A stretch of 64,000 nt of DNA from Alteromonadaceae bacterium (GTDB lineage: Bacteria; Pseudomonadota; Gammaproteobacteria; Enterobacterales; Alteromonadaceae), in the NCBI GenBank assembly GCA_027013165.1, contig JALUXV010000530.1, positions 62,001 through 126,000 of the forward strand, written 5' to 3'. The translations under genes and the position numbers were made by a program. Shown here piece by piece: positions 1 to 64,000 of this stretch (the stretch's first letter is position 1; each line of letters starts with the position of its first letter). The notes beneath the pieces are model-generated. The model was not told the DNA's origin, did no database searches, and saw only the letters and a program-made list of their open reading frames with translations.

Positions 1-170
1 CGAATCAAATTGTGATTTTTGCCAATGAGCTCGTCACGTTCAAACCCACTAACTTCTACAAACTCATCATTACAATGCTGAATAACTCCCCGAGTATCAG
101 TAGATGAAATTAACCGATAGTTATTTGGGTACTTGTATTCGCGCTGTGTTACAGGCTGGTTGTTTCTCAT
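1..170 (-). CDS. PAS-domain (Aer-like) chemoreceptor, N-terminal fragment truncated by window edge
   Basis: Minus strand from 170 reads MRNNQPVTQREYKYPNNYRLISSTDTRGVIQHCNDEFVEVSGFERDELIGKNHNLIR, a PAS N-terminus typical of Aer-type receptors. Confidence 0.75.
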   Translation of the reverse strand, partial: MRNNQPVTQREYKYPNNYRLISSTDTRGVIQHCNDEFVEVSGFERDELIGKNHNLI

Positions 171-395
171 TGATGCGCTCTCTTGTCCTGTTACTGACTC
201 ACATAGAACACCTGGTTCCACACACTTCGTTAGTCTTTAAGCGTAGAACATAATTCAGGTTTTTAAACTAAAGTCGAATAAACTGTAGTGAGATTATAAG
301 AGATCGAATAAAAATTACAGTGCAAAAAACGCAAGGAAAGAGGTAAGCAGAGTGGCACTAAATCATATCAGCCACTCTGTTTCTAGTAGAGAAAT

Positions 396-1475
396 CTACG
401 CGAGTGAATCTAGCAAACTCATCACACGTTCGCTGGCACGCTCCATAGCAACAATGCGACTCTCAACCGTAGCTTGATCGCCTTTTTGATGCGCTTTCAG
501 CGCTTCTATTCCATTTTCATGAACCGCTCTGTGTATACCATCTAATTCGCGGTATGCTGAGGTTTGAGATACGGGTTTACCGGCGTTCGCCGAATACCAC
601 TGACCTAGTCTGCAAGATGTATGGTCCGAAAACTCCGAGATAGCTTGCTCACTTTGTCCGCTCAACACAGAATAAAGTTCTGATTTCCACACCACATGGT
701 CTAGCTTCACTGTTTGGATGAAGGTACGCTGAGTTCCATCGCCAATGGTTTGTCTCATGCTATCGCAATGAGTTACCATTTCATCATAGCTAGTGTTTAA
801 GGTATTTATTCCGCCTTCAAGCTCTTCGTTATTACTTCTAAGCTCGTTTACTCCTGATACTGCTTGTTGCGTAGATTGAATAATACCGTTAACAAGCTCA
901 GACACTTCCGTGGCTGACTTATTGGTTTCTGTTGCCAAAGCACGTACCTCATCAGCAACAACACTAAACCCACGACCAGCATCACCTGCTCGCGCGGCTT
1001 CAATGGCTGCGTTAAGCGCAAGTAAGTTGGTTTGGTCTGAAATACTGGTAATAGTAGTGACAAACTTATTGATGTTGTCTGCGGTAGTAGACAACCCTGA
1101 GATACGCTCGCTCATACTGTCCATTTGCGTATTCAGACCGCTCATATCTTGAACAATCTTTTCAAGTACACCTGACGATTGAGAAAATAATTGATTAATG
1201 TCGGCAATAGAATGATTTTCAGCATCTATCTGTTCATAAGCCATTAAAACCGTATCGCGAATCGTAGATATTTGCTTCAGTGAATCAATGACACACTGCA
1301 TCAGTACCGAACCACTTTGACCGTTTTTAGCAGCCTCAGCTTCATCTATTTGTCGCTGTAACGAGGTATTTTCAGCTTCAAGCTCACGCATTTGTGACAC
1401 CATATCCTGATATTCTCGTTTAAGCTGGGCCAACTCATCTTCTTTTTGTTGATATTTAGTGCTGCTGACAAACAT
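396..1475 (-). CDS. Soluble methyl-accepting chemotaxis protein with C-terminal CZB (zinc-binding) domain
   Basis: MCP signalling hairpin ([37 protein letters not shown]) and CZB-like HVVWKSELY / CRLGQWY / HRAVHE motifs; no transmembrane segment. Confidence 0.9.
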
Positions 1476-1550
1476 TCTTGTTACCTGTGTAGTGTTTCAC
1501 TTAAGATTAACAGAATTATCAATATTTTCACTATTAGCCGGAAGTTGTAA

Positions 1551-2552
1551 CTAAACCCGGTTCGCCGTGGTTCCTCGAACAATAACGTGGGGCTTTAGAA
1601 TATGCTTCATACTCACTTTATTGTTGCCGTAGGCTTGATTTAAGATCCATCGCGCCGCCATAGCGCCAATATCTCTTACAGGATAGTTCACTGTGGTAAG
1701 TTTTGGAGTTAAATAGCTGGCAAAATCGACATTATCGAACCCAATGACAGATACGTCTTCAGGCACTCGCTTCCCATGCTTACGCAACGCATTGATAGCA
1801 CCTGACGCCATTTCATCGTTTGCGCAAGCAATCGCCGTGAAGTGCACACCTCGTTGCAATAGTGTTTCTACACAGTTTTCGCCAGAATAAGCTTGGAAGT
1901 TACCTTCTGCCATGGTGTTTTCATCGTAATAAATGCCCGCTTCTTCAAGCGCTTTTTTATGCCCAGTTAAACGGTTAACACCATCCGCTTTAAACAGCGC
2001 ACCGGCTGCATAGGCTATTTCAATATGACCACAATCGATTAAATGCTTGGTCGCTAAGTATCCACCCAACACATTATCTAAACTGATACATTTCTCACCT
2101 ATGGCTTCTATATAGCGGTTTACAATAACAATGGGAACATCTTGGTTAGCAAGATCGATAAGATAGTCATCATTTACGGCCTCGACATGTAATATCAAGG
2201 CATCGCATCGACGACTCAGCAGGGCTTCTATTTCTTGCTTTTCAAGCGATTCATCACTGTGCCCAGTGACTACAAACATATGCTTATTCGCTTGGCGAAG
2301 TACTTTTTCAGACCCAGCCATCATGGCTCCAAAGAAAGAACCGTGTAATTCTGGTACCACATACCCAACCGTATGAGTTTTGTTAGACGCTAACGCAGCA
2401 GCAATAACATTGTGGCGATAACCCAGCTCTTCCATAGCATTAAGCACAAGCGCTCGCGTTTTTTCTTTAACCGAGTCGGCATTGTTAATAACGCGAGATA
2501 CTGTTGCTGACGAAACACCAGCCCGCTCACTGACTTGTTTAATGGTTACCAT
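1551..2552 (-). CDS. LacI-family transcriptional regulator, probable regulator of the beta-glucan locus
   Basis: N-terminal HTH VTIKQVSERAGVSSATVSRVINN, LacI sugar-binding fold. Confidence 0.9.
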   Translation of the reverse strand: MVTIKQVSERAGVSSATVSRVINNADSVKEKTRALVLNAMEELGYRHNVIAAALASNKTHTVGYVVPELHGSFFGAMMAGSEKVLRQANKHMFVVTGHSDESLEKQEIEALLSRRCDALILHVEAVNDDYLIDLANQDVPIVIVNRYIEAIGEKCISLDNVLGGYLATKHLIDCGHIEIAYAAGALFKADGVNRLTGHKKALEEAGIYYDENTMAEGNFQAYSGENCVETLLQRGVHFTAIACANDEMASGAINALRKHGKRVPEDVSVIGFDNVDFASYLTPKLTTVNYPVRDIGAMAARWILNQAYGNNKVSMKHILKPHVIVRGTTANRV

Positions 2553-2617
2553 GAATCAACTACTTCACATTGATGATGGGTAAATCACATGGTTAAAACC
2601 CCTGCAATTTACCAAAT

Positions 2618-3946
2618 TTACTGTGCTGCCAACCCGAGTTTTTGCTGAATTGACGCGACCTTATGTTCGTCTAATGTATACCAGCGCATAATAATCGCAA
2701 CACATATTGATGCCAGTGCGGGGCCGAGACAGAACACTGCGATAATTCCATTGGCGACTGCGGGCTCATAACTATCGGCTTGATAACCCATAGAAGCCAA
2801 TAACCACCCCGCCAATGCACCACCAAGTGCAAGCCCAACTTTAATGAAAAAGACCACGGTTGAGTAGGTTAAGCCTGTCATTCGAAGCCCTGTTTTGATT
2901 TCGCCATAATCTACAACGTCGGCAATTTTCGACCACAGTAGTGGCGTGGCCATTTGAAGTAATAGCCCCCATAGAAACTGCAATGCGACAGCCAATACCC
3001 ACGCCTGAGATGGCATAAAATAATTGATAATACATATACCAGCGCTAGCAAGTTGGAGGAAAGTATACGCCTTAATTTTCGACACCCGCTTTGCTACCGG
3101 GTTAGCCAAGGCACAGCCAATAATACTGCCTATCATTCCCGCAGTAACAAACAGGGTGGCATCGTCGGGGCGCTGTAGCACATATTTGACATAGTAAAGG
3201 GCCAAAGTGTTTCTCAGCACCATGCCCGTTAACAACACGATAGCTACCACACAAAGCACTCGACATTGGTCATTTTGCCACAGCGACAAAAGCTGCGCTT
3301 TTAAAGGTGCCGGTGCTTCATGAGTGACACTGATGCGCTCTTTCGTTCCAGCAAAGCACAATACAAACAGCACCATTCCCACCGCACTCATTACCAACAT
3401 AGCTCTTTGGTAACCCAACGCATCATCGCCTTGTCCAAGGTAGGATACCAGTGGCAGCATAAACGAGGTAACAAGTAGTCCGCCTCCCATTGCACATACG
3501 AAACGATAAGACTGTACTGATACTCTTTCAGACGCGTCCGACGTTAACACGCCGCCAAGTGCAGAATATGGAATGTTGATTGCCGTGTACATTATCATTA
3601 AAAGTGTGTAGGTCACGAAGGCATAATAAAGTTTACCTTCTTCGGTGAGCCATTCTGGCGAAGTAAAAGCCAACACACTACACATGGCAAAGGGCAAGGC
3701 TAGCCACAGAAGGTAAGGTCGATAAGAACCCCATTTGGTCTTAGTTCTATCTGCCAATGACCCCATTAGCGGGTCGGTAACCGCATCAAAAACCCTAACA
3801 ATTAGGAACATGCTTCCAACGGCCGCAGGCGACAACCCAACAACATCTGTATAGTAGAATGTCAGGAACAACATCACGGTCTGAAAAATAAAATTACTTG
3901 CTGTATCACCCAAACCGTAGGCGATTTTTTCCTTTGCACTTACCAT
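2618..3946 (-). CDS. GPH-family (MelB-like) sugar:cation symporter
   Basis: 12-TM protein with KIAYGLGDTASNFIFQ N-terminus and DPLMGSLADRT motif. Confidence 0.85.
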   Translation of the reverse strand: MVSAKEKIAYGLGDTASNFIFQTVMLFLTFYYTDVVGLSPAAVGSMFLIVRVFDAVTDPLMGSLADRTKTKWGSYRPYLLWLALPFAMCSVLAFTSPEWLTEEGKLYYAFVTYTLLMIMYTAINIPYSALGGVLTSDASERVSVQSYRFVCAMGGGLLVTSFMLPLVSYLGQGDDALGYQRAMLVMSAVGMVLFVLCFAGTKERISVTHEAPAPLKAQLLSLWQNDQCRVLCVVAIVLLTGMVLRNTLALYYVKYVLQRPDDATLFVTAGMIGSIIGCALANPVAKRVSKIKAYTFLQLASAGICIINYFMPSQAWVLAVALQFLWGLLLQMATPLLWSKIADVVDYGEIKTGLRMTGLTYSTVVFFIKVGLALGGALAGWLLASMGYQADSYEPAVANGIIAVFCLGPALASICVAIIMRWYTLDEHKVASIQQKLGLAAQ

Positions 3947-3957
3947 GAACGCTACCT

Positions 3958-5313
3958 CTATCCTTGATTATGAAGGGCCTTTCGCTTCACTAACATCGCT
4001 TGTAGGGATTTTGCACTGTCTTTGAGTGTTCTTACCTGAGAGTCATAATCAACATAAAGAATGCCAAAGCGTTTTTCATAACCCAATGCCCATTCGAAAT
4101 TGTCCATTAGGCTCCATACAAAGTAGCCAGTTATGTTTACCCCTTGAGCCATTGCATCGGCGACAGCGTTCATATGGGAGTTCAGATACCTTTGTCTTTG
4201 TAGGTCTTTTACTTGCCCATCTGGTGTCATTTCATCATCGCTTGCCAAGCCATTTTCGGTAATGATAATCGGAGGAAGCGTGTAGTCTCGATGCAGTTGA
4301 ACCAGAAGATCGGTAAGCCCCTGGGGAAAAACCTCCCACCCCATGGCGGTAGTTTCCTTACCCTCTGCTGGGGGCATTTGATGAGGGTCTTCACTACCAT
4401 TATCTTGCACTCGCGCTCGGGTGTAATAATTTACCCCAAGAAAGTCGATAGATTCAGAGATAACTTCCATATCACCCGGATGTACGTCGGGCTTATGGGC
4501 GTTAGGAATATGCTTAATCAATTCAGGGTATTCGCCATGTATAAGCGGCTTTATATACCAATCGTTATGATGATCGTGAGCAAGCTTTGTCGCGATAACG
4601 TCTTTTTCCTCATTACTTGCCGGATAGAAGGGCGTGAAATTAAGCACAATACCGGATTCAATAGTAGGTGCGTGCTCTCTAAGCACTCGCATAGCAAGAC
4701 CGTGGGCCAATAAAAGATGATGTATGGCTTTCTTTCCGAACTCTTTACCAACCATGCCCGGTGCATGAATACCAACTTCGTAACCCAAATATGCGCTACA
4801 AAATGGTTCATTCAAAGTAGCGTAGGAATACACTCGGTTACCGAAAGCTTTAACCACTACCTCTGCATATTTTTCAAAGGCATAAGCCGTCTGGCGGTTA
4901 AGCCACCCGCCTTCATCTTCTAAGTACTGTGGCAGGTCCCAGTGATACAAGGTGACATAAGGTCTAATGCCCTTTTCAATGAGTCGGTCTAATAAACCAA
5001 TGTAAAAAGCTAAACCATCGTCATTAACGCTTCCATCTTGACGTATAACTCTAGGCCAGCTAACTGAAAATCGATAGGCATCTACATTTAAAGCATCGAT
5101 AATATCAATGTCACTTTCCCAATGTTTCACGTGTTCGCAAGCAACTAAACCGTGAGAGTGATCGGCAATTTTACCTGGGGTTTCACAGAAGGTATCCCAA
5201 ATACTTTTTTCTCTGTGCTCCGCGTCTCCCTCAATTTGAAACGAAGAGGTAGCCACGCCAATAGTAAAGTCTGGTTTTGAAAAGGGAGAACCCAACTTAG
5301 CAATAATATCCAT
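3958..5313 (-). CDS. GH1 beta-glucosidase
   Basis: TLNEP acid/base and ITENG nucleophile motifs, FGILYVDY C-terminal signature. Confidence 0.93.
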   Translation of the reverse strand: MDIIAKLGSPFSKPDFTIGVATSSFQIEGDAEHREKSIWDTFCETPGKIADHSHGLVACEHVKHWESDIDIIDALNVDAYRFSVSWPRVIRQDGSVNDDGLAFYIGLLDRLIEKGIRPYVTLYHWDLPQYLEDEGGWLNRQTAYAFEKYAEVVVKAFGNRVYSYATLNEPFCSAYLGYEVGIHAPGMVGKEFGKKAIHHLLLAHGLAMRVLREHAPTIESGIVLNFTPFYPASNEEKDVIATKLAHDHHNDWYIKPLIHGEYPELIKHIPNAHKPDVHPGDMEVISESIDFLGVNYYTRARVQDNGSEDPHQMPPAEGKETTAMGWEVFPQGLTDLLVQLHRDYTLPPIIITENGLASDDEMTPDGQVKDLQRQRYLNSHMNAVADAMAQGVNITGYFVWSLMDNFEWALGYEKRFGILYVDYDSQVRTLKDSAKSLQAMLVKRKALHNQG

Positions 5314-5456
5314 AGCGCCTTCCTTCAGGCCAATTCAACCTTTAGAAACTCAACCATACTGAGCACAGCCCTACTCACTTTTGCCGATAGGAAGCTCCGT
5401 CGAATTACTCAGGTTTCTTTATGTAGTTCGAAATATAGTTTGAGACTACCACAAAT

Positions 5457-5470
5457 TGTAAGCGCTTTCA
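5457..5470. promoter_or_regulatory. LacI-type operator upstream of GH1
   Basis: TGTAAGCGCTTTCA; same palindrome recurs at 13156, 13188, 13514 and (variant) 17480. Confidence 0.75.
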
Positions 5471-5585
5471 TTATCAAAATCGATAAGGTTTTTACATTTT
5501 TTTTACAGCTGTGCAATGTGCCTACGGGAGTCGATTGAAGGGCTAACTAAAATGCCAATCAGTTAATGCCAAGGTTGCCATAATA

Positions 5586-5610
5586 AAGAGAAAGCAATGG
5601 GCTTTCTCTT
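5586..5610 (-). terminator. Hairpin downstream of the HugZ-like gene
   Basis: AAGAGAAAGC-AATGG-GCTTTCTCTT, 10-bp perfect stem; minus-strand tail only moderately U-rich. Confidence 0.5.
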
Positions 5611-5655
5611 AGCACAATATGAACTTTTTTCAGCTTAACAGACTGGCATTGGGGA

Positions 5656-6384
5656 CTAACTGGCTTTTTTTATACCCAGTTGAGCGCGGGCTTGGTTAGT
5701 TTGTTGAACTAACGCCTTACGCACATCCATACCTGATTCACAGATGTGTTCAAATGGAACAAAATACACAGTGTTATGACTAGTGTAATGCGCGCCCTCA
5801 GGAAACACACTGAGCATTTTCACGTCATTGCTTTCCACGTTGAACTGCGCTTTCAATATCAATTCCATGGCATCGATGTGGTCTTCGTTCATATGGTCTA
5901 TCATGCTTTGTGTAGCACTATGCCAATCTTGACTTTCCACTTTCCACAAGGCTTTTTCAATCCAATGAATTTTACCAAAACCACCAATGAATCGAATTCT
6001 TTGCGTGCGAATGACGTAAAAATTAAAGTCGTGTGTTTGCTCATAGGCCTTTGCTTGTGGAAACAAAGCTAAGTATTGAGCCGATACCTCGGACGCATCA
6101 ATAGGTTCAGCATCGCCCAATATGGTAACCCGTCCATTAGCTTGAGAGTCATCCTGCCCAGCGTCGTAAATCGTCAGACTCACTTTAGGGTCGGCTTTAA
6201 TATTACGGGTATGTAGCGCTATATTGCTGATATAGATAACAGCATCACCCTCAGGGGTAAGGAAATAAGGAACCACCGAGCCGAATGGGTATCCTTGCAT
6301 GGATGTAGAATGTGTACTTAATACGCCACTGTGTTGTGTTCTAGAAAACTGCTTTGCTTCTAGGGCTATTTCTCTAAGGCCCAT
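5656..6384 (-). CDS. HugZ-like haem utilisation / pyridoxamine-phosphate-oxidase-fold protein with DUF2470 domain
   Basis: PNPOx-like split barrel N-terminus (HSGVLSTHSTSMQGYPFGSVVPYF) and C-terminal MIDHMNEDHIDAMELI motif. Confidence 0.8.
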   Translation of the reverse strand: MGLREIALEAKQFSRTQHSGVLSTHSTSMQGYPFGSVVPYFLTPEGDAVIYISNIALHTRNIKADPKVSLTIYDAGQDDSQANGRVTILGDAEPIDASEVSAQYLALFPQAKAYEQTHDFNFYVIRTQRIRFIGGFGKIHWIEKALWKVESQDWHSATQSMIDHMNEDHIDAMELILKAQFNVESNDVKMLSVFPEGAHYTSHNTVYFVPFEHICESGMDVRKALVQQTNQARAQLGIKKAS

Positions 6385-6474
6385 AATACTCCCTCTTGAA
6401 AAATGAATTGGTTAACCGCCAATTCACCAATAGATTTTCGTTTGGATTTGGGTGCTCCCCACGCAAACAAAAAA

Positions 6475-6493
6475 TGATAATGATTAGCATTTA
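6475..6493. promoter_or_regulatory. Putative Fur box upstream of HugZ-like gene
   Basis: TGATAATGATTAGCATTTA resembles GATAATGATAATCATTATC. Confidence 0.5.
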
Positions 6494-6613
6494 GGATAAG
6501 GCATTTATCACAATAAACGCAACCTGCAAATTTCAAGAGGTAGCTCGAATCAAGGCGTAGACTTAAAGTGATTATTCTTTGCGGTACATTTTTTCAGTAA
6601 AGTTCAATGACAC

Positions 6614-8098
6614 CTAGCCAAAATAACGAGCGATATAATCGTTATGAGGAGGTAGCTTTCCAACCGTTCGATCGATCTGTTGGGTAATGCCGTTGAGTAA
6701 TCCCTCTAACTCTTGACGACTCATGGTGTCTACAATGGGGTGGTAGCTCGTCGGCACTAATCCTTGCCCAATCATGACTTGCTGCCACGAATCATCAAAT
6801 AGTTCATTGCCTTCTCTGAACACTCGCGCCGTTTTTTGGAACAAGTCTATACGATGCTTGAGGGAATCAGGTACATCCATTTGACGGCAATGACGCCAAA
6901 ACGGTGTGTCGGTTCTTTGAGTGACATGGTAGTGCAAAATAATAAAATCGCGGATGTGTTCAATATCAAAATCAGCTTGTCTGTTGAACTCGTTAACATC
7001 CTCTTCAACAATTCCCGCGGTTGGGAACATACGTAAAAAGCGCACAATACCCTGTTGAATCAAGTGAATACTGGTTGACTCCAAAGGCTCTAAAAATCCA
7101 CTGGCTAAGCCAAGCGCCAAACAGTTTCTATTCCACTGTTTGCGGCGTCTACCCGTTCTAAAATGAATAACACGAGGATCGTTAAGAGGCTCTCCCTCAA
7201 CATTCCCAAGTAATTTGGTTATCACTTCATCGTCAGAAAGATAGTTGCTGCAATACACCATACCATTGCCAACACGGTGCTGTAGTGGAATTCGCCATTG
7301 CCAACCTGCTTCGTGGGCAATGCAACGGGTGTAGGGGATGGGGTCAGATACCGATTTTGTTTGCACAGCTACAGCACTGTCACAGGGTAGCCAATGAGAC
7401 CAATCCTCATATCCGGTATGCAGTGCCTTTTCGATGAGTAGCCCTCTAAAACCTGTACAGTCAATGAAGAAATCACCTTGCACGGTTTCGCCATTGTTTA
7501 GCGACAGGCTTTCGATAAAACCATTTTCTTCGTTTAGGTTGACACTGTTTATTGTCGCGTCAATGCGCTTTAGTCCATCTTTCTCTGCGAGCCCACGCAA
7601 AAAGCTTGCATATTTAGTAGCATCAATATGGAAGGCGTAATTAAGCCCATTGTTGGGTAAGTGAGCAAACTTGTTTGCTTGAGCAGCTTGACGTTCTAAA
7701 CAATAGTCACCGAAATCCTTTGCTATACCCTCTTTTAGCCCGCGTAGCCAAAAATGTTGGAACCCTGCGGCCCAACAGTCTTTGCCCGTCACACCAAAAG
7801 CATGTAAATAAGCGTGATCTAAAGACTTCCAGTTTTCAAAATTTATCCCAAGTTTGAAGGTAGCATTAGTTGCCGCCATAAACTCCTGTTCGCTAATTTT
7901 CAGTAGTTTATGAAAGAATACCAAGGTAGGGATAGTGGCTTCGCCCACACCAACGGTACCAATATCTGAGCTTTCGATCAGTGTTACATCAACTTCCTTA
8001 CCCAAAATACGAGTGAATGCCGCTGCTGCCATCCACCCAGCGGTGCCACCACCGGCAATCACCAAGCGCTGTTTTCTATGTTGGGATGATGTATTCAT
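6614..8098 (-). CDS. Tryptophan-halogenase-family flavin-dependent protein
   Basis: GGGTAGWMAAA FAD-binding motif, WQWRIP (WxWxIP), FLEPLESTSIHLI and ATFKLGINFENW (candidate catalytic Lys). Confidence 0.9.
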   Translation of the reverse strand: MNTSSQHRKQRLVIAGGGTAGWMAAAAFTRILGKEVDVTLIESSDIGTVGVGEATIPTLVFFHKLLKISEQEFMAATNATFKLGINFENWKSLDHAYLHAFGVTGKDCWAAGFQHFWLRGLKEGIAKDFGDYCLERQAAQANKFAHLPNNGLNYAFHIDATKYASFLRGLAEKDGLKRIDATINSVNLNEENGFIESLSLNNGETVQGDFFIDCTGFRGLLIEKALHTGYEDWSHWLPCDSAVAVQTKSVSDPIPYTRCIAHEAGWQWRIPLQHRVGNGMVYCSNYLSDDEVITKLLGNVEGEPLNDPRVIHFRTGRRRKQWNRNCLALGLASGFLEPLESTSIHLIQQGIVRFLRMFPTAGIVEEDVNEFNRQADFDIEHIRDFIILHYHVTQRTDTPFWRHCRQMDVPDSLKHRIDLFQKTARVFREGNELFDDSWQQVMIGQGLVPTSYHPIVDTMSRQELEGLLNGITQQIDRTVGKLPPHNDYIARYFG

Positions 8099-8114
8099 AT
8101 CTACCTCGAATAAA

Positions 8115-9167
8115 TTACTGTTTTAAACTGTTTTGAAGCCAAGCGGAAAATTGACGGAACGCATTCTCATCTAGCGTTCCCAATGGCCCTTGTTTGTCCA
8201 GTGGAATGTGTTTAAAGCTATCTGTGTCGTTTTCATTGAAAATGTAGTGTGAAAACATATGCTGCCAAGCAGCCCTTTGTGATGGCGGTAATTGCTTAAT
8301 GGTCAACAACGCATGAAATAAGGCATTGTCAGGCCTTCCAACATGGTCAGGTGCTTCCCGCCACCAAAAATTAACTAATGTGTTGAGGCTTTCTTGCCCC
8401 TCGATGTGATGCCACCACATCGAAGGAATATACAAAACGTCGCCGGGCATCAGATCAACCACTATTGCATGTTTAATCGCTGTTTTAAACTTAGGAAACC
8501 GTTCAAAATCTGGTTCATGAAAATCAACCAAGCTAATTGCTTGTCCTGCGGGAGTGACGTGAAGTGGCCCTACATATAAGTTCTCTACTTGCTCGGGAGG
8601 AAACAGTGTGACTCTGCGCTTCCCTGAAACCACACAAATCACATTATCGGGAACGTCATAATGTGCCGCTATCCGGCTTTTGTTACCTATCCAAAGTGTT
8701 GCTAAAGGATTTACGTCTGCCTGTCCCAATGAGTTTTGTGATAGGAAACCAGGTAAACAGGTGTTTAAGGTGGTGGAGCCTACGTAGAGAGTTTCTGGGC
8801 TTTTGTGTTGGTTTAAATCAAGCAGTGTAGACAATGCATCTCGAAAGGGTAGCCGTGTTCGAGAAAAGTTAAACCCAGTCATATCCTGGTTATAAAAAAC
8901 CCGACCATTCTCTTTATGGGGTAACCGCAGTGCGTCTACTGTGCGATTATCATCAAAAGCTAACAAGTAATCGACAAATTGACGATCACCTTCAAGGGCT
9001 GCTTTCACTGCTGGCCAGCCAGTAACTAGCTGCCGTATAACCATGGGTTGGGCCCACACGCTAGCCATTTTGAATACATCGCTAGGTGATGACTCCAACG
9101 CATCGAATGCTTGACCCGTAAGCGTAAGGGGAGGTGAACATTGCTCAAACAACGACACAAAAGTCAC
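8115..9167 (-). CDS. Cupin-like (JmjC / FIH-type) Fe(II)/2-oxoglutarate oxygenase-family protein
   Basis: AAHYDVPDNVICVVSGKRRVTLFPP (HxD) and GDVLYIPSMWWHHIEG (distal His). Confidence 0.85.
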   Translation of the reverse strand: MTFVSLFEQCSPPLTLTGQAFDALESSPSDVFKMASVWAQPMVIRQLVTGWPAVKAALEGDRQFVDYLLAFDDNRTVDALRLPHKENGRVFYNQDMTGFNFSRTRLPFRDALSTLLDLNQHKSPETLYVGSTTLNTCLPGFLSQNSLGQADVNPLATLWIGNKSRIAAHYDVPDNVICVVSGKRRVTLFPPEQVENLYVGPLHVTPAGQAISLVDFHEPDFERFPKFKTAIKHAIVVDLMPGDVLYIPSMWWHHIEGQESLNTLVNFWWREAPDHVGRPDNALFHALLTIKQLPPSQRAAWQHMFSHYIFNENDTDSFKHIPLDKQGPLGTLDENAFRQFSAWLQNSLKQ

Positions 9168-9172
9168 TCGTA

Positions 9173-9898
9173 CTACTGATTCATAGCGCGCTTCTTATAC
9201 TCTATAACCCTGCGCAGTTGAGCCATAGATGCCAACACCATATATATCGACTGTAAATGGCCTTGTTCAAACAAGCTAGCTACGTCTTCTTTACTCAGTG
9301 CATTAAATTTTTCTTCATTAATCGTATGAAAACCAGAAAGGCGCGCTGTATTGTCACCACCTAACTTAATGTCTAACACAAACGATTCGGTGAGTTCCAG
9401 TGCATGACAAGCTTCAACAAACTTATAGTTTTCGTCCTGACCTGCATGAATGGTGCTTAGCACATTGGCAATATTATCAATGTAGTCACTGTTGCCACCA
9501 TGGGGCAAAAATATACTGTCTGCATCGCTCACATCATCAGAAGAATCAATCAATCTAGGATCATCTAAGTCAACGTGAATAGACAAAGTATTATCGTTGG
9601 GGTTGGCGTTTCTTCCTATCAAAAAAGGGCCTTTCTCAATAAGTAATGGCTTATAAGACGCCTGCCACTCATTATTATTTAAATACAAATTTTCGCCCTG
9701 CTCTAGCCCTAACAAAGCAACTAGTTGCATTTTCCCTTCTGCATCTTTCGCAAATACAAGAGGATACTCTCCTTGAGCATGACGTAATTCTGCTGGGTAA
9801 ACCGGAACACACATTTGGTCATGGCCAAAACCAGTTCCGTAATCTCGCTTCACTTTTAGGTTTTTGTGCTCAACGTTATTCAATAGCGCATGATTCAT
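9173..9898 (-). CDS. SapC family protein
   Basis: SapC-like architecture (DYGTGFGHDQMCVPVYPAELRHAQGEYPLVF... LLIEKGPFLIGRN). Confidence 0.8.
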   Translation of the reverse strand: MNHALLNNVEHKNLKVKRDYGTGFGHDQMCVPVYPAELRHAQGEYPLVFAKDAEGKMQLVALLGLEQGENLYLNNNEWQASYKPLLIEKGPFLIGRNANPNDNTLSIHVDLDDPRLIDSSDDVSDADSIFLPHGGNSDYIDNIANVLSTIHAGQDENYKFVEACHALELTESFVLDIKLGGDNTARLSGFHTINEEKFNALSKEDVASLFEQGHLQSIYMVLASMAQLRRVIEYKKRAMNQ

Positions 9899-10043
9899 TG
9901 TGTAACTGCTCGTTTAATTGTGAATAGGTTGTTATGTAAAGATAACACAGGTCATGTTTTTTAGAGAAAATGGGTAACGATTTTTACCGCTACCCCAACT
10001 TAAAAGTCAAAACGCAGATTCATCCATAAACCTGCGCTTCGAA

Positions 10044-10076
10044 GTTACAGCTTCGGGGACAATTAGAAGCTGTAAC
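10044..10076 (-). other. Intercistronic hairpin between TonB receptor stop and SapC
   Basis: GTTACAGCTTC / GAAGCTGTAAC, 11-bp perfect inverted repeat spanning the receptor stop codon; no U tract. Confidence 0.6.
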
Positions 10077-13014
10077 GAGCTCCGATGTTGTAGCGTGGTT
10101 CAACATCGTAAATGCCTATCAGCATGTTTTGATGGCGGCCGTGAGAGCGAACGTACTCGCCTGTTACGTTTATACCCTCAACAAATACCTCTAGGTCTTC
10201 AGTCACTTGATAGCGAACGTTCACATCTAATTGGTTGTATGCCTCGATGTAAGTTGGGTTGTTACCACCATTGCCGTCAATTGTTCCTGAAAGGAATTCG
10301 TCTCGCCAGTTCCATGCGGCACGCACTTCCCAACCTTCATTTTCATAGAAAAGTACCGCGTTTGCCGTATCACTTAGACCCAACAATACGAATTGTGTAT
10401 CTTGGCTGTAGTTGTCATAGTTAACGTCACCATCTACCGCCGTGTAGTTAAGGATGACACCGAAACCAGTTTCACCAAAGAGATGCTGTACGGCGAATTC
10501 AAAACCATCTACCGAGCGAGAGGTATCAGCATTAACTGCCTGTGTCACTGTAATTGGTAGAAGCGGATCTTCACCGTCGATACCCACAATCTCGCCTGCA
10601 TCATTTACCCAACCTTGGTCGAGGAAGTATTGACGAATTGTGCCCAAATCTTCTGATCCCGTTGCACTAACAGCTTCTAGATAACGTGGACCACCTATCG
10701 GATTCGCTATATCAAACAAGGTGTCGGTAAATGTTGCTTGGCCAATAAAGTTATCTACGGTTTTCTTAAAGTAACCTGCAGACACATAGCTACCTTCACC
10801 ATAGTAGTATTCGGTAGATAAGTCGTAGTTAGTCGATTCATAAGGCATCAGACCTGGGTTACCCGATTGACCTGTTCCTCCATTAAATCGGGCTAATTGA
10901 TTAACCGTTAAGCCACCTTGAATATCAGCATACCCCGGACGTGTAATTGTTGTGCTATACGACGCTCGAGCAATCCAGTCTTCCATCACTTCAACTTTAA
11001 AGTCGATTGAAGGTAGTAAATGGTCATAACTACCTTCGAGTGTAGTGAAAGTGAATCCGTCTTCACGAATACCAAATTCGTTCGCGCCGTCCCATGCTAG
11101 GTATGACACATTTGGTACTTTTGCACTTGATTCTACTTCTGTGTCTTCGTAGCGAAGACCAACGGAAAGCCACGCTGGCATATCGCCCAAATTAAACTCA
11201 AGGTTGGCTTGAACGTAAGCAGAGTATTGTGTTTCCTCAACCGTACGGTCTACCGCATATTCTGGGTCCATACAAAGTATGGTGCCACACGGGCTAATGG
11301 TTTCGCCATTAGCTGTTGCGATAGCAGAGATTGCGTTGATGAGGTCGCTCATGCTAGACGCATAGTAGAAGGGTTCTAGGTTCGCACCATTGCTCCCTAA
11401 TACATCATCAAACATGCTTGGAAGATCTTTTTGTACAAAGATATCGTCTGGATAGTCATCTGGCGTGCCGTAACCACCCCAAGTGTCACGCTGCGCATTT
11501 GAGTAAGCAGAACGGTTTTTCGCATCCATAACCGCTAAGCCAAAATCTATGCTTGTGACTATGCTATCGTCGAAATAGTAGTTGCCGCGGAACTGAAGTT
11601 GGTCGATTTCAGACTTCATGTAACTGTTGCGGAACGATAGACCTGATGTAGACATACGGGCAGGGTCAAGGCCACTCACACCATCTACATAAGTGATATC
11701 CATAACAGGGAAATCTTGTGAATAATCAACTTCTGTCGAAACCCGGTCGAAACTTACCGCACTGATCACGTTATTCGAACCCAAGTTATTTTTCGGGCCA
11801 CCCTCTGCTTGAGATGAGTGATAATCAAGCTCTAAGGTTAGGTTGTCACTGGCAATCCACTCAACATTTAAACCAAGAGACTTATTTTCATTGACCGTGG
11901 TGTAATCACTGGTACCTAAACCCACATCACAGCAAGTCGCATCTGCATAAATCACTGGGCCAATAATAGAACCAACGGTGTTAGTACCTTCGGTATACTC
12001 GCCATACGTCGGAACACCATTAAACCAGGTAGATAGCTGTTGGCGCTGTGTTTGTGTTTCTAGCTCTGAGTAGGTGTAATCTAAGGTTGCAGTAATGTCG
12101 TCGTTAGGTGCATATTGCAACGTAAGCTGACCGTTAACACGGGTACGACTAACTTCGTCAAAGTTGTACGCTAGGTTTCTTGGTACAGAGTAAAGATCAT
12201 TTTCGCCCGGAGGGTTAATGAAACTGCCATCCTGAGGCAGTGAACCCCAATCACCACCGTTGCCTTTAATGGTATACCAACCACTACCGGTTTCAGCACT
12301 TGCCAATCCACTGTCACGTTGTTGATAAGAGCCAATAAGCTGAATACCAAAGGTATCGTCATTAAACGTTTTACTGTAGATACCCGATACTTCTGGCGTT
12401 ACTGTGTCACCTTCTTGTGACGAGTTATCGATAACACCTTTAACGCCAAAGTTCGCAGTAACCCCTGGGTTACTTAATGGTTTGGCTGTAACCAAGTTAA
12501 TTACCGAGCCGATACCACCAGTAGGCTGACCTGCCAAGCTGGTTTTGTATACCTCTACTGCTGCAACACCTTCAGAAGCAAGGTTGCCAAAATCGAACGA
12601 ACGAGATGCAGACGCAGACGTTGCCTCGATATTTGCTGCCGGCATTTGACGGCCGTTCAATGTAACTAAGTTATAGTCGGGGCCCCAACCACGCACCGTT
12701 ACTCGGCTTCCTTCGCCGTTGCTGCGGTCAATTGATACACCTGAAATACGCTGTAGTGATTCAGCGAGGTTAGTATCAGGAAACTTACCAATATCTTCCG
12801 CAGAAATAGCGTCAACTACCCCTGATGCAGCTTTCTTGGTAAGCATTGCTTTTGTTAAGCTCTCGCGAATACCACTAACTTCTATAACCTCAAAGTCAGT
12901 ACCTTGCACACTTTCGCTTTCAGCTTCTTGTGCAACTAATGGCAATGACATTGCCCCTAGTATCAGTGACAGGCTCGTAGCAACCCGTGTTCTTTTAAAT
13001 GTAGTAGATTTCAT
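10063..13014 (-). CDS. TonB-dependent receptor, probable beta-glucan oligosaccharide uptake
   Basis: Signal peptide, plug domain (ISAEDIGKFPDTNLAESLQRISGVSIDR), terminal aromatic RYSF; adjacency to glycan genes. Confidence 0.92.
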   Translation of the reverse strand: MKSTTFKRTRVATSLSLILGAMSLPLVAQEAESESVQGTDFEVIEVSGIRESLTKAMLTKKAASGVVDAISAEDIGKFPDTNLAESLQRISGVSIDRSNGEGSRVTVRGWGPDYNLVTLNGRQMPAANIEATSASASRSFDFGNLASEGVAAVEVYKTSLAGQPTGGIGSVINLVTAKPLSNPGVTANFGVKGVIDNSSQEGDTVTPEVSGIYSKTFNDDTFGIQLIGSYQQRDSGLASAETGSGWYTIKGNGGDWGSLPQDGSFINPPGENDLYSVPRNLAYNFDEVSRTRVNGQLTLQYAPNDDITATLDYTYSELETQTQRQQLSTWFNGVPTYGEYTEGTNTVGSIIGPVIYADATCCDVGLGTSDYTTVNENKSLGLNVEWIASDNLTLELDYHSSQAEGGPKNNLGSNNVISAVSFDRVSTEVDYSQDFPVMDITYVDGVSGLDPARMSTSGLSFRNSYMKSEIDQLQFRGNYYFDDSIVTSIDFGLAVMDAKNRSAYSNAQRDTWGGYGTPDDYPDDIFVQKDLPSMFDDVLGSNGANLEPFYYASSMSDLINAISAIATANGETISPCGTILCMDPEYAVDRTVEETQYSAYVQANLEFNLGDMPAWLSVGLRYEDTEVESSAKVPNVSYLAWDGANEFGIREDGFTFTTLEGSYDHLLPSIDFKVEVMEDWIARASYSTTITRPGYADIQGGLTVNQLARFNGGTGQSGNPGLMPYESTNYDLSTEYYYGEGSYVSAGYFKKTVDNFIGQATFTDTLFDIANPIGGPRYLEAVSATGSEDLGTIRQYFLDQGWVNDAGEIVGIDGEDPLLPITVTQAVNADTSRSVDGFEFAVQHLFGETGFGVILNYTAVDGDVNYDNYSQDTQFVLLGLSDTANAVLFYENEGWEVRAAWNWRDEFLSGTIDGNGGNNPTYIEAYNQLDVNVRYQVTEDLEVFVEGINVTGEYVRSHGRHQNMLIGIYDVEPRYNIGARYSF

Positions 13015-13155
13015 TTGTTTCCCCAGCCGTGTTATTTACAGGCATACCTACTGTGCATTTGTGGTGTGCACTCGCAGCCTATTGTGTGACTTTGGTTCTG
13101 TGCATTGTGTCCGTTATTGTGTGTTGGCTTGAGTACCCTAATAAGCAAGCCACCA

Positions 13156-13169
13156 TGAAAGCGCTTACA
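13156..13169. promoter_or_regulatory. LacI-type operator
   Basis: TGAAAGCGCTTACA, upstream of the TonB receptor. Confidence 0.75.
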
Positions 13170-13187
13170 AATTTAAACAAACCTACT

Positions 13188-13201
13188 TGTAAGCGCTTTC
13201 A
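13188..13201. promoter_or_regulatory. LacI-type operator
   Basis: TGTAAGCGCTTTCA, 32 bp from the 13156 site and in opposite orientation. Confidence 0.75.
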
Positions 13202-13513
13202 CTAAAAATGTACGAATAATTGAAATGTAATGCAAGTGTTTTCCTTATGTTAATTACAAATAATTTGTTATGAAGATGTTAATGATAGTACAAAAATCCA
13301 CAACCAAAGCTAATAAAAGTAGGTTTAAAGATCACCTTAGAATACTCAAACAAACCACCAAACCCATGATTAAATGCAATAAAAACACAAAACAACCACG
13401 ACTCACTCAGGTTTTTAAAAAATTTTTAATGTGGACAAAGAAACCGACCAAATAGGCCTTTAAATTCACATTTGTATTACAATAAAGCTTGTATCCTTGC
13501 CTGTAAATCAAAA

Positions 13514-13527
13514 TGTAAGCGCTTGCA
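13514..13527. promoter_or_regulatory. LacI-type operator upstream of MFS-GH3
   Basis: TGTAAGCGCTTGCA. Confidence 0.75.
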
Positions 13528-13631
13528 TTTATGACTGTCGCATATATACTGACCAACAAGTTATTAACACATTGGCTTGGTTGTTTTTCAAAAAATTCTT
13601 TAAAACCAAGTACCTAAATTAGGGTTAGATC

Positions 13632-14876
13632 ATGGCTAATACAATGCAGGCAACATCAACACCTGCTCCCTCTCGTTCTCATACGGCGCTTTGGGCGCTA
13701 ACCTCTTTGTTTTTCATGTGGGGGTTTATCACAGCACTTAACGACATTCTTATCCCGCACCTAAAAGCATTGTTCGACTTAAGTTACACCCAAGCAATGC
13801 TAGTTCAATCGTGTTTTTTTGGTGCTTACTTTCTTGTATCTGTACCCGCAGGTAAATTGGTTAGTACTATTGGCTATCAGAAAGGAATATCCATAGGGCT
13901 TTGTACAGCGGCAGTGGGATGTATTCTTTTCATTCCATCGGCCATTTTTATTCAATATTGGATGTTCTTGGGTGCACTCTTTGTACTTGCCTCTGGCATT
14001 ACGCTTCTGCAAGTCGCTGCTAATCCATTGGTTACCTTAATGGGTGATCCAAAAACCGCCTCTAGCCGCTTAACTATGACACAGGCCTTCAATTCACTCG
14101 GTACGACTATTGCGCCAATCATAGGGGGCATTCTTTTATTCGGTGCCGGAGAACATATGGCGTCTGATGCCGATGCCAACGCGGTTAAAATTCCCTATCT
14201 AGCCCTCGCTGCTATTTTGGTCTTGTTAGCGGTAGTCATGGCAAAAGTTCCTTTACCTGAAAATCGAACTAGTAGTAGCGCTAACCACACCTCTCACTCC
14301 TCACTTAGTGCGTTAAAACATCGCCACCTTACGCTGGGCGTGGTAGGCATTTTCCTCTACGTAGGCGCCGAAGTGGCGATAGGTAGCTTTTTAGTCAATT
14401 ATTTTGGTCTAACAAGCATCATGGGGATGAGTGAAGGGCAAGCATCAACCTACATTGCTTATTATTGGGGCGGAGCAATGGTTGGAAGATTTATTGGTGC
14501 CGCTGTAATGCAAAAAGTAGCAGCGGGTAAATTATTAGCATTCAACGCAGTAGCGAGCTGTTCGCTTATATTACTATCGGTGATGAGTTCAGGTTCGCTT
14601 GCGATGTGGTCTATCTTGGCGGTGGGCTTTTGCAACTCTATTATGTTCCCAACAATTTTCAGCCTAGCGCTTAAAGATCTCAACAACCAAACAGCCCAAG
14701 CATCTGGCCTTTTATGCCTTGCTATCGTTGGCGGAGCAATAATACCCCTGCTTCAAGGCGTGCTAGCAGACATTTTTGGCGTTCAGTTGTCATTTTTACT
14801 CCCACTACTTTGCTACTTGTTTATCGGTTACTACGGCCTACGTGGATCAACACCTCAATTCAGTGCCGCGCAATAA
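13632..14876 (+). CDS. MFS sugar permease (FucP/GluP-like FHS family)
   Basis: ALWALTSLFFMWGFITALNDILIPHLKALFDLSYTQAMLVQ signature. Confidence 0.88.
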   Translation: MANTMQATSTPAPSRSHTALWALTSLFFMWGFITALNDILIPHLKALFDLSYTQAMLVQSCFFGAYFLVSVPAGKLVSTIGYQKGISIGLCTAAVGCILFIPSAIFIQYWMFLGALFVLASGITLLQVAANPLVTLMGDPKTASSRLTMTQAFNSLGTTIAPIIGGILLFGAGEHMASDADANAVKIPYLALAAILVLLAVVMAKVPLPENRTSSSANHTSHSSLSALKHRHLTLGVVGIFLYVGAEVAIGSFLVNYFGLTSIMGMSEGQASTYIAYYWGGAMVGRFIGAAVMQKVAAGKLLAFNAVASCSLILLSVMSSGSLAMWSILAVGFCNSIMFPTIFSLALKDLNNQTAQASGLLCLAIVGGAIIPLLQGVLADIFGVQLSFLLPLLCYLFIGYYGLRGSTPQFSAAQ

Positions 14877-14892
14877 ACAAAGGACACAAACA

Positions 14893-17427
14893 ATGAAAAA
14901 ACGCTCACTTTCACTCGCAGTTGCCGCACTAATTACGGTAGGCTGCCAAAAAACAACCACTCAAAATGAGGTAACAACGCCAACAACACCAACAGTAACT
15001 GACAGTCAAGTCCCAGACTTTTGGCCTCAAATTACTTTTAAAGCGCACAACAGTGATGAAGTTGAATCCCGAGTCGACGCATTGCTGGCAACTATGACCA
15101 TTGAGCAAAAAGTTGCCCAAATCATGCAGCCTGAAATTCGTGATGTCACCGTTGAAGACATGCGAACTTACGGCTTTGGATCATATTTAAATGGTGGTGG
15201 GTCATTTCCAAATCTAGATAAACATGCAACCCCAGATGATTGGGTTGCACTTGCAGAGGCCATGCACGAAGCTTCTGTTGACGACAGTATAGACGGTATT
15301 TCAATCCCAACCATGTGGGGCACGGACGCCGTACACGGTCACAACAATGTCATTGGAGCCACATTATTTCCGCATAATATTGGCTTAGGCGCTATGCGCG
15401 ATCCGGCACTCATCACTGAAATTGCCGCCGCAACCGCAAAAGAAGTTAGAGCAACAGGCATAGACTGGATCTTCGCACCAACTGTAGCCACCGCACGGGA
15501 TGACCGCTGGGGTAGAACATATGAAAGCTATTCGGAAGATCCAGAAGTTGTTGGTGAGTATGCCCATGCCATTGTTACTGGCATGCAAGGTGACATCAGC
15601 AGTGGCTACATAGATGACAGCCATGTGATTTCTACTGTAAAGCATTTTATCGGCGACGGCGGCACACAAGATGGCGATGACCAAGGCAATAATATTGCTA
15701 GCGAAGAAGAGCTCTTCAACATTCATGCACAAGGTTATGTTCACGGTTTGAATGCTGGTTCTCAATCAGTAATGGCATCATTTAACAGCTGGCATGGTAA
15801 AAAGATCCACGGAAGTAAGTACCTGCTAACTAATGTTTTGAAAGAGAAAATGGGCTTTGATGGGTTCGTCGTCGGCGACTGGAACGGCCACGGTCAGATC
15901 GAAGGCTGCTCAAACGAAAGCTGCCCTCAAGCTATTAATGCTGGTTTAGATGTTTACATGGTGCCTACAGGTGCATGGAAGCCGCTTTACGAGAATACTG
16001 TAGCTCAGGTGAAATCTGGTGTTATTCCGTTGTCGCGTTTGGATGACGCAGTACGCAGGGTGTTACGTGTAAAAATGCGTGTTGGCTTATTTGAGCAACC
16101 GTCACCGGCAAATCGCGCGTTATCTGGCGATCAAAGCATCATAGGTGCACAAGCCCATAGAGATATAGCACGAGCAGCGGTACGTAAATCACTGGTAATG
16201 CTTAAGAACCAAAACGGCCTTTTGCCATTATCGCCCACTATGAATGTTGTAGTTGCAGGTGATGGCGCTCACAACATCGGCAAGCAGTCTGGTGGCTGGA
16301 CAATTACTTGGCAAGGTACGGGTAATGAAAACAGTGATTTCCCAGGCGCAACCTCTATTTTTCAAGGTATTGAAAGCGCCGTAACTGCTGCGGGGGGAAA
16401 TGCCACATTATTGGAGTCAGCACCAACAAGTTACACCGATAACGAAAAGCCCGATGTGGCTATCGTTGTATTCGGTGAAACCCCTTACGCTGAAGGCAAT
16501 GGCGACATTTCTAACGTTGAATATCAGCGTGGCGACAAATCAGACCTTGCGCTTCTCAACAGTTTTAAAGCACAAGGGATTCCAGTGGTTTCCGTATTTA
16601 TCACCGGTCGCCCGCTGTGGGTAAACCCAGAACTGAATGCAAGCGACGCCTTTGTTGTCGCTTGGTTACCCGGGTCAGAAGGGCAAGGAATTGCTGACGT
16701 TATCTTTACCAATCAGCAAGGTGAAGTACAGTACCCCATGCAAGGAAAGTTATCTTTTTCTTGGCCCGCCTCCCCTACGCAAATCGTTAACAAGGGCGAT
16801 GGTCAAACACCGCTATTCGCCTATGGATACGGCCTTGGGTTTGGCGATGTTGATCCACTGAATACACCACTTTCAGAATCCCACGGCAACGATCAGCAAA
16901 ATCAATCTGAACCCCACGATATATACGTGCTTACATCACAAAAACCATGGCAACTTATGGTGAGAGATGCTGGTGGCGATACGCCAATGCTAAGTAATAC
17001 CGTATCTGGCGAACAGGTTAGGGTTAGAACCACAGATCGTAATGTGCAAGAAGACAGCTTACAAGCAACCTTTAGCGGACAAGGTACCGTTGGATTCTAT
17101 TCTCCATTTCCTGAAGATCTTCGCGACTTCGCTGGTGAATCAGCCGCATTGGTATTTGACGTCAAGCTAGGCACCGCTGCTGACAATCTGTCTATTGCCA
17201 TGAGTTGTGGTGGTGATTGCGTAACCTCGCTTCCACTATCAAACTTTGTGATTACCTCTACTGATTGGCAGACAGTGACCATTCCTACGTCATGTTTTGT
17301 CGGTCAAGGCATGTCTTTGTCTGAGGTTTACTCACCTTTTGCACTGTCAGCGACCAGCGCAAATGAATTAACCATTTCAAATATTCGCCTTGAACCTTCA
17401 ACTTCGGGAGACATGGCGTGTAACTAG
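14893..17427 (+). CDS. GH3 beta-glucosidase/exo-glucanase lipoprotein with C-terminal ExoP-like module
   Basis: Likely start MKKRSLSLAVAALITVGCQK (lipobox) inside the longer ORF starting 14776; GH3 motifs KHFIGDGGTQ and GFVVGDWNGHGQIEGC. Confidence 0.92.
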   Translation: MKKRSLSLAVAALITVGCQKTTTQNEVTTPTTPTVTDSQVPDFWPQITFKAHNSDEVESRVDALLATMTIEQKVAQIMQPEIRDVTVEDMRTYGFGSYLNGGGSFPNLDKHATPDDWVALAEAMHEASVDDSIDGISIPTMWGTDAVHGHNNVIGATLFPHNIGLGAMRDPALITEIAAATAKEVRATGIDWIFAPTVATARDDRWGRTYESYSEDPEVVGEYAHAIVTGMQGDISSGYIDDSHVISTVKHFIGDGGTQDGDDQGNNIASEEELFNIHAQGYVHGLNAGSQSVMASFNSWHGKKIHGSKYLLTNVLKEKMGFDGFVVGDWNGHGQIEGCSNESCPQAINAGLDVYMVPTGAWKPLYENTVAQVKSGVIPLSRLDDAVRRVLRVKMRVGLFEQPSPANRALSGDQSIIGAQAHRDIARAAVRKSLVMLKNQNGLLPLSPTMNVVVAGDGAHNIGKQSGGWTITWQGTGNENSDFPGATSIFQGIESAVTAAGGNATLLESAPTSYTDNEKPDVAIVVFGETPYAEGNGDISNVEYQRGDKSDLALLNSFKAQGIPVVSVFITGRPLWVNPELNASDAFVVAWLPGSEGQGIADVIFTNQQGEVQYPMQGKLSFSWPASPTQIVNKGDGQTPLFAYGYGLGFGDVDPLNTPLSESHGNDQQNQSEPHDIYVLTSQKPWQLMVRDAGGDTPMLSNTVSGEQVRVRTTDRNVQEDSLQATFSGQGTVGFYSPFPEDLRDFAGESAALVFDVKLGTAADNLSIAMSCGGDCVTSLPLSNFVITSTDWQTVTIPTSCFVGQGMSLSEVYSPFALSATSANELTISNIRLEPSTSGDMACN

Positions 17428-17479
17428 TCTGTTTTTGTTAGCGCGCTAGTCGTTGAGTTATTCGACTAGCACTCAGAAA

Positions 17480-17493
17480 TGTAAGCGCAAACA
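17480..17493. promoter_or_regulatory. LacI-type operator variant upstream of GH16
   Basis: TGTAAGCGCAAACA; one half-site conserved. Confidence 0.6.
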
Positions 17494-17559
17494 TGATTTA
17501 ACACTGGCGTGCTTGTATATGCTCACACCACGCCAATAAAACTCACTGAGGGCACAATA

Positions 17560-20259
17560 ATGAACTTGAAAAAGCATCCCTGCGCAGTTGCCTTAATTGC
17601 TGCGCTGACAACAACACTCTATGGGTGTAATGATGTTATCGAAAGCTCGGGTACCGCTGTCGAAGAGCCAGCACCAACCCCAGCTCCCGAGCCTGCGGCT
17701 CCCCAAACACCTGAAGAAGCGGGTTGGGAATTGGTATGGGCTGACGAATTCGACGCAGATACTCTCGATGACGCCAGTTGGAATGCATTGGTTGGTGATG
17801 GTACTGAATACGGAATTCCTGGTTGGGGTAACAACGAACTCCAGTACTACGAAGCAGACAATGCGTTTTTACAAGACGGTAAGCTCATTATTCAAGCCGA
17901 GTCTGACTCAGTGGGTGGGTACAACTACACTTCCGCACGCTTAACAACGGAAGGGAAAGTCGATGTAACTTTTGGTCGAATCGAAGCAAGTATTAAGCTT
18001 CCTGCCGGTCAGGGTACATGGCCTGCGTTTTGGCTGCTTCCCACCAACTCACCCTATGGTGCTTGGGCTGCTGGTGGCGAGATCGATATTCTTGAAGCCA
18101 CTAACCTTGGTGTTGATGGTAAAAATGAAATTTTAGGTACTATTCATTATGGCTCTCTTTGGCCGTTAAACAGATACAGTTCCGATACTTATACGCCAAG
18201 TGAGATTGTTTCTGACGATTTCCACCGCTACGCTATCGAATGGGAAGCGGGTGAAATACGCTGGTATATTGACGATACTCACTATGCCACTATGACCAAT
18301 GACAATTGGTTTAGCTACTATTGGGGTGGACAAGATACCGGCTTCACCACTAATGAAAATGCACCGTTCAATACGCCTTTCCATATCATTCTGAACGTCG
18401 CCATAGGCGGAAACTTACCTGGTGCACCTTCAAACGATTTAGCCCTTCCACTGCAAATGGAAGTCGACTATGTACGTGTTTACCAATGCCCTGCTGACAG
18501 TGAAACGGGTAGAGGTTGTGCATCAAATCTTTCCGATGCTGCCGATGTCCCCGCATCTACAGTGTATTCAGAAGAGGAACATACTCTCTTTGCTGACGGT
18601 ATTGGCGCATTAACGTGGCAAGGCACCGAAACCCAGACACGAGCATTGGGTATGAACTCATGGTGGAACAATGATGGCGCATTAACCTTTGACACACCTG
18701 ATATTGGTGGCGACCAAGGTACAGTGCTTGAAATTATTACGACCAACAGCGGTAACGTGTCTATTTACGCCGATGATGCAGAGACATTTGAACTTTACGG
18801 TGTGGGCACGTCTGCCGAGCCATGGGCACCACACAATGGTGAGCTGTCATTTGACCTTTATGTGGACAGTGCATCCACCGATCCTGAAGGCATGATTGCT
18901 ATCAAAATGGATAGTGGTTTCCCCAACCTTGGTTACATTAACCTTCCAGTAAGTGAGCTAACCATGGATGCATGGCAGCCCATTCACCTTAAGCTAAGCG
19001 ACTTACTCGCCAACCCCAATAATGGTGGTGGTAATCCACTCGACGTTAACAGCGTAGTTAGTCTATTCGTCGTAGAGCCTACGTCTTCTGCACACATTAT
19101 GCTCGACAATATCAAATTTAAGTGTGGCGCTCCGGGTAACAACAGCTGTGGTATTCGTCCACCAGCTCCACTAGTCAGCCAAGAAGAGTTAAACGTGTTT
19201 GTCGATTCTGTTGACGAGGCGTGGACACGAGGTATTGGTGCGTGGGATTCTCGCGCAGGGTTTGACTATTTTGACGGTACGGTTGATGGCAATAAAGTAA
19301 ACTGGCAAACCGTTGACCTTGATGGCAATACTGTCCTTGAAGTGAGCTTTGATGCCGATGCTAGCGTCAATGGTGTGTTCTACATTCAATCACTGGCAAC
19401 AATAGACCTTTCTGCTTATACCAATGGTTATGTGAGCTTTGATATTCGCGTTACCGACTATGGTACAAACACCACAGGTATGGCAATGAAGATTGACTGC
19501 TTCTTCCCCTGTACCAGTGGCGATCAGTCCCTCGGTGTAGTGGGCGACGGCAACTGGGAAACGGTTAACGTTCCTGTACAGCAGCTTATTGATGGCGGCT
19601 TAGATGTTACTAAGGTGAATACGGGTATTGTGATATTCCCCGCCCCTGACGACCAAGGTGGGGTTACCTTCCAGCTAGACAACATTGTTTGGACAGCGGG
19701 CGAGCCTGTTGAGCCTGAAGATCCCGTAGACCCTGCACCAACGCCTAGCGGTGACCTACTCATATTCAATGGTACCGACACGCCAGACCCAATGTTTACA
19801 CCAACCTTAAACGGTGTCACAGAAACATTGTTGGAAGACGAAGATACAAGCTACGGTACAGTTGCTGAATATGCGTTCAACATTAATCAAACCAATTTGG
19901 CTTATTTTGTTCAACCCGCTGGTTCTACTATCGACTTGTCGGCGTATAGCACAGGAACCATTGAGTTTGATGTGAAGCTAATAGCCGAACCAGACGTCGG
20001 TCTTGCAAACACTAACTTCTACGTGAAATTTGACAGCGTGTACCCAAGTACAAGTAGTGCCTTCCCTATCGAGCCACCAGAGTTAGGTGTTTGGAAACGC
20101 TATGTTATTTCAGTGGCCGATTTACTGGCAAACCCAACACCAAGTTGGGAACAACCAGCCAACATCAATGGCGTTGACGCAGCCTTTGTTATTGCACCAG
20201 ACTGGGGTACAGAACAAGGTACTGTTATCCGTATCGACAACATTGTTTGGAAGCAATAG
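17560..20259 (+). CDS. GH16 laminarinase-like lipoprotein with three C-terminal ExoP_C/CBM-like modules
   Basis: Lipobox LYGC; GH16 catalytic GGEIDILEAT; three repeats with IKMDSGFP / MKIDCFFP / VKFDSVYP and LDNIKF / LDNIVW / IDNIVW endings. Confidence 0.9.
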   Translation: MNLKKHPCAVALIAALTTTLYGCNDVIESSGTAVEEPAPTPAPEPAAPQTPEEAGWELVWADEFDADTLDDASWNALVGDGTEYGIPGWGNNELQYYEADNAFLQDGKLIIQAESDSVGGYNYTSARLTTEGKVDVTFGRIEASIKLPAGQGTWPAFWLLPTNSPYGAWAAGGEIDILEATNLGVDGKNEILGTIHYGSLWPLNRYSSDTYTPSEIVSDDFHRYAIEWEAGEIRWYIDDTHYATMTNDNWFSYYWGGQDTGFTTNENAPFNTPFHIILNVAIGGNLPGAPSNDLALPLQMEVDYVRVYQCPADSETGRGCASNLSDAADVPASTVYSEEEHTLFADGIGALTWQGTETQTRALGMNSWWNNDGALTFDTPDIGGDQGTVLEIITTNSGNVSIYADDAETFELYGVGTSAEPWAPHNGELSFDLYVDSASTDPEGMIAIKMDSGFPNLGYINLPVSELTMDAWQPIHLKLSDLLANPNNGGGNPLDVNSVVSLFVVEPTSSAHIMLDNIKFKCGAPGNNSCGIRPPAPLVSQEELNVFVDSVDEAWTRGIGAWDSRAGFDYFDGTVDGNKVNWQTVDLDGNTVLEVSFDADASVNGVFYIQSLATIDLSAYTNGYVSFDIRVTDYGTNTTGMAMKIDCFFPCTSGDQSLGVVGDGNWETVNVPVQQLIDGGLDVTKVNTGIVIFPAPDDQGGVTFQLDNIVWTAGEPVEPEDPVDPAPTPSGDLLIFNGTDTPDPMFTPTLNGVTETLLEDEDTSYGTVAEYAFNINQTNLAYFVQPAGSTIDLSAYSTGTIEFDVKLIAEPDVGLANTNFYVKFDSVYPSTSSAFPIEPPELGVWKRYVISVADLLANPTPSWEQPANINGVDAAFVIAPDWGTEQGTVIRIDNIVWKQ

Positions 20260-20280
20260 AACCTAGTTCCTTTGGTTAAA

Positions 20281-20307
20281 GTCCCGGCACCTGCCGGGCT
20301 TTTTTTG
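20281..20307 (+). terminator. Rho-independent terminator after GH16
   Basis: CCCGGCACCTGCCGGGCTTTTTTT. Confidence 0.85.
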
Positions 20308-20325
20308 GTTCAAACTCCAGAAATG

Positions 20326-20386
20326 ATGGGGCTCAGCTTCGGCATCCATGCCTCAGATGGCTATAAAACGTTCATCGCTCCCTCTT
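20326..20386 (+). repeat. Dispersed intergenic repeat, copy 1 (half element)
   Basis: ATGGGGCTCAGCTTCGGCATCCATGCCTCAGATGGCTATAAAA..., near-identical to 62818-62878. Confidence 0.75.
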
Positions 20387-20576
20387 TAATATGCCGGCTG
20401 TAAAAAGTGTAGGCCTTTCCCACCTACATCTGACTTTCTCTTGTTATCTACCGATAACTTCTGCAATAGGCGAGAACCAAGGGTGACAAGGGTTTTCAAG
20501 CAGTAAAAATTGATTAAATCGTTAAAAAAGGGGATGCTTTTACCCATAAATCGCCATTATCTACTGATAAAGTCAA

Positions 20577-21692
20577 ATGAAGAAGCCTTCCAACTTTCTG
20601 CTACAAGCCATACTGCTATGCTTTGCAACTCTTAATGCACACGCATCTGAACAAACACCTACAAGCGAACACACTACTAGCAGTTATGAAGTGGTATTTT
20701 CTAACTTGGCATTGGATTGCATTCACAAAGAGTACACCAATAAAATCGCTCACTTTATTAATAGCGATGCTGATATAAAGCCACCACGAGAGCTTTATCC
20801 CGCGTTTTATGGCTGTTTTGACTGGCACTCATCGGTGCACGGTCACTGGCTTCTGGTGAGATTACTGAATACAAGCAGTGATAAGGTTGATGTCAAAACT
20901 ATTGTCACCAAACTCACTCAGAGCTTAAGCGCCGAAAATATCGCCGGTGAACTGGCAAACTATCAGCGTGATGGAATGAAATCTTTCGAACGACCTTATG
21001 GTATTGCTTGGTTGTTTCAACTCACCGCAGAACTTCGTCAATCACATAGACCAGAAGCCAAACAGTGGCTTGAAAATCTGATACCTCTGGAAACTCAAGC
21101 AGTAAAAAATATTTCTGAGTGGCTACCCAAACTATCTTTTCCCATTAGAACGGGAGAGCACAGTCAAACTGCATTTGCTTTTGGCTTGATGCTCGATTGG
21201 AGCCGTGTTTCTGGAAATACAGCTTTTGAAAACTTGCTCGTTGAACGAATCAATGCCCTGTACAAAAGCGATATCAATTGCCCGCTGTCTTACGAGCCTT
21301 CGGGACAAGACTTCTTATCTCCCTGCATTGCAGAAGCAGACCTTATGCGACGAGTGATGAATCCATCAGACTATGCTCAATGGCTTTCCACATTCTTCCC
21401 AAATCTGACGGTAAACAGCACTACCGATTGGTTGCTCCCCGCAGTAGTTACGGACAAAAGTGATGGCAAACTAGCCCATCTAGATGGACTAAACACCAGT
21501 CGCGCGTGGATGTTAGAGGGAATCGTCAGTGGCTTACCCCATGACGATCCTCGCATAAAACCGCTTCAAATGGTCATTGAATCTCACAGACAAGCGGGGC
21601 TTAATGCCGTATTGGGCGACATGCACTACATGGGCAGTCACTGGTTGGGTAGCTTCGCCACTTATCTTCAGACTAAGCGCGGACTAAACTAA
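20577..21692 (+). CDS. DUF2891 family protein, predicted secreted
   Basis: EYTNKIAHFINSDADIKPPRELYPAFYGCFDWHSSVHGHWLLVRLL; N-terminal signal peptide. Confidence 0.8.
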   Translation: MKKPSNFLLQAILLCFATLNAHASEQTPTSEHTTSSYEVVFSNLALDCIHKEYTNKIAHFINSDADIKPPRELYPAFYGCFDWHSSVHGHWLLVRLLNTSSDKVDVKTIVTKLTQSLSAENIAGELANYQRDGMKSFERPYGIAWLFQLTAELRQSHRPEAKQWLENLIPLETQAVKNISEWLPKLSFPIRTGEHSQTAFAFGLMLDWSRVSGNTAFENLLVERINALYKSDINCPLSYEPSGQDFLSPCIAEADLMRRVMNPSDYAQWLSTFFPNLTVNSTTDWLLPAVVTDKSDGKLAHLDGLNTSRAWMLEGIVSGLPHDDPRIKPLQMVIESHRQAGLNAVLGDMHYMGSHWLGSFATYLQTKRGLN

Positions 21693-21765
21693 GTGATGGA
21701 GCGCTTAATTCTGAAGCGATTTGTCTCATTCGCTGTATCATGACAAAAAACTTTTGATTATTCGC

Positions 21766-22512
21766 ATGCTAGACACCAATCTTATACTGCTGCTCAGCCT
21801 AGTGTCCGTTGCCACGCTCATTCAGTCATTAACCGGGTTCGGTTTTGGCTTACTCATCATGTCTACCTTTACCGCATTCAATCTACTGCCGATAACATCG
21901 ACAGCATTGCTGGTTTGTGTGCTGAGTGTTTTCAATTCGATTGAGCTGGCTTATCGCGGACGACATCATGTAGATGGAGTAGCAGTAAAGCGTATATTAA
22001 TCGCAGCATTTCCATCCATTTTACTGGGGTTTTGGCTGCTTGAATGGTTATCAAGCGCGCATGTCAGTGCGCTAAAGCTCACTTTAGGTATTTGCATATT
22101 AGTTGCAACTAGCCTGCTTTTGATCAAAAAGTCGGTTAAAACACAGCAAAGTAACCCCTTCTCCTTTTACTTTGCGGGAAGTTTAGGTGGGTTACTCGGT
22201 GGACTTTTTGCAACTTCAGGACCACCGGTGGTTTACCACCTATATCGTCAGCCGTGGGAATTAGAACAAATCAAATGCACACTATTAATGGTGTTTAGTA
22301 TTAGCGCCACAACACGAATACTCTTGGTTCCCTTCGGTACCTGGCCTGAACTCACCACGCTTTATACCACTGCGTTGGGCATACCCATTGTGATCATTTC
22401 AACCAGACTCGCGCGAAAGCTGGCGCCGATGGTTAATGTAATGTGGGTAAGAAAAAGTGCAATTTTGCTACTTATGTTAAGTGGAGTTTCGCTTGTCGCC
22501 ACCGCAGGCTAG
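21766..22512 (+). CDS. TSUP (TauE/SafE) family membrane transporter
   Basis: TM-rich with SLTGFGFGLLIMS and GGLLGGLFATSGPPVVYHLY; ATG at 21766 preferred over upstream TTG. Confidence 0.8.
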   Translation: MLDTNLILLLSLVSVATLIQSLTGFGFGLLIMSTFTAFNLLPITSTALLVCVLSVFNSIELAYRGRHHVDGVAVKRILIAAFPSILLGFWLLEWLSSAHVSALKLTLGICILVATSLLLIKKSVKTQQSNPFSFYFAGSLGGLLGGLFATSGPPVVYHLYRQPWELEQIKCTLLMVFSISATTRILLVPFGTWPELTTLYTTALGIPIVIISTRLARKLAPMVNVMWVRKSAILLLMLSGVSLVATAG

Positions 22513-24077
22513 CTGCTACTAATACAAGAGGCCGATACAGTCTTTGGCTCCATCATATTGATAGTCTTTACCGATTCCAAACTGTCAGGAATAACGTGGC
22601 TAGCCACAACCACGAGTTTTTCATTGGCAAAACGATTAAGTACATGTGCAACTGTATTTTGCGTTGTCTCATCTAACCCTTCAAAAGGCTCGTCTACCAA
22701 TAATACATCTGGATTGGCGAGCAATGCTCTAGCTAGCGTAAGGCGCTTTGACTCCCCCCCAGAGAGCAGTCGTGCCTCATTACCTACCCATTCTGATAAA
22801 TCGCTGAGGGTATTCAGGCTAAGCGCGGCTAGCACATTGCCCATTGCACTTTCTGTGATTCCAGCACCTGAGGGATCTAAGTTGAGTTTAATGGTGCCAG
22901 ATAAAATGATGGGTTGCTGTTCAACGTATAGCCAACCATTTACCATACCGTCTGGTAAAGCTTGCCCGTCAACCGATCTAGTACCCGAGTAAGGTAACAG
23001 CCCTGCCATTCCCTGTAATACACTGGACTTACCGCAACCGGATTCGCCGGTAAGTACTACAACGCCCTTGACTGGAAACTCAGCATTGATAGGAATGTGC
23101 TTACGCCCGTGAATAGAAAACTCGTCAATCTCAAGGCTTTGTTTAATAGGCTGAGCGGACAACATCAGCAGGGGGACAGCATCTATACTTTGGAGTTCTT
23201 TTTTACTCTGACCCCATTCTGCCCACTTGAGCAAAGCGCCAAAGCTACTCCCTATCCAGTCGGGCGCAGCCAACAACACCATAGGTACAACAAGCATTAT
23301 GGGTGTATAAACGCCATATCGATTACCTGAGACGACAGCGCCAACAGCTAGTGCAAGCGCTATGCCTTGGAACAGCCATGTGGTTATGAGTAGCCCTACT
23401 AGCTGTCGGTTATTATTGCCCCAAACTTTGTCAGCGCTAGGTGTTTGGGGTATGTCATCCAGGTAGCTATCGTGCTGTTGGCACACGAAATGCCAGAGAG
23501 CGCTGTTGCTAAAAAAGTCCTCTGTCTGCCGGCGAAACTCAGTCTCATCATGGGAAAAGCAATCAGCTTTATTCATTGCAAATAGCCCTAACCCACACAA
23601 ACAAACGGTCCACGCGAACAACAACACCCATAAAAACGCCACACCCGGCAATGCAAACAATGTGGCTGTCGCAACCAATCCCAACATAATCAGAGAGGCA
23701 GAGCCCAAAGGAGACACCCAAGCTATCCAAGCCGATGCCAGTCGCTCGGTGTGGTTAGCTAATGCCTCGATAGTCCATGCTTTGTTGTTGAGTTTTTGCT
23801 GTTTCAATGCGGCAAAAACCGACATTCGTTGCTCAGCAACACGGCGAAGTAAATCACTATGTCCCAACCACATGTATCCATAACCAGACGCTATCCTGAG
23901 TAGGGCAAGCCCTCGTATTACAACAGCTGGGATAACATAGTTAAAGCCCACCGGCGCTATGGCGCTAATAGCGATAAACCAAGATGACACAATAAGAATA
24001 ACAAGCCCTGCCGCACCGTGTATCAGCGCAAGTAAAGCGGTAACAAACGCGTGTTTATTCATTGTAATTTCCCTCAC
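22509..24077 (-). CDS. cydC: Thiol reductant ABC exporter subunit CydC
   Basis: ABC half-transporter (GESGCGKSS, LSGGESKRL) following CydD and cydAB. Confidence 0.88.
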   Translation of the reverse strand: MREITMNKHAFVTALLALIHGAAGLVILIVSSWFIAISAIAPVGFNYVIPAVVIRGLALLRIASGYGYMWLGHSDLLRRVAEQRMSVFAALKQQKLNNKAWTIEALANHTERLASAWIAWVSPLGSASLIMLGLVATATLFALPGVAFLWVLLFAWTVCLCGLGLFAMNKADCFSHDETEFRRQTEDFFSNSALWHFVCQQHDSYLDDIPQTPSADKVWGNNNRQLVGLLITTWLFQGIALALAVGAVVSGNRYGVYTPIMLVVPMVLLAAPDWIGSSFGALLKWAEWGQSKKELQSIDAVPLLMLSAQPIKQSLEIDEFSIHGRKHIPINAEFPVKGVVVLTGESGCGKSSVLQGMAGLLPYSGTRSVDGQALPDGMVNGWLYVEQQPIILSGTIKLNLDPSGAGITESAMGNVLAALSLNTLSDLSEWVGNEARLLSGGESKRLTLARALLANPDVLLVDEPFEGLDETTQNTVAHVLNRFANEKLVVVASHVIPDSLESVKTINMMEPKTVSASCISSS

Positions 24078-25689
24078 TAGGGCAACAAATAATATGTTTG
24101 TTACTGATGATCCAATGCTGAGAAAAATAGCTTGCTGGTAAGTGCTTATGAGAGGCCCAAAATACGGTTTTATCGCGAGTAAGACTCACTATTAGCGCAG
24201 ACAATCTGTGATGCTGATTTTCCGGCAAATGGGCAGTTGGCTCGTCTAAAAACCAAATATCGGCATTACTCAGCAAAGCTCTAGCTAATGACAAGCGCTG
24301 GGATTCGCCACCCGACAACGCGGGATAATCCGACATTTTAGTATCCAGCCCCTCTGGAAGTGCTTCAAACCACCCTGTCAGCTCTACCCTATGCAAAGCA
24401 TTAAGCAAGGCATTATCGTCAAGGTCTCTTCCTACCGTTAGGTTACTTCGTAAGCTTCCCGGCATTATTAAAGGTGACTGGTGAAGCCACACGAAAGTGC
24501 CTGATAGCTGTGCTGACGCTATACGCTGCCCGGCTAGGGCTTCTAACAAAACCGTTTTGCCTGCGCCTGATTTTCCGCAAACCCTAATTTTGTCCCCTTG
24601 CTTTACACTAACGTTAGTTCCCGTTAGCAACCCTTCAACTGAAAACTTGTTGGTGAAAAAGTATGTAAATCGTTTCTGCTCACCAAGTTCTGAAGGAGGA
24701 AGCTCTCCAAACACCTTGTTTAACGGCTCCCTCGCCGCTTCTACTTCCGCTTTTTGATGATATACCTGTCCCAGCCTTTTCATTTCGCTGAGTAACAATG
24801 GCACAGTGAGCAAGATCCAAAGCCCGTGGTGTAGCGAGATCTCAGGCCCAATATTAAGCTCACCTAATAAGGTAAAACCAATAAACACGGCAACAAGAGC
24901 TACGGAAAGGGTGGCAAAAAAGTCGAGAACGGTATTCGATAAGAAAGCAACGCTCACCACTTTCATAGTGCGTTCATTTAACTGGGTACTGGCGTTGGTG
25001 AGTAGTTGAGACTGTTTGTTATGAGCATTGTAACTCGCCAGTAACGGCAGAGCGTTAAGCCTGTCAGCAAACAAACTACCCAAGCGGTTAAGTGCAGTAA
25101 AATGTTTCTTCTGTTGGCTGGCTGCCCCTTTGCCCACAATGATCATAAACAACGGCACTACAGGTAGCGCTAATATCAAGCCAACCCCAATGACGTAATT
25201 TACAGAAAAAATCACAGCAAGTACTAACAGGGGCATCACAGTTGCCACCAACTGCTGTACCCGATATTCAAAGCACCAGTTTACCAATGAAGGTATGTGC
25301 TTTAACCAAAGCGATTGCCAATAGAAGGTACTTTGTTGTCGTATGAGCGCATGCTGTTGCCATGCCAACGATCGGGCTAGCTGATGCTCTAAACGATTAA
25401 GTAGGCCTTGCTTGTACCTTTGCACCAATAGGTGCGATACACCTTGAATGATCCAGCTCGCCAACAAGCACAGTGCCATATTTAAAATGGTATCGCTGGA
25501 AAACGGCAGTTGGAAGACTATCCAAGTGTGTACTCCCAGCGCAAAGAAATAAAAACCTCCGATCAAAAAAATAAGAGACAGACAGCGCACTAGCCCCAAA
25601 GCAGCTAACTGCCTAGTCACTCTCAAGCGATGGGTCTTATCGAGTTGCCTAAACCATAGGTTCAATGTCTGCTCTTGTTTTGTTGTCAT
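24055..25689 (-). CDS. cydD: Thiol reductant ABC exporter subunit CydD
   Basis: ABC half-transporter (GKSGAGKT, LSGGESQRL), gene order. Confidence 0.88.
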   Translation of the reverse strand: MTTKQEQTLNLWFRQLDKTHRLRVTRQLAALGLVRCLSLIFLIGGFYFFALGVHTWIVFQLPFSSDTILNMALCLLASWIIQGVSHLLVQRYKQGLLNRLEHQLARSLAWQQHALIRQQSTFYWQSLWLKHIPSLVNWCFEYRVQQLVATVMPLLVLAVIFSVNYVIGVGLILALPVVPLFMIIVGKGAASQQKKHFTALNRLGSLFADRLNALPLLASYNAHNKQSQLLTNASTQLNERTMKVVSVAFLSNTVLDFFATLSVALVAVFIGFTLLGELNIGPEISLHHGLWILLTVPLLLSEMKRLGQVYHQKAEVEAAREPLNKVFGELPPSELGEQKRFTYFFTNKFSVEGLLTGTNVSVKQGDKIRVCGKSGAGKTVLLEALAGQRIASAQLSGTFVWLHQSPLIMPGSLRSNLTVGRDLDDNALLNALHRVELTGWFEALPEGLDTKMSDYPALSGGESQRLSLARALLSNADIWFLDEPTAHLPENQHHRLSALIVSLTRDKTVFWASHKHLPASYFSQHWIISNKHIICCPSEGNYNE

Positions 25690-25710
25690 CGATGTTAGTC
25701 CTACTGACGC

Positions 25711-25824
25711 TTAATCTACGCTGTCTGATCTATCCATATCTTCGGTAGACTCTAACCACATCACGTTGATAATGCCGAAAGCACAAGCCAGTAAAACGCC
25801 CAGAATCCAAGTGAAATACCACAT
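25711..25824 (-). CDS. cydX: Cytochrome bd oxidase small subunit CydX (37 aa), missing from supplied ORF track
   Basis: MWYFTWILGVLLACAFGIINVMWLESTEDMDRSDSVD; MWYFxWILG start and position after cydB. Confidence 0.92.
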   Translation of the reverse strand: MWYFTWILGVLLACAFGIINVMWLESTEDMDRSDSVD

Positions 25825-25834
25825 AGTACTCTCC

Positions 25835-26971
25835 TTAATAAATTGTGTGAGATTGGTCTAGGTCAGTGGTTTTAATACGACCACGCATAACGTAAAAACC
25901 ATAGGCTGTATAGCTCAGTACAATTGGTACAAACACACATGCCACAATAAACATGATGTTCAGTGTCATTTGGCTAGACGTTGCATCCCATACCGTCAGG
26001 CTTACCTCCGGCATGGTGCTGCTGGGCATCAAGAATGGAAACATAGAAAAGCCAGCAGTGAGAATTACCCCTGTGATAAACAAGGCGCTAGAAACAAACG
26101 CGAGTCCGGCATTACCCACTTTTGAGAAGTACGCACAGGCTAATCCTGCAAAAATACCGAGTACAGGAGCCACTATCATCCAAGGGAATTCGCTGTAGTT
26201 GTTTAACCAACCACCTGCGGCTAGGGCTACGGTTTTATTGAGCGGGTTTGAGGTTGCTGAAGTATCAATAGCCGACGTTAAAACATATCCGTCAATACCA
26301 AACGCAATCCAAACTCCCGCCAGTGCAAAAAACACCACACCTGCAAGGCTCAATACCACAGACACCACACGAGCTCGAGTAGCAATAAAGCCGTCGGTTT
26401 TCATCTGCAACCAGGTCGCGCCGTGATTCAACAGCATGGCTACCGACAATAACCCAGCCAACAAGGCAAATGGGGTGAGCAAACCAAAGAAGTTACCTGA
26501 ATAGGTGGATTTGAGGGTGTTGTCCATCTCGAAAGGAACACCCAATAACAGATTGCCAAAGGCCACACCAAAAATAAGCGATGGTACAATTCCGCCCGCA
26601 AACAAGGCCCAGTCCCACGCATTACGCCATTTTTGGCTGGGCAGCTTACTGCGGTAATCAAACCCAATAGGGCGCATCCACAATGCAATTAGCGTAAGTG
26701 CTAAGGCCAAGTAAAAACCCGAGAATGCGGTGGCATAAATCAAAGGCCACGCCGCAAAAATTGCACCACCCGCCGTAATAAACCATACCTGATTGCCATC
26801 CCAATGAGGGCCTACGGTATTTATCATCACACGGCGTTCTTTGTCGGTTTTTCCGATAAGCGTCAGCAATGCACCTACACCTAAATCAAAACCGTCGGTA
26901 ACCGCAAATCCAATCAGTAGTACACCTACAAGGCACCACCAAATGACGCGGAGGATTTCGTAATCAATCAT
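25835..26971 (-). CDS. cydB: Cytochrome bd ubiquinol oxidase subunit II
   Basis: IDYEILRVIWWCLVGVLLIGFAVTDGFDLGVGALL. Confidence 0.96.
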   Translation of the reverse strand: MIDYEILRVIWWCLVGVLLIGFAVTDGFDLGVGALLTLIGKTDKERRVMINTVGPHWDGNQVWFITAGGAIFAAWPLIYATAFSGFYLALALTLIALWMRPIGFDYRSKLPSQKWRNAWDWALFAGGIVPSLIFGVAFGNLLLGVPFEMDNTLKSTYSGNFFGLLTPFALLAGLLSVAMLLNHGATWLQMKTDGFIATRARVVSVVLSLAGVVFFALAGVWIAFGIDGYVLTSAIDTSATSNPLNKTVALAAGGWLNNYSEFPWMIVAPVLGIFAGLACAYFSKVGNAGLAFVSSALFITGVILTAGFSMFPFLMPSSTMPEVSLTVWDATSSQMTLNIMFIVACVFVPIVLSYTAYGFYVMRGRIKTTDLDQSHTIY

Positions 26972-28545
26972 GCGCTTGCTCCTTTTACGTTAACATCGAC
27001 GAGGTCATCACTCTCCAAACTAGAATCGCTCGGTGGAACTGGCCCCTTCTTGGCGAACTTTTTCATTAAGTAGAAAGCAGCAATAAACATCACAGTGTAG
27101 AAGGCTGAGTACGCAACCAAGGTAGTCACTACTTCACCAACCGACAGATTAGACACAGAGGCATGCACGGGAAGCACTTCAGCGATAGACCACGGCTGGC
27201 GGCCATACTCGGCAACAAACCACCCAGCTTCCGAAGCAATCCAAGGTAATGGCAGGGAATATAAACTCGCTTTTAACAACCAACGGGGTTTAGTAATGCG
27301 ATGCTTGGTGCTGTAGTAAAAAGCACAAGCGAATAGCACCAACATGGCAAACCCTGCGGCCACCATAATTCGGAAACTCCAAAACAATGGCGCTACAGGC
27401 GGAATACTGTAATCCACCGCTTTTTGAATGGCAGTATCAGTGGGACTAGTAATATCCGTGGTAAAAGGCTCTAGTAGCATGGCGTAACCTAAACTGTCTT
27501 TGTATGCTTCAAAGGTTGCCCGCTGCTCCGGTGTGGCAGTACCTGCCCGCACTTCATCAAGCACTGCGTAGGCTTGAACACCTTCCAGAATACGACCACG
27601 GTTAATTTCTTTTAAGTCTTTGATGCCCGCCACTTCCTCAGAGAGTGAACGGGTAGCAATGATCCCCATGGCCCAAGGGATCTGTAATGCATACTCTGTT
27701 TCTTGCGTCTCGTCGTTGGGAAAACCTATCACGGTAAAAGGTGCTGGTGCTGGGTGAGTCTCGTACTCTGCTTCTACAGCAGCCAATTTGACTTTTTGCA
27801 CGTCACCAAGCTCGTAGCCACTTTCATCCCCCAATACAATCACTGATAAAGTTGCCGCTAAACCAAAACTTGCAGCAATGGCGAAAGAGCGGCGGGCAAA
27901 AGCTATATGCTTGTGATTGAGAAGGTAGTAACTGGAAATCGCCAGAATAAACAAAGCACCTGTGACGTAACCAGCAGACACAGTATGAACAAACTTCACT
28001 TGAGCCACAGGGTTAAAGATGACCTCTGAAAAGCTTGTCATCTCCATTCGCATGGCTTCAAAGTTAAACTCCGCACCCACGGGGTATTGCATCCAGCCAT
28101 TGGCGATAAGGATCCACAACGCAGAAAAGTTTGACCCAAGGGCAACTAACCAGGTAGTCATAAGGTGTTTGACCTTAGACATTTTGTCCCAGCCAAAAAA
28201 GAACAGCCCCACAAACGTAGACTCCAAGAAAAAGGCCATTAGCCCTTCAATGGCTAAGGGGGCACCAAAAATGTCGCCAACATAATGCGAATAATAAGAC
28301 CAGTTCATACCGAACTGGAACTCCATAGTGAGGCCCGTGGCAACGCCGATCGCAAAGTTAATCCCAAACAGCTTTCCCCAAAATTGAGTCATCTGCTTGT
28401 ATATTTCTTTGCCTGTCATCACGTAAACCGATTCCATAATGGCTAGCAAAAAACTCAATCCCAAGGTTAACGGGACAAAAATAAAGTGAAACATGGCAGT
28501 TAACGCAAATTGCCATCGCGACAGTTCAACTAACGTATCGCTCAT
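26968..28545 (-). CDS. cydA: Cytochrome bd ubiquinol oxidase subunit I
   Basis: LSRWQFALTAMFHFIFVPLTLGLSFLLAIMES; GRQPW Q-loop region. Confidence 0.97.
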   Translation of the reverse strand: MSDTLVELSRWQFALTAMFHFIFVPLTLGLSFLLAIMESVYVMTGKEIYKQMTQFWGKLFGINFAIGVATGLTMEFQFGMNWSYYSHYVGDIFGAPLAIEGLMAFFLESTFVGLFFFGWDKMSKVKHLMTTWLVALGSNFSALWILIANGWMQYPVGAEFNFEAMRMEMTSFSEVIFNPVAQVKFVHTVSAGYVTGALFILAISSYYLLNHKHIAFARRSFAIAASFGLAATLSVIVLGDESGYELGDVQKVKLAAVEAEYETHPAPAPFTVIGFPNDETQETEYALQIPWAMGIIATRSLSEEVAGIKDLKEINRGRILEGVQAYAVLDEVRAGTATPEQRATFEAYKDSLGYAMLLEPFTTDITSPTDTAIQKAVDYSIPPVAPLFWSFRIMVAAGFAMLVLFACAFYYSTKHRITKPRWLLKASLYSLPLPWIASEAGWFVAEYGRQPWSIAEVLPVHASVSNLSVGEVVTTLVAYSAFYTVMFIAAFYLMKKFAKKGPVPPSDSSLESDDLVDVNVKGASA

Positions 28546-28654
28546 GTTAACTCTCCCTATATGTTCAGTGTTTTATGTGTAATGTGTGTGGCTGCTACTT
28601 GGTCAGCCGGTGTAATAAACACTGATATTCTTTCACGCTACAGAGAGGTAGATT

Positions 28655-28668
28655 TTGATCTATAGCAA
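28655..28668. promoter_or_regulatory. Putative FNR-type site upstream of cydA
   Basis: TTGATCTATAGCAA, one mismatch to TTGATNNNNATCAA. Confidence 0.45.
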
Positions 28669-28714
28669 AAAACAAAATGGTGAATAAATAGAGAAGTGAC
28701 GAATCAAGGAAAAC

Positions 28715-28728
28715 ATGACCTAGATCAA
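28715..28728. promoter_or_regulatory. Second, weaker FNR/CRP-type site upstream of cydA
   Basis: ATGACCTAGATCAA, two mismatches to TTGATNNNNATCAA. Confidence 0.35.
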
Positions 28729-28859
28729 AACAACGAGCGATTTTTGTATAAGGATTAAAATCATAAGCACTTAATTTCACAAAATTTTTACAACAAAACT
28801 GGCATTTGCGTAAGTGTCGTGTTTAATATAGTAATACTACCAAACAAGAACTTGATACT

Positions 28860-29270
28860 TTGAAACAACGCCACCTCGTTACTTGGTTACTTTGCCTGTG
28901 TTTGCTAATGCAAAATGCATTGGCGATGGGCTTGGCCGCGTATTCGATGGAGTCTGTTTCGGCCTTGGCAAGTGATGATATTGAGCTTATTTGTACGGGT
29001 AAAGACATGCGCTGGATTTCTGTCAGTGCTACCCAATTGCAAGGTAAGTTTGTCTTTGTCACTCCAGACCTTGAAGACGAACAAACAACACACGTCGACT
29101 GTACTAACAGTGTTTTAGCCGATACGCCACAATCAACACCACTACCCAGTGATATTTCAGTTTCCACCCACTTTGTAGAATACGCGTCATATAGCGTACG
29201 AATTGCGCAACGCCCCTACACATCATTTGCCTACGCAGCGCCACTTTCTCGCGCGCCACCAACAATATAA
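28860..29270 (+). CDS. DUF2946-like small secreted protein
   Basis: TTG start, signal peptide, C-terminal FAYAAPLSRAPPTI; directly upstream of a TonB receptor. Confidence 0.55.
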   Translation: MKQRHLVTWLLCLCLLMQNALAMGLAAYSMESVSALASDDIELICTGKDMRWISVSATQLQGKFVFVTPDLEDEQTTHVDCTNSVLADTPQSTPLPSDISVSTHFVEYASYSVRIAQRPYTSFAYAAPLSRAPPTI

Positions 29271-29335
29271 CTGCTCAAAACTCACCATAATGGGCGCATG
29301 AAGCGCCAAGGTTCTACAATTTTTTTGGATCAGTT

Positions 29336-31417
29336 ATGAACAAAACATCAATAGCCGTTGCTGTGCTTGCGGCGCACTCTATTGCTGCGCAAGTAGCGCA
29401 TGCCGACCACAATGAAAATGAAATAATTACAGTTATTGGTAGCCCACTCCAACACATCAGCAACGCTCGCGTTTCCTCAAGCAGTAACACCGAAGCAGAT
29501 TTTGGCGACCAACTCTCTAATATCGCGGGCATTTCTGTATCAAGAAATGGCCCAGTAACAGGGCTTATTCAGTACCGGGGGCTGTATGGAGACCGCGTTG
29601 GCGTAAGTATCGACGGTGTGGATATCCAAGGCGCCGGGCCCAATGCCATGGACTCACCACTATCCCATGTACTTCCAGAACTTGGTATGCAAGCCACGCT
29701 TTATCGAGGTATCGCGCCAGTTAGCGCGAGTCTTCAATCGCTAGGTGGGCAGCTTGTTTTGCAATCAGACATGACCATACTGTTCTCACAGCCAAACGGA
29801 CTGCAATTGTCAGGAAACGCGGCGTTAATATCGCCTGGCGGGGGGGCACAGTATCAGGTCAATGCTTTTTATGGCTTTGATGAGGGTTTTGTCACTGGAG
29901 CATTTACCCACCAACAAAGAGACGAAAGAGAAGCCGCTGACGGAACCCTCATCCCAAATACCAATTATCAACGAAATGGTGTGAAGTTGGGAGGCGGAAT
30001 TACCACGGGTAAACACAGCTTTGAAGTGCGCTACCAAGAGTTAAATACCAATGAAAGTGGAACAGCGGCGCTTGCTATGGACATAAAATTCATCGATGCG
30101 GCATGGTACAGATTGGGTTATCGCTATCAGCAATCTGATAATAAATACCTGACTGTGAACTTGTTCGGTAACAGCAATCAGCACACTATGGACAACTTCA
30201 GTCAACGTATGCTGATGATGGCACCGATGGCCCGTCAAAATGACACGGATTCTCTCATGCAGGGCGGTGACATAACCTATGTAACCCCGCTGATGGACGG
30301 GGAACTCACTGCCGGATTGGCACACAAACACCTTGGCAATAACTCCATTATTTCTAATCCCAATAATGCCATGTTCTTCGTCAATAACTTTATGAACGTA
30401 GAACAAGATACCCACAGCGGATTTGTCGAATGGCAAGGCACATTGGGCCAAGCATCGGTGACCATGGGGTCGCGGTTAACCCAGGTATCGTCAAATGCGG
30501 ATGACGTAAATTCAAGTATGGTGATGATGAGTGACGCCGTGTCCATGCTGGTAAATGCGTTCAATGGCGCAGACAGAGATCAAAGCGACACCATGGTAGA
30601 TATTGCTATTACTGCGCAATTTGAATTGTCTGAGCACAACTCAGTGTTTGCCGGTGTTTCACAGAAAAATCGCGCGCCTAACTACTTTGAGCGCTACACT
30701 TGGTTACCTTTGGCTATTTCTGGTGGTATGGCTGATGGGTTCACTTATATCGGAGACGTTAACTTAACTCACGAAACCGCTCATCAAGTAGAACTTGGGT
30801 TTACCTATACTTCGGAGCATTGGGCTTTCTCACCTCGCCTATTCTATCAGGACGTAAGCGACTATATTGCGGGTATTCCTACCACAAATACCGCAGCTAT
30901 CATGGTGGCAGGAATGATGGGCGCATCAACACCTTTCCAATGGACCAACACCGACGCTACGTTAAAAGGATTTGATGCACAACTATCAGGTGCTATCACA
31001 GAGAATATGAACCTTAGTGCGGTCGCAAGTTATGTGCATGGTACTCGAAACGACATTGACGATGCCGTGTTTCGAATCACCCCGTTTACCCTTGTTTCCC
31101 ATATTAACTGGCAAACCCATATGGGGTCGGTACCTGTCACACTTCAAGCGACATCAGAGCTAGTCGCGGGTCAAAACCGCGTTTCGTCTCTACAAAACGA
31201 GAGCAAAAGTGCAGGATACGGCTTGGTTCACTTAAGTGCGGACTGGGATCTAGGACATCATTGGACAATATCAGCGCAGGTGCGCAATCTATTTGACAAG
31301 ACCTATGTGCCACATACAGCAGGCATAAATCGTGTCTCAGGGGTATCAGTACCTGTAGGTGAAAAGCTACCGGGTGCAGGTACCGAATGGAAGTTGTCTG
31401 CCAGCTATCAGTTTTAA
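29336..31417 (+). CDS. TonB-dependent receptor, Met-rich, possible copper receptor
   Basis: Signal peptide, plug, C-terminal KLSASYQF; Met clusters MDNFSQRMLMMAPMARQ, SSMVMMSDAVSMLV, AAIMVAGMMGA. Confidence 0.85.
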   Translation: MNKTSIAVAVLAAHSIAAQVAHADHNENEIITVIGSPLQHISNARVSSSSNTEADFGDQLSNIAGISVSRNGPVTGLIQYRGLYGDRVGVSIDGVDIQGAGPNAMDSPLSHVLPELGMQATLYRGIAPVSASLQSLGGQLVLQSDMTILFSQPNGLQLSGNAALISPGGGAQYQVNAFYGFDEGFVTGAFTHQQRDEREAADGTLIPNTNYQRNGVKLGGGITTGKHSFEVRYQELNTNESGTAALAMDIKFIDAAWYRLGYRYQQSDNKYLTVNLFGNSNQHTMDNFSQRMLMMAPMARQNDTDSLMQGGDITYVTPLMDGELTAGLAHKHLGNNSIISNPNNAMFFVNNFMNVEQDTHSGFVEWQGTLGQASVTMGSRLTQVSSNADDVNSSMVMMSDAVSMLVNAFNGADRDQSDTMVDIAITAQFELSEHNSVFAGVSQKNRAPNYFERYTWLPLAISGGMADGFTYIGDVNLTHETAHQVELGFTYTSEHWAFSPRLFYQDVSDYIAGIPTTNTAAIMVAGMMGASTPFQWTNTDATLKGFDAQLSGAITENMNLSAVASYVHGTRNDIDDAVFRITPFTLVSHINWQTHMGSVPVTLQATSELVAGQNRVSSLQNESKSAGYGLVHLSADWDLGHHWTISAQVRNLFDKTYVPHTAGINRVSGVSVPVGEKLPGAGTEWKLSASYQF

Positions 31418-31465
31418 CCAAACCGTTGATACATATAAAGATTTGAATTTGTGTTCAATTTAAGG

Positions 31466-31491
31466 CGGCGCAGTGAAAATTGCGCCGTTTT
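31466..31491 (+). terminator. Rho-independent terminator after TonB receptor
   Basis: CGGCGCA-GTGAAAAT-TGCGCCG-TTTT. Confidence 0.7.
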
Positions 31492-31557
31492 CAGTTGCTT
31501 TTTCACCTTAAAAAGCGTTATAAAACGGTAACCTACAAGATTAATGAGAAACCAATC

Positions 31558-32028
31558 GTGCAAATTTCTGGGCCTTTACAATTTAAACTGTATAAAGCGT
31601 CTGGTAACGTTGAAAAAATACGCCATTACGTTAAAAACGGATTGGACCGTGTCACTTTCTATGTAGACAACACCCTTATCGCTATTGAAGAAAATGAACA
31701 AATACCGTTAGAAAATGGCGACGATGTCTTAGTGGTGGGAAACAAGAGTAACAAAGGTGTTATTACTCCCATCATATTTCAAAATAGCACCCGAGATGTC
31801 AGAATTGTTCGTGGAAATATCAAATTAGGGAAGGTAGTTTCTGCACTACTTATCTTGATAGGGTTACTTTATGGTAGTTACGCGGTATACCAAGATGCTT
31901 ATTTGTATACGGCCTTTCCTGTCGTACTTTTCCTCTTTGGTGGTTTTAAGATAATGCGCGGAACCCGACGACTAAAAGCGGCGTTAAGCATTGCCAACCA
32001 ACCTTCTCTTTGTGAGAAAGCCGGATAG
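31558..32028 (+). CDS. Uncharacterised membrane protein
   Basis: ORF 31480-32028 with two C-terminal TM segments; TTG at 31480 lies inside the upstream terminator, so GTG 31558 is one possible start. Confidence 0.5.
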   Translation: MQISGPLQFKLYKASGNVEKIRHYVKNGLDRVTFYVDNTLIAIEENEQIPLENGDDVLVVGNKSNKGVITPIIFQNSTRDVRIVRGNIKLGKVVSALLILIGLLYGSYAVYQDAYLYTAFPVVLFLFGGFKIMRGTRRLKAALSIANQPSLCEKAG

Positions 32029-32031
32029 TAT

Positions 32032-32802
32032 TTATAACGAAGCGCTCACAGCCTGCCACAAAAGACGTAACGCCAGTAAGGTGACAACCCATTTAAACAG
32101 TATTGAGAAGGTATTGGATGATATTTTCTTGAGTACCTTTAAACCAATATAAGTGCCTAAAGCGCCACTGGCAATCATTGCTACGATAAGCCCAGCCCAC
32201 TGAACAAATGAAAATCCTACCGCGGTAAAAACAAATGCTTTTAGACCGTGTTGAAAGGTCATGCAGGTAGCAAAGGTTGCTGTAATTTGCATTTTACTGC
32301 TGTTATTTCTGTGTACAAATGCCGCCACCAATGGACCCGTTGCACCCACAAACATAGACACCAGCGTTGTGAAAAAGCCGGCAATACTCCGTCCTAGCGC
32401 ACTGCTTTCCGTCGCTTTAGGTTTTTGCCCCCATACCAAAAACAAAATAAATCCCGCTACCGCATATTGAATAACCACCAAAGGCAATTGAACAACAATA
32501 AATGAAGCAAGCACGGCCCCTAATAATGCGCCGATACAAAAAAACTTCACCATACTCCAATCACAATACTTGTAGGTCATAAGCGCGCGATTACCATTTG
32601 ACCCGAGCTGCACCAAACCATGTACCGGTATGAGCGCAGAAACCGGCATGGTGCTTGCCATGACAGCAATCAAAAACACACCACCGCCAATGCCTAACGT
32701 TGCCGTAATCAAAGAGGTCAATGCCGACATACCTATCAACAATAACGCAGTAGATGACTCAATAGCACCAGACCCGGTTATCCAATCAAAGAGTAATTCC
32801 AC
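32032..32802 (-). CDS. TSUP (TauE/SafE) family membrane protein
   Basis: TLGIGGGVFLIAVMASTMPVSALIPVHGLVQLGSNGNRA. Confidence 0.85.
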   Translation of the reverse strand: MELLFDWITGSGAIESSTALLLIGMSALTSLITATLGIGGGVFLIAVMASTMPVSALIPVHGLVQLGSNGNRALMTYKYCDWSMVKFFCIGALLGAVLASFIVVQLPLVVIQYAVAGFILFLVWGQKPKATESSALGRSIAGFFTTLVSMFVGATGPLVAAFVHRNNSSKMQITATFATCMTFQHGLKAFVFTAVGFSFVQWAGLIVAMIASGALGTYIGLKVLKKISSNTFSILFKWVVTLLALRLLWQAVSASL

Positions 32803-32832
32803 AAGGTTCCTTAATTAACCATTCATCACGCG

Positions 32833-32890
32833 GTGTCCGCCCACAAAACTTCGGACAGTGCCGGACACAAGGCTGTGTCCGATCGGACAC
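32833..32890. promoter_or_regulatory. Cluster of GTGTCCG/CGGACAC half-sites, candidate enhancer (UAS)
   Basis: Half-sites at 32833, 32852, 32862, 32875 and 32884; GTGTCCGATCGGACAC (32875-32890) is a perfect 16-bp palindrome. Confidence 0.7.
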
Positions 32891-32952
32891 TCGACAATAA
32901 CAACAATAAAAATAAAACAATGAAAATCAATAATTTAAATAAAATAAAAAGC

Positions 32953-32968
32953 TGGCACACAGCCTGCA
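32953..32968 (+). promoter_or_regulatory. Sigma54 (-24/-12) promoter
   Basis: TGGCACACAGCCTGCA; GG and GC dinucleotides separated by 10 nt, about 1 mismatch to TGGCACRNNNNTTGCA. Confidence 0.75.
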
Positions 32969-33093
32969 AATTGATAAAAGCGCTCTCTGCGATTTAAGCA
33001 AGTGTACGCTCATACGAAGCATTGAGCCATTACGAACACTTATGTTCATTACAGCAAGCCAACTAGTTTAGAAAGAATATTAAGGACATTGAG

Positions 33094-34368
33094 ATGATAG
33101 CCAACACTTCTGGACAAGACGAACAAATAGTCGCGAAGCGCTCACCTTGGGTGAAGAATGGCATTATCGTACTCATCATAGTTACTATTTGCATTGTGTT
33201 CTTGTGGCCTTCGTTTACATCGTGGAGAGACGGCGTTAAACGAGTAGATATGAGTAAAGTGGTTACTGCTGAAGTTGTTCGTGGCGACCTTATTCGCGAT
33301 ATTGCGGTGTCGGGTAAATTAGTGGCAGCAAATGCACCACAACTCTACAGCACAGAAAGCGGAATAGTGACCTTACATGTAAAGCCCGGCGACCAAGTCA
33401 TGCTGAATGACGCAGTGGCTAGTATTGCTAGCCCAGAGCTAAATGCACTACTTCAGCAACAGCGCGCACGTATAACGCAAATGGAAATCGACGCTAAACG
33501 CGGCTTGTTGGCAGATAAAGAAACCGAACTCGCGCTTGAAGGAGCCTTAGGTACTGCGCTGGTGGCGTTAAATGCAGCAAAGCGTGAGAAACAACGAGCA
33601 GATCTAAGTTTTGAGAAACAGGTTATTAGCCAAGTAGAATGGGCCGAAGCGCAAGACTCACTACAAGAAGCACAACTGCTTTACTCTCACGCCAAAGATA
33701 ACGTTGACCTTACTCGTGAAAGGCTTCTTTTTGAGCAACAAATACGCGCCAATGCCGTTAACGCTGAAAAGCTTGTGCTTGCCGAACTTGAGCGCCGCCA
33801 ACACTCACTTATCATTCGCTCTCCAGTTGATGGCGTAGTGGGTAATTGGCTGGTTGCGCAAAAAGAAAATGTTGCTTCATCAAAGGCATTGATGACTGTG
33901 GTCGACCTTTCACAATACGAAGCTGAGCTCACGGTTCCAGAATTTTATGCCGACGAATTGCAAGTGAGCTTACCGGTAAGCATTACCTTGTCGGGTCAAA
34001 CGATCAACGCGCAAATAGCATCAGTGTCTCCAGAAATTGAAAACAACCAGGTGGTTGTGCGTGCTCACCTAATCGACACCCCCGCTAATTTACGACTGCG
34101 CCAAAATCAGCGCCTTAACGCTCGCATTGCGTTTGAAAGCAAAGAAGATGTTTTGATGGTAAAGCGAGGTGCCTTCTTACAGTTTGAAAACGGTACACAG
34201 GCTTATCGGTTGAACGACGATGGCCGTGTGTACAAACACCCAATTACTACCGGTGTAAGCAGCGTTGAATACGTTGAAATTACGCAAGGTTTAGCAGCAG
34301 GCGACCACATCATAGTGTCTGCCTACGACGAATTTAATCAAGCAGACGTTTTGCAGCTTACTCAATAA
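33094..34368 (+). CDS. HlyD/MacA-type periplasmic adaptor protein
   Basis: One N-terminal TM, coiled coil, lipoyl-like and beta-barrel regions. Confidence 0.85.
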   Translation: MIANTSGQDEQIVAKRSPWVKNGIIVLIIVTICIVFLWPSFTSWRDGVKRVDMSKVVTAEVVRGDLIRDIAVSGKLVAANAPQLYSTESGIVTLHVKPGDQVMLNDAVASIASPELNALLQQQRARITQMEIDAKRGLLADKETELALEGALGTALVALNAAKREKQRADLSFEKQVISQVEWAEAQDSLQEAQLLYSHAKDNVDLTRERLLFEQQIRANAVNAEKLVLAELERRQHSLIIRSPVDGVVGNWLVAQKENVASSKALMTVVDLSQYEAELTVPEFYADELQVSLPVSITLSGQTINAQIASVSPEIENNQVVVRAHLIDTPANLRLRQNQRLNARIAFESKEDVLMVKRGAFLQFENGTQAYRLNDDGRVYKHPITTGVSSVEYVEITQGLAAGDHIIVSAYDEFNQADVLQLTQ

Positions 34369-34402
34369 TTTATCGCGTCTGAGAATCTACAAGGAAAAGA
34401 TC

Positions 34403-35116
34403 ATGCTTAACATGAACAACGTTAGTCGAATATACGAAACAGGTACGGTAAGAACACATGCGCTGCGCAACTTCAGTTTAGACGTGCAAGAAGGTGAATT
34501 TGTCGCGGTAACCGGGCCTTCTGGGTCAGGAAAATCGACCTTTTTGAATATAGCGGGGCTACTCGACAGTTTTCAACAAGGGCAATACACCCTTGATGGC
34601 GTCAATATTCAAGGGCTTGGTGACAACGCGCTTTCTAGCCTACGCAACGAAAAAATTGGTTTTATCTTCCAAAATTACAATCTGATCCCCGACTTTTCAT
34701 TGTATGACAACATTGACATGCCACTTCGCTATCGCGGTTTTTCTGCCAAAGACCGCAAATACCGCATTGAAAAATCACTAGAGCGCGTTGGCCTTATTGC
34801 CCGAAAAGACTATTACCCAAAGCAGTTATCAGGCGGCCAGCAACAGCGGGTAGCCATTGCTCGCGCGTTGGCGGGTGAACCTAAAATTCTTTTAGCAGAT
34901 GAACCCACCGGAAACTTAGATTCATTGATGGCAAGTCAGGTAATGACATTACTGGAAGAACTTAACAGCGAAGGTGCAACAATCATCATGGTAACGCACG
35001 ACCCTGATCAAGCTCGCGCGGTAAAACGCAACGTGCAAATTATTGATGGCGAGGTGTCTGATTTTAGTATTTATGCGCCGTCGCAAAACCTTGCACCTGT
35101 TGAAGCAAGCGCATAA
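34403..35116 (+). CDS. MacB/LolD-type ABC ATPase
   Basis: GPSGSGKST, QLSGGQQQRVAIARAL, LLADEPTGNLDS. Confidence 0.93.
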   Translation: MLNMNNVSRIYETGTVRTHALRNFSLDVQEGEFVAVTGPSGSGKSTFLNIAGLLDSFQQGQYTLDGVNIQGLGDNALSSLRNEKIGFIFQNYNLIPDFSLYDNIDMPLRYRGFSAKDRKYRIEKSLERVGLIARKDYYPKQLSGGQQQRVAIARALAGEPKILLADEPTGNLDSLMASQVMTLLEELNSEGATIIMVTHDPDQARAVKRNVQIIDGEVSDFSIYAPSQNLAPVEASA

Positions 35117-35125
35117 GGAATTGTC

Positions 35126-36412
35126 ATGTTTCAATATTATCTTCAGCTCAGTATTAAAAATCTCAAGCGATTTCCAACCCTATATGGATTGGTTACATTA
35201 ACCCTCGCCATTGGTGTAGGTGTATTTACTGCAAACCTTGCCATTTTGAATACGATGGCAAGCGACCCTATTCCTGAAAAAAGTGCGCAGCTTTTTCATA
35301 TCAGCATAAATACTTGGCCGGTGGAAACGAACCGCGACCCCATCACGGACATTATGCGCTATTCAGACGGTATGGCATTAAAGCAGGGAGAATTCGCTGA
35401 TAGCATGGTGCTTCACTACCGCTCCCACGCCTATATTCGCGATGCCGAATCAAATAGTCTAACCCGCTTTTCCAGCGCTGTTCGCGCATCATCACATCAA
35501 TTTCTAACCATGGTTAACGCACCATTCAAATACGGTAGTAGCTACACCGATGATCACAGTCGCAACGTGGTGCTGGGTGCACAAATGAACCAAACCTTAT
35601 TTGCTGGCGAAAACAGTGTAGGTAAAACTTTAGAGGTCAACGGCGAACTGTTCACAATTGTTGGTGTACTAGACGAATGGCCCCTTCGCCCTATGTTTTA
35701 TCACGTACACGAAGGGCTAGAATTTCGCGGCACAGAAGACTTATTCATTCCCATTGAAACCGCATTAGACAGTGACTTAGCAGCATCAGTCAGAACCGTG
35801 TCTACCGATAATTTTGACACTATGGCTGAAACCAGAGATAGAGGTGTTTATTACTTGCAAGGTTGGGTAGAACTTACCAACGAGGCACAAAAACAACGCT
35901 TTATATCCGCTATGCAGGGTCACTCTCATTCGCTGAAAGAAGCCGGTCAGTTTCCCAATGAAATCATTACCCAACTGCATGACGTGAACGAATGGTTAGC
36001 ACACAACGAAGTGGTTGATAACCGTGTGGCAGCCTTTGCCATCGCAACGAGTTTGTTCTTGGTGGTGTGTATTTTTAACGCCAGTAGTTTGCTGCTTGCT
36101 CGCTACAGTGCCACTAACTTTGATACGGCGCTAAAGCGTGCCTTAGGAGTAAGTAAACAACAGTTGCTCATGCAAGGCATAGTAGAAGGTGCGTTTACTG
36201 GGGTTATCTCTGGCTTAATTTCTTTGCTGCTTGCTTACGTATTCTTGCACATATCGGTAATGCTTCTGCCCAATCTAGAATACGTAGCGGTGATGGGAAT
36301 GGACATGCTCATATTGGGCTTTCTCTTAGCGCTTATTACTACTCTGCTCAGCTCGCTGTACCCCGTTGTACGCTCTCGTACCGTTGCCATTTCAACAGAA
36401 TTAAAAGGATAG
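35126..36412 (+). CDS. FtsX/MacB-type ABC permease
   Basis: N-terminal TM, periplasmic domain, three C-terminal TMs (DTALKRALGVSKQQL). Confidence 0.85.
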   Translation: MFQYYLQLSIKNLKRFPTLYGLVTLTLAIGVGVFTANLAILNTMASDPIPEKSAQLFHISINTWPVETNRDPITDIMRYSDGMALKQGEFADSMVLHYRSHAYIRDAESNSLTRFSSAVRASSHQFLTMVNAPFKYGSSYTDDHSRNVVLGAQMNQTLFAGENSVGKTLEVNGELFTIVGVLDEWPLRPMFYHVHEGLEFRGTEDLFIPIETALDSDLAASVRTVSTDNFDTMAETRDRGVYYLQGWVELTNEAQKQRFISAMQGHSHSLKEAGQFPNEIITQLHDVNEWLAHNEVVDNRVAAFAIATSLFLVVCIFNASSLLLARYSATNFDTALKRALGVSKQQLLMQGIVEGAFTGVISGLISLLLAYVFLHISVMLLPNLEYVAVMGMDMLILGFLLALITTLLSSLYPVVRSRTVAISTELKG

Positions 36413-36416
36413 AATC

Positions 36417-37628
36417 GTGAATATTAAAGCTTTATTGAAGTCACTCCTTTTACGTCGTTTCACCTCTAGCCTACTTGTGCTTCAGCTCGCACTCACTCTT
36501 GGGCTCATCGTCAACAGTGTAGTGTTGGCGTTAGATGCACGGGAGAAGCTGCTTCAACCCACGGGTTTACCACTGGAAAAACTGCTTGTGCTGGAATCAT
36601 GGCCTACCTCTGGTGCCTATAAAGACAGCGACTACTATCGCTCTATCTTAGATGAAGACTTGCTTAAGCTGTCGCAGCTTGATGGAGTAAACGCTGTATC
36701 GCCACAAATTCAGGTACCCATTCAAAATGGCGGCTGGAATATGAATATGGAAGATATAGATACCCCACCAGATGCAGAGCTAGAACGCTTGTTGAACTAT
36801 GTCGCCGTTTATTACTCCACCCCTGATATATTCAACACTTTTGAACTTGAGCTTGTTGATGGTAGAAAGTTGACGTGGGATGACGAAATTACCGATCAAA
36901 CAGGTAGTGAGCGAAACATTGTGATTAGTGAGTCTTTAGCAAATACTTTGTACCCTGACGGAGCTGTAGGGCGAATCACCAATCGCGGGCGTGTAGTGGG
37001 GGTAGTTAAAGACTTCATCAACAACCCGTTTCTTGACCCTAAGAAACAGTTTTTCTTCTTTGCCATTGGGCCGGTAACCAATAGTTCATTTACTCAGTAT
37101 TATGTATTAAATGTAGATCCTGCGAAAATGGATGCGGTTAGACACGCAGCCAAAGACACTATATTAGGTGTACAAGCAGAACGTGATATCTCAAGTGTTT
37201 ACACATTTGCAGAACATCACACTGAGTTTTTCGAGCAAGACACTGGGCTTGCTGGCCTATTCGCCATGCTATGTATGTTGATGCTAGTGATCTCTGCTAT
37301 TAGTAGTTTTGCCCACGCGCAATTTCACATTACTCGCCAGAAAAAGCTGATAGGTATTCGTCGCGCATTGGGGGCAAAAAAGCGAGATGTATTGCTTTAT
37401 GTACTTAGCGAAAACTGGCTTGTGACTCTACTTGGTGCAGTCATTGGAATGGGCTTCATTGTTGGCTTTAACATGTTGCTGGGTGAGCAGATTGACATCA
37501 GCCAACCTTCTATAGCACTTGTGGCTTTGTCAGTGTTTATCGTATTTGCTTCTGGCACCATAGCAACATGGTTCCCTGCATGGCGTACGAGTATGATTCC
37601 ACCGGTCATCGCCACCCGCACAGTTTAA
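36417..37628 (+). CDS. FtsX/MacB-type ABC permease (second)
   Basis: IGIRRALGAKKRDVLLYVLSENWLVTLLGAVIGM. Confidence 0.87.
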   Translation: MNIKALLKSLLLRRFTSSLLVLQLALTLGLIVNSVVLALDAREKLLQPTGLPLEKLLVLESWPTSGAYKDSDYYRSILDEDLLKLSQLDGVNAVSPQIQVPIQNGGWNMNMEDIDTPPDAELERLLNYVAVYYSTPDIFNTFELELVDGRKLTWDDEITDQTGSERNIVISESLANTLYPDGAVGRITNRGRVVGVVKDFINNPFLDPKKQFFFFAIGPVTNSSFTQYYVLNVDPAKMDAVRHAAKDTILGVQAERDISSVYTFAEHHTEFFEQDTGLAGLFAMLCMLMLVISAISSFAHAQFHITRQKKLIGIRRALGAKKRDVLLYVLSENWLVTLLGAVIGMGFIVGFNMLLGEQIDISQPSIALVALSVFIVFASGTIATWFPAWRTSMIPPVIATRTV

Positions 37629-37649
37629 ACACTTTGTAGCAGAATTATC

Positions 37650-37690
37650 CTTTCGCCCCAACTGCAATAACAGGTAGGATGGGGCGAAAG
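37650..37690 (+). other. Intra-operonic hairpin between second permease and response regulator
   Basis: CTTTCGCCCCA / TGGGGCGAAAG, 11-bp perfect inverted repeat, 19-nt loop, no U tract. Confidence 0.6.
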
Positions 37691-37725
37691 CGTTAGCTGA
37701 ATAATAAAGCGCACATGGAGAGAAA

Positions 37726-38988
37726 ATGGCACGCGTATTAGTCGTAGACGATAACCCCGATGTTTTAGATGCATTGGATTTGCTATTGGGGTTACACGGT
37801 CACACATTGGTGCTGGCGAGCACACTTAAAGATGCCATTATGGCTGTTCAACACAAACAGATCGACCTTGTGATTCAAGACATGAACTTCACTGAAGATC
37901 TTACTTCGGGTAATGAAGGTAAATCGCTGTTTTATAAATTAAAGGAAGTGAATCCGAACTTACCTATCGTGCTAATTACCGCATGGACACACCTAGACAC
38001 CGCCATAGAACTTGTCAAAGCAGGTGCCGTAGATTATCTCCCCAAACCTTGGGACGATGAAAAGTTACTCAGCTTAATTAATAAGTATGCTAATTCTACC
38101 CTAGAACCCCAAAGCAAAACCTCACTCATATACACTAGCGCGATAATGGGTCAATTGATAGGTCAGGCACAGCGAGTGGCTAGTGCCGACATCAATGTGA
38201 TGATTACCGGCGAAAACGGGTGCGGTAAGGAAGTATTGGCTGATTATATTCACCAACACTCAACTCGACAAAGTGCACCATTCGTAAAAGTAAACATTGG
38301 TGCTATTCCACCAGATTTGATGGAGGCTGAGCTTTTCGGTGCAGAAAAAGGCGCGTTTACTGGCGCAAATTCCCAGCGTATTGGTCGCTTTGAAGCCGCC
38401 GATGATGGAACATTATTCTTAGACGAAATCGGTAACTTGTCTTTAAGTGGGCAAATGAAATTATTGCGGGTACTGCAAACCGGTGAATTTGAAAAACTTG
38501 GCGCGAATACCACACAAAAAGTAAATGTAAGAGTACTGTGTGCGACCAACGCTGACCTACCGGCTATGGTTAAAGCCGGCAGCTTTCGAGAAGATTTATG
38601 GTTTCGATTAAATGTAGTTGAGCTTCATTTACCGCCATTGCGTGAACGAAAAGACGACATAGCGCCACTCGCCAAGTACTTTCTACATCCCGAATTCTCT
38701 TTGAGTGATGATGCGCTGAGTTTTCTCCAACAACAATCCTGGCCGGGCAATGTCCGTGAACTGCAAAACGCCTGTGAACGGGCCAAAGTATTCTCTTCGT
38801 CTCAGGTACTATCTCCAGCAGATTTCCAACTTGAAGCTTCGGTAGCTATTAATGAAAAGGCTCAGATTGAAGCTGCACTTAAAGCTCACAAAGGTGTTAT
38901 TAAACAAACTGCACTAGCACTAGGTCTGAGCAGACAAGCCCTTTATCGCCGCATTGAAAAATACAAGATTGATGTAGAGAATGAATAA
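37726..38988 (+). CDS. NtrC-family sigma54-dependent response regulator
   Basis: Receiver domain, GENGCGKE Walker A, GAFTGA loop, Fis-type HTH C-terminus. Confidence 0.96.
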   Translation: MARVLVVDDNPDVLDALDLLLGLHGHTLVLASTLKDAIMAVQHKQIDLVIQDMNFTEDLTSGNEGKSLFYKLKEVNPNLPIVLITAWTHLDTAIELVKAGAVDYLPKPWDDEKLLSLINKYANSTLEPQSKTSLIYTSAIMGQLIGQAQRVASADINVMITGENGCGKEVLADYIHQHSTRQSAPFVKVNIGAIPPDLMEAELFGAEKGAFTGANSQRIGRFEAADDGTLFLDEIGNLSLSGQMKLLRVLQTGEFEKLGANTTQKVNVRVLCATNADLPAMVKAGSFREDLWFRLNVVELHLPPLRERKDDIAPLAKYFLHPEFSLSDDALSFLQQQSWPGNVRELQNACERAKVFSSSQVLSPADFQLEASVAINEKAQIEAALKAHKGVIKQTALALGLSRQALYRRIEKYKIDVENE

Positions 38989-40284
38989 ATGGCACTAGTA
39001 ACACTGATTGTTTTTAATCTTGTATGGGTACTTGGGCTTGTTTGGGCGTGGCAAAAACATATTGTGCTTTTCTTGTTATTACTCGCAGCGGGAGTTGTCG
39101 CGTCAGCCTTGTTTTTACGACGAACTATGCTGCAACAGGCGTCTACATTAGACTTATTAGAAGACGGCTTACTCCACATGTTGGACAATAACTTTGCCAT
39201 AAGTTTGCCTTCAAAAAACGGCAAACAGTCTGCCCAAATACTCTCTTTGTTTAATCAAGTTACCGACAAACTTCGCGTAGAGCGTCAGCACATTTTCCAA
39301 CGAGAATTGCTGCTTGATAAGGTGGTGAATGAATCAAACGTAGTTACCGTGCTCGTTAATCACAACGACACTATTGTTTTCGCCAATCACGCCGCAAAGC
39401 AATGGTTCGAACCAAACTCCACAGCCATGATAGGTGCCGATTGGACACCACTATTTAAAGAAATTACACCGCTTTTTTATCAGCAGCTGAGTGAGCAAGG
39501 CAGTGCCATATGTACGGTAGAAATGGGAGACGCTCGTTCTCAATCCTGGCATGTGAGTCGTTCGCCGTTAAAACTCAATGGTGCTTCCCATACCTTGTAT
39601 TTATTCAAACCCATGACCGAAGCGCTGAACAAACAAGAGCTGGAGATTTGGAAAAAAGCCATACGGGTGATAAGTCACGAGTTGAACAACTCTATCGCAC
39701 CGATCAGCTCTTTGTGTCATAGCGGGCGTTTATTGTCCCAACCCAATGCACTTGAGTACGATGCAGAAAAACTAGAGCGAGTATTTAATGGCATATCACG
39801 GCGGGTCAATCACCTAAACGACTTTGTAAAAAGTTATGGAAAGCTCGCCAAATTAGGCTCCCCCGATAAAGAACAAGTTAACACGCTTGAACTGCTGCAA
39901 GATGTACAACTACTTTACCAGTGTGCTTTGCACGCACCTGATCATTTGCCTCTATTGAATATCGACAAGGCGCAAGTTGAACAAGCACTCATCAACTTAG
40001 TTAAGAATGCCAACGACGCCGCCAGTGCGCCATCCGCCGTTACCATAACAGCAAACGTTCTGCCGACTATGGTGATGATTAGTGTGGAAGACGACGGAAA
40101 AGGCATTCCCGATGATGTTATTCATCAAGTAATGTTGCCTTTTTTCAGTACCAAACAAGGCGGCACAGGGGTTGGACTCGCCATATGTAAAAATGTTGCC
40201 GAAGCCCACAGTGGAAGCCTCACCTTGCGTAACAAGGAAGATGGCGGCCTGATTGCCAGCTTGTCGTTACCCTTGGATAACTAA
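38989..40284 (+). CDS. Sensor histidine kinase
   Basis: Two N-terminal TMs, PAS, ISHELNNSIAPISS H-box, GGTGVGLAICKNVAEAHSG. Confidence 0.93.
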   Translation: MALVTLIVFNLVWVLGLVWAWQKHIVLFLLLLAAGVVASALFLRRTMLQQASTLDLLEDGLLHMLDNNFAISLPSKNGKQSAQILSLFNQVTDKLRVERQHIFQRELLLDKVVNESNVVTVLVNHNDTIVFANHAAKQWFEPNSTAMIGADWTPLFKEITPLFYQQLSEQGSAICTVEMGDARSQSWHVSRSPLKLNGASHTLYLFKPMTEALNKQELEIWKKAIRVISHELNNSIAPISSLCHSGRLLSQPNALEYDAEKLERVFNGISRRVNHLNDFVKSYGKLAKLGSPDKEQVNTLELLQDVQLLYQCALHAPDHLPLLNIDKAQVEQALINLVKNANDAASAPSAVTITANVLPTMVMISVEDDGKGIPDDVIHQVMLPFFSTKQGGTGVGLAICKNVAEAHSGSLTLRNKEDGGLIASLSLPLDN

Positions 40285-40379
40285 CCGTGTAAAAACTGTT
40301 GACTTTGCTACGCGCCAGATCAACACTGACGCTGTTAAATTACACATAAACACAGGTTTCAAAAAGGTATAACTACGCC

Positions 40380-40451
40380 ATGCGCTTAGTCAATTGCAAC
40401 CCGATCACTATTCTGATTCTCGTCATTATTAGGCAATGGCGGGTGTGCTAG
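40380..40451 (+). CDS. Putative branched-chain amino acid attenuator leader peptide (23 aa)
   Basis: ATG...TAG encodes MRLVNCNPITILILVIIRQWRVC with an ITILILVII run, followed by overlapping antiterminator and terminator. Confidence 0.7.
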   Translation: MRLVNCNPITILILVIIRQWRVC

Positions 40452-40481
40452 TGTGTAACTAAAGAATCACTAAAACCCGCC
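40438..40481 (+). promoter_or_regulatory. Antiterminator pairing of the attenuator
   Basis: GGCGGGT (40438-40444) complements ACCCGCC (40475-40481), the ascending arm of the terminator. Confidence 0.65.
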
Positions 40482-40499
40482 GCAACGGCGGGTTTTTTT
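40472..40499 (+). terminator. Rho-independent attenuator terminator
   Basis: AAAACCCGCCG-CAA-CGGCGGGTTTTTTT. Confidence 0.85.
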
Positions 40500-40539
40500 A
40501 TGCAATGTCGTTGCGGTAATTTAAAAGAGAATAATCACA

Positions 40540-40938
40540 ATGACAGACACCATCACCCAATTGTTGGCAAAATTACATACAGCCGTAAACAGTGGCGACA
40601 GCCAAGCCGTTGATAGCTGCTATGCCGAAAATGCAAAAGTTGTTGCCTCGCCTTTAGCCCAGTCTCAGCACCATCCCCATGACTGCGTGCGCGCGCTGCA
40701 AGACTTTCAACGCAAATTTATGCCTCAGCATAATGTTACCCAAGGCGATGAAATTGTTATCGAAGCGGGAGATATTGCACTAGTCATCACTAAACTCTAT
40801 CTAGTGCCTAAAGCAACCCCGGATGCACTGCCGTGTGAGCCTAAAAAAGCCGTGTATGTGATGCAACGGCAAAGTACTGGTGAGTGGCGCTGCATCATCG
40901 ATAACTTTTTTGGTACAGACTTGCTCGACTTTGCCTAA
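40540..40938 (+). CDS. SnoaL-like / DUF4440-type NTF2-fold protein
   Basis: 132 aa; LLAKLHTAVNSGDSQAVDSCYAENAKVVASPLAQ and C-terminal GEWRCIIDNFFGTD. Confidence 0.75.
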   Translation: MTDTITQLLAKLHTAVNSGDSQAVDSCYAENAKVVASPLAQSQHHPHDCVRALQDFQRKFMPQHNVTQGDEIVIEAGDIALVITKLYLVPKATPDALPCEPKKAVYVMQRQSTGEWRCIIDNFFGTDLLDFA

Positions 40939-41015
40939 CAGCGAGCTGTTTGAAAAGGATTATAGATTGAAGTACCTATTAGAGCAGGTTGCTACTGTTC
41001 AGCCTGCGTATTGTG

Positions 41016-41534
41016 TTATTCAAACTCAACAATCACTTCAATTTCTACCGCAGAGTTGAGGGGTAATGACGACATCCCCACGGCAGAGCGGGCGTGTTTA
41101 CCCTTTTCACCGAATACTTCCACCATTAAGTCGGAAAAGCCATTGATCACCTGTGAATGTTCCGTGTAATCAGCAGTGGCATTTACCATTCCTGTAACCT
41201 TTACAATCCGCACCACCTTATCTAAGCCGCCCAAGTGTTCGGCAATAGTGCTTAGTAGCGAAACACCCGCTTGGCGAGCAGCGGCAGCGCCCTGTTGAGT
41301 GGTAAGGTCCTCCCCCAGCTTTCCAGTTATTATCTGACCTTGTTCATCAAGGGGAATATGCCCTGCGGTAAAGAGTAAGTTGCCCGACTTCACCGCATAA
41401 ACGTAGTTTGCGGTTGGCGCTCCTTTTTCGACTAAAGAAATACCCAAGTTGGCCAAACGTTCATCTACACTCTCATTGGCCTGTGAATGCATAGCAAACA
41501 CAAGGAAGCTTAGTAGCAAGATTACTCTTTTCAT
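41016..41534 (-). CDS. Secreted RidA/YjgF family protein
   Basis: Signal peptide MKRVILLLSFLVFAMHSQA; Rid motifs LLFTAGHIPLD, ARQAGVSLLSTI, ARSAVGMSSLP. Confidence 0.85.
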   Translation of the reverse strand: MKRVILLLSFLVFAMHSQANESVDERLANLGISLVEKGAPTANYVYAVKSGNLLFTAGHIPLDEQGQIITGKLGEDLTTQQGAAAARQAGVSLLSTIAEHLGGLDKVVRIVKVTGMVNATADYTEHSQVINGFSDLMVEVFGEKGKHARSAVGMSSLPLNSAVEIEVIVEFE

Positions 41535-41553
41535 TTCAGTTCCTTTTAAATGA

Positions 41554-42606
41554 CTATACCGGCGCGCTGTCGCCGTCTACCAATGAGAAGGGTAAAATCT
41601 CACTGTGGGATGTGCGATCTAAAAACATTCTTGCGGCCATCGCCCCTTTTTTCACATTAAACTGCTCAACCGTCGCTAGCGTAGGGTGGTAACGGCTGGC
41701 CTCATCAATGCCATCAAAACCTACAATACGAATATCTTGAGGTACACGCAATCCCAGTTTGAGTGCTTCTTGCGTAGCAGTTAATGCAATAACATCACTC
41801 ATACATAATAAGACATCGGGTCGGGGTGTTTTTGATAACACGTGTTGCGCCGCCACTTTGGCATATTTCTGTGAACTCTCGGGGATGTGCCAAATATCTT
41901 CATTCGACACGGTAATATCACACTCTGCGAGCGCTTTCATGTAACCGTCCAATCGACGATGTGATACTGAGAATTCTGAATCGATTAGAGGACTGTCGTT
42001 TACTGCGCAAGCATATTTACCCTCTATTAATCGAAGGCCTAGAATTGCAACACGCTTGGCACCATCACCAAGGGCAACTTTGCCGATTTCATAAGCCGCT
42101 TGATAGTTATCAATATTAACGGAGGGTGCGGTTCCAATATCAAAGTCGGCAGTAACTACGTGTTTGCTAATGTTAGAAAGCTGATTTAGAAGATTTTGGT
42201 TTCTAGGCGCACCATAGCAAATAAAACCGTCAACAAAGTCTACGACATCGTTAACACTGTCATTGCTACCTGAAAACAGCAGCAGATTTGCATCGGTATT
42301 TTTAAGCTCTTGTGCTACACCGCGAATAAATTGGCTTGCTACCGGATCACTCACCATGTAATCCAAGCTGTCGGGTAATACAAGGGCAATAATATTAGTT
42401 TGCCCTCGGCGCAAAGAGCGTGCCGCTTTATTAGGGCCAAAATACCCCATTTCCTCGCACGCTTTTAGTATGCTTTCTCGTTTTTTTGCAGAGAGCTGGT
42501 CAGGTCTATTAAAGGCGTTTGAAATAGTCGCAGTAGAAACGTCTAGTCGCCGCGCTACTTCTTTTATTGTTAGTTTTGCCGAAGTCACGTTATTCCTATG
42601 GATCAA
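41554..42606 (-). CDS. LacI-family regulator, probable sucrose regulator
   Basis: LTIKEVARRLDVSTATISNAFNRPDQLS HTH; first gene next to sucrose phosphorylase. Confidence 0.88.
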   Translation of the reverse strand: MIHRNNVTSAKLTIKEVARRLDVSTATISNAFNRPDQLSAKKRESILKACEEMGYFGPNKAARSLRRGQTNIIALVLPDSLDYMVSDPVASQFIRGVAQELKNTDANLLLFSGSNDSVNDVVDFVDGFICYGAPRNQNLLNQLSNISKHVVTADFDIGTAPSVNIDNYQAAYEIGKVALGDGAKRVAILGLRLIEGKYACAVNDSPLIDSEFSVSHRRLDGYMKALAECDITVSNEDIWHIPESSQKYAKVAAQHVLSKTPRPDVLLCMSDVIALTATQEALKLGLRVPQDIRIVGFDGIDEASRYHPTLATVEQFNVKKGAMAARMFLDRTSHSEILPFSLVDGDSAPV

Positions 42607-42686
42607 TTGCAGCCAATCTTGGACTGATCTTTAAACACAATACCCTTATCATCAGTCGGGTCAAGATTTGGCTGCGTTTTTAATCC

Positions 42687-44162
42687 TTAGGCGGAAAGTA
42701 AGTGGCTGAGCGAAATATTGCTACTAACACCATTTTCTTCGATATCGATATGCGCTTCTAAATTAGCCATATTAACAGTCAATTGCGCTGTATCTTTACC
42801 CTGCTGCCAACGTAACGTTAAGCCATCATCATTCAGCGCCACGCTAAATTCACCATCAAATGCTGCACCTTGATTACGTAGCTTGATCAGTTTAACCAAT
42901 GCTTTTACCACTGGTTTTTCCAACGCGCTTTCAATGTAATCAGTGTTCAAGTGAGGACGATTAATATCCCGGCCAACATTCGTTTTAGCCAACAACTCCA
43001 TATCGTTTGTCGCCGCTAAAAAACCACCGTAGTAAACTTGAGGAATACCAGGGCTAAAGAATTGAATTGCTCTGGCTAGTAGATACTGATAATCATCCTG
43101 CCCTAACGCATCATAATAGGTGCAGTTGATCTGATACAAATCCACATTGCTCGCCGCCGCGCCTGTCGCCTGCTTTGATTGCTCTTTAGAGTTTTTGTGA
43201 ATGCCCTCAACAAGTGCGTCAATTTGACTTTCAGTGAGCAACCCGGCTTTGTCACCACTCGGGCCAACATCTACGATGCCAATGCCATCGTGAGTGTCTA
43301 ATACAGTAAAACAATTACGTGGAGAGATAGACAACCAATGGGCCAGTGCATCTGCATTCTTGCTGAACAGCGTATGCAAAACCAATGGAGGTAAGGCGAA
43401 ATCGTATACACTGTCACAACGCTCGGCAATGGCTATTTGCGTTTCATAGTGACTATGTATTTCAACCAAACATTGCATATCCATTTTTCTTGCGCGATCG
43501 CTTAAGTCTTCGATGAAGCCAAAGGTTTCTTCTAGCATGAAACAGCTGCTACCCGCTCGCTTAATAGCGTAGCCCGCAGCATCAAGGCGAATAAGGTCAA
43601 TATTGCTGGTAGTAAATGCGTTAAGTATGGATGTTAGGTAACGCTGGCCTAAATCAGACTCTACGTCGATATCAATCTGATTTGACGTAAATGTTGTCCA
43701 GAAAGGTACGGTTTCATTGTCGCCCACTATGTAATCGGAAAAACAGGGAGTGGGACGAGGACGAAACACTTTGTCGATGTCTGATGCATTGTCTTCATTG
43801 AAAATAGACCCTTTTGTCAGGAACAAAGGCCAGTACTCAGAACGCGCGCCACGGTTTAACACGTCTTGAAACTCGTCGCTTTGTGCAGACATATGATTCA
43901 CGATGAGATCGGCCATAATATTTACCGAAGTTCCCATCCCTTTCACGTCTTCCCAATTGCCTAAACGGCTGTCGACAGTGGTGTGATCTATGGGGTCAAA
44001 ACCGGCATCTTCACCATCAAAAGGATAGTAAAAAGGCAGAATATGAACGCCAGTAAATAGCCCTTCGAACTGCTTATTCAGTAGGGTATTAAGCCCGGAA
44101 ATTGTGCCTTCGCCCAACCTATCAGCATAGGTAATAAGTTGAACGCCGTTACGTACAGACAT
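42687..44162 (-). CDS. Sucrose phosphorylase (GH13_18-like)
   Basis: NGVQLITYADRLGEGTISGLNTLL; HILPFYYPFDGEDAGFDPIDHTTVDSRLG; DLIRLDAAGYAIKRAG. Confidence 0.9.
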   Translation of the reverse strand: MSVRNGVQLITYADRLGEGTISGLNTLLNKQFEGLFTGVHILPFYYPFDGEDAGFDPIDHTTVDSRLGNWEDVKGMGTSVNIMADLIVNHMSAQSDEFQDVLNRGARSEYWPLFLTKGSIFNEDNASDIDKVFRPRPTPCFSDYIVGDNETVPFWTTFTSNQIDIDVESDLGQRYLTSILNAFTTSNIDLIRLDAAGYAIKRAGSSCFMLEETFGFIEDLSDRARKMDMQCLVEIHSHYETQIAIAERCDSVYDFALPPLVLHTLFSKNADALAHWLSISPRNCFTVLDTHDGIGIVDVGPSGDKAGLLTESQIDALVEGIHKNSKEQSKQATGAAASNVDLYQINCTYYDALGQDDYQYLLARAIQFFSPGIPQVYYGGFLAATNDMELLAKTNVGRDINRPHLNTDYIESALEKPVVKALVKLIKLRNQGAAFDGEFSVALNDDGLTLRWQQGKDTAQLTVNMANLEAHIDIEENGVSSNISLSHLLSA

Positions 44163-44176
44163 GAAAAAATCTCCAA

Positions 44177-45061
44177 TTACGCTGGCGCGATATTCTTCGC
44201 TAGTGCGAAAGCGCCGAAAAGGCCACTGATATCTCCTAATTGCGGAGGCACAATGACGTCACTGATAGACAAATGTGGTGGTAGCGTTAAATAGCCGTGA
44301 AGAGACTGGCTCGTTGCCTCGATAACTCTTGGTAACAAGTGAGACTGAGCCATAACTCCACCACCCATAATAATTTTTTGTGGTGATAAACTAACAAGCA
44401 AGTTATGACAAACTTGCGCGAGCACTTCTACTTGACGCGTCCATGCGGGGTGGCTGGGTTCAAAAGTATGTGCTGGCTGCCCCCACATATGCTCCATTGA
44501 ACGCCCTGCAGCATATCCCTCAGCACAGTTTTCATGGAATGGACAATGCCCTGTTACCCCGTCGATTTTGGGGAGTAACATATGTCCGATTTCAGGGTGA
44601 ACCAGTCCATGTAGCGGCTTACCATTGATAATAACGCCACCGCCTAAGCCGGTACCAACGGTGATGTATACTAAGCTTTCACAGTTTTGCCCTGCACCCC
44701 AAGTATACTCGGCAAGACCAGCGCCATTAACATCAGTGTCTAGTGCAACAGGACAATTCAAAGCGTCGGCCAGTGGACCAATCAAATCAATGTTCGACCA
44801 ATTGGGTTTTGGCGTAGCTGTGATATACCCGTAAGTAGGTGAACGTTTATCTAGATCTAGTGGGCCAAAGCTAGCCACTCCTAGCGCTTCAAATTGCATA
44901 CCCTTGTCACGCTGGGCTTGAAAGAAATCAATGGTCCATGACAAGGTTTCGTCTGGCGTAGTAGTGTCTAACCGGATGGAGTCTAACTTATTTCGATTTT
45001 CATCAAAAATAGCGCAGTTGAATTTAGTACCACCGGCTTCAATAGCTGCGTATATCTTCAT
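44177..45061 (-). CDS. ROK-family fructokinase
   Basis: AAIEAGGTKFNCAIFD; YITVGTGLGGGVIINGKPLHGLVHPEIGHM; Cys/His zinc motif. Confidence 0.88.
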   Translation of the reverse strand: MKIYAAIEAGGTKFNCAIFDENRNKLDSIRLDTTTPDETLSWTIDFFQAQRDKGMQFEALGVASFGPLDLDKRSPTYGYITATPKPNWSNIDLIGPLADALNCPVALDTDVNGAGLAEYTWGAGQNCESLVYITVGTGLGGGVIINGKPLHGLVHPEIGHMLLPKIDGVTGHCPFHENCAEGYAAGRSMEHMWGQPAHTFEPSHPAWTRQVEVLAQVCHNLLVSLSPQKIIMGGGVMAQSHLLPRVIEATSQSLHGYLTLPPHLSISDVIVPPQLGDISGLFGAFALAKNIAPA

Positions 45062-46338
45062 TATATTTCTCTATTTCCGTATTCTTGCTGTTCAATAAGC
45101 GCGAGCCGCTCTTTAGTGGGCTGTGCAATAGCGTTATAAAGCAACCCAACAAACAACAGTATGGAAAACCCAGTTGCGACGATGAATCCGTATTTGGCAT
45201 CACCACCATTGGCATCACTTACCACCCCCATAATAAAAGGGCCCGCCGCAGCACCAGCCGCAGTGAAAAACAAGATAACACCAGCCACCGAGCCATGCTG
45301 TCGCTTCTCAAAGCAGCTAATACCTTTAGAATTAAACGTTGGATAAATAACTGACATAAAAATACCGCTGAGAGGGAACAAATACACTGCCGTTGTTGGA
45401 CCTGCGATTAACCCAACAGTAAAACATGCCATGATGGCGAAACTGAAAATCAGTAGAACTTTGGTCCATTCAAAATGTTGCATCATCCAAATACCTACAA
45501 AGCGACCTGCAGCTCGTAATGCAAAGAATGCCGACACCGAATAAATGGCCAACATCTGAGTGCTTGAATTGGTATAACAGGCATAAATGTCCGCACCACT
45601 GGAAGCTTCGCAAATAAGGTAGCTAGGCATCCACACATATATTGCGCTCTCAGCTGCAACATAAAGGAATGCCCCCAAAGAAAAACCAAGTGCATATGGG
45701 TCTTTAAGTAGCTTTAGGCTGTCTATGAGTCGGGTAGGCTTAACTTGCTTGCTTTCATGTTGTGGATATTTCACTAATAGCGCCATAGCTATCAGTACAG
45801 TACATAAACCACCGGCAATTACGTATAGCCAAGTCCAATGTACGCCCTGAGATATCAACCAAGCGACCAAGATAGGGCCAATAATCGCCCCAACACCAAA
45901 GAAAGCTTCAGCACCATTCATAGTGCCGGTATGCTCCTTGGTAGAACGAGATATGTCGCCAATTAGCGCAAGGGCTGCAGTTTTAAACACGCCTACCGCA
46001 AGACCCGACAGAGTGATTAAACTTAATATAAACGAGAAAGTATTTCCCACTAGAAATAGGTAACAAGACAAGGCAAAGAGCGCCAGCCCCAACACTAGCG
46101 TTTTCTTGCGGCCGAATTTGTCAGCCAGAAAACCCAAAAATAACCCAGAAAAGGCAATGCCAATCATAAACAAAGAATGCATTAAGCTGGCTTGAGTATT
46201 CGTTACTCCAAACTCAATTTTCACTTCTTTGATGATTTCACCTACCGAATCTGATGTCATGGCAAACATCATAAACATTAAATAGGTTAGCCAGCGGATA
46301 AGCGTTAAGTTGTGCTCGCCTGTTTTGTGCGTTGTCAT
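45061..46338 (-). CDS. MFS sugar transporter (putative sucrose)
   Basis: 12-TM MFS with LGFLADKFGRKKTLVLGLALF; sits between fructokinase and TonB receptor. Confidence 0.85.
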   Translation of the reverse strand: MTTHKTGEHNLTLIRWLTYLMFMMFAMTSDSVGEIIKEVKIEFGVTNTQASLMHSLFMIGIAFSGLFLGFLADKFGRKKTLVLGLALFALSCYLFLVGNTFSFILSLITLSGLAVGVFKTAALALIGDISRSTKEHTGTMNGAEAFFGVGAIIGPILVAWLISQGVHWTWLYVIAGGLCTVLIAMALLVKYPQHESKQVKPTRLIDSLKLLKDPYALGFSLGAFLYVAAESAIYVWMPSYLICEASSGADIYACYTNSSTQMLAIYSVSAFFALRAAGRFVGIWMMQHFEWTKVLLIFSFAIMACFTVGLIAGPTTAVYLFPLSGIFMSVIYPTFNSKGISCFEKRQHGSVAGVILFFTAAGAAAGPFIMGVVSDANGGDAKYGFIVATGFSILLFVGLLYNAIAQPTKERLALIEQQEYGNREI

Positions 46339-46373
46339 GAATTACCTTTAGAAATCAAGATTAACAAGACGCT

Positions 46374-46400
46374 GAGCCACGAGGTATTCGCTCGTGGCTC
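46374..46400 (-). other. Intercistronic hairpin between TonB receptor and MFS gene
   Basis: GAGCCACGAG / CTCGTGGCTC 10-bp perfect stem, no U tract. Confidence 0.6.
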
Positions 46401-46408
46401 TTACTCGC

Positions 46409-48913
46409 TTAATAGAAAGCGTATTTCAACTGAAGTGAAGACGTTCTACCATTAATCGGTCTTGCGCGGATAATGTCACCTGCAAGCGCCGATGCCTCCT
46501 CAGATTCTGTAATAACAAATTCATCAGTGGCATTGTTGACATTCAAAGACACAGAGAACTGCTCAGACACATACCAAGTAGCAAATAAGTTAGTCACTAC
46601 ATAAGCGTCTTGCTTAAGCTCGTTTGAGTCTTGAACATAGTAATCTGTCGAACCCTGAAATGATGCACCTACTACAAAGTCTTCAAACTCGTACTGAGGG
46701 ATCACTGTGTAAATAAAATCAGCTTGGCGACGAGGGGTTTTACCAACAAGTGCTGGGTTAAACTTATCGTCACTGATTTCAGCATCAGTCCAAGTAGCAT
46801 TACCCGCCACTGAGAAACCGTTGTCGAAATTGTAGCGCCCTTCTAACTCAAGCCCAGTGGCTTCGTATTCACGAATAAACGTTAGTCCACTGGTTACTTC
46901 CGCTTGGGTGTCTTGAGTCACTGTGTTAAACAAAGTGGCATTTAGGTGGAAATCACGAGTTCCGTATTTTACACCCACTTCAAGCTGTTCTGTTTCGTCG
47001 AAACCAGAAGTAGTGCTTGTAAGGCTACCATCGCCATTCAGTGTACCAGCAATCTGTAGAAGCCTATCTGCAAGTGCTCGACCACCTTCACTGTAACGAC
47101 CAAAGAAAGTTACCTCATCGCTTAAGAGATACGAGCCACCCAATGAAAATGAGGTATTACTAGCTTCATAATTAACCATTTGACTCGCCGCACCGGCGCG
47201 ATTTAAGTTAATTACGCCACCGCCAAAACCAAAGCCATTTGAGGCCGAAGCGTCTTCTGTGTTGCCAGCTATAACACCATCACCATTGAGGTCGTAATCC
47301 GTATTACCACCACAGCAAGCGTTTATAAGCTCACCATTGGCCTTCACTGTATCGCGGCGGGCACTCACGTCGAACAACCAGTTATCACCAACTTCAAAAC
47401 CAATGTTCACATAAGGTGCAGTAGTGGTGTAATTTAGGTCCCATTCCCAAGATAGGAAACTAGGTGCCCACAAGCCTTGATTTACCAGCGCGTTACCGTC
47501 GGCATCTTCAATGTGAAGGTACTGAGAGTTACTGCCGTCTACCGTTTGAATAAAGGTATTCCAACTATTCCAACTAATCGCAATATCTTGCTTAGAGTAA
47601 TAATACCCAGCGGTGACTGACACGCCATTGTCGAACTCTTTGCGTAAGCTTAGGTCGTTTATCATGTTGCCTAAGTCATTGAATGTCGTATCGAATAACA
47701 GATTGAGAAACGCAAGACCGTTATAAGCTTCACCAGCACCTGGGCCATTGGCCAAAGTAACAGATGTTGACGAACAGTTGAATGGATTACCGTCGCCATC
47801 AAGTGCAGATGCACAAATATTACTGGCCATGCTGCTTGCCGACTGAGGGCCATAAGCACCAAAGGTATCTGTGAACGGTGATACAAATCCGCCGCTTACG
47901 TCTGATGTGCGGAACTTGTTCAATAAATAAAGTTCTTTAGCAACTTCTATATCGGCTTCGAAGCCAAAAGACGTAACTTGAGATTCGATACCATCGGTTA
48001 GATCGCGATTTACCGGATTGCCAAAAGCATCAAAGGTAGAAACATTTGTGGTATATGCTGAGTGTAGCGTTTGACTACTTGCATCAAAGTTTTCAACAGC
48101 ACCGTAGCTGCCATTACTTTCCACAAGTACAGGTGCTGGAAGATAGGTGGTAACTCTGTCATCTAACTGTTTAAAGTAAAAACGCAAGTGGCCATTATCT
48201 AATAGTTGAGTGACGTTAATCTTAACTTGTCCGCCTTGATCACCGTTGAAGCCCGTCTCTCGAGGACCTTCGCCGCCTCTTGCAAAGCCACCGATGTGGA
48301 AATACAGATCATCATTGATTTCGCCGCCGTAAGCAAAGTCTAATCTAAACTCTTCGTAATCTAGACCGAATGAGGTACCAATTGCACCGCCACCTTGTTC
48401 ACCTGTAGCGCTAATCATGTTGATTACACCACCCGGAGAGTTACTAGCAAAGGTTGACGCAGAGCCACCACGAACAGACTCTACCCGTTCAACTGACCAA
48501 TCGTAGCGTAAAAAGTTATCTGCATTGCCAAAGTTAATGTCGCCATACTCTAAGACCGGCAGACCGTCTTCATGAATTTGCATGAACTTTGAGCCACCAG
48601 TAGCGAGCGGAATGCCTCGAATAGTGATGTTGGCGTTACCGCCACCACCTGAGGATTCGGCGCGGATACCAGGTAGCGCTCTGAACACTTCAGCAGTTGA
48701 GCGCGGAGCAAGCTTAGCCACAGCTTCTTCATCAAACGAACTTACAGAAACGCTTGCCTCTTGAGCGGTAACGCCCGCTGGGCTTGCGGTTACAACAATC
48801 TGTTCGAAGCTTTCGGTAGCTTCTTTTTCTTGTGTATCTTGAGCATATGCCGCGCTGTTCAAACCAACTAAAACCGCTACGCTCAGTGAGTGTTTCTTAA
48901 ATGTGTTGTGCAT
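46409..48913 (-). CDS. TonB-dependent receptor, putative sucrose uptake
   Basis: Signal peptide, TonB-box-like ESFEQIVVTA, plug, C-terminal LQLKYAFY. Confidence 0.9.
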   Translation of the reverse strand: MHNTFKKHSLSVAVLVGLNSAAYAQDTQEKEATESFEQIVVTASPAGVTAQEASVSVSSFDEEAVAKLAPRSTAEVFRALPGIRAESSGGGGNANITIRGIPLATGGSKFMQIHEDGLPVLEYGDINFGNADNFLRYDWSVERVESVRGGSASTFASNSPGGVINMISATGEQGGGAIGTSFGLDYEEFRLDFAYGGEINDDLYFHIGGFARGGEGPRETGFNGDQGGQVKINVTQLLDNGHLRFYFKQLDDRVTTYLPAPVLVESNGSYGAVENFDASSQTLHSAYTTNVSTFDAFGNPVNRDLTDGIESQVTSFGFEADIEVAKELYLLNKFRTSDVSGGFVSPFTDTFGAYGPQSASSMASNICASALDGDGNPFNCSSTSVTLANGPGAGEAYNGLAFLNLLFDTTFNDLGNMINDLSLRKEFDNGVSVTAGYYYSKQDIAISWNSWNTFIQTVDGSNSQYLHIEDADGNALVNQGLWAPSFLSWEWDLNYTTTAPYVNIGFEVGDNWLFDVSARRDTVKANGELINACCGGNTDYDLNGDGVIAGNTEDASASNGFGFGGGVINLNRAGAASQMVNYEASNTSFSLGGSYLLSDEVTFFGRYSEGGRALADRLLQIAGTLNGDGSLTSTTSGFDETEQLEVGVKYGTRDFHLNATLFNTVTQDTQAEVTSGLTFIREYEATGLELEGRYNFDNGFSVAGNATWTDAEISDDKFNPALVGKTPRRQADFIYTVIPQYEFEDFVVGASFQGSTDYYVQDSNELKQDAYVVTNLFATWYVSEQFSVSLNVNNATDEFVITESEEASALAGDIIRARPINGRTSSLQLKYAFY

Positions 48914-49005
48914 CAGTATTCTCCAAAGCCATACAAAGCTCTCGAACGCTCGGGAAATCTTATCGAGCGAAATGAGAACAGCATTGTCAATTGTAAAAAC
49001 GTCTT

Positions 49006-49019
49006 CTTAATCGATTAAG
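49006..49019. promoter_or_regulatory. Putative operator upstream of sucrose TonB receptor
   Basis: CTTAATCGATTAAG perfect 14-bp palindrome with central CG, LacI-like. Confidence 0.5.
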
Positions 49020-49250
49020 TTAAAGTTAGCAGGCATTGTTTTTTTTGTAAACAATTTGTTTTAAATCATTATTCAGTAAGAGCCTAAATCATTATTTTTA
49101 ATGCAAATAATTTTCGTAAAAAGTTTGTTTGGGGTAGCAACAATTGCCCATAACTTGGTCATAAAGGTAGTTTAAAGACATGAGAAAATGTAAGTAAACA
49201 GGTTGTAAAAATGCTTTCACTTAATGCAGTAACATAGTACAAATAACAAA

Positions 49251-49264
49251 TGCTACCGGTGGCA
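49251..49264. promoter_or_regulatory. Putative LacI-type operator upstream of GH43
   Basis: TGCTACCGGTGGCA near-palindrome about 30 bp before the start codon. Confidence 0.5.
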
Positions 49265-49292
49265 AAAATCATACTGAGAGGTAAGTATCATC

Positions 49293-50294
49293 ATGAAAAG
49301 AGAATCTATTGTTAAATTGTTAGGTATGCTCGCCTTACCTTTAACTATGAATGCCAATGCGACCAACCCGCTCGACTTTGGCAGCGATTTGCTTACCGCA
49401 GATCCATCAGCTCATGTGTGGAATGATGGGAAAATGTACGTTTACACCTCTCATGATCTCAACTGTCAACCAGACTTTTTCATGCAAGATTGGCACGTAT
49501 TTTCCTCGACCAACCTCAAAGACTGGACTGCACACGGTCCTGTTCTCTCTGTAGATGACCTTACTTGGGCCGACAATTTTGCGTGGGCTCCAGACGCTGC
49601 ATACAAAAATGGCAAATACTACTTTGTGTTTCCCGCTGGTAGCGGTTTTAAAGACCGAGTAAATCCAGAAAACAGTACTAAGTGGATGGGCATTGGTATT
49701 GCAGAAAGTAACTCACCCACGGGGCCGTTTGAAGACAAAATTGGCGCCCCGCTATGGCAAACACCGTACGCCAACGATCCTGCGCTATTTATTGATGATG
49801 ACGACAAAGCCTATTTGTATTTTCATGGCAAAGACTTTGACTACAGGGTTGTTGAGTTAACTGACGATTTACGCAGTATCAAAGGTGACTTCATTAAAAT
49901 GGATATGGGAGGGTACGAACCCAAAATGGAGGGGCCTTGGGTGTTTAAAAGAAACGGGTTGTATTACTTCACCATGCCAGAGAACAACCGAGTGTTGACC
50001 TATTACACTTCCCAATCACCCACTGGACCCTGGGAGTACAAGGGGGTATTTATGGAGCAGGAGCATGAAAGTAACAACCACCATTCAATCGTAGAATACC
50101 AAGGCCAATGGATATTGTTTTATCACCGCTGGGTGGAAACTCCAGAACTAGAATGTGAAGCTCGTAAACGTCAACGACGTTCCGCCGCCGAATTCATTGA
50201 GTTTAACGAAGATGGCACGATTAAGCCGGTTGTAAGAACTAACGAAGGCGTTAGCCAGTTTAGCCAACGCCTTATAGAGTCCACCGAAAAGTAG
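49293..50294 (+). CDS. GH43 family glycoside hydrolase, secreted
   Basis: Signal peptide; TADPSAHVWNDGKMYVYTSHD, WAPDAAYKNGKYYFVFP, MEGPWVFKRNGLYYFT. Confidence 0.88.
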   Translation: MKRESIVKLLGMLALPLTMNANATNPLDFGSDLLTADPSAHVWNDGKMYVYTSHDLNCQPDFFMQDWHVFSSTNLKDWTAHGPVLSVDDLTWADNFAWAPDAAYKNGKYYFVFPAGSGFKDRVNPENSTKWMGIGIAESNSPTGPFEDKIGAPLWQTPYANDPALFIDDDDKAYLYFHGKDFDYRVVELTDDLRSIKGDFIKMDMGGYEPKMEGPWVFKRNGLYYFTMPENNRVLTYYTSQSPTGPWEYKGVFMEQEHESNNHHSIVEYQGQWILFYHRWVETPELECEARKRQRRSAAEFIEFNEDGTIKPVVRTNEGVSQFSQRLIESTEK

Positions 50295-50308
50295 AGGGTT
50301 ACCCTCTA

Positions 50309-51706
50309 CTATCCTTGCATATTCTCAAGTTCAGTGCCCTTGGTTTCATAAACGAACTTCATCACGAATAACACAGAGATGAGGGCACTTAACCCATAGA
50401 AACCATAAGCACCTGCTAACCCTACCGACGTGAGCAGAATGGGGAACGTCATGGTAATAACAAAGTTGCTTCCCCATTGGGCAAAGCCACTTACAGCCAG
50501 CCCCGACCCGCGAATTTGGTTAGGGAACATTTCACCTAACATTACCCACATTACCGGCCCCCAAGAGATATTGAAGAAAAACACGTAAACATTAGCGGCC
50601 ACTAACGCAATAACACCATTATCGCCAAGTACTAGATCACCAGCATTGTCTACAGAAGCTGTGGCAAACACATACACCATGATCCCAAGTGCGGCAGTCA
50701 TTCCGATTGAACCCCATTTTAACAGTGGTTTACGGCCAATTTTATCGATAACCATAATGGTCACAATACAAGCAGCTATACTCACTGCCCCGCTAATAAT
50801 ATTGATAAGCAGTGCATCTGATTCGGAAAAACCCACCGCTTGCCACAGTACGGCGCCGTAGTAGAAAACCACATTAATGCCCACGAGTTGTTGGAAAGTG
50901 GCGAGTCCAATGCCAATCCAAACAATGGGTCGAATTCGCCCAGCCGCTTTATCGACAAGGTCACTTAATCGAGGAGCGTGATCATCAGCCAATGAGGCTT
51001 CAATGTCGCTCACTTTTGTATGGCCTTCTTGCTCACCAAACAGCTTACTCAGTACCTTAGTAGCTTGCTCTCGCTTACCGCTCGACACCAAGAATCGAGG
51101 GCTTTCAGGAATAAACAATAGCATTACAAAAAACAATAGAGCAGGTGCTAACTCCATCCAGAACATCCAACGCCACGCTTCAAAACCTAGCCAGAACGCC
51201 TCAGTTGATAAACCAGCAGCCCCTGCTAGTAAGTAATTGCTAACAAACGCACAAAACAGCCCAGAAATAATCGCCACTTGTTGAATAGTAATAAGCATAC
51301 CGCGGTATTTTGCCGGGGCTATTTCACTGATATAGGCGGGAGACATTACCGACGCCGCACCAACCGCAATACCACCAATAACACGATAGACGACAAACTC
51401 CATACTAGTTTGTGCCACACCAGAACCCCAAGCCGAAACAATAAACAGTATTGCAGCGACAATAAGTAAACTTCTGCGACCGAATTTGTCGGCTAGCCCA
51501 CCTGCAAAAAAGGCCCCGAAAGCACACCCCAACAACATGCTAGATACATTGAATCCAGTGCCGATACTTTCAGAATTAAACGCTTGTTGAAGGCCATCAA
51601 CAGTGCCGTTAATTACGCCACTATCAAACCCAAATAAAAAACCACCAATGGTGGCAACTAAACTTATAAGTACAATAAACCCGATATTGTGCGATTGGCT
51701 GTCCAT
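50309..51706 (-). CDS. MFS sugar porter (xylose/glucose type)
   Basis: GFLFGFDSGVINGT; GGLADKFGRRS; PESPRFLV; FETKGTELE-like end (YETKGTELE). Confidence 0.93.
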   Translation of the reverse strand: MDSQSHNIGFIVLISLVATIGGFLFGFDSGVINGTVDGLQQAFNSESIGTGFNVSSMLLGCAFGAFFAGGLADKFGRRSLLIVAAILFIVSAWGSGVAQTSMEFVVYRVIGGIAVGAASVMSPAYISEIAPAKYRGMLITIQQVAIISGLFCAFVSNYLLAGAAGLSTEAFWLGFEAWRWMFWMELAPALLFFVMLLFIPESPRFLVSSGKREQATKVLSKLFGEQEGHTKVSDIEASLADDHAPRLSDLVDKAAGRIRPIVWIGIGLATFQQLVGINVVFYYGAVLWQAVGFSESDALLINIISGAVSIAACIVTIMVIDKIGRKPLLKWGSIGMTAALGIMVYVFATASVDNAGDLVLGDNGVIALVAANVYVFFFNISWGPVMWVMLGEMFPNQIRGSGLAVSGFAQWGSNFVITMTFPILLTSVGLAGAYGFYGLSALISVLFVMKFVYETKGTELENMQG

Positions 51707-51718
51707 AGAACTCTCATT

Positions 51719-51732
51719 TGTAACCGATTACT
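51719..51732. promoter_or_regulatory. Putative LacI-type operator upstream of sugar porter
   Basis: TGTAACCGATTACT, related to the 49251 site. Confidence 0.5.
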
Positions 51733-51955
51733 TTTTTTTACAAAAATATAACAATGGCACAATAAGTAGAAGTTGTTTCAAGGTTTTACGTAAAGGCAAA
51801 ACTAAAATTCACAAACCACCAGTAAGCTTTAATGAGTAAATATCCAGTGGAATATAACGCCTTTCTGTCCGAGCTTCTTCGTTGTGAGCCACACTAGCTA
51901 ACAGCATCGCGTTCAGCCCAGGATTGATTTATTGATGAAATAAAGGCTAATTCAC

Positions 51956-52180
51956 TTAACCGAGTTCACGCTCACTTTTCAATCCACAAACGTGTTTAAA
52001 GAACAAAGTAGCTGGGCAAAAGCCTGTGAAACTCTGTTGAAACAAATTGGCACCTACAAATACGGTAAACCATACAAAATTGGGGTGAACCCATAGTGTA
52101 AGTACCACTGACAGCAACACCATAAAACCAGCAAATGCGGTCAACGCGCGTTCTTGAGACATAGCTACAACTCCCATCAA
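51956..52180 (-). CDS. DUF2892 family inner membrane protein
   Basis: [21 protein letters not shown]...[22 protein letters not shown]. Confidence 0.8.
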
Positions 52181-53526
52181 AAATAATACCGATAAGACAC
52201 ATAAGCATTAGTTGCGTCTTTAAACTGGGAAAAGAATGTATGTGATCCTTCTCCCCAAAACACATTCCCCCCCGCTGCTAGCTGCCAGGTATCAGTGGGT
52301 GAATAGGAAACACTAAACTTGGCGTAACCGTCTGAGTCGGTGGGCGAATAGAAGATAAAGGCATTGGTTTGCAGGCGTTGTTGCATACCAAGCCAAGTCA
52401 CACGCGACGTGATCCAATGACGAACTTTTTCTTGTTCATATTCTGGAAACGGGCTATCAGCAATAAACGCGTTGTAATCATGTTGCCATTCGGCATACCA
52501 CTGCACAGCTCCGGTAACATTCATAGATAGCTCTTGTTGATAGCCAATAAGCGTTCTTGAATGTGTGTTAGGAACCATTGGATCCTTTCCCAAAACATCT
52601 TCTCGACTGTCATGGTAGGCGTATTCTATATTTCCCAGCCCACTTCCCACAGGTGTAGATACACTGGCGCCATACACATTGAGTCTTGCGTACCTTGGGT
52701 CACCCATGTCGTCCATTGCCACGGGCTGTTTTGTGTAACCTCGATAACCATATAGAGCAATTTCATAACTACCCAACGACTTGTGTAGGCGTATAGCCAC
52801 CTCTTCATCATCTGGGGTATTTTGCGCTTTCACTCTGAGTTTTGGCGCTATGTTTTGCTGAAGTTGTGGGTTATAGAAAGAGAATATGTCTCCGGTAATG
52901 CTAATGTCGGGCTCAAACTCTGGCATGAGCACCAGATCGATATTAAAGGCATCAAAGTAGCCAGAAAATTTAGCTGCCAAAGCGGGGGCTTTTAAGTAAG
53001 CATCTGCCCTACCTGAAAAAAACGACTGATAATCTTTGGGGAAAAGATCGTTCAAAAATACGTAGTCGCCAGTTCCCCACGTAAGCACCTGTTGTCCTAA
53101 TTTAGCATCCCACGACCGCCCCCAGTCGCCCAATGACGATAAACTCCCCTGCCATGCCAACTCTCGCAACTGACCTCGAGATTGTTCACGTACCCCATCA
53201 ATCCAAATATCTCCTTTGAACACAAATGAAGACTCAGGCAAAAGGTATTCTGTTTCTAGATGAAGGCGAAGGTCTCTCAGTGTTTTTCTGGTCGGGATGG
53301 CATCATCGCCTTGTAAACGGTTACCCATATCCACGCTGAGAAAACCACTCACTTCGCTGAAACCTTGCTCATCTTCAAAAGCTTCATCATCCCAAGCAAT
53401 AAACTCATCGTCTGACCATGCACTCTGTTCTTGAGAGTGTGCTGGCAACACCATAAATCCAACAGCGACTAGGACTAACCAATTTAATCGCTTGGTGATT
53501 TTTCGCTTCAAGAGTAACGCATTCAT
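52177..53526 (-). CDS. Outer-membrane beta-barrel-like protein of the RND cluster (DUF1302-like)
   Basis: Signal peptide, alternating beta strands, C-terminal YVSYRYYF. Confidence 0.6.
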
Positions 53527-54341
53527 TAGTTTAAAAGCGCTCTTGGTGGCACCCGTAAACTGCGCTCAGTAAACAAGTCACTGGGAAGTGCTAAGTTATA
53601 CTCTACGCCACGAAACTCCATTAAGGTGTAGCCCCCAGTGGCAAAGTCAGTCACCTTACTTCTTACTACTGTGTGATAGCCCTGAATAGCTTCCACCGTC
53701 AGTGCCTCGACACGCCTGTAATTAGTGTCGCTCTCGTCAAAGAAATCAATGGTAGTGGGAATGAAGGTACTCTTGTCGATACTCACCATATAATAGGCAA
53801 ACTCCACCGTTTGAGGGTATTTGGGTATGGCTTTGAGCACGTAATGGGTGGTGGTTTCTTCAACAATTGTGAAAGTGTCTTCTTCGGTGGAACGCCCAGA
53901 TACGTCTTCATAGAAAAAGTGAGACCCCACAAATGACGTTCGCTTGTCGCCAGCAGCTATACGCTTCACCAAATCAAGTGCCGGTAAATATAACCAGCGA
54001 TTGTCGTCGGTGTTTAAATCGCTGTACTTTTCAACGCGAAATACCATGCCTTTAACTTCGGATGGACGTGAAAAAAACACTAGCATATCCTGATTGCCGC
54101 TGTCTGCGCCCAACTCATCAGTACGGTCTTGTCTAAAGATAGTGAACTGACGCATTTGTTTGCGTCCTTGGCCATCAACAATCAACATACGCGCTTCAGA
54201 ACGGCCATTATCGCCTGCGTAGTAGGCCGCTTGCTCAGCCTGTTCAATAATATCCATTGCGTCCTGGTTTTGAGATGCACTGAGTAATGTGGATACCAAT
54301 AGCAAACCAATACCAACCACTCTTATCGGAAGTCTGTTCAT
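53526..54341 (-). CDS. Outer membrane lipoprotein-sorting (LolA-like) protein
   Basis: EARMLIVDGQGRKQMRQFTIFRQ...FFSRPSEVKGMVFRVEKYSDLNTDDNRWLYLPALDLVKRIAAGDKRTSFVGS. Confidence 0.85.
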   Translation of the reverse strand: MNRLPIRVVGIGLLLVSTLLSASQNQDAMDIIEQAEQAAYYAGDNGRSEARMLIVDGQGRKQMRQFTIFRQDRTDELGADSGNQDMLVFFSRPSEVKGMVFRVEKYSDLNTDDNRWLYLPALDLVKRIAAGDKRTSFVGSHFFYEDVSGRSTEEDTFTIVEETTTHYVLKAIPKYPQTVEFAYYMVSIDKSTFIPTTIDFFDESDTNYRRVEALTVEAIQGYHTVVRSKVTDFATGGYTLMEFRGVEYNLALPSDLFTERSLRVPPRALLN

Positions 54342-54350
54342 GATGTACTC

Positions 54351-56891
54351 CTAAAATACCCTTGATTTAAGTAACGCCAGTAAACTCGGTAATACAAGTA
54401 AAGTCACCAATGCGGAAATTGCCATGATACTAGCCAAAAACACCCCCACGGTAATGTAGGGAACCAGTGGCGCGAACAATAGTGGAGTAAACCCGAAAGC
54501 GACCACCAGAGCATTGCGGGAAATCGCACTGGCGGGCTCGTCAAACAGTGCGTTCAACGTCGCTTTTAGGTTGTTTGTTTCTTTGTGCAAAGCCCGAGCG
54601 CGAGCTAAAAAATGGATGGCAAAATCCACTGAGAGACCCAGTGTTAAGGCACTTAACACCGCTATTGGCATATCGTAGTCTTTGCCGACAATACCTATCA
54701 TGCCGTAAATAAATACGATGGTAATGGTTAGTGGCAACATAGCTAGCACACCGTAAACCACCGAACGGAAGAGTAGAACCATCATAACAAACACAATTAC
54801 AAAGGCACTGAGTAAGCTTTCTAACATGCCTTCCACCATATTCTGCTGCCACACCACGTTAAGGTAAGCTTTACCTGCCCAAGAATAAGTCATGTTTTCA
54901 GGTAATGGATGTTGCTCGAAGTAATCATCAATCACGTCGATGACACGAGTCATGTCTTGATTATCACCACTAGTGAGCTGTAACCATACCAGCGCTTTTT
55001 TATAGTCTGGTGTTACAAAATGCCACAAGTCGTGTGGGCGATGTGACGATTGAAACTGAATCAGGGCTTGCGCTACGCCCGCTTGCGTGTTGGGTATAAC
55101 GTAATCCTGCTGGTTTCCAGAACGAAGCTCTCGATTTACGACTTTTACCACATCGACTATAGATTGACTTTTTCCCACCAGTGAAACCCCATTTAAATAG
55201 TCTTGAAGGGCATTTAGGTGGCTTAACACTTGAGGGTGTTGAAATACTCGTTGAGAAGACTGTAGGGCGTCGATGGAATTATAGGCTTGCTCTAACGATT
55301 GAATGTCACTACTCAAATTAGCTGCAAATAAGGCATCGTCGATAGCAGTTAAGGCATAGCTTATCTTTTCCGCTTGAGGTTGATTGGCTATTTCGGTAAG
55401 CAGGCCGTCTTTCCACAAGTCAAATTCATCTGACAGGGTTAACTGTGATAATAATTCAGATATATCTGGCCCTTGCCCAGTTGTTTCCAATACCAGATAG
55501 CCATTGTAAGTTCCCGCAAACTCTTGATTTAACGCATAGTCAGCCCGTCGAATTTCATGATCAGATTTAAACCACCTTACTGGGTTATCATTAATAGAAA
55601 TCTGTGTAATTCCCCACGCTGATATCAAGGTTAACAAAGCGAAAAATAGCAGTATTACACCACGGTAGTTAAGTGCGACATGTTTAACTTTCGCGATCCC
55701 CTGATACATAAGCCGAACTGTGCCTTTGGGCCTTGCGTGCACAGCGTGTTGCAAAGCCACCAAAGATGATTCAGACATCCTAGAAATATAGGCCGGAACA
55801 AAAAGCAGAGTGAACAGGAACGCGAGTAAAATCCCACTACCAATAAAGGCACCAAAAATTTGTACTGGCGGGATAGGTGTTAGCATTAAGGAAAAGAACC
55901 CTGCTGCTGAGGTTAACGATGTATACAACATAGGCGTAAATAAATGCTTAACGACCTTGGTAATCGTGTCACTCGCTTTCTGCCCGGGTTTATATCGGTC
56001 TGTAAACTCAGACAATATGTGAACAGAATCTACAACGGCTATTGGCATAAGAAAAATAGCAATCATTGACGACATGATATGCACGGTAAATCCCATACCT
56101 ATAAGCGTGCCCATAGTTACAATAACTGTCGCCATAGCCACAACCATGGGTGCTATCACTAACGTCCAGTTTCTAAAAAAGCTATACAGCAATAGAAAAA
56201 TCATGATGCCAGCTGCGGGGGCTGCCAGACCCATTTGAATGAACATTTCTACGCCAAATTGGTCTTCAGCCACAGGAAGTCCAGTTATGTGCCACTCACC
56301 TGAAAATGATTGTTCAGAAATATACCCGCGAATTGACTCAGCAATTCTATAGCTTTCGTTTTTATCGCTAATCGGTATATATATCGCTGCGGCTTTGCCT
56401 GACTCAGCAGCCAAAGTATTGTATAGCATTGGCAGTCGCTGAACGGCAGACCATACACTACTCGCATCGTCAGTATTCGTGGGCGGAGATGGCATTAACC
56501 AAGAAAAGACAAGCTCTCCACTTTCACCTTGAGAGATATTGTCTACTGTTGAGAAAGACATAAGGTCGTGAGCGATGACTCCCGTCAGATCTTTCGCATG
56601 ACGAGTCACCTTGTGTATTGCAGTTAATACTTCGGGCGTATATACCCCTTGAGAACTGTCAGTTGCTATGACTCCAACCACAATGGCGTCATACATAGAA
56701 AAATCTGACTTAACTTGGTTGTGATATAAACGCGCTGGATGTTCAGCTGGAAGCATGTTTTCTGGGTCAGTATCAATCTCAATACCCCCAAACTGCATGG
56801 CAGCGAATAGCGTTAGTATAAGCAGCCCACCATACACCCACTTACCCCGCCGGGTACTTAACCAAAGTAGTTTTGTTTGCAAGAAATTCAT
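54351..56891 (-). CDS. RND superfamily (MMPL/HpnN-like) exporter
   Basis: Two 6-TM blocks; likely start MNFLQTKLLW at 56891 rather than TTG 56912. Confidence 0.88.
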   Translation of the reverse strand: MNFLQTKLLWLSTRRGKWVYGGLLILTLFAAMQFGGIEIDTDPENMLPAEHPARLYHNQVKSDFSMYDAIVVGVIATDSSQGVYTPEVLTAIHKVTRHAKDLTGVIAHDLMSFSTVDNISQGESGELVFSWLMPSPPTNTDDASSVWSAVQRLPMLYNTLAAESGKAAAIYIPISDKNESYRIAESIRGYISEQSFSGEWHITGLPVAEDQFGVEMFIQMGLAAPAAGIMIFLLLYSFFRNWTLVIAPMVVAMATVIVTMGTLIGMGFTVHIMSSMIAIFLMPIAVVDSVHILSEFTDRYKPGQKASDTITKVVKHLFTPMLYTSLTSAAGFFSLMLTPIPPVQIFGAFIGSGILLAFLFTLLFVPAYISRMSESSLVALQHAVHARPKGTVRLMYQGIAKVKHVALNYRGVILLFFALLTLISAWGITQISINDNPVRWFKSDHEIRRADYALNQEFAGTYNGYLVLETTGQGPDISELLSQLTLSDEFDLWKDGLLTEIANQPQAEKISYALTAIDDALFAANLSSDIQSLEQAYNSIDALQSSQRVFQHPQVLSHLNALQDYLNGVSLVGKSQSIVDVVKVVNRELRSGNQQDYVIPNTQAGVAQALIQFQSSHRPHDLWHFVTPDYKKALVWLQLTSGDNQDMTRVIDVIDDYFEQHPLPENMTYSWAGKAYLNVVWQQNMVEGMLESLLSAFVIVFVMMVLLFRSVVYGVLAMLPLTITIVFIYGMIGIVGKDYDMPIAVLSALTLGLSVDFAIHFLARARALHKETNNLKATLNALFDEPASAISRNALVVAFGFTPLLFAPLVPYITVGVFLASIMAISALVTLLVLPSLLALLKSRVF

Positions 56892-56900
56892 ACACACCCC

Positions 56901-56938
56901 AATATAAGACAAACCTAATATTAGGATAACCTTATATT
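56901..56938. promoter_or_regulatory. 38-bp two-fold symmetric element, candidate operator
   Basis: AATATAAG-N5-CCTAATATTAGG-N5-CTTATATT, both arm pairs centred on 56919.5. Confidence 0.65.
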
Positions 56939-57104
56939 TTAATCAATAGAAATTTGTATTCAGCTCTTCAACTAAGATGTGATTATTCATAAAAAAGTAA
57001 GGTGGTAGCGCGAATAAGGAAAAAAACCAATTTATTAGGTATGAAAAAATATAACTGGTTATTATTTAAGCGACGGAAGTTTTTTTAAATTGGTTTATAT
57101 TTAT

Positions 57105-57207
57105 ACACATCTAAGGCAAAGACGTGTGTGACTCCTTAGTGTGTGTGAATGTGTTTTCCAAGTAATGTTGTGGTTGATTCGGGGGCTAAGTTAGCCCCCT
57201 TTTTTTA
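57105..57207 (+). ncRNA. Candidate plus-strand small RNA
   Basis: Structured segment (CTAAGG...CCTTAG) ending in a strong plus-strand terminator with no plus-strand CDS upstream. Confidence 0.4.
57181..57207 (+). terminator. Rho-independent terminator, plus-strand orientation
   Basis: GGGGGCTAAGTTAGCCCCCTTTTTTT; no U tract on minus strand. Confidence 0.85.
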
Positions 57208-57247
57208 ACCAAACTCTTGGTAAATGACTCTCCAGCCAAAGTAAGGG

Positions 57248-57652
57248 CTAGTTCTGCGCTAGAACGTTTCCGCCTACACCATAAATCGCTGTAAACGCGA
57301 AATCTCCACTTGAAACTGGTCTTGTATTTGCTCCGCCTTTAGGTAGAAATTCTGTACCAAAAATTTGCTCATCGCCAAGCATGGGCTGAGGTACAAAACT
57401 TGGTGTACTGACGAGTTCAGAAGAATGCGAATTTATCGCAGATGCAGCACTACCCGCCAACGGCGTAATATTTGTTTGTGAATTAACTATGGTATTAGTA
57501 TCGAAGTTAGTAATTCCATTGTCCGTCATAGAACTACCTGATTGCTGTACACTTGATTGCGGCACAACTTCATTTGCTTCTGGCGGGTTCAGGCCCACAG
57601 AAACAGCAATAGCGATAAACAACACCATAGGAATAACATTTGAACGTGTCAT
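57248..57652 (-). CDS. Hypothetical secreted protein
   Basis: N-terminal hydrophobic signal; no recognised domain. Confidence 0.5.
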   Translation of the reverse strand: MTRSNVIPMVLFIAIAVSVGLNPPEANEVVPQSSVQQSGSSMTDNGITNFDTNTIVNSQTNITPLAGSAASAINSHSSELVSTPSFVPQPMLGDEQIFGTEFLPKGGANTRPVSSGDFAFTAIYGVGGNVLAQN

Positions 57653-57764
57653 GTTTTTCGCTTCCCTGATTGTTGGTAAAAAGATAAAAATTAACCAAAT
57701 CGATATTCTTGGCCCAATTGGTTGATATCTTTCTAGCAGAACTAATACTTTAGGTGAAAGAGCA

Positions 57765-58166
57765 TCAAATATCTACCCTTTTCCTTAACGATTTCCTCTC
57801 ACTGTGACGCTTTTTTGCGTCAGACCGACGCACTTTAGTTGCGCGACTAACTCGCGTTGCACGACGGACCTTGTTTATTTTTGTAGACGACTCTACCCAC
57901 TGATTTAATCGTTCCATAGCGTCTTCTTTATTTAACGCTAATGTCCTGAATTGCTGGGCTTTTAATATAAATACCCCATCGGTGGTTATTCGGCTATCTC
58001 GCGTTGCTAGCAAACGTGCTTTAACCGAATCGGGCAATGACGATGCACCAATATCAAACCTAAGGTGTACGGCAGAGCTTACTTTGTTGACGTTTTGACC
58101 ACCCGCGCCTTGGGCTCTGATCGCTGTCATCTCTACATCGTCAGGGTTTACTTGCATAAAAAGCAC
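57765..58166 (-). CDS. arfB: ArfB/YaeJ peptidyl-tRNA hydrolase, ribosome rescue
   Basis: GAGGQNVNKVSSAVHLRFD GGQ motif and basic C-terminal tail. Confidence 0.92.
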   Translation of the reverse strand: MLFMQVNPDDVEMTAIRAQGAGGQNVNKVSSAVHLRFDIGASSLPDSVKARLLATRDSRITTDGVFILKAQQFRTLALNKEDAMERLNQWVESSTKINKVRRATRVSRATKVRRSDAKKRHSERKSLRKRVDI

Positions 58167-58265
58167 GCTCTCTTACAATCAACAATCACCGACTAAAGCT
58201 CACTCTATCGCGTTGCTGAATTGTGTTATGTATTTTTAATCAAACATATGTCTATTTTATGACGA

Positions 58266-60353
58266 TTAATAGCTGTATGTAACACTTGCCATGAAATGCC
58301 TGGGGCGTCCAGGGAAGTACCTGTCACCGGTAAAGCTAGTATAATCAGCGCGTTCTGCAAAATCAGTATCTAACACGTTGTTTATTCTTAAATTTACTAC
58401 CCAATCATGCCCTAACATATGTGCCAAGCGCAAATGCACCAGATCATGGCCTTGATAACGAGCGGTATTTTCAGCATTGGTGAAATATGAAGAAACATGC
58501 TGCCATTCAATTTCCGCCTGACTGTTTGCATTTATTTGATGTTGTAATCGCATATTGAACTGGTGACGTGGCGCGGTATCCATGTCATTCCCTCGAATAT
58601 CAATACCACCCAAAATTTGCGAGTGCTCATAAGTATGCTCGGCAACAGTGCCTGCAAACTGTAACTGCCAACCTGTTGAAATCTGGTAACGTAACGACAC
58701 CTCAACTCCCGTGTGAAGCGTCTCGCCACCATTGACGTTGAAAAAGTCACTGTCGCGATAAATCACGTTTTCTTTGAGTAGTCGATAAATTGCTACTGTG
58801 TAGTCAATATCTGAGAAACGTCCGTTAACACCCACCTCGATATTGGTTGCACAGACGGTATCAAGTTCCGTCACTTGTTGATCTCGCTGTAATCGATAAA
58901 GCTCACTTGCCTGGGGCGCCCTGAAGCCTCTAGATACACGAGCAAACCAATGATTACCTTCAGGCGATAGGTAACCAAGTGACAACTTTGGACTAAATGC
59001 GTTAAAGCTGTTCTCACCACTTTCTGGACGTGAATAGCGACAACCACCAAAGCCACACGCAGTACCATCCTCTCTGGTTCGCCCTGAGATCATCTGGTTC
59101 GTATAGTTATAGGAGATGCGCTCGTAACGGCCGCCCAAATCTAGCTGCCATGGACCTCGAGTCCACTGGAGGGCAAAGAATGGCGCGATCATACTTACGT
59201 CCACATCGTAGTCATAGTGTTTGCCAGTTGGCACTGTTTCAACTAAAAATGCCGAGCCCTGCGTGGCCCCGTCTTGATATTGCAACAAGCTGCCTTTCGA
59301 GTACTCAGCATCGATACCCCAATCAATTACCGTGTTGTCGCCAACCTCAACTCTAAATTGGCTAAGCAGCCCACCGCCAGATTGATTATTTTCTTCAAAC
59401 GGCGTCCCCGGAAGGAAATGCATTCTAAATGTCATGTCTTGATTGCGAATATAGGGCGTAAGCGACATAGATTTGTCGTCAGATACATGCCATTCAAGTC
59501 GCGACCACAAGCGGAAACTACTCGCATCGCGAAACGCTAGTGGATCGAAATTTTGCTGCGCTATTTGCCTGTCTTTGTAGCTGTCTTTTCCTGTGATATA
59601 TCCAGCCGTATCTTGATTCAGCTTGGTGTAAGACAAGCCAGTTGTCAAAAGCATATCATTCTGTGAATAACGATGACGCACATTGACTTTTTGCTGGTCA
59701 ACCCCTTCACCGTCGCGATAGCCTGTATCCCTTGTAACACTTGCATTAACGCCGATGCCAGTATCACCATAGTCTTTTCCTGCGCGAAGCTTGGCACGAT
59801 GGTATCCATATGAGCCATAGTCCATACTCAACAAACCGCCATCATATGTTGTGTCAGGTGTGATAACGTTGATAACCCCGTGGATGGCATTGGCACCAAA
59901 CAAGACTGATGCAGGCCCTTTAACAACTTCAATACGCTCTGCCATTTCGCTGTGGGCTTCGAACAACTCATTGATATTACACAAGCCAGCAGCCTTCAAA
60001 GGAATACCATCTTCGGCAGATAAAATCCCACCACAAGCACTTGCTCCTGTGAGCACAGGCGAGCGCAAGGCTGGTAAATACTCCTGCCCGTTACCCCGTT
60101 GAACACCAGCACCAGAAACATAATTGAGTAAGCTTTGAATGTGGCTGGGAGCTACGAATTGAATAGTCTCTTCGTCAACGTGTACAAGATTATCTCTTAA
60201 TCGCGATGTGTCATTACTCAGTCGAGATGTGGTAACTACCACATTCTCAACAGATGCAAGGGTAGACTCGTCGTTAGCTTGAGCAGACACAACAAAACTA
60301 CTCACTAAACACAACATCAACACAAGTCGTGACGGAGTAACAACAAACTTCAC
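58266..60353 (-). CDS. TonB-dependent receptor (CirA/FepA-like)
   Basis: TonB box-like VENVVVTTSRL, plug IEVVKGPASVLFGANAIHGVINVIT, C-terminal MASVTYSY. Confidence 0.9.
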   Translation of the reverse strand: MKFVVTPSRLVLMLCLVSSFVVSAQANDESTLASVENVVVTTSRLSNDTSRLRDNLVHVDEETIQFVAPSHIQSLLNYVSGAGVQRGNGQEYLPALRSPVLTGASACGGILSAEDGIPLKAAGLCNINELFEAHSEMAERIEVVKGPASVLFGANAIHGVINVITPDTTYDGGLLSMDYGSYGYHRAKLRAGKDYGDTGIGVNASVTRDTGYRDGEGVDQQKVNVRHRYSQNDMLLTTGLSYTKLNQDTAGYITGKDSYKDRQIAQQNFDPLAFRDASSFRLWSRLEWHVSDDKSMSLTPYIRNQDMTFRMHFLPGTPFEENNQSGGGLLSQFRVEVGDNTVIDWGIDAEYSKGSLLQYQDGATQGSAFLVETVPTGKHYDYDVDVSMIAPFFALQWTRGPWQLDLGGRYERISYNYTNQMISGRTREDGTACGFGGCRYSRPESGENSFNAFSPKLSLGYLSPEGNHWFARVSRGFRAPQASELYRLQRDQQVTELDTVCATNIEVGVNGRFSDIDYTVAIYRLLKENVIYRDSDFFNVNGGETLHTGVEVSLRYQISTGWQLQFAGTVAEHTYEHSQILGGIDIRGNDMDTAPRHQFNMRLQHQINANSQAEIEWQHVSSYFTNAENTARYQGHDLVHLRLAHMLGHDWVVNLRINNVLDTDFAERADYTSFTGDRYFPGRPRHFMASVTYSY

Positions 60354-60463
60354 AGAGAGTTCCTTTTATAATTTTCACCTATTAATCAGCACTATAGTAA
60401 ACTGTTAACACTAGCCCGTAAAAGTAGTCATCAGAGAAAGTTAGTACTGTGCCAAAAAAACAA

Positions 60464-60499
60464 AAAGACCAAGGCTAATTACATAACCTTGGTCTTTTA
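60464..60499 (-). terminator. Rho-independent terminator of the nucleosidase gene
   Basis: AAAAGACCAAGG / CCTTGGTCTTTT 12-bp stem followed by CTTTTTGTTTTTTT on minus strand. Confidence 0.85.
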
Positions 60500-60518
60500 A
60501 CTTGATTGTATACGTGGA

Positions 60519-61508
60519 TTATTTAGCCAGTTCGTCCAATAAAGCGAACAATACTTCCGCGCCAATACGCGAAACTTCCTTATCGTATTTATTCTCTACA
60601 TTAACACCTTCTTGCCCACCAGCTAGGTCACTAATAGCACGAACGATGACCCAATCAACTTCGTTAACCGTGCAAACCTGCCCAATGGCAGCTGATTCCA
60701 TCTCAGTCACTTCAGCGTTGAACACATCTCTTGTCCATTGACGATAGTCTCTGTTATCTAGGAAAACCGACCCAGTAACGCCATTTCCACCGACAAATAG
60801 TTTGGCATCACGCTCGTCTAATACGCGCTGGGTTGGCATACCGCTAATAGCGCGAGAAGCCGCATCTAATAGACTTGGCGTCGCCGAAAAATACGCCGTA
60901 TCTTGAGGCTTATCCATACCATCTTTGATAATCAATACTTCGTCGGGATGAATAAATTTAAAAGGTTTATAATTGGGCGTATGTGGATCTAATGCTCTGC
61001 GAGCATCTTGCTCAGCCAAAAACCTTTGGTAATAGTCTGGCAAGATGTAGGACCCCGGGTTATTTGGGTCTTCATTGCTATAAACACTTTCATCATGATA
61101 GTACCAACGGGCGGGAACAATCACATCTCCAGGGTGCCACTCTGGGTTAATGGCACCTGCAATCCCCATATACACCACCTGTTTTACCGGAAAGTAATCT
61201 AAAGCCATTTGCATAGTCATTGCCGCATTGGCAATACTCATACCAGTAGCGAAAACAACGATAGGTTTGTCGTTGTAGGTGCCTAGTCGATACTTAACCC
61301 CTTGAAACTCTAGTGTGGTATGAATCGATGCATTCGGATCAGAATCTATACGACCAAGAATGCCTTCCATTTCTGGCTCGTAGGCGACTACAACGGCCGT
61401 AATGCCTTCACCTTTGAACTGCTGGGGTCCATAGGTTGGTTCCGTAGAGACACAGCCCGACAGGGCGATAACGCAAAACGCGGACAGCATTAGCAGTGTT
61501 TTTCTCAT
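60519..61508 (-). CDS. Lipoprotein nucleoside phosphorylase / MTA-SAH nucleosidase superfamily protein
   Basis: Lipobox ALSGC after MRKTLLMLSAFCVIALSGC; PNP_UDP motifs (VVYMGIAGAINPEWHPGDVIVP, TEMESAAIGQVC); start 61508 preferred over ORF-track 61592. Confidence 0.8.
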   Translation of the reverse strand: MRKTLLMLSAFCVIALSGCVSTEPTYGPQQFKGEGITAVVVAYEPEMEGILGRIDSDPNASIHTTLEFQGVKYRLGTYNDKPIVVFATGMSIANAAMTMQMALDYFPVKQVVYMGIAGAINPEWHPGDVIVPARWYYHDESVYSNEDPNNPGSYILPDYYQRFLAEQDARRALDPHTPNYKPFKFIHPDEVLIIKDGMDKPQDTAYFSATPSLLDAASRAISGMPTQRVLDERDAKLFVGGNGVTGSVFLDNRDYRQWTRDVFNAEVTEMESAAIGQVCTVNEVDWVIVRAISDLAGGQEGVNVENKYDKEVSRIGAEVLFALLDELAK

Positions 61509-61806
61509 TGTTGTTATTCCTGAATAGACAAGATTGCTAAATTTACAATGCTCGAGTATGAAAAAAAGAATACGGTAGCACAATTTTTTCAATAGGATAG
61601 CGAGCCATCGCTGTTAAACCAAACCTAGGCGATGAATTGCGATTTTTGTCCTTGCCCCATCACAGAAATACGATATAACGGAGCAAAAAGGGCTTTAGAT
61701 ATAATGTGAATACCTCTTAAGGGTGCACCCCAGCATTGTACCTAGCACAGAAAAGTAGCGATTATTTCAGAGATATTTAATTGCGCTAGTTGTAAAGGCG
61801 ATATAA

Positions 61807-62691
61807 ATGAATATTAAACTACTCCGTTCGCTCCAAGTGTTTATTGAGGTTGCCGACAGCGGCAGCATGAGTGTAGCGGCACGAAACCTACAAATGACGG
61901 TGTCGGCCATCAGCCAACAATTAAGAAAGCTGGAAAACGACATTGGTTTAAGCCTTTTTAACCGCAATACGCGTAATTTGAGCCTCACCGAGGCTGGGCA
62001 TATCTATTACGACACCAGTAAAAACATGCTATCTACGGCGTTGAAAGCCCAAGATAAAATTGCTTCGTTACAAGACGCGCCATCTGGGCGTATAAATATT
62101 GTTGCACCGGAAGGATTTGGTGGTGGCTTGTTAAGTCAGCCAATATTGAAGCTGGTGAATGATTTTCCTCAAGTGAATGTATCACTGACTCTCACCGACG
62201 AATCCACCGACATTATCAGTTCAGGGGCAGACCTTTTACTTTGTTTTGCCCCTATGTCTGACAATAACTTTACCAGCTTAAAGCTCGCCACGTGGAAACG
62301 TATTTTATGTGTCTCGGGGGATCACCCATTAGCACAGTGTGATCAAAACAACCCCAACGTTCTCAGCTCGCACACCTACATCGCCCATCGCCATATTGAC
62401 GATTACTTGATGGAAAAGGATGTTGAGCAGCACTACACACTGAATTCGGCACGTATAGACGTAAACTCTATGCAAACCATGATTCAACTTACGCAAGATG
62501 GTCTCGGTTATGCGGTATTACCAGAACCGGAAGTTCGCCATTTACTCGAAAACAAAAAAATGTGTCATTTGTTCCCATCTTGGTCACTACCGGATTACAC
62601 CGTTTATGCGGTAACGCCCAAAAGTGACATGGTACCCGCTAAAACTCGCGCCGCGGTCTCGTGCTTACAAGATTGGTTTTCGTCTATCTGA
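61807..62691 (+). CDS. LysR-family transcriptional regulator
   Basis: LLRSLQVFIEVADSGSMSVAARNLQMTVSAISQQLRKLE HTH. Confidence 0.93.
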   Translation: MNIKLLRSLQVFIEVADSGSMSVAARNLQMTVSAISQQLRKLENDIGLSLFNRNTRNLSLTEAGHIYYDTSKNMLSTALKAQDKIASLQDAPSGRINIVAPEGFGGGLLSQPILKLVNDFPQVNVSLTLTDESTDIISSGADLLLCFAPMSDNNFTSLKLATWKRILCVSGDHPLAQCDQNNPNVLSSHTYIAHRHIDDYLMEKDVEQHYTLNSARIDVNSMQTMIQLTQDGLGYAVLPEPEVRHLLENKKMCHLFPSWSLPDYTVYAVTPKSDMVPAKTRAAVSCLQDWFSSI

Positions 62692-62775
62692 TCTACAACT
62701 CGTTTGCCAAAATGCCTCTAAATGACAAATGCCAAATGCCAGTCAGTTGAGCTTAGAAGGTGGTACGGACCTCGT

Positions 62776-62880
62776 TTAGAGGGACGAAGGACTTTTTCTA
62801 GCACGCCAAAACCATCCATGGGGCTCAGCCTCGGCATCCATGCCTCGGATGGCTATAAAAAGTCCTTCGCCCCTCTCTAG
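62776..62880 (+). repeat. Dispersed intergenic hairpin repeat, copy 2 (complete)
   Basis: Arms CGAAGGACTTTTT (62785-62797) / AAAAAGTCCTTCG (62857-62869) flank a core shared with 20326-20386. Confidence 0.8.
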
Positions 62881-62944
62881 AATGTCATAAACAACGTTAT
62901 TTCACTGACGGTTATTACTCAGAATTACGCGCTTCTAGCTGAAA

Positions 62945-64000
62945 TTAGAAGCTGGCATTTAGTTGAACGCTGAATACACTCGCTTTTGCGTGTTCTGTGG
63001 CAGTAAGGTCTGTCGCTATTGAACCTAAAACACGTTGTTGATTAACACGTGCCTCACGGCCTTTGATGTAAGCATACGCAATGTCAATCGAAGTATTTTC
63101 AGAAAGGTTGTAAGTGGCCCCTGTGGTTAGCCAATGACGGTCGGTATCGGGAATACTTAACGAGCGATTAGCAAAACTTACAGCGCCATCATCGTATGCA
63201 TAGCCCGCACGTAATGTAAGTGTGTCTGAATACCTATAAGTTACACCCAAAGCACCGCGCAATGTATCTTCAAAGTCTTCTTTTTTAAGTAGCAACGACG
63301 TACCGTCGTCTAAATCAGCTTCCAGCTTGTCAAAGGTACTCCACTCACTAAATACCACACTGGATTGAATTGACCACTGATTGTTCAGCTTATGGTTAAT
63401 AGCAAATTCTGTAATGGCGGCAAAGTTTAAATCTAAAGAACCCCCTTGATTGTATAGGGCGATGAGGTCAGAGCTAACGGCTCCTTCAAGATTGAGTTTT
63501 GTTTCTGAGCGATAGCTCAAAGCAATATCAGTTGTCGGCGTTACTTGCCAGAACGCACCAATATTCCACCCAAATGCGATATCGTCTCCTGCCATTTCAA
63601 CAATGGTCGCGTTTCCTGGGATAGCTCCACCAGTGACCGCGTCAATAACCTGTGGGGTAGACGTGCCTATACTCGCATCGGCGTAAGTTACATTAACACC
63701 AAAACCTAAGCTTACCTGCTCGGTAACTTTGTACGCTACGGCAGGATTTACCGTAACCGACATCACCTCGGCGTCATCGGCATAATGCAATGCGTTGTAT
63801 GTATCACTATAGTTTGTTGCCAAGCCATAATTAGTGAAACTTCCTATCCCGACAGATAATTTTTCACTCACTGGCATGGTCATAAAAAATGCAGGAACTA
63901 TAGCCGACTCAGCGACACCGTCAGCACTGGCGTCTACCGGTATAACGGTGTCGCCTATTGCCGCAGTCATGTCACCACGAATATCTACGTCAGGTGAGAT
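62945..64000 (-). CDS. FadL-family outer membrane transporter, N-terminus truncated by window edge
   Basis: FadL-like barrel (SVGIGSFTNYGLATNYSDTYNALHYADDAEVMSVTVNPAVAYKV); reading frame open to 64000. Confidence 0.85.
   Translation of the reverse strand: MSPDVDIRGDMTAAIGDTVIPVDASADGVAESAIVPAFFMTMPVSEKLSVGIGSFTNYGLATNYSDTYNALHYADDAEVMSVTVNPAVAYKVTEQVSLGFGVNVTYADASIGTSTPQVIDAVTGGAIPGNATIVEMAGDDIAFGWNIGAFWQVTPTTDIALSYRSETKLNLEGAVSSDLIALYNQGGSLDLNFAAITEFAINHKLNNQWSIQSSVVFSEWSTFDKLEADLDDGTSLLLKKEDFEDTLRGALGVTYRYSDTLTLRAGYAYDDGAVSFANRSLSIPDTDRHWLTTGATYNLSENTSIDIAYAYIKGREARVNQQRVLGSIATDLTATEHAKASVFSVQLNASF

Follow-up and report, generated by a model that had tools for sequence, protein, structure and literature searches.

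Amino acid attenuators are textbook control elements of biosynthetic operons, and the locus considered here raises the question of why a leader of that plan should stand in front of a non-biosynthetic gene, and which amino acid it would sense. The window, by which we mean the whole 64,000-nucleotide stretch of DNA analyzed, comes from an Alteromonadaceae genome whose nearest named relatives are Alteromonas. The gene in question (40540-40938, plus strand) encodes a SnoaL/DUF4440 (NTF2-like) protein of 132 residues (Pfam DUF4440, E=3.3e-7). Its closest solved relative is YybH of Bacillus subtilis (2GXF, E=1.8e-21), a sequence relative from the DUF4440/SnoaL family that is itself listed as a hypothetical protein, and the predicted structure of the window protein (pLDDT 69) returned just generic NTF2-like matches. 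A preliminary description had proposed a branched-chain amino acid attenuator ahead of this gene, and had suggested, as the other option, that the leader once belonged to a biosynthetic operon since replaced.

The leader ORF, first described as rich in Ile, Leu, and Val, was found where it had been placed, at 40380-40451 on the plus strand. Its 23 codons specify the peptide MRLVNCNPITILILVIIRQWRVC, with Ile at codons 9, 11, 13, 16, and 17. When all ORFs of 10-35 residues on both strands of the window were compared, this was the only one with at least nine consecutive I/L/V/T residues. As a short ORF rich in the putative regulatory amino acid, it resembles those of peptide-leader attenuators. 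The in-frame pN/pS of the leader core was 0.72 against 1.06-1.09 in the other frames, a value that is mildly lowered and, at 12 codons, weakly informative. Ile is the most plausible signal, Leu coming second and Val being incidental; given that Leu codons are conserved besides Ile in the leaders of SnoaL genes, Leu may add to the signal of these leaders.

The ORF overlaps and is followed by four strands with alternative pairing partners. Strand 1, the protector (CUCGUCAUU, 40419-40427), covers codons L14, V15, and I16 and is predicted to pair with AAUGGCGGG (40435-40443), which lies within strand 2 (AAUGGCGGGU, 40435-40444). Strand 2 has as its partner either strand 1 or strand 3 (ACCCGCC, 40475-40481), the latter pairing forming the antiterminator, and strand 3 may instead form an intrinsic terminator with strand 4 (GGCGGGT, 40487-40493, followed by a T-tract to 40499). 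The complementarity of the first GGCGGGT (40438-40444) to ACCCGCC, and the positions of the second GGCGGGT and the T-tract, were as originally described. To that scheme can be added a second, distal antiterminator helix, TAGTG (40449-40453) with CACTA (40468-40472), which contains the leader stop UAG. An internal ACCCG (40399-40403), to which a sequestering role had been given, was ruled out as the protector because it is unconserved, reading ACCCA in the closest relative and being absent elsewhere; the strand at 40419-40427 takes its place.

Each of the 21 distinct leaders folded, that of Alteromonadaceae M269 included, has a predicted protector helix that occupies five to six bases of GGCGGG and overlaps the regulatory codons, and the protector strand was mostly CUCGYYAUU on Leu-Ala/Val-Ile codons. 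The GGCGGG of strand 2 was invariant in 18 aligned leaders. Within each of these 18 distinct leaders the energies were similar, ranging across the set from -14.8 to -19.6 kcal/mol for the antiterminator and from -15.5 to -17.2 kcal/mol for the terminator, which is what a switch would be expected to show, and the two structures, the second ending in its T-tract, are predicted to be mutually exclusive. The leader fold was better than 200 of 200 shuffles (z=-3.75). Ile codons 9-13 lie just 5' of strand 1 and the stop UAG (40449) just 3' of strand 2, an arrangement of strands and codons that is the classical attenuator geometry.

Directly upstream of the leader, on the same strand, a sensor-kinase gene ends at 40284, a position that would also suit a simpler explanation, namely that the hairpin merely terminates the sensor-kinase operon and that the ORF arose by chance. 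The leader has, however, a dedicated promoter of its own at 40299-40327 on the plus strand, consisting of a -35 TTGACT (40299-40304), a 17-base spacer, and a -10-like AACACT (40322-40327). The -10 is poor, which weighs against an Ile attenuator, and a strict scan for consensus promoters did not list this one; the evidence for it is therefore conservation rather than a consensus match, the motif TTGAC[AT]-N17-[AG]AYACT being common to all leader-bearing loci among L001-L030, with AATAAT once. Upstream genes vary among the relatives, while the promoter, the peptide, and all four strands stay, which refutes the idea that the element merely closes a kinase operon. We regard the simple terminator as scarcely credible.

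An orthologue of the SnoaL gene was found in 34 of 60 Alteromonas genomes, most being 64-96% identical and four 48-52%. Directly 5' of the gene in 31 of the 34 loci is an intact leader with promoter, Ile-rich peptide, protector hairpin, antiterminator, and terminator, such that the conservation across relatives on which the attenuator proposal was to be judged was borne out. The exceptions were L003, which is without the leader, L011, which retained the terminator alone, and L015 (G007:C1, about 3994536-3994650), in which the leader peptide is intact and the 3' arm of the terminator has been lost. Constitutive expression of the SnoaL gene would be expected at L015 from the loss of this arm. 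A covariance model of the SnoaL-gene leader, R1, matched the leader in 22/22 Alteromonas genomes with the SnoaL gene and in 0/19 without it, in a set of related genomes that do not amount to 41 independent observations.

When 250 genomes of the family were searched with R1, a related leader with a peptide ending in RIIII(I)P was also detected 5' of a gene for a small P-loop kinase related to PRK08118, the "DNA topology modulation protein" FlaR. R1 also picked up the ordinary thr leaders of these genomes, which served as a positive control. Where the sequence upstream of the kinase gene could be read, an Ile leader of the RIIIIP type was present in most cases (17 genera). Such FlaR/PRK08118-like kinase genes with the conserved Ile leader were noted at loci L080-L106 and L159-L183, in many genera of the order. 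A second model, R2, was built solely from kinase leaders of other genera, and its single strong match in the window was the SnoaL leader element (E=1.7e-6 over the window), indicating that the SnoaL and kinase leader types share an architecture. A second R2 match in the same genome (C511:11404-11490, E=0.018) was rejected as another attenuator; it resembles a plain terminator and has no Ile-rich leader. The assembly comprises 586 contigs with 6.5% contamination, and since it is fragmented the absence of further copies of the element from this genome is provisional. No Rfam attenuator family matched in the window at the gathering score, and as of a 2013 study of such regulons there was no Ile/Val attenuator model in Rfam (PMC3766115).

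Covariation was examined with the related leaders. Across 48 of them, 97.4% of the pair cells were standard in an alignment that was fitted to the model and thereby favors structure, slid controls dropping to 31-55% paired. Six of the 14 pairs had changed on both sides, and 0/500 shuffles reached the observed pairing values. Pairs equivalent to the strand 2/3 antiterminator were 99.6% standard (47 related leaders), and the terminator of the kinase leaders covaries from CCCGCC/GGCGGG to CCCACC/GGTGGG. Strands 2-4 are near-invariant among the SnoaL leaders, and the covariation there comes mainly from the related kinase leaders.

These comparisons bear on the possibility that the leader once preceded an ilv/leu operon that was then replaced in the lineage of the window. 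The layout is indeed like that of ilv/leu leaders, and the genes behind the related element do switch between genera. Nonetheless, the leader and SnoaL gene form a stable unit in Alteromonas, as seen in the R1 counts above, which recurs in other genera; a SnoaL/DUF4440 gene is downstream in all 34 Alteromonas loci, and neither R1 (250 family genomes) nor R2 (395 genomes of the order) found an ilv or leu operon behind a homologous leader. The leuA gene of the same genome (L116, G000:C126), moreover, has a separate canonical leu leader, MNSRVLLTTLLLMAARLHG, and terminator, on the same plan as the window element. The earlier description had suggested checking whether the genome's ilv operon has a leader of its own; in the genomes examined (loci L127 and L128 left out), no Ile-rich leader was seen ahead of ilvE-ilvD or of the gene for acetolactate synthase. 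Recent replacement of a biosynthetic operon was rejected on account of the stable Alteromonas unit, the lack of ilv/leu targets, and the separate leuA leader, and we consider a replaced operon very improbable.

On this evidence from sequence, ribosome-mediated attenuation of transcription very probably operates here: charged tRNA-Ile, and to some extent Leu, would be sensed, and a single SnoaL/DUF4440 gene controlled. The original proposal of a branched-chain attenuator 5' of a non-biosynthetic gene may accordingly be kept in a narrower form, with mainly Ile as the signal and with a conserved peptide, hairpins, and promoter. What the comparisons establish is the sequence of this attenuator, its conservation and covariation, its co-occurrence with the gene, and the list of targets; the cellular response and the biological purpose are inferences. 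Transcription would proceed from the dedicated promoter near 40300. With ample Ile-tRNA, the ribosome would complete the peptide and sit on the UAG at 40449, masking strand 2, such that strands 3 and 4 would form the terminator and transcription would stop near 40499. With Ile-tRNA scarce, the ribosome would stall at Ile codons 9-13 and mask strand 1, leaving strand 2 free to pair with strand 3; the terminator would then be blocked and the SnoaL gene transcribed. If the leader were not translated, strand 1 would pair with strand 2 and the terminator would form. The element would be one of a set of order-wide Ile attenuators whose other targets are the FlaR/PRK08118-like kinase and a type-2 isoleucyl-tRNA synthetase.

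This range of targets emerged from the search with R2, which gave matches in 112 of 395 genomes of the order, many of the low-scoring ones being plain terminators or thr leaders. Among the best 30 matches, the next gene is the FlaR-like kinase in most. One genome, G623, has behind its match a SnoaL-like gene whose product shares 33% of its residues with the window protein (E=3e-21), preceded by the leader peptide MNSKQTQSQQIIIIIQNEWWVC. A further NTF2-like gene, in G075 and found with R1, follows a leader built on the same plan and rich in branched-chain residues. An isoleucyl-tRNA synthetase gene lies next to the match in G416 and G397, among the best 30, and in G378 and G518 among the lower matches. 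The corresponding type-2 IleS loci, each behind an Ile-rich leader and attenuator, are L197 (G378:C56), L187 (G397:C11), L185 (G416:C107), and L196 (G518:C1). The IleS behind the element is a second copy in G378, G397, and G416, beside the housekeeping IleS1; these second copies are 25-29% identical to type-1 IleS, including the housekeeping copies of their own genomes, and are type 2 by their best solved relatives. A separate search for type-2 IleS found it in 4 of the 395 genomes, with 4/4 copies behind the element, in keeping with Ile as the signal.

The kinase, SnoaL, and IleS2 targets are almost mutually exclusive in the genomes checked. Within one genus, G354 has the kinase and G378, G397, and G416 have IleS2; the kinase relative in G378 and G397 is a distant one only (36-38% identical). 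In two genomes from different genera (L239 of G043, 4651-7028, and L151 of G218, 2551-7450), a TetR-like regulator, a small membrane protein, and a leaderless FlaR-like kinase are grouped with a divergent SnoaL-like gene, the regulator and membrane protein being named from reading the sequences rather than from a family search. The SnoaL-like proteins of these two groups are 39-41% identical to the attenuated SnoaL protein of G623, and these gene groups hint that the kinase and the SnoaL protein may act in one process.

What the attenuator is for can be read in two ways. It may be an alarm for IleRS inhibition, in which inhibitors of the pseudomonic acid/thiomarinol class would deplete Ile-tRNA, stall the ribosome, and induce a protective gene, a reading we hold as possible but tentative; equally tentative is the assignment of the protective role, which would fall to the resistant-type IleRS2 in some bacteria and to either the FlaR-like kinase or the SnoaL-like protein elsewhere. 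In its favor are the placement of all four type-2 IleS copies behind the element, as second copies beside IleS1 in three of the genomes, the way the targets largely substitute for each other even within one genus, and the proximity, in G043 and G218, of a SnoaL-like gene to a kinase of this family that has no leader. Type-2 IleRS are mupirocin resistant (PMC10485003), and thiomarinol, a product of marine Pseudoalteromonas, targets IleRS, with a second ileS as the resistance gene (PMC3069032). Against it, the kinase and SnoaL families have no known resistance function, these particular IleS2 enzymes are taken to be resistant by virtue of their type, and neither an inhibitor pathway nor IleS2 was found among the matches in the fragmented window genome.

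Alternatively, the attenuator may serve the cell's general reaction to a lack of isoleucine or of branched-chain amino acids, in which the SnoaL protein and the kinase would do a housekeeping or metabolic job with no link to inhibitors. This is a serious possibility, if short of probable, and at least as likely as the inhibitor alarm. The sensor would answer any drop in Ile-tRNA charging, the SnoaL leaders have Leu codons too, and starvation is the usual trigger for attenuators of this group; yet no Ile biosynthetic, uptake, or catabolic gene was found behind the element, and an auxiliary type-2 IleRS is no obvious remedy for starvation. Still more guardedly than the inhibitor alarm itself, we advance the broader suggestion that there is one order-wide Ile-tRNA attenuator acting as an IleRS-inhibition alarm with interchangeable protective genes, in which case the kinase and SnoaL proteins could be unrecognized defenses against compounds of the mupirocin/thiomarinol type.

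The element shares with the ilv/leu/thr peptide-leader attenuators of Gammaproteobacteria an amino acid-rich peptide, a competing antiterminator and terminator, and a protector hairpin, but its target is non-biosynthetic, and it stands apart as a type, with peptide and strand sequences conserved in their own right. Attenuation of a gene for an antibiotic-resistant auxiliary TrpRS in Streptomyces coelicolor was reportedly described by Vecchione and Sello in 2010. That system, in which ribosome-mediated attenuation acts on a second, resistant synthetase gene, would be a precedent for the IleS2 members of the present set, although it concerns Trp, Actinobacteria, and a synthetase target, whereas the window element concerns Ile, Gammaproteobacteria, and a SnoaL target. 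The IleRS2 of P. megaterium, mupA of S. aureus, and tmlM of the thiomarinol cluster are each a second IleRS, resistant to inhibitors, that accompanies a housekeeping enzyme (PMC10485003, PMC3069032), and the IleS2 behind the sister elements, which is of type 2, is comparable; in contrast, no Ile peptide-leader is described for these genes there, and no second IleRS gene was among the matches in the window genome. The TrpRS precedent, the mupirocin resistance of IleRS2, and the second ileS of thiomarinol producers make an IleRS-inhibition alarm a coherent, if unproven, reading.

PMC10485003 names just a small group of Bacillaceae as having IleRS1 together with IleRS2, and Gammaproteobacteria now join the few bacteria reported with both. 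The mechanism itself is known; the conserved set of non-biosynthetic targets appears to be new, and a search of the open-access literature returned nothing on a leader of this type with a SnoaL gene or the kinase. The regulation offers a clue to the function of both the SnoaL/YybH family and the FlaR-like kinase, which would be expected to act when Ile-tRNA charging fails. An IleRS inhibitor gives a direct test, through induction and sensitivity of the controlled genes, and the covariance models can now be used to find further targets of Ile attenuators of this type.

Convergent on the SnoaL gene is a RidA/YjgF-family gene (41016-41534, minus strand) with a signal-peptide-like start, to which the preliminary description had drawn attention. 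The convergent gene is present as described, and also at the closest relative, L002, but it is missing in L154 and L155, both of the other Alteromonas neighborhoods examined, and its significance as a functional partner of the SnoaL gene was unsupported. Beyond it, at 41554-45061 on the minus strand, are a LacI-type regulator (Pfam) and then putative sucrose-phosphorylase-like and ROK-type sugar kinase genes, the names of which come from sequence reading only.
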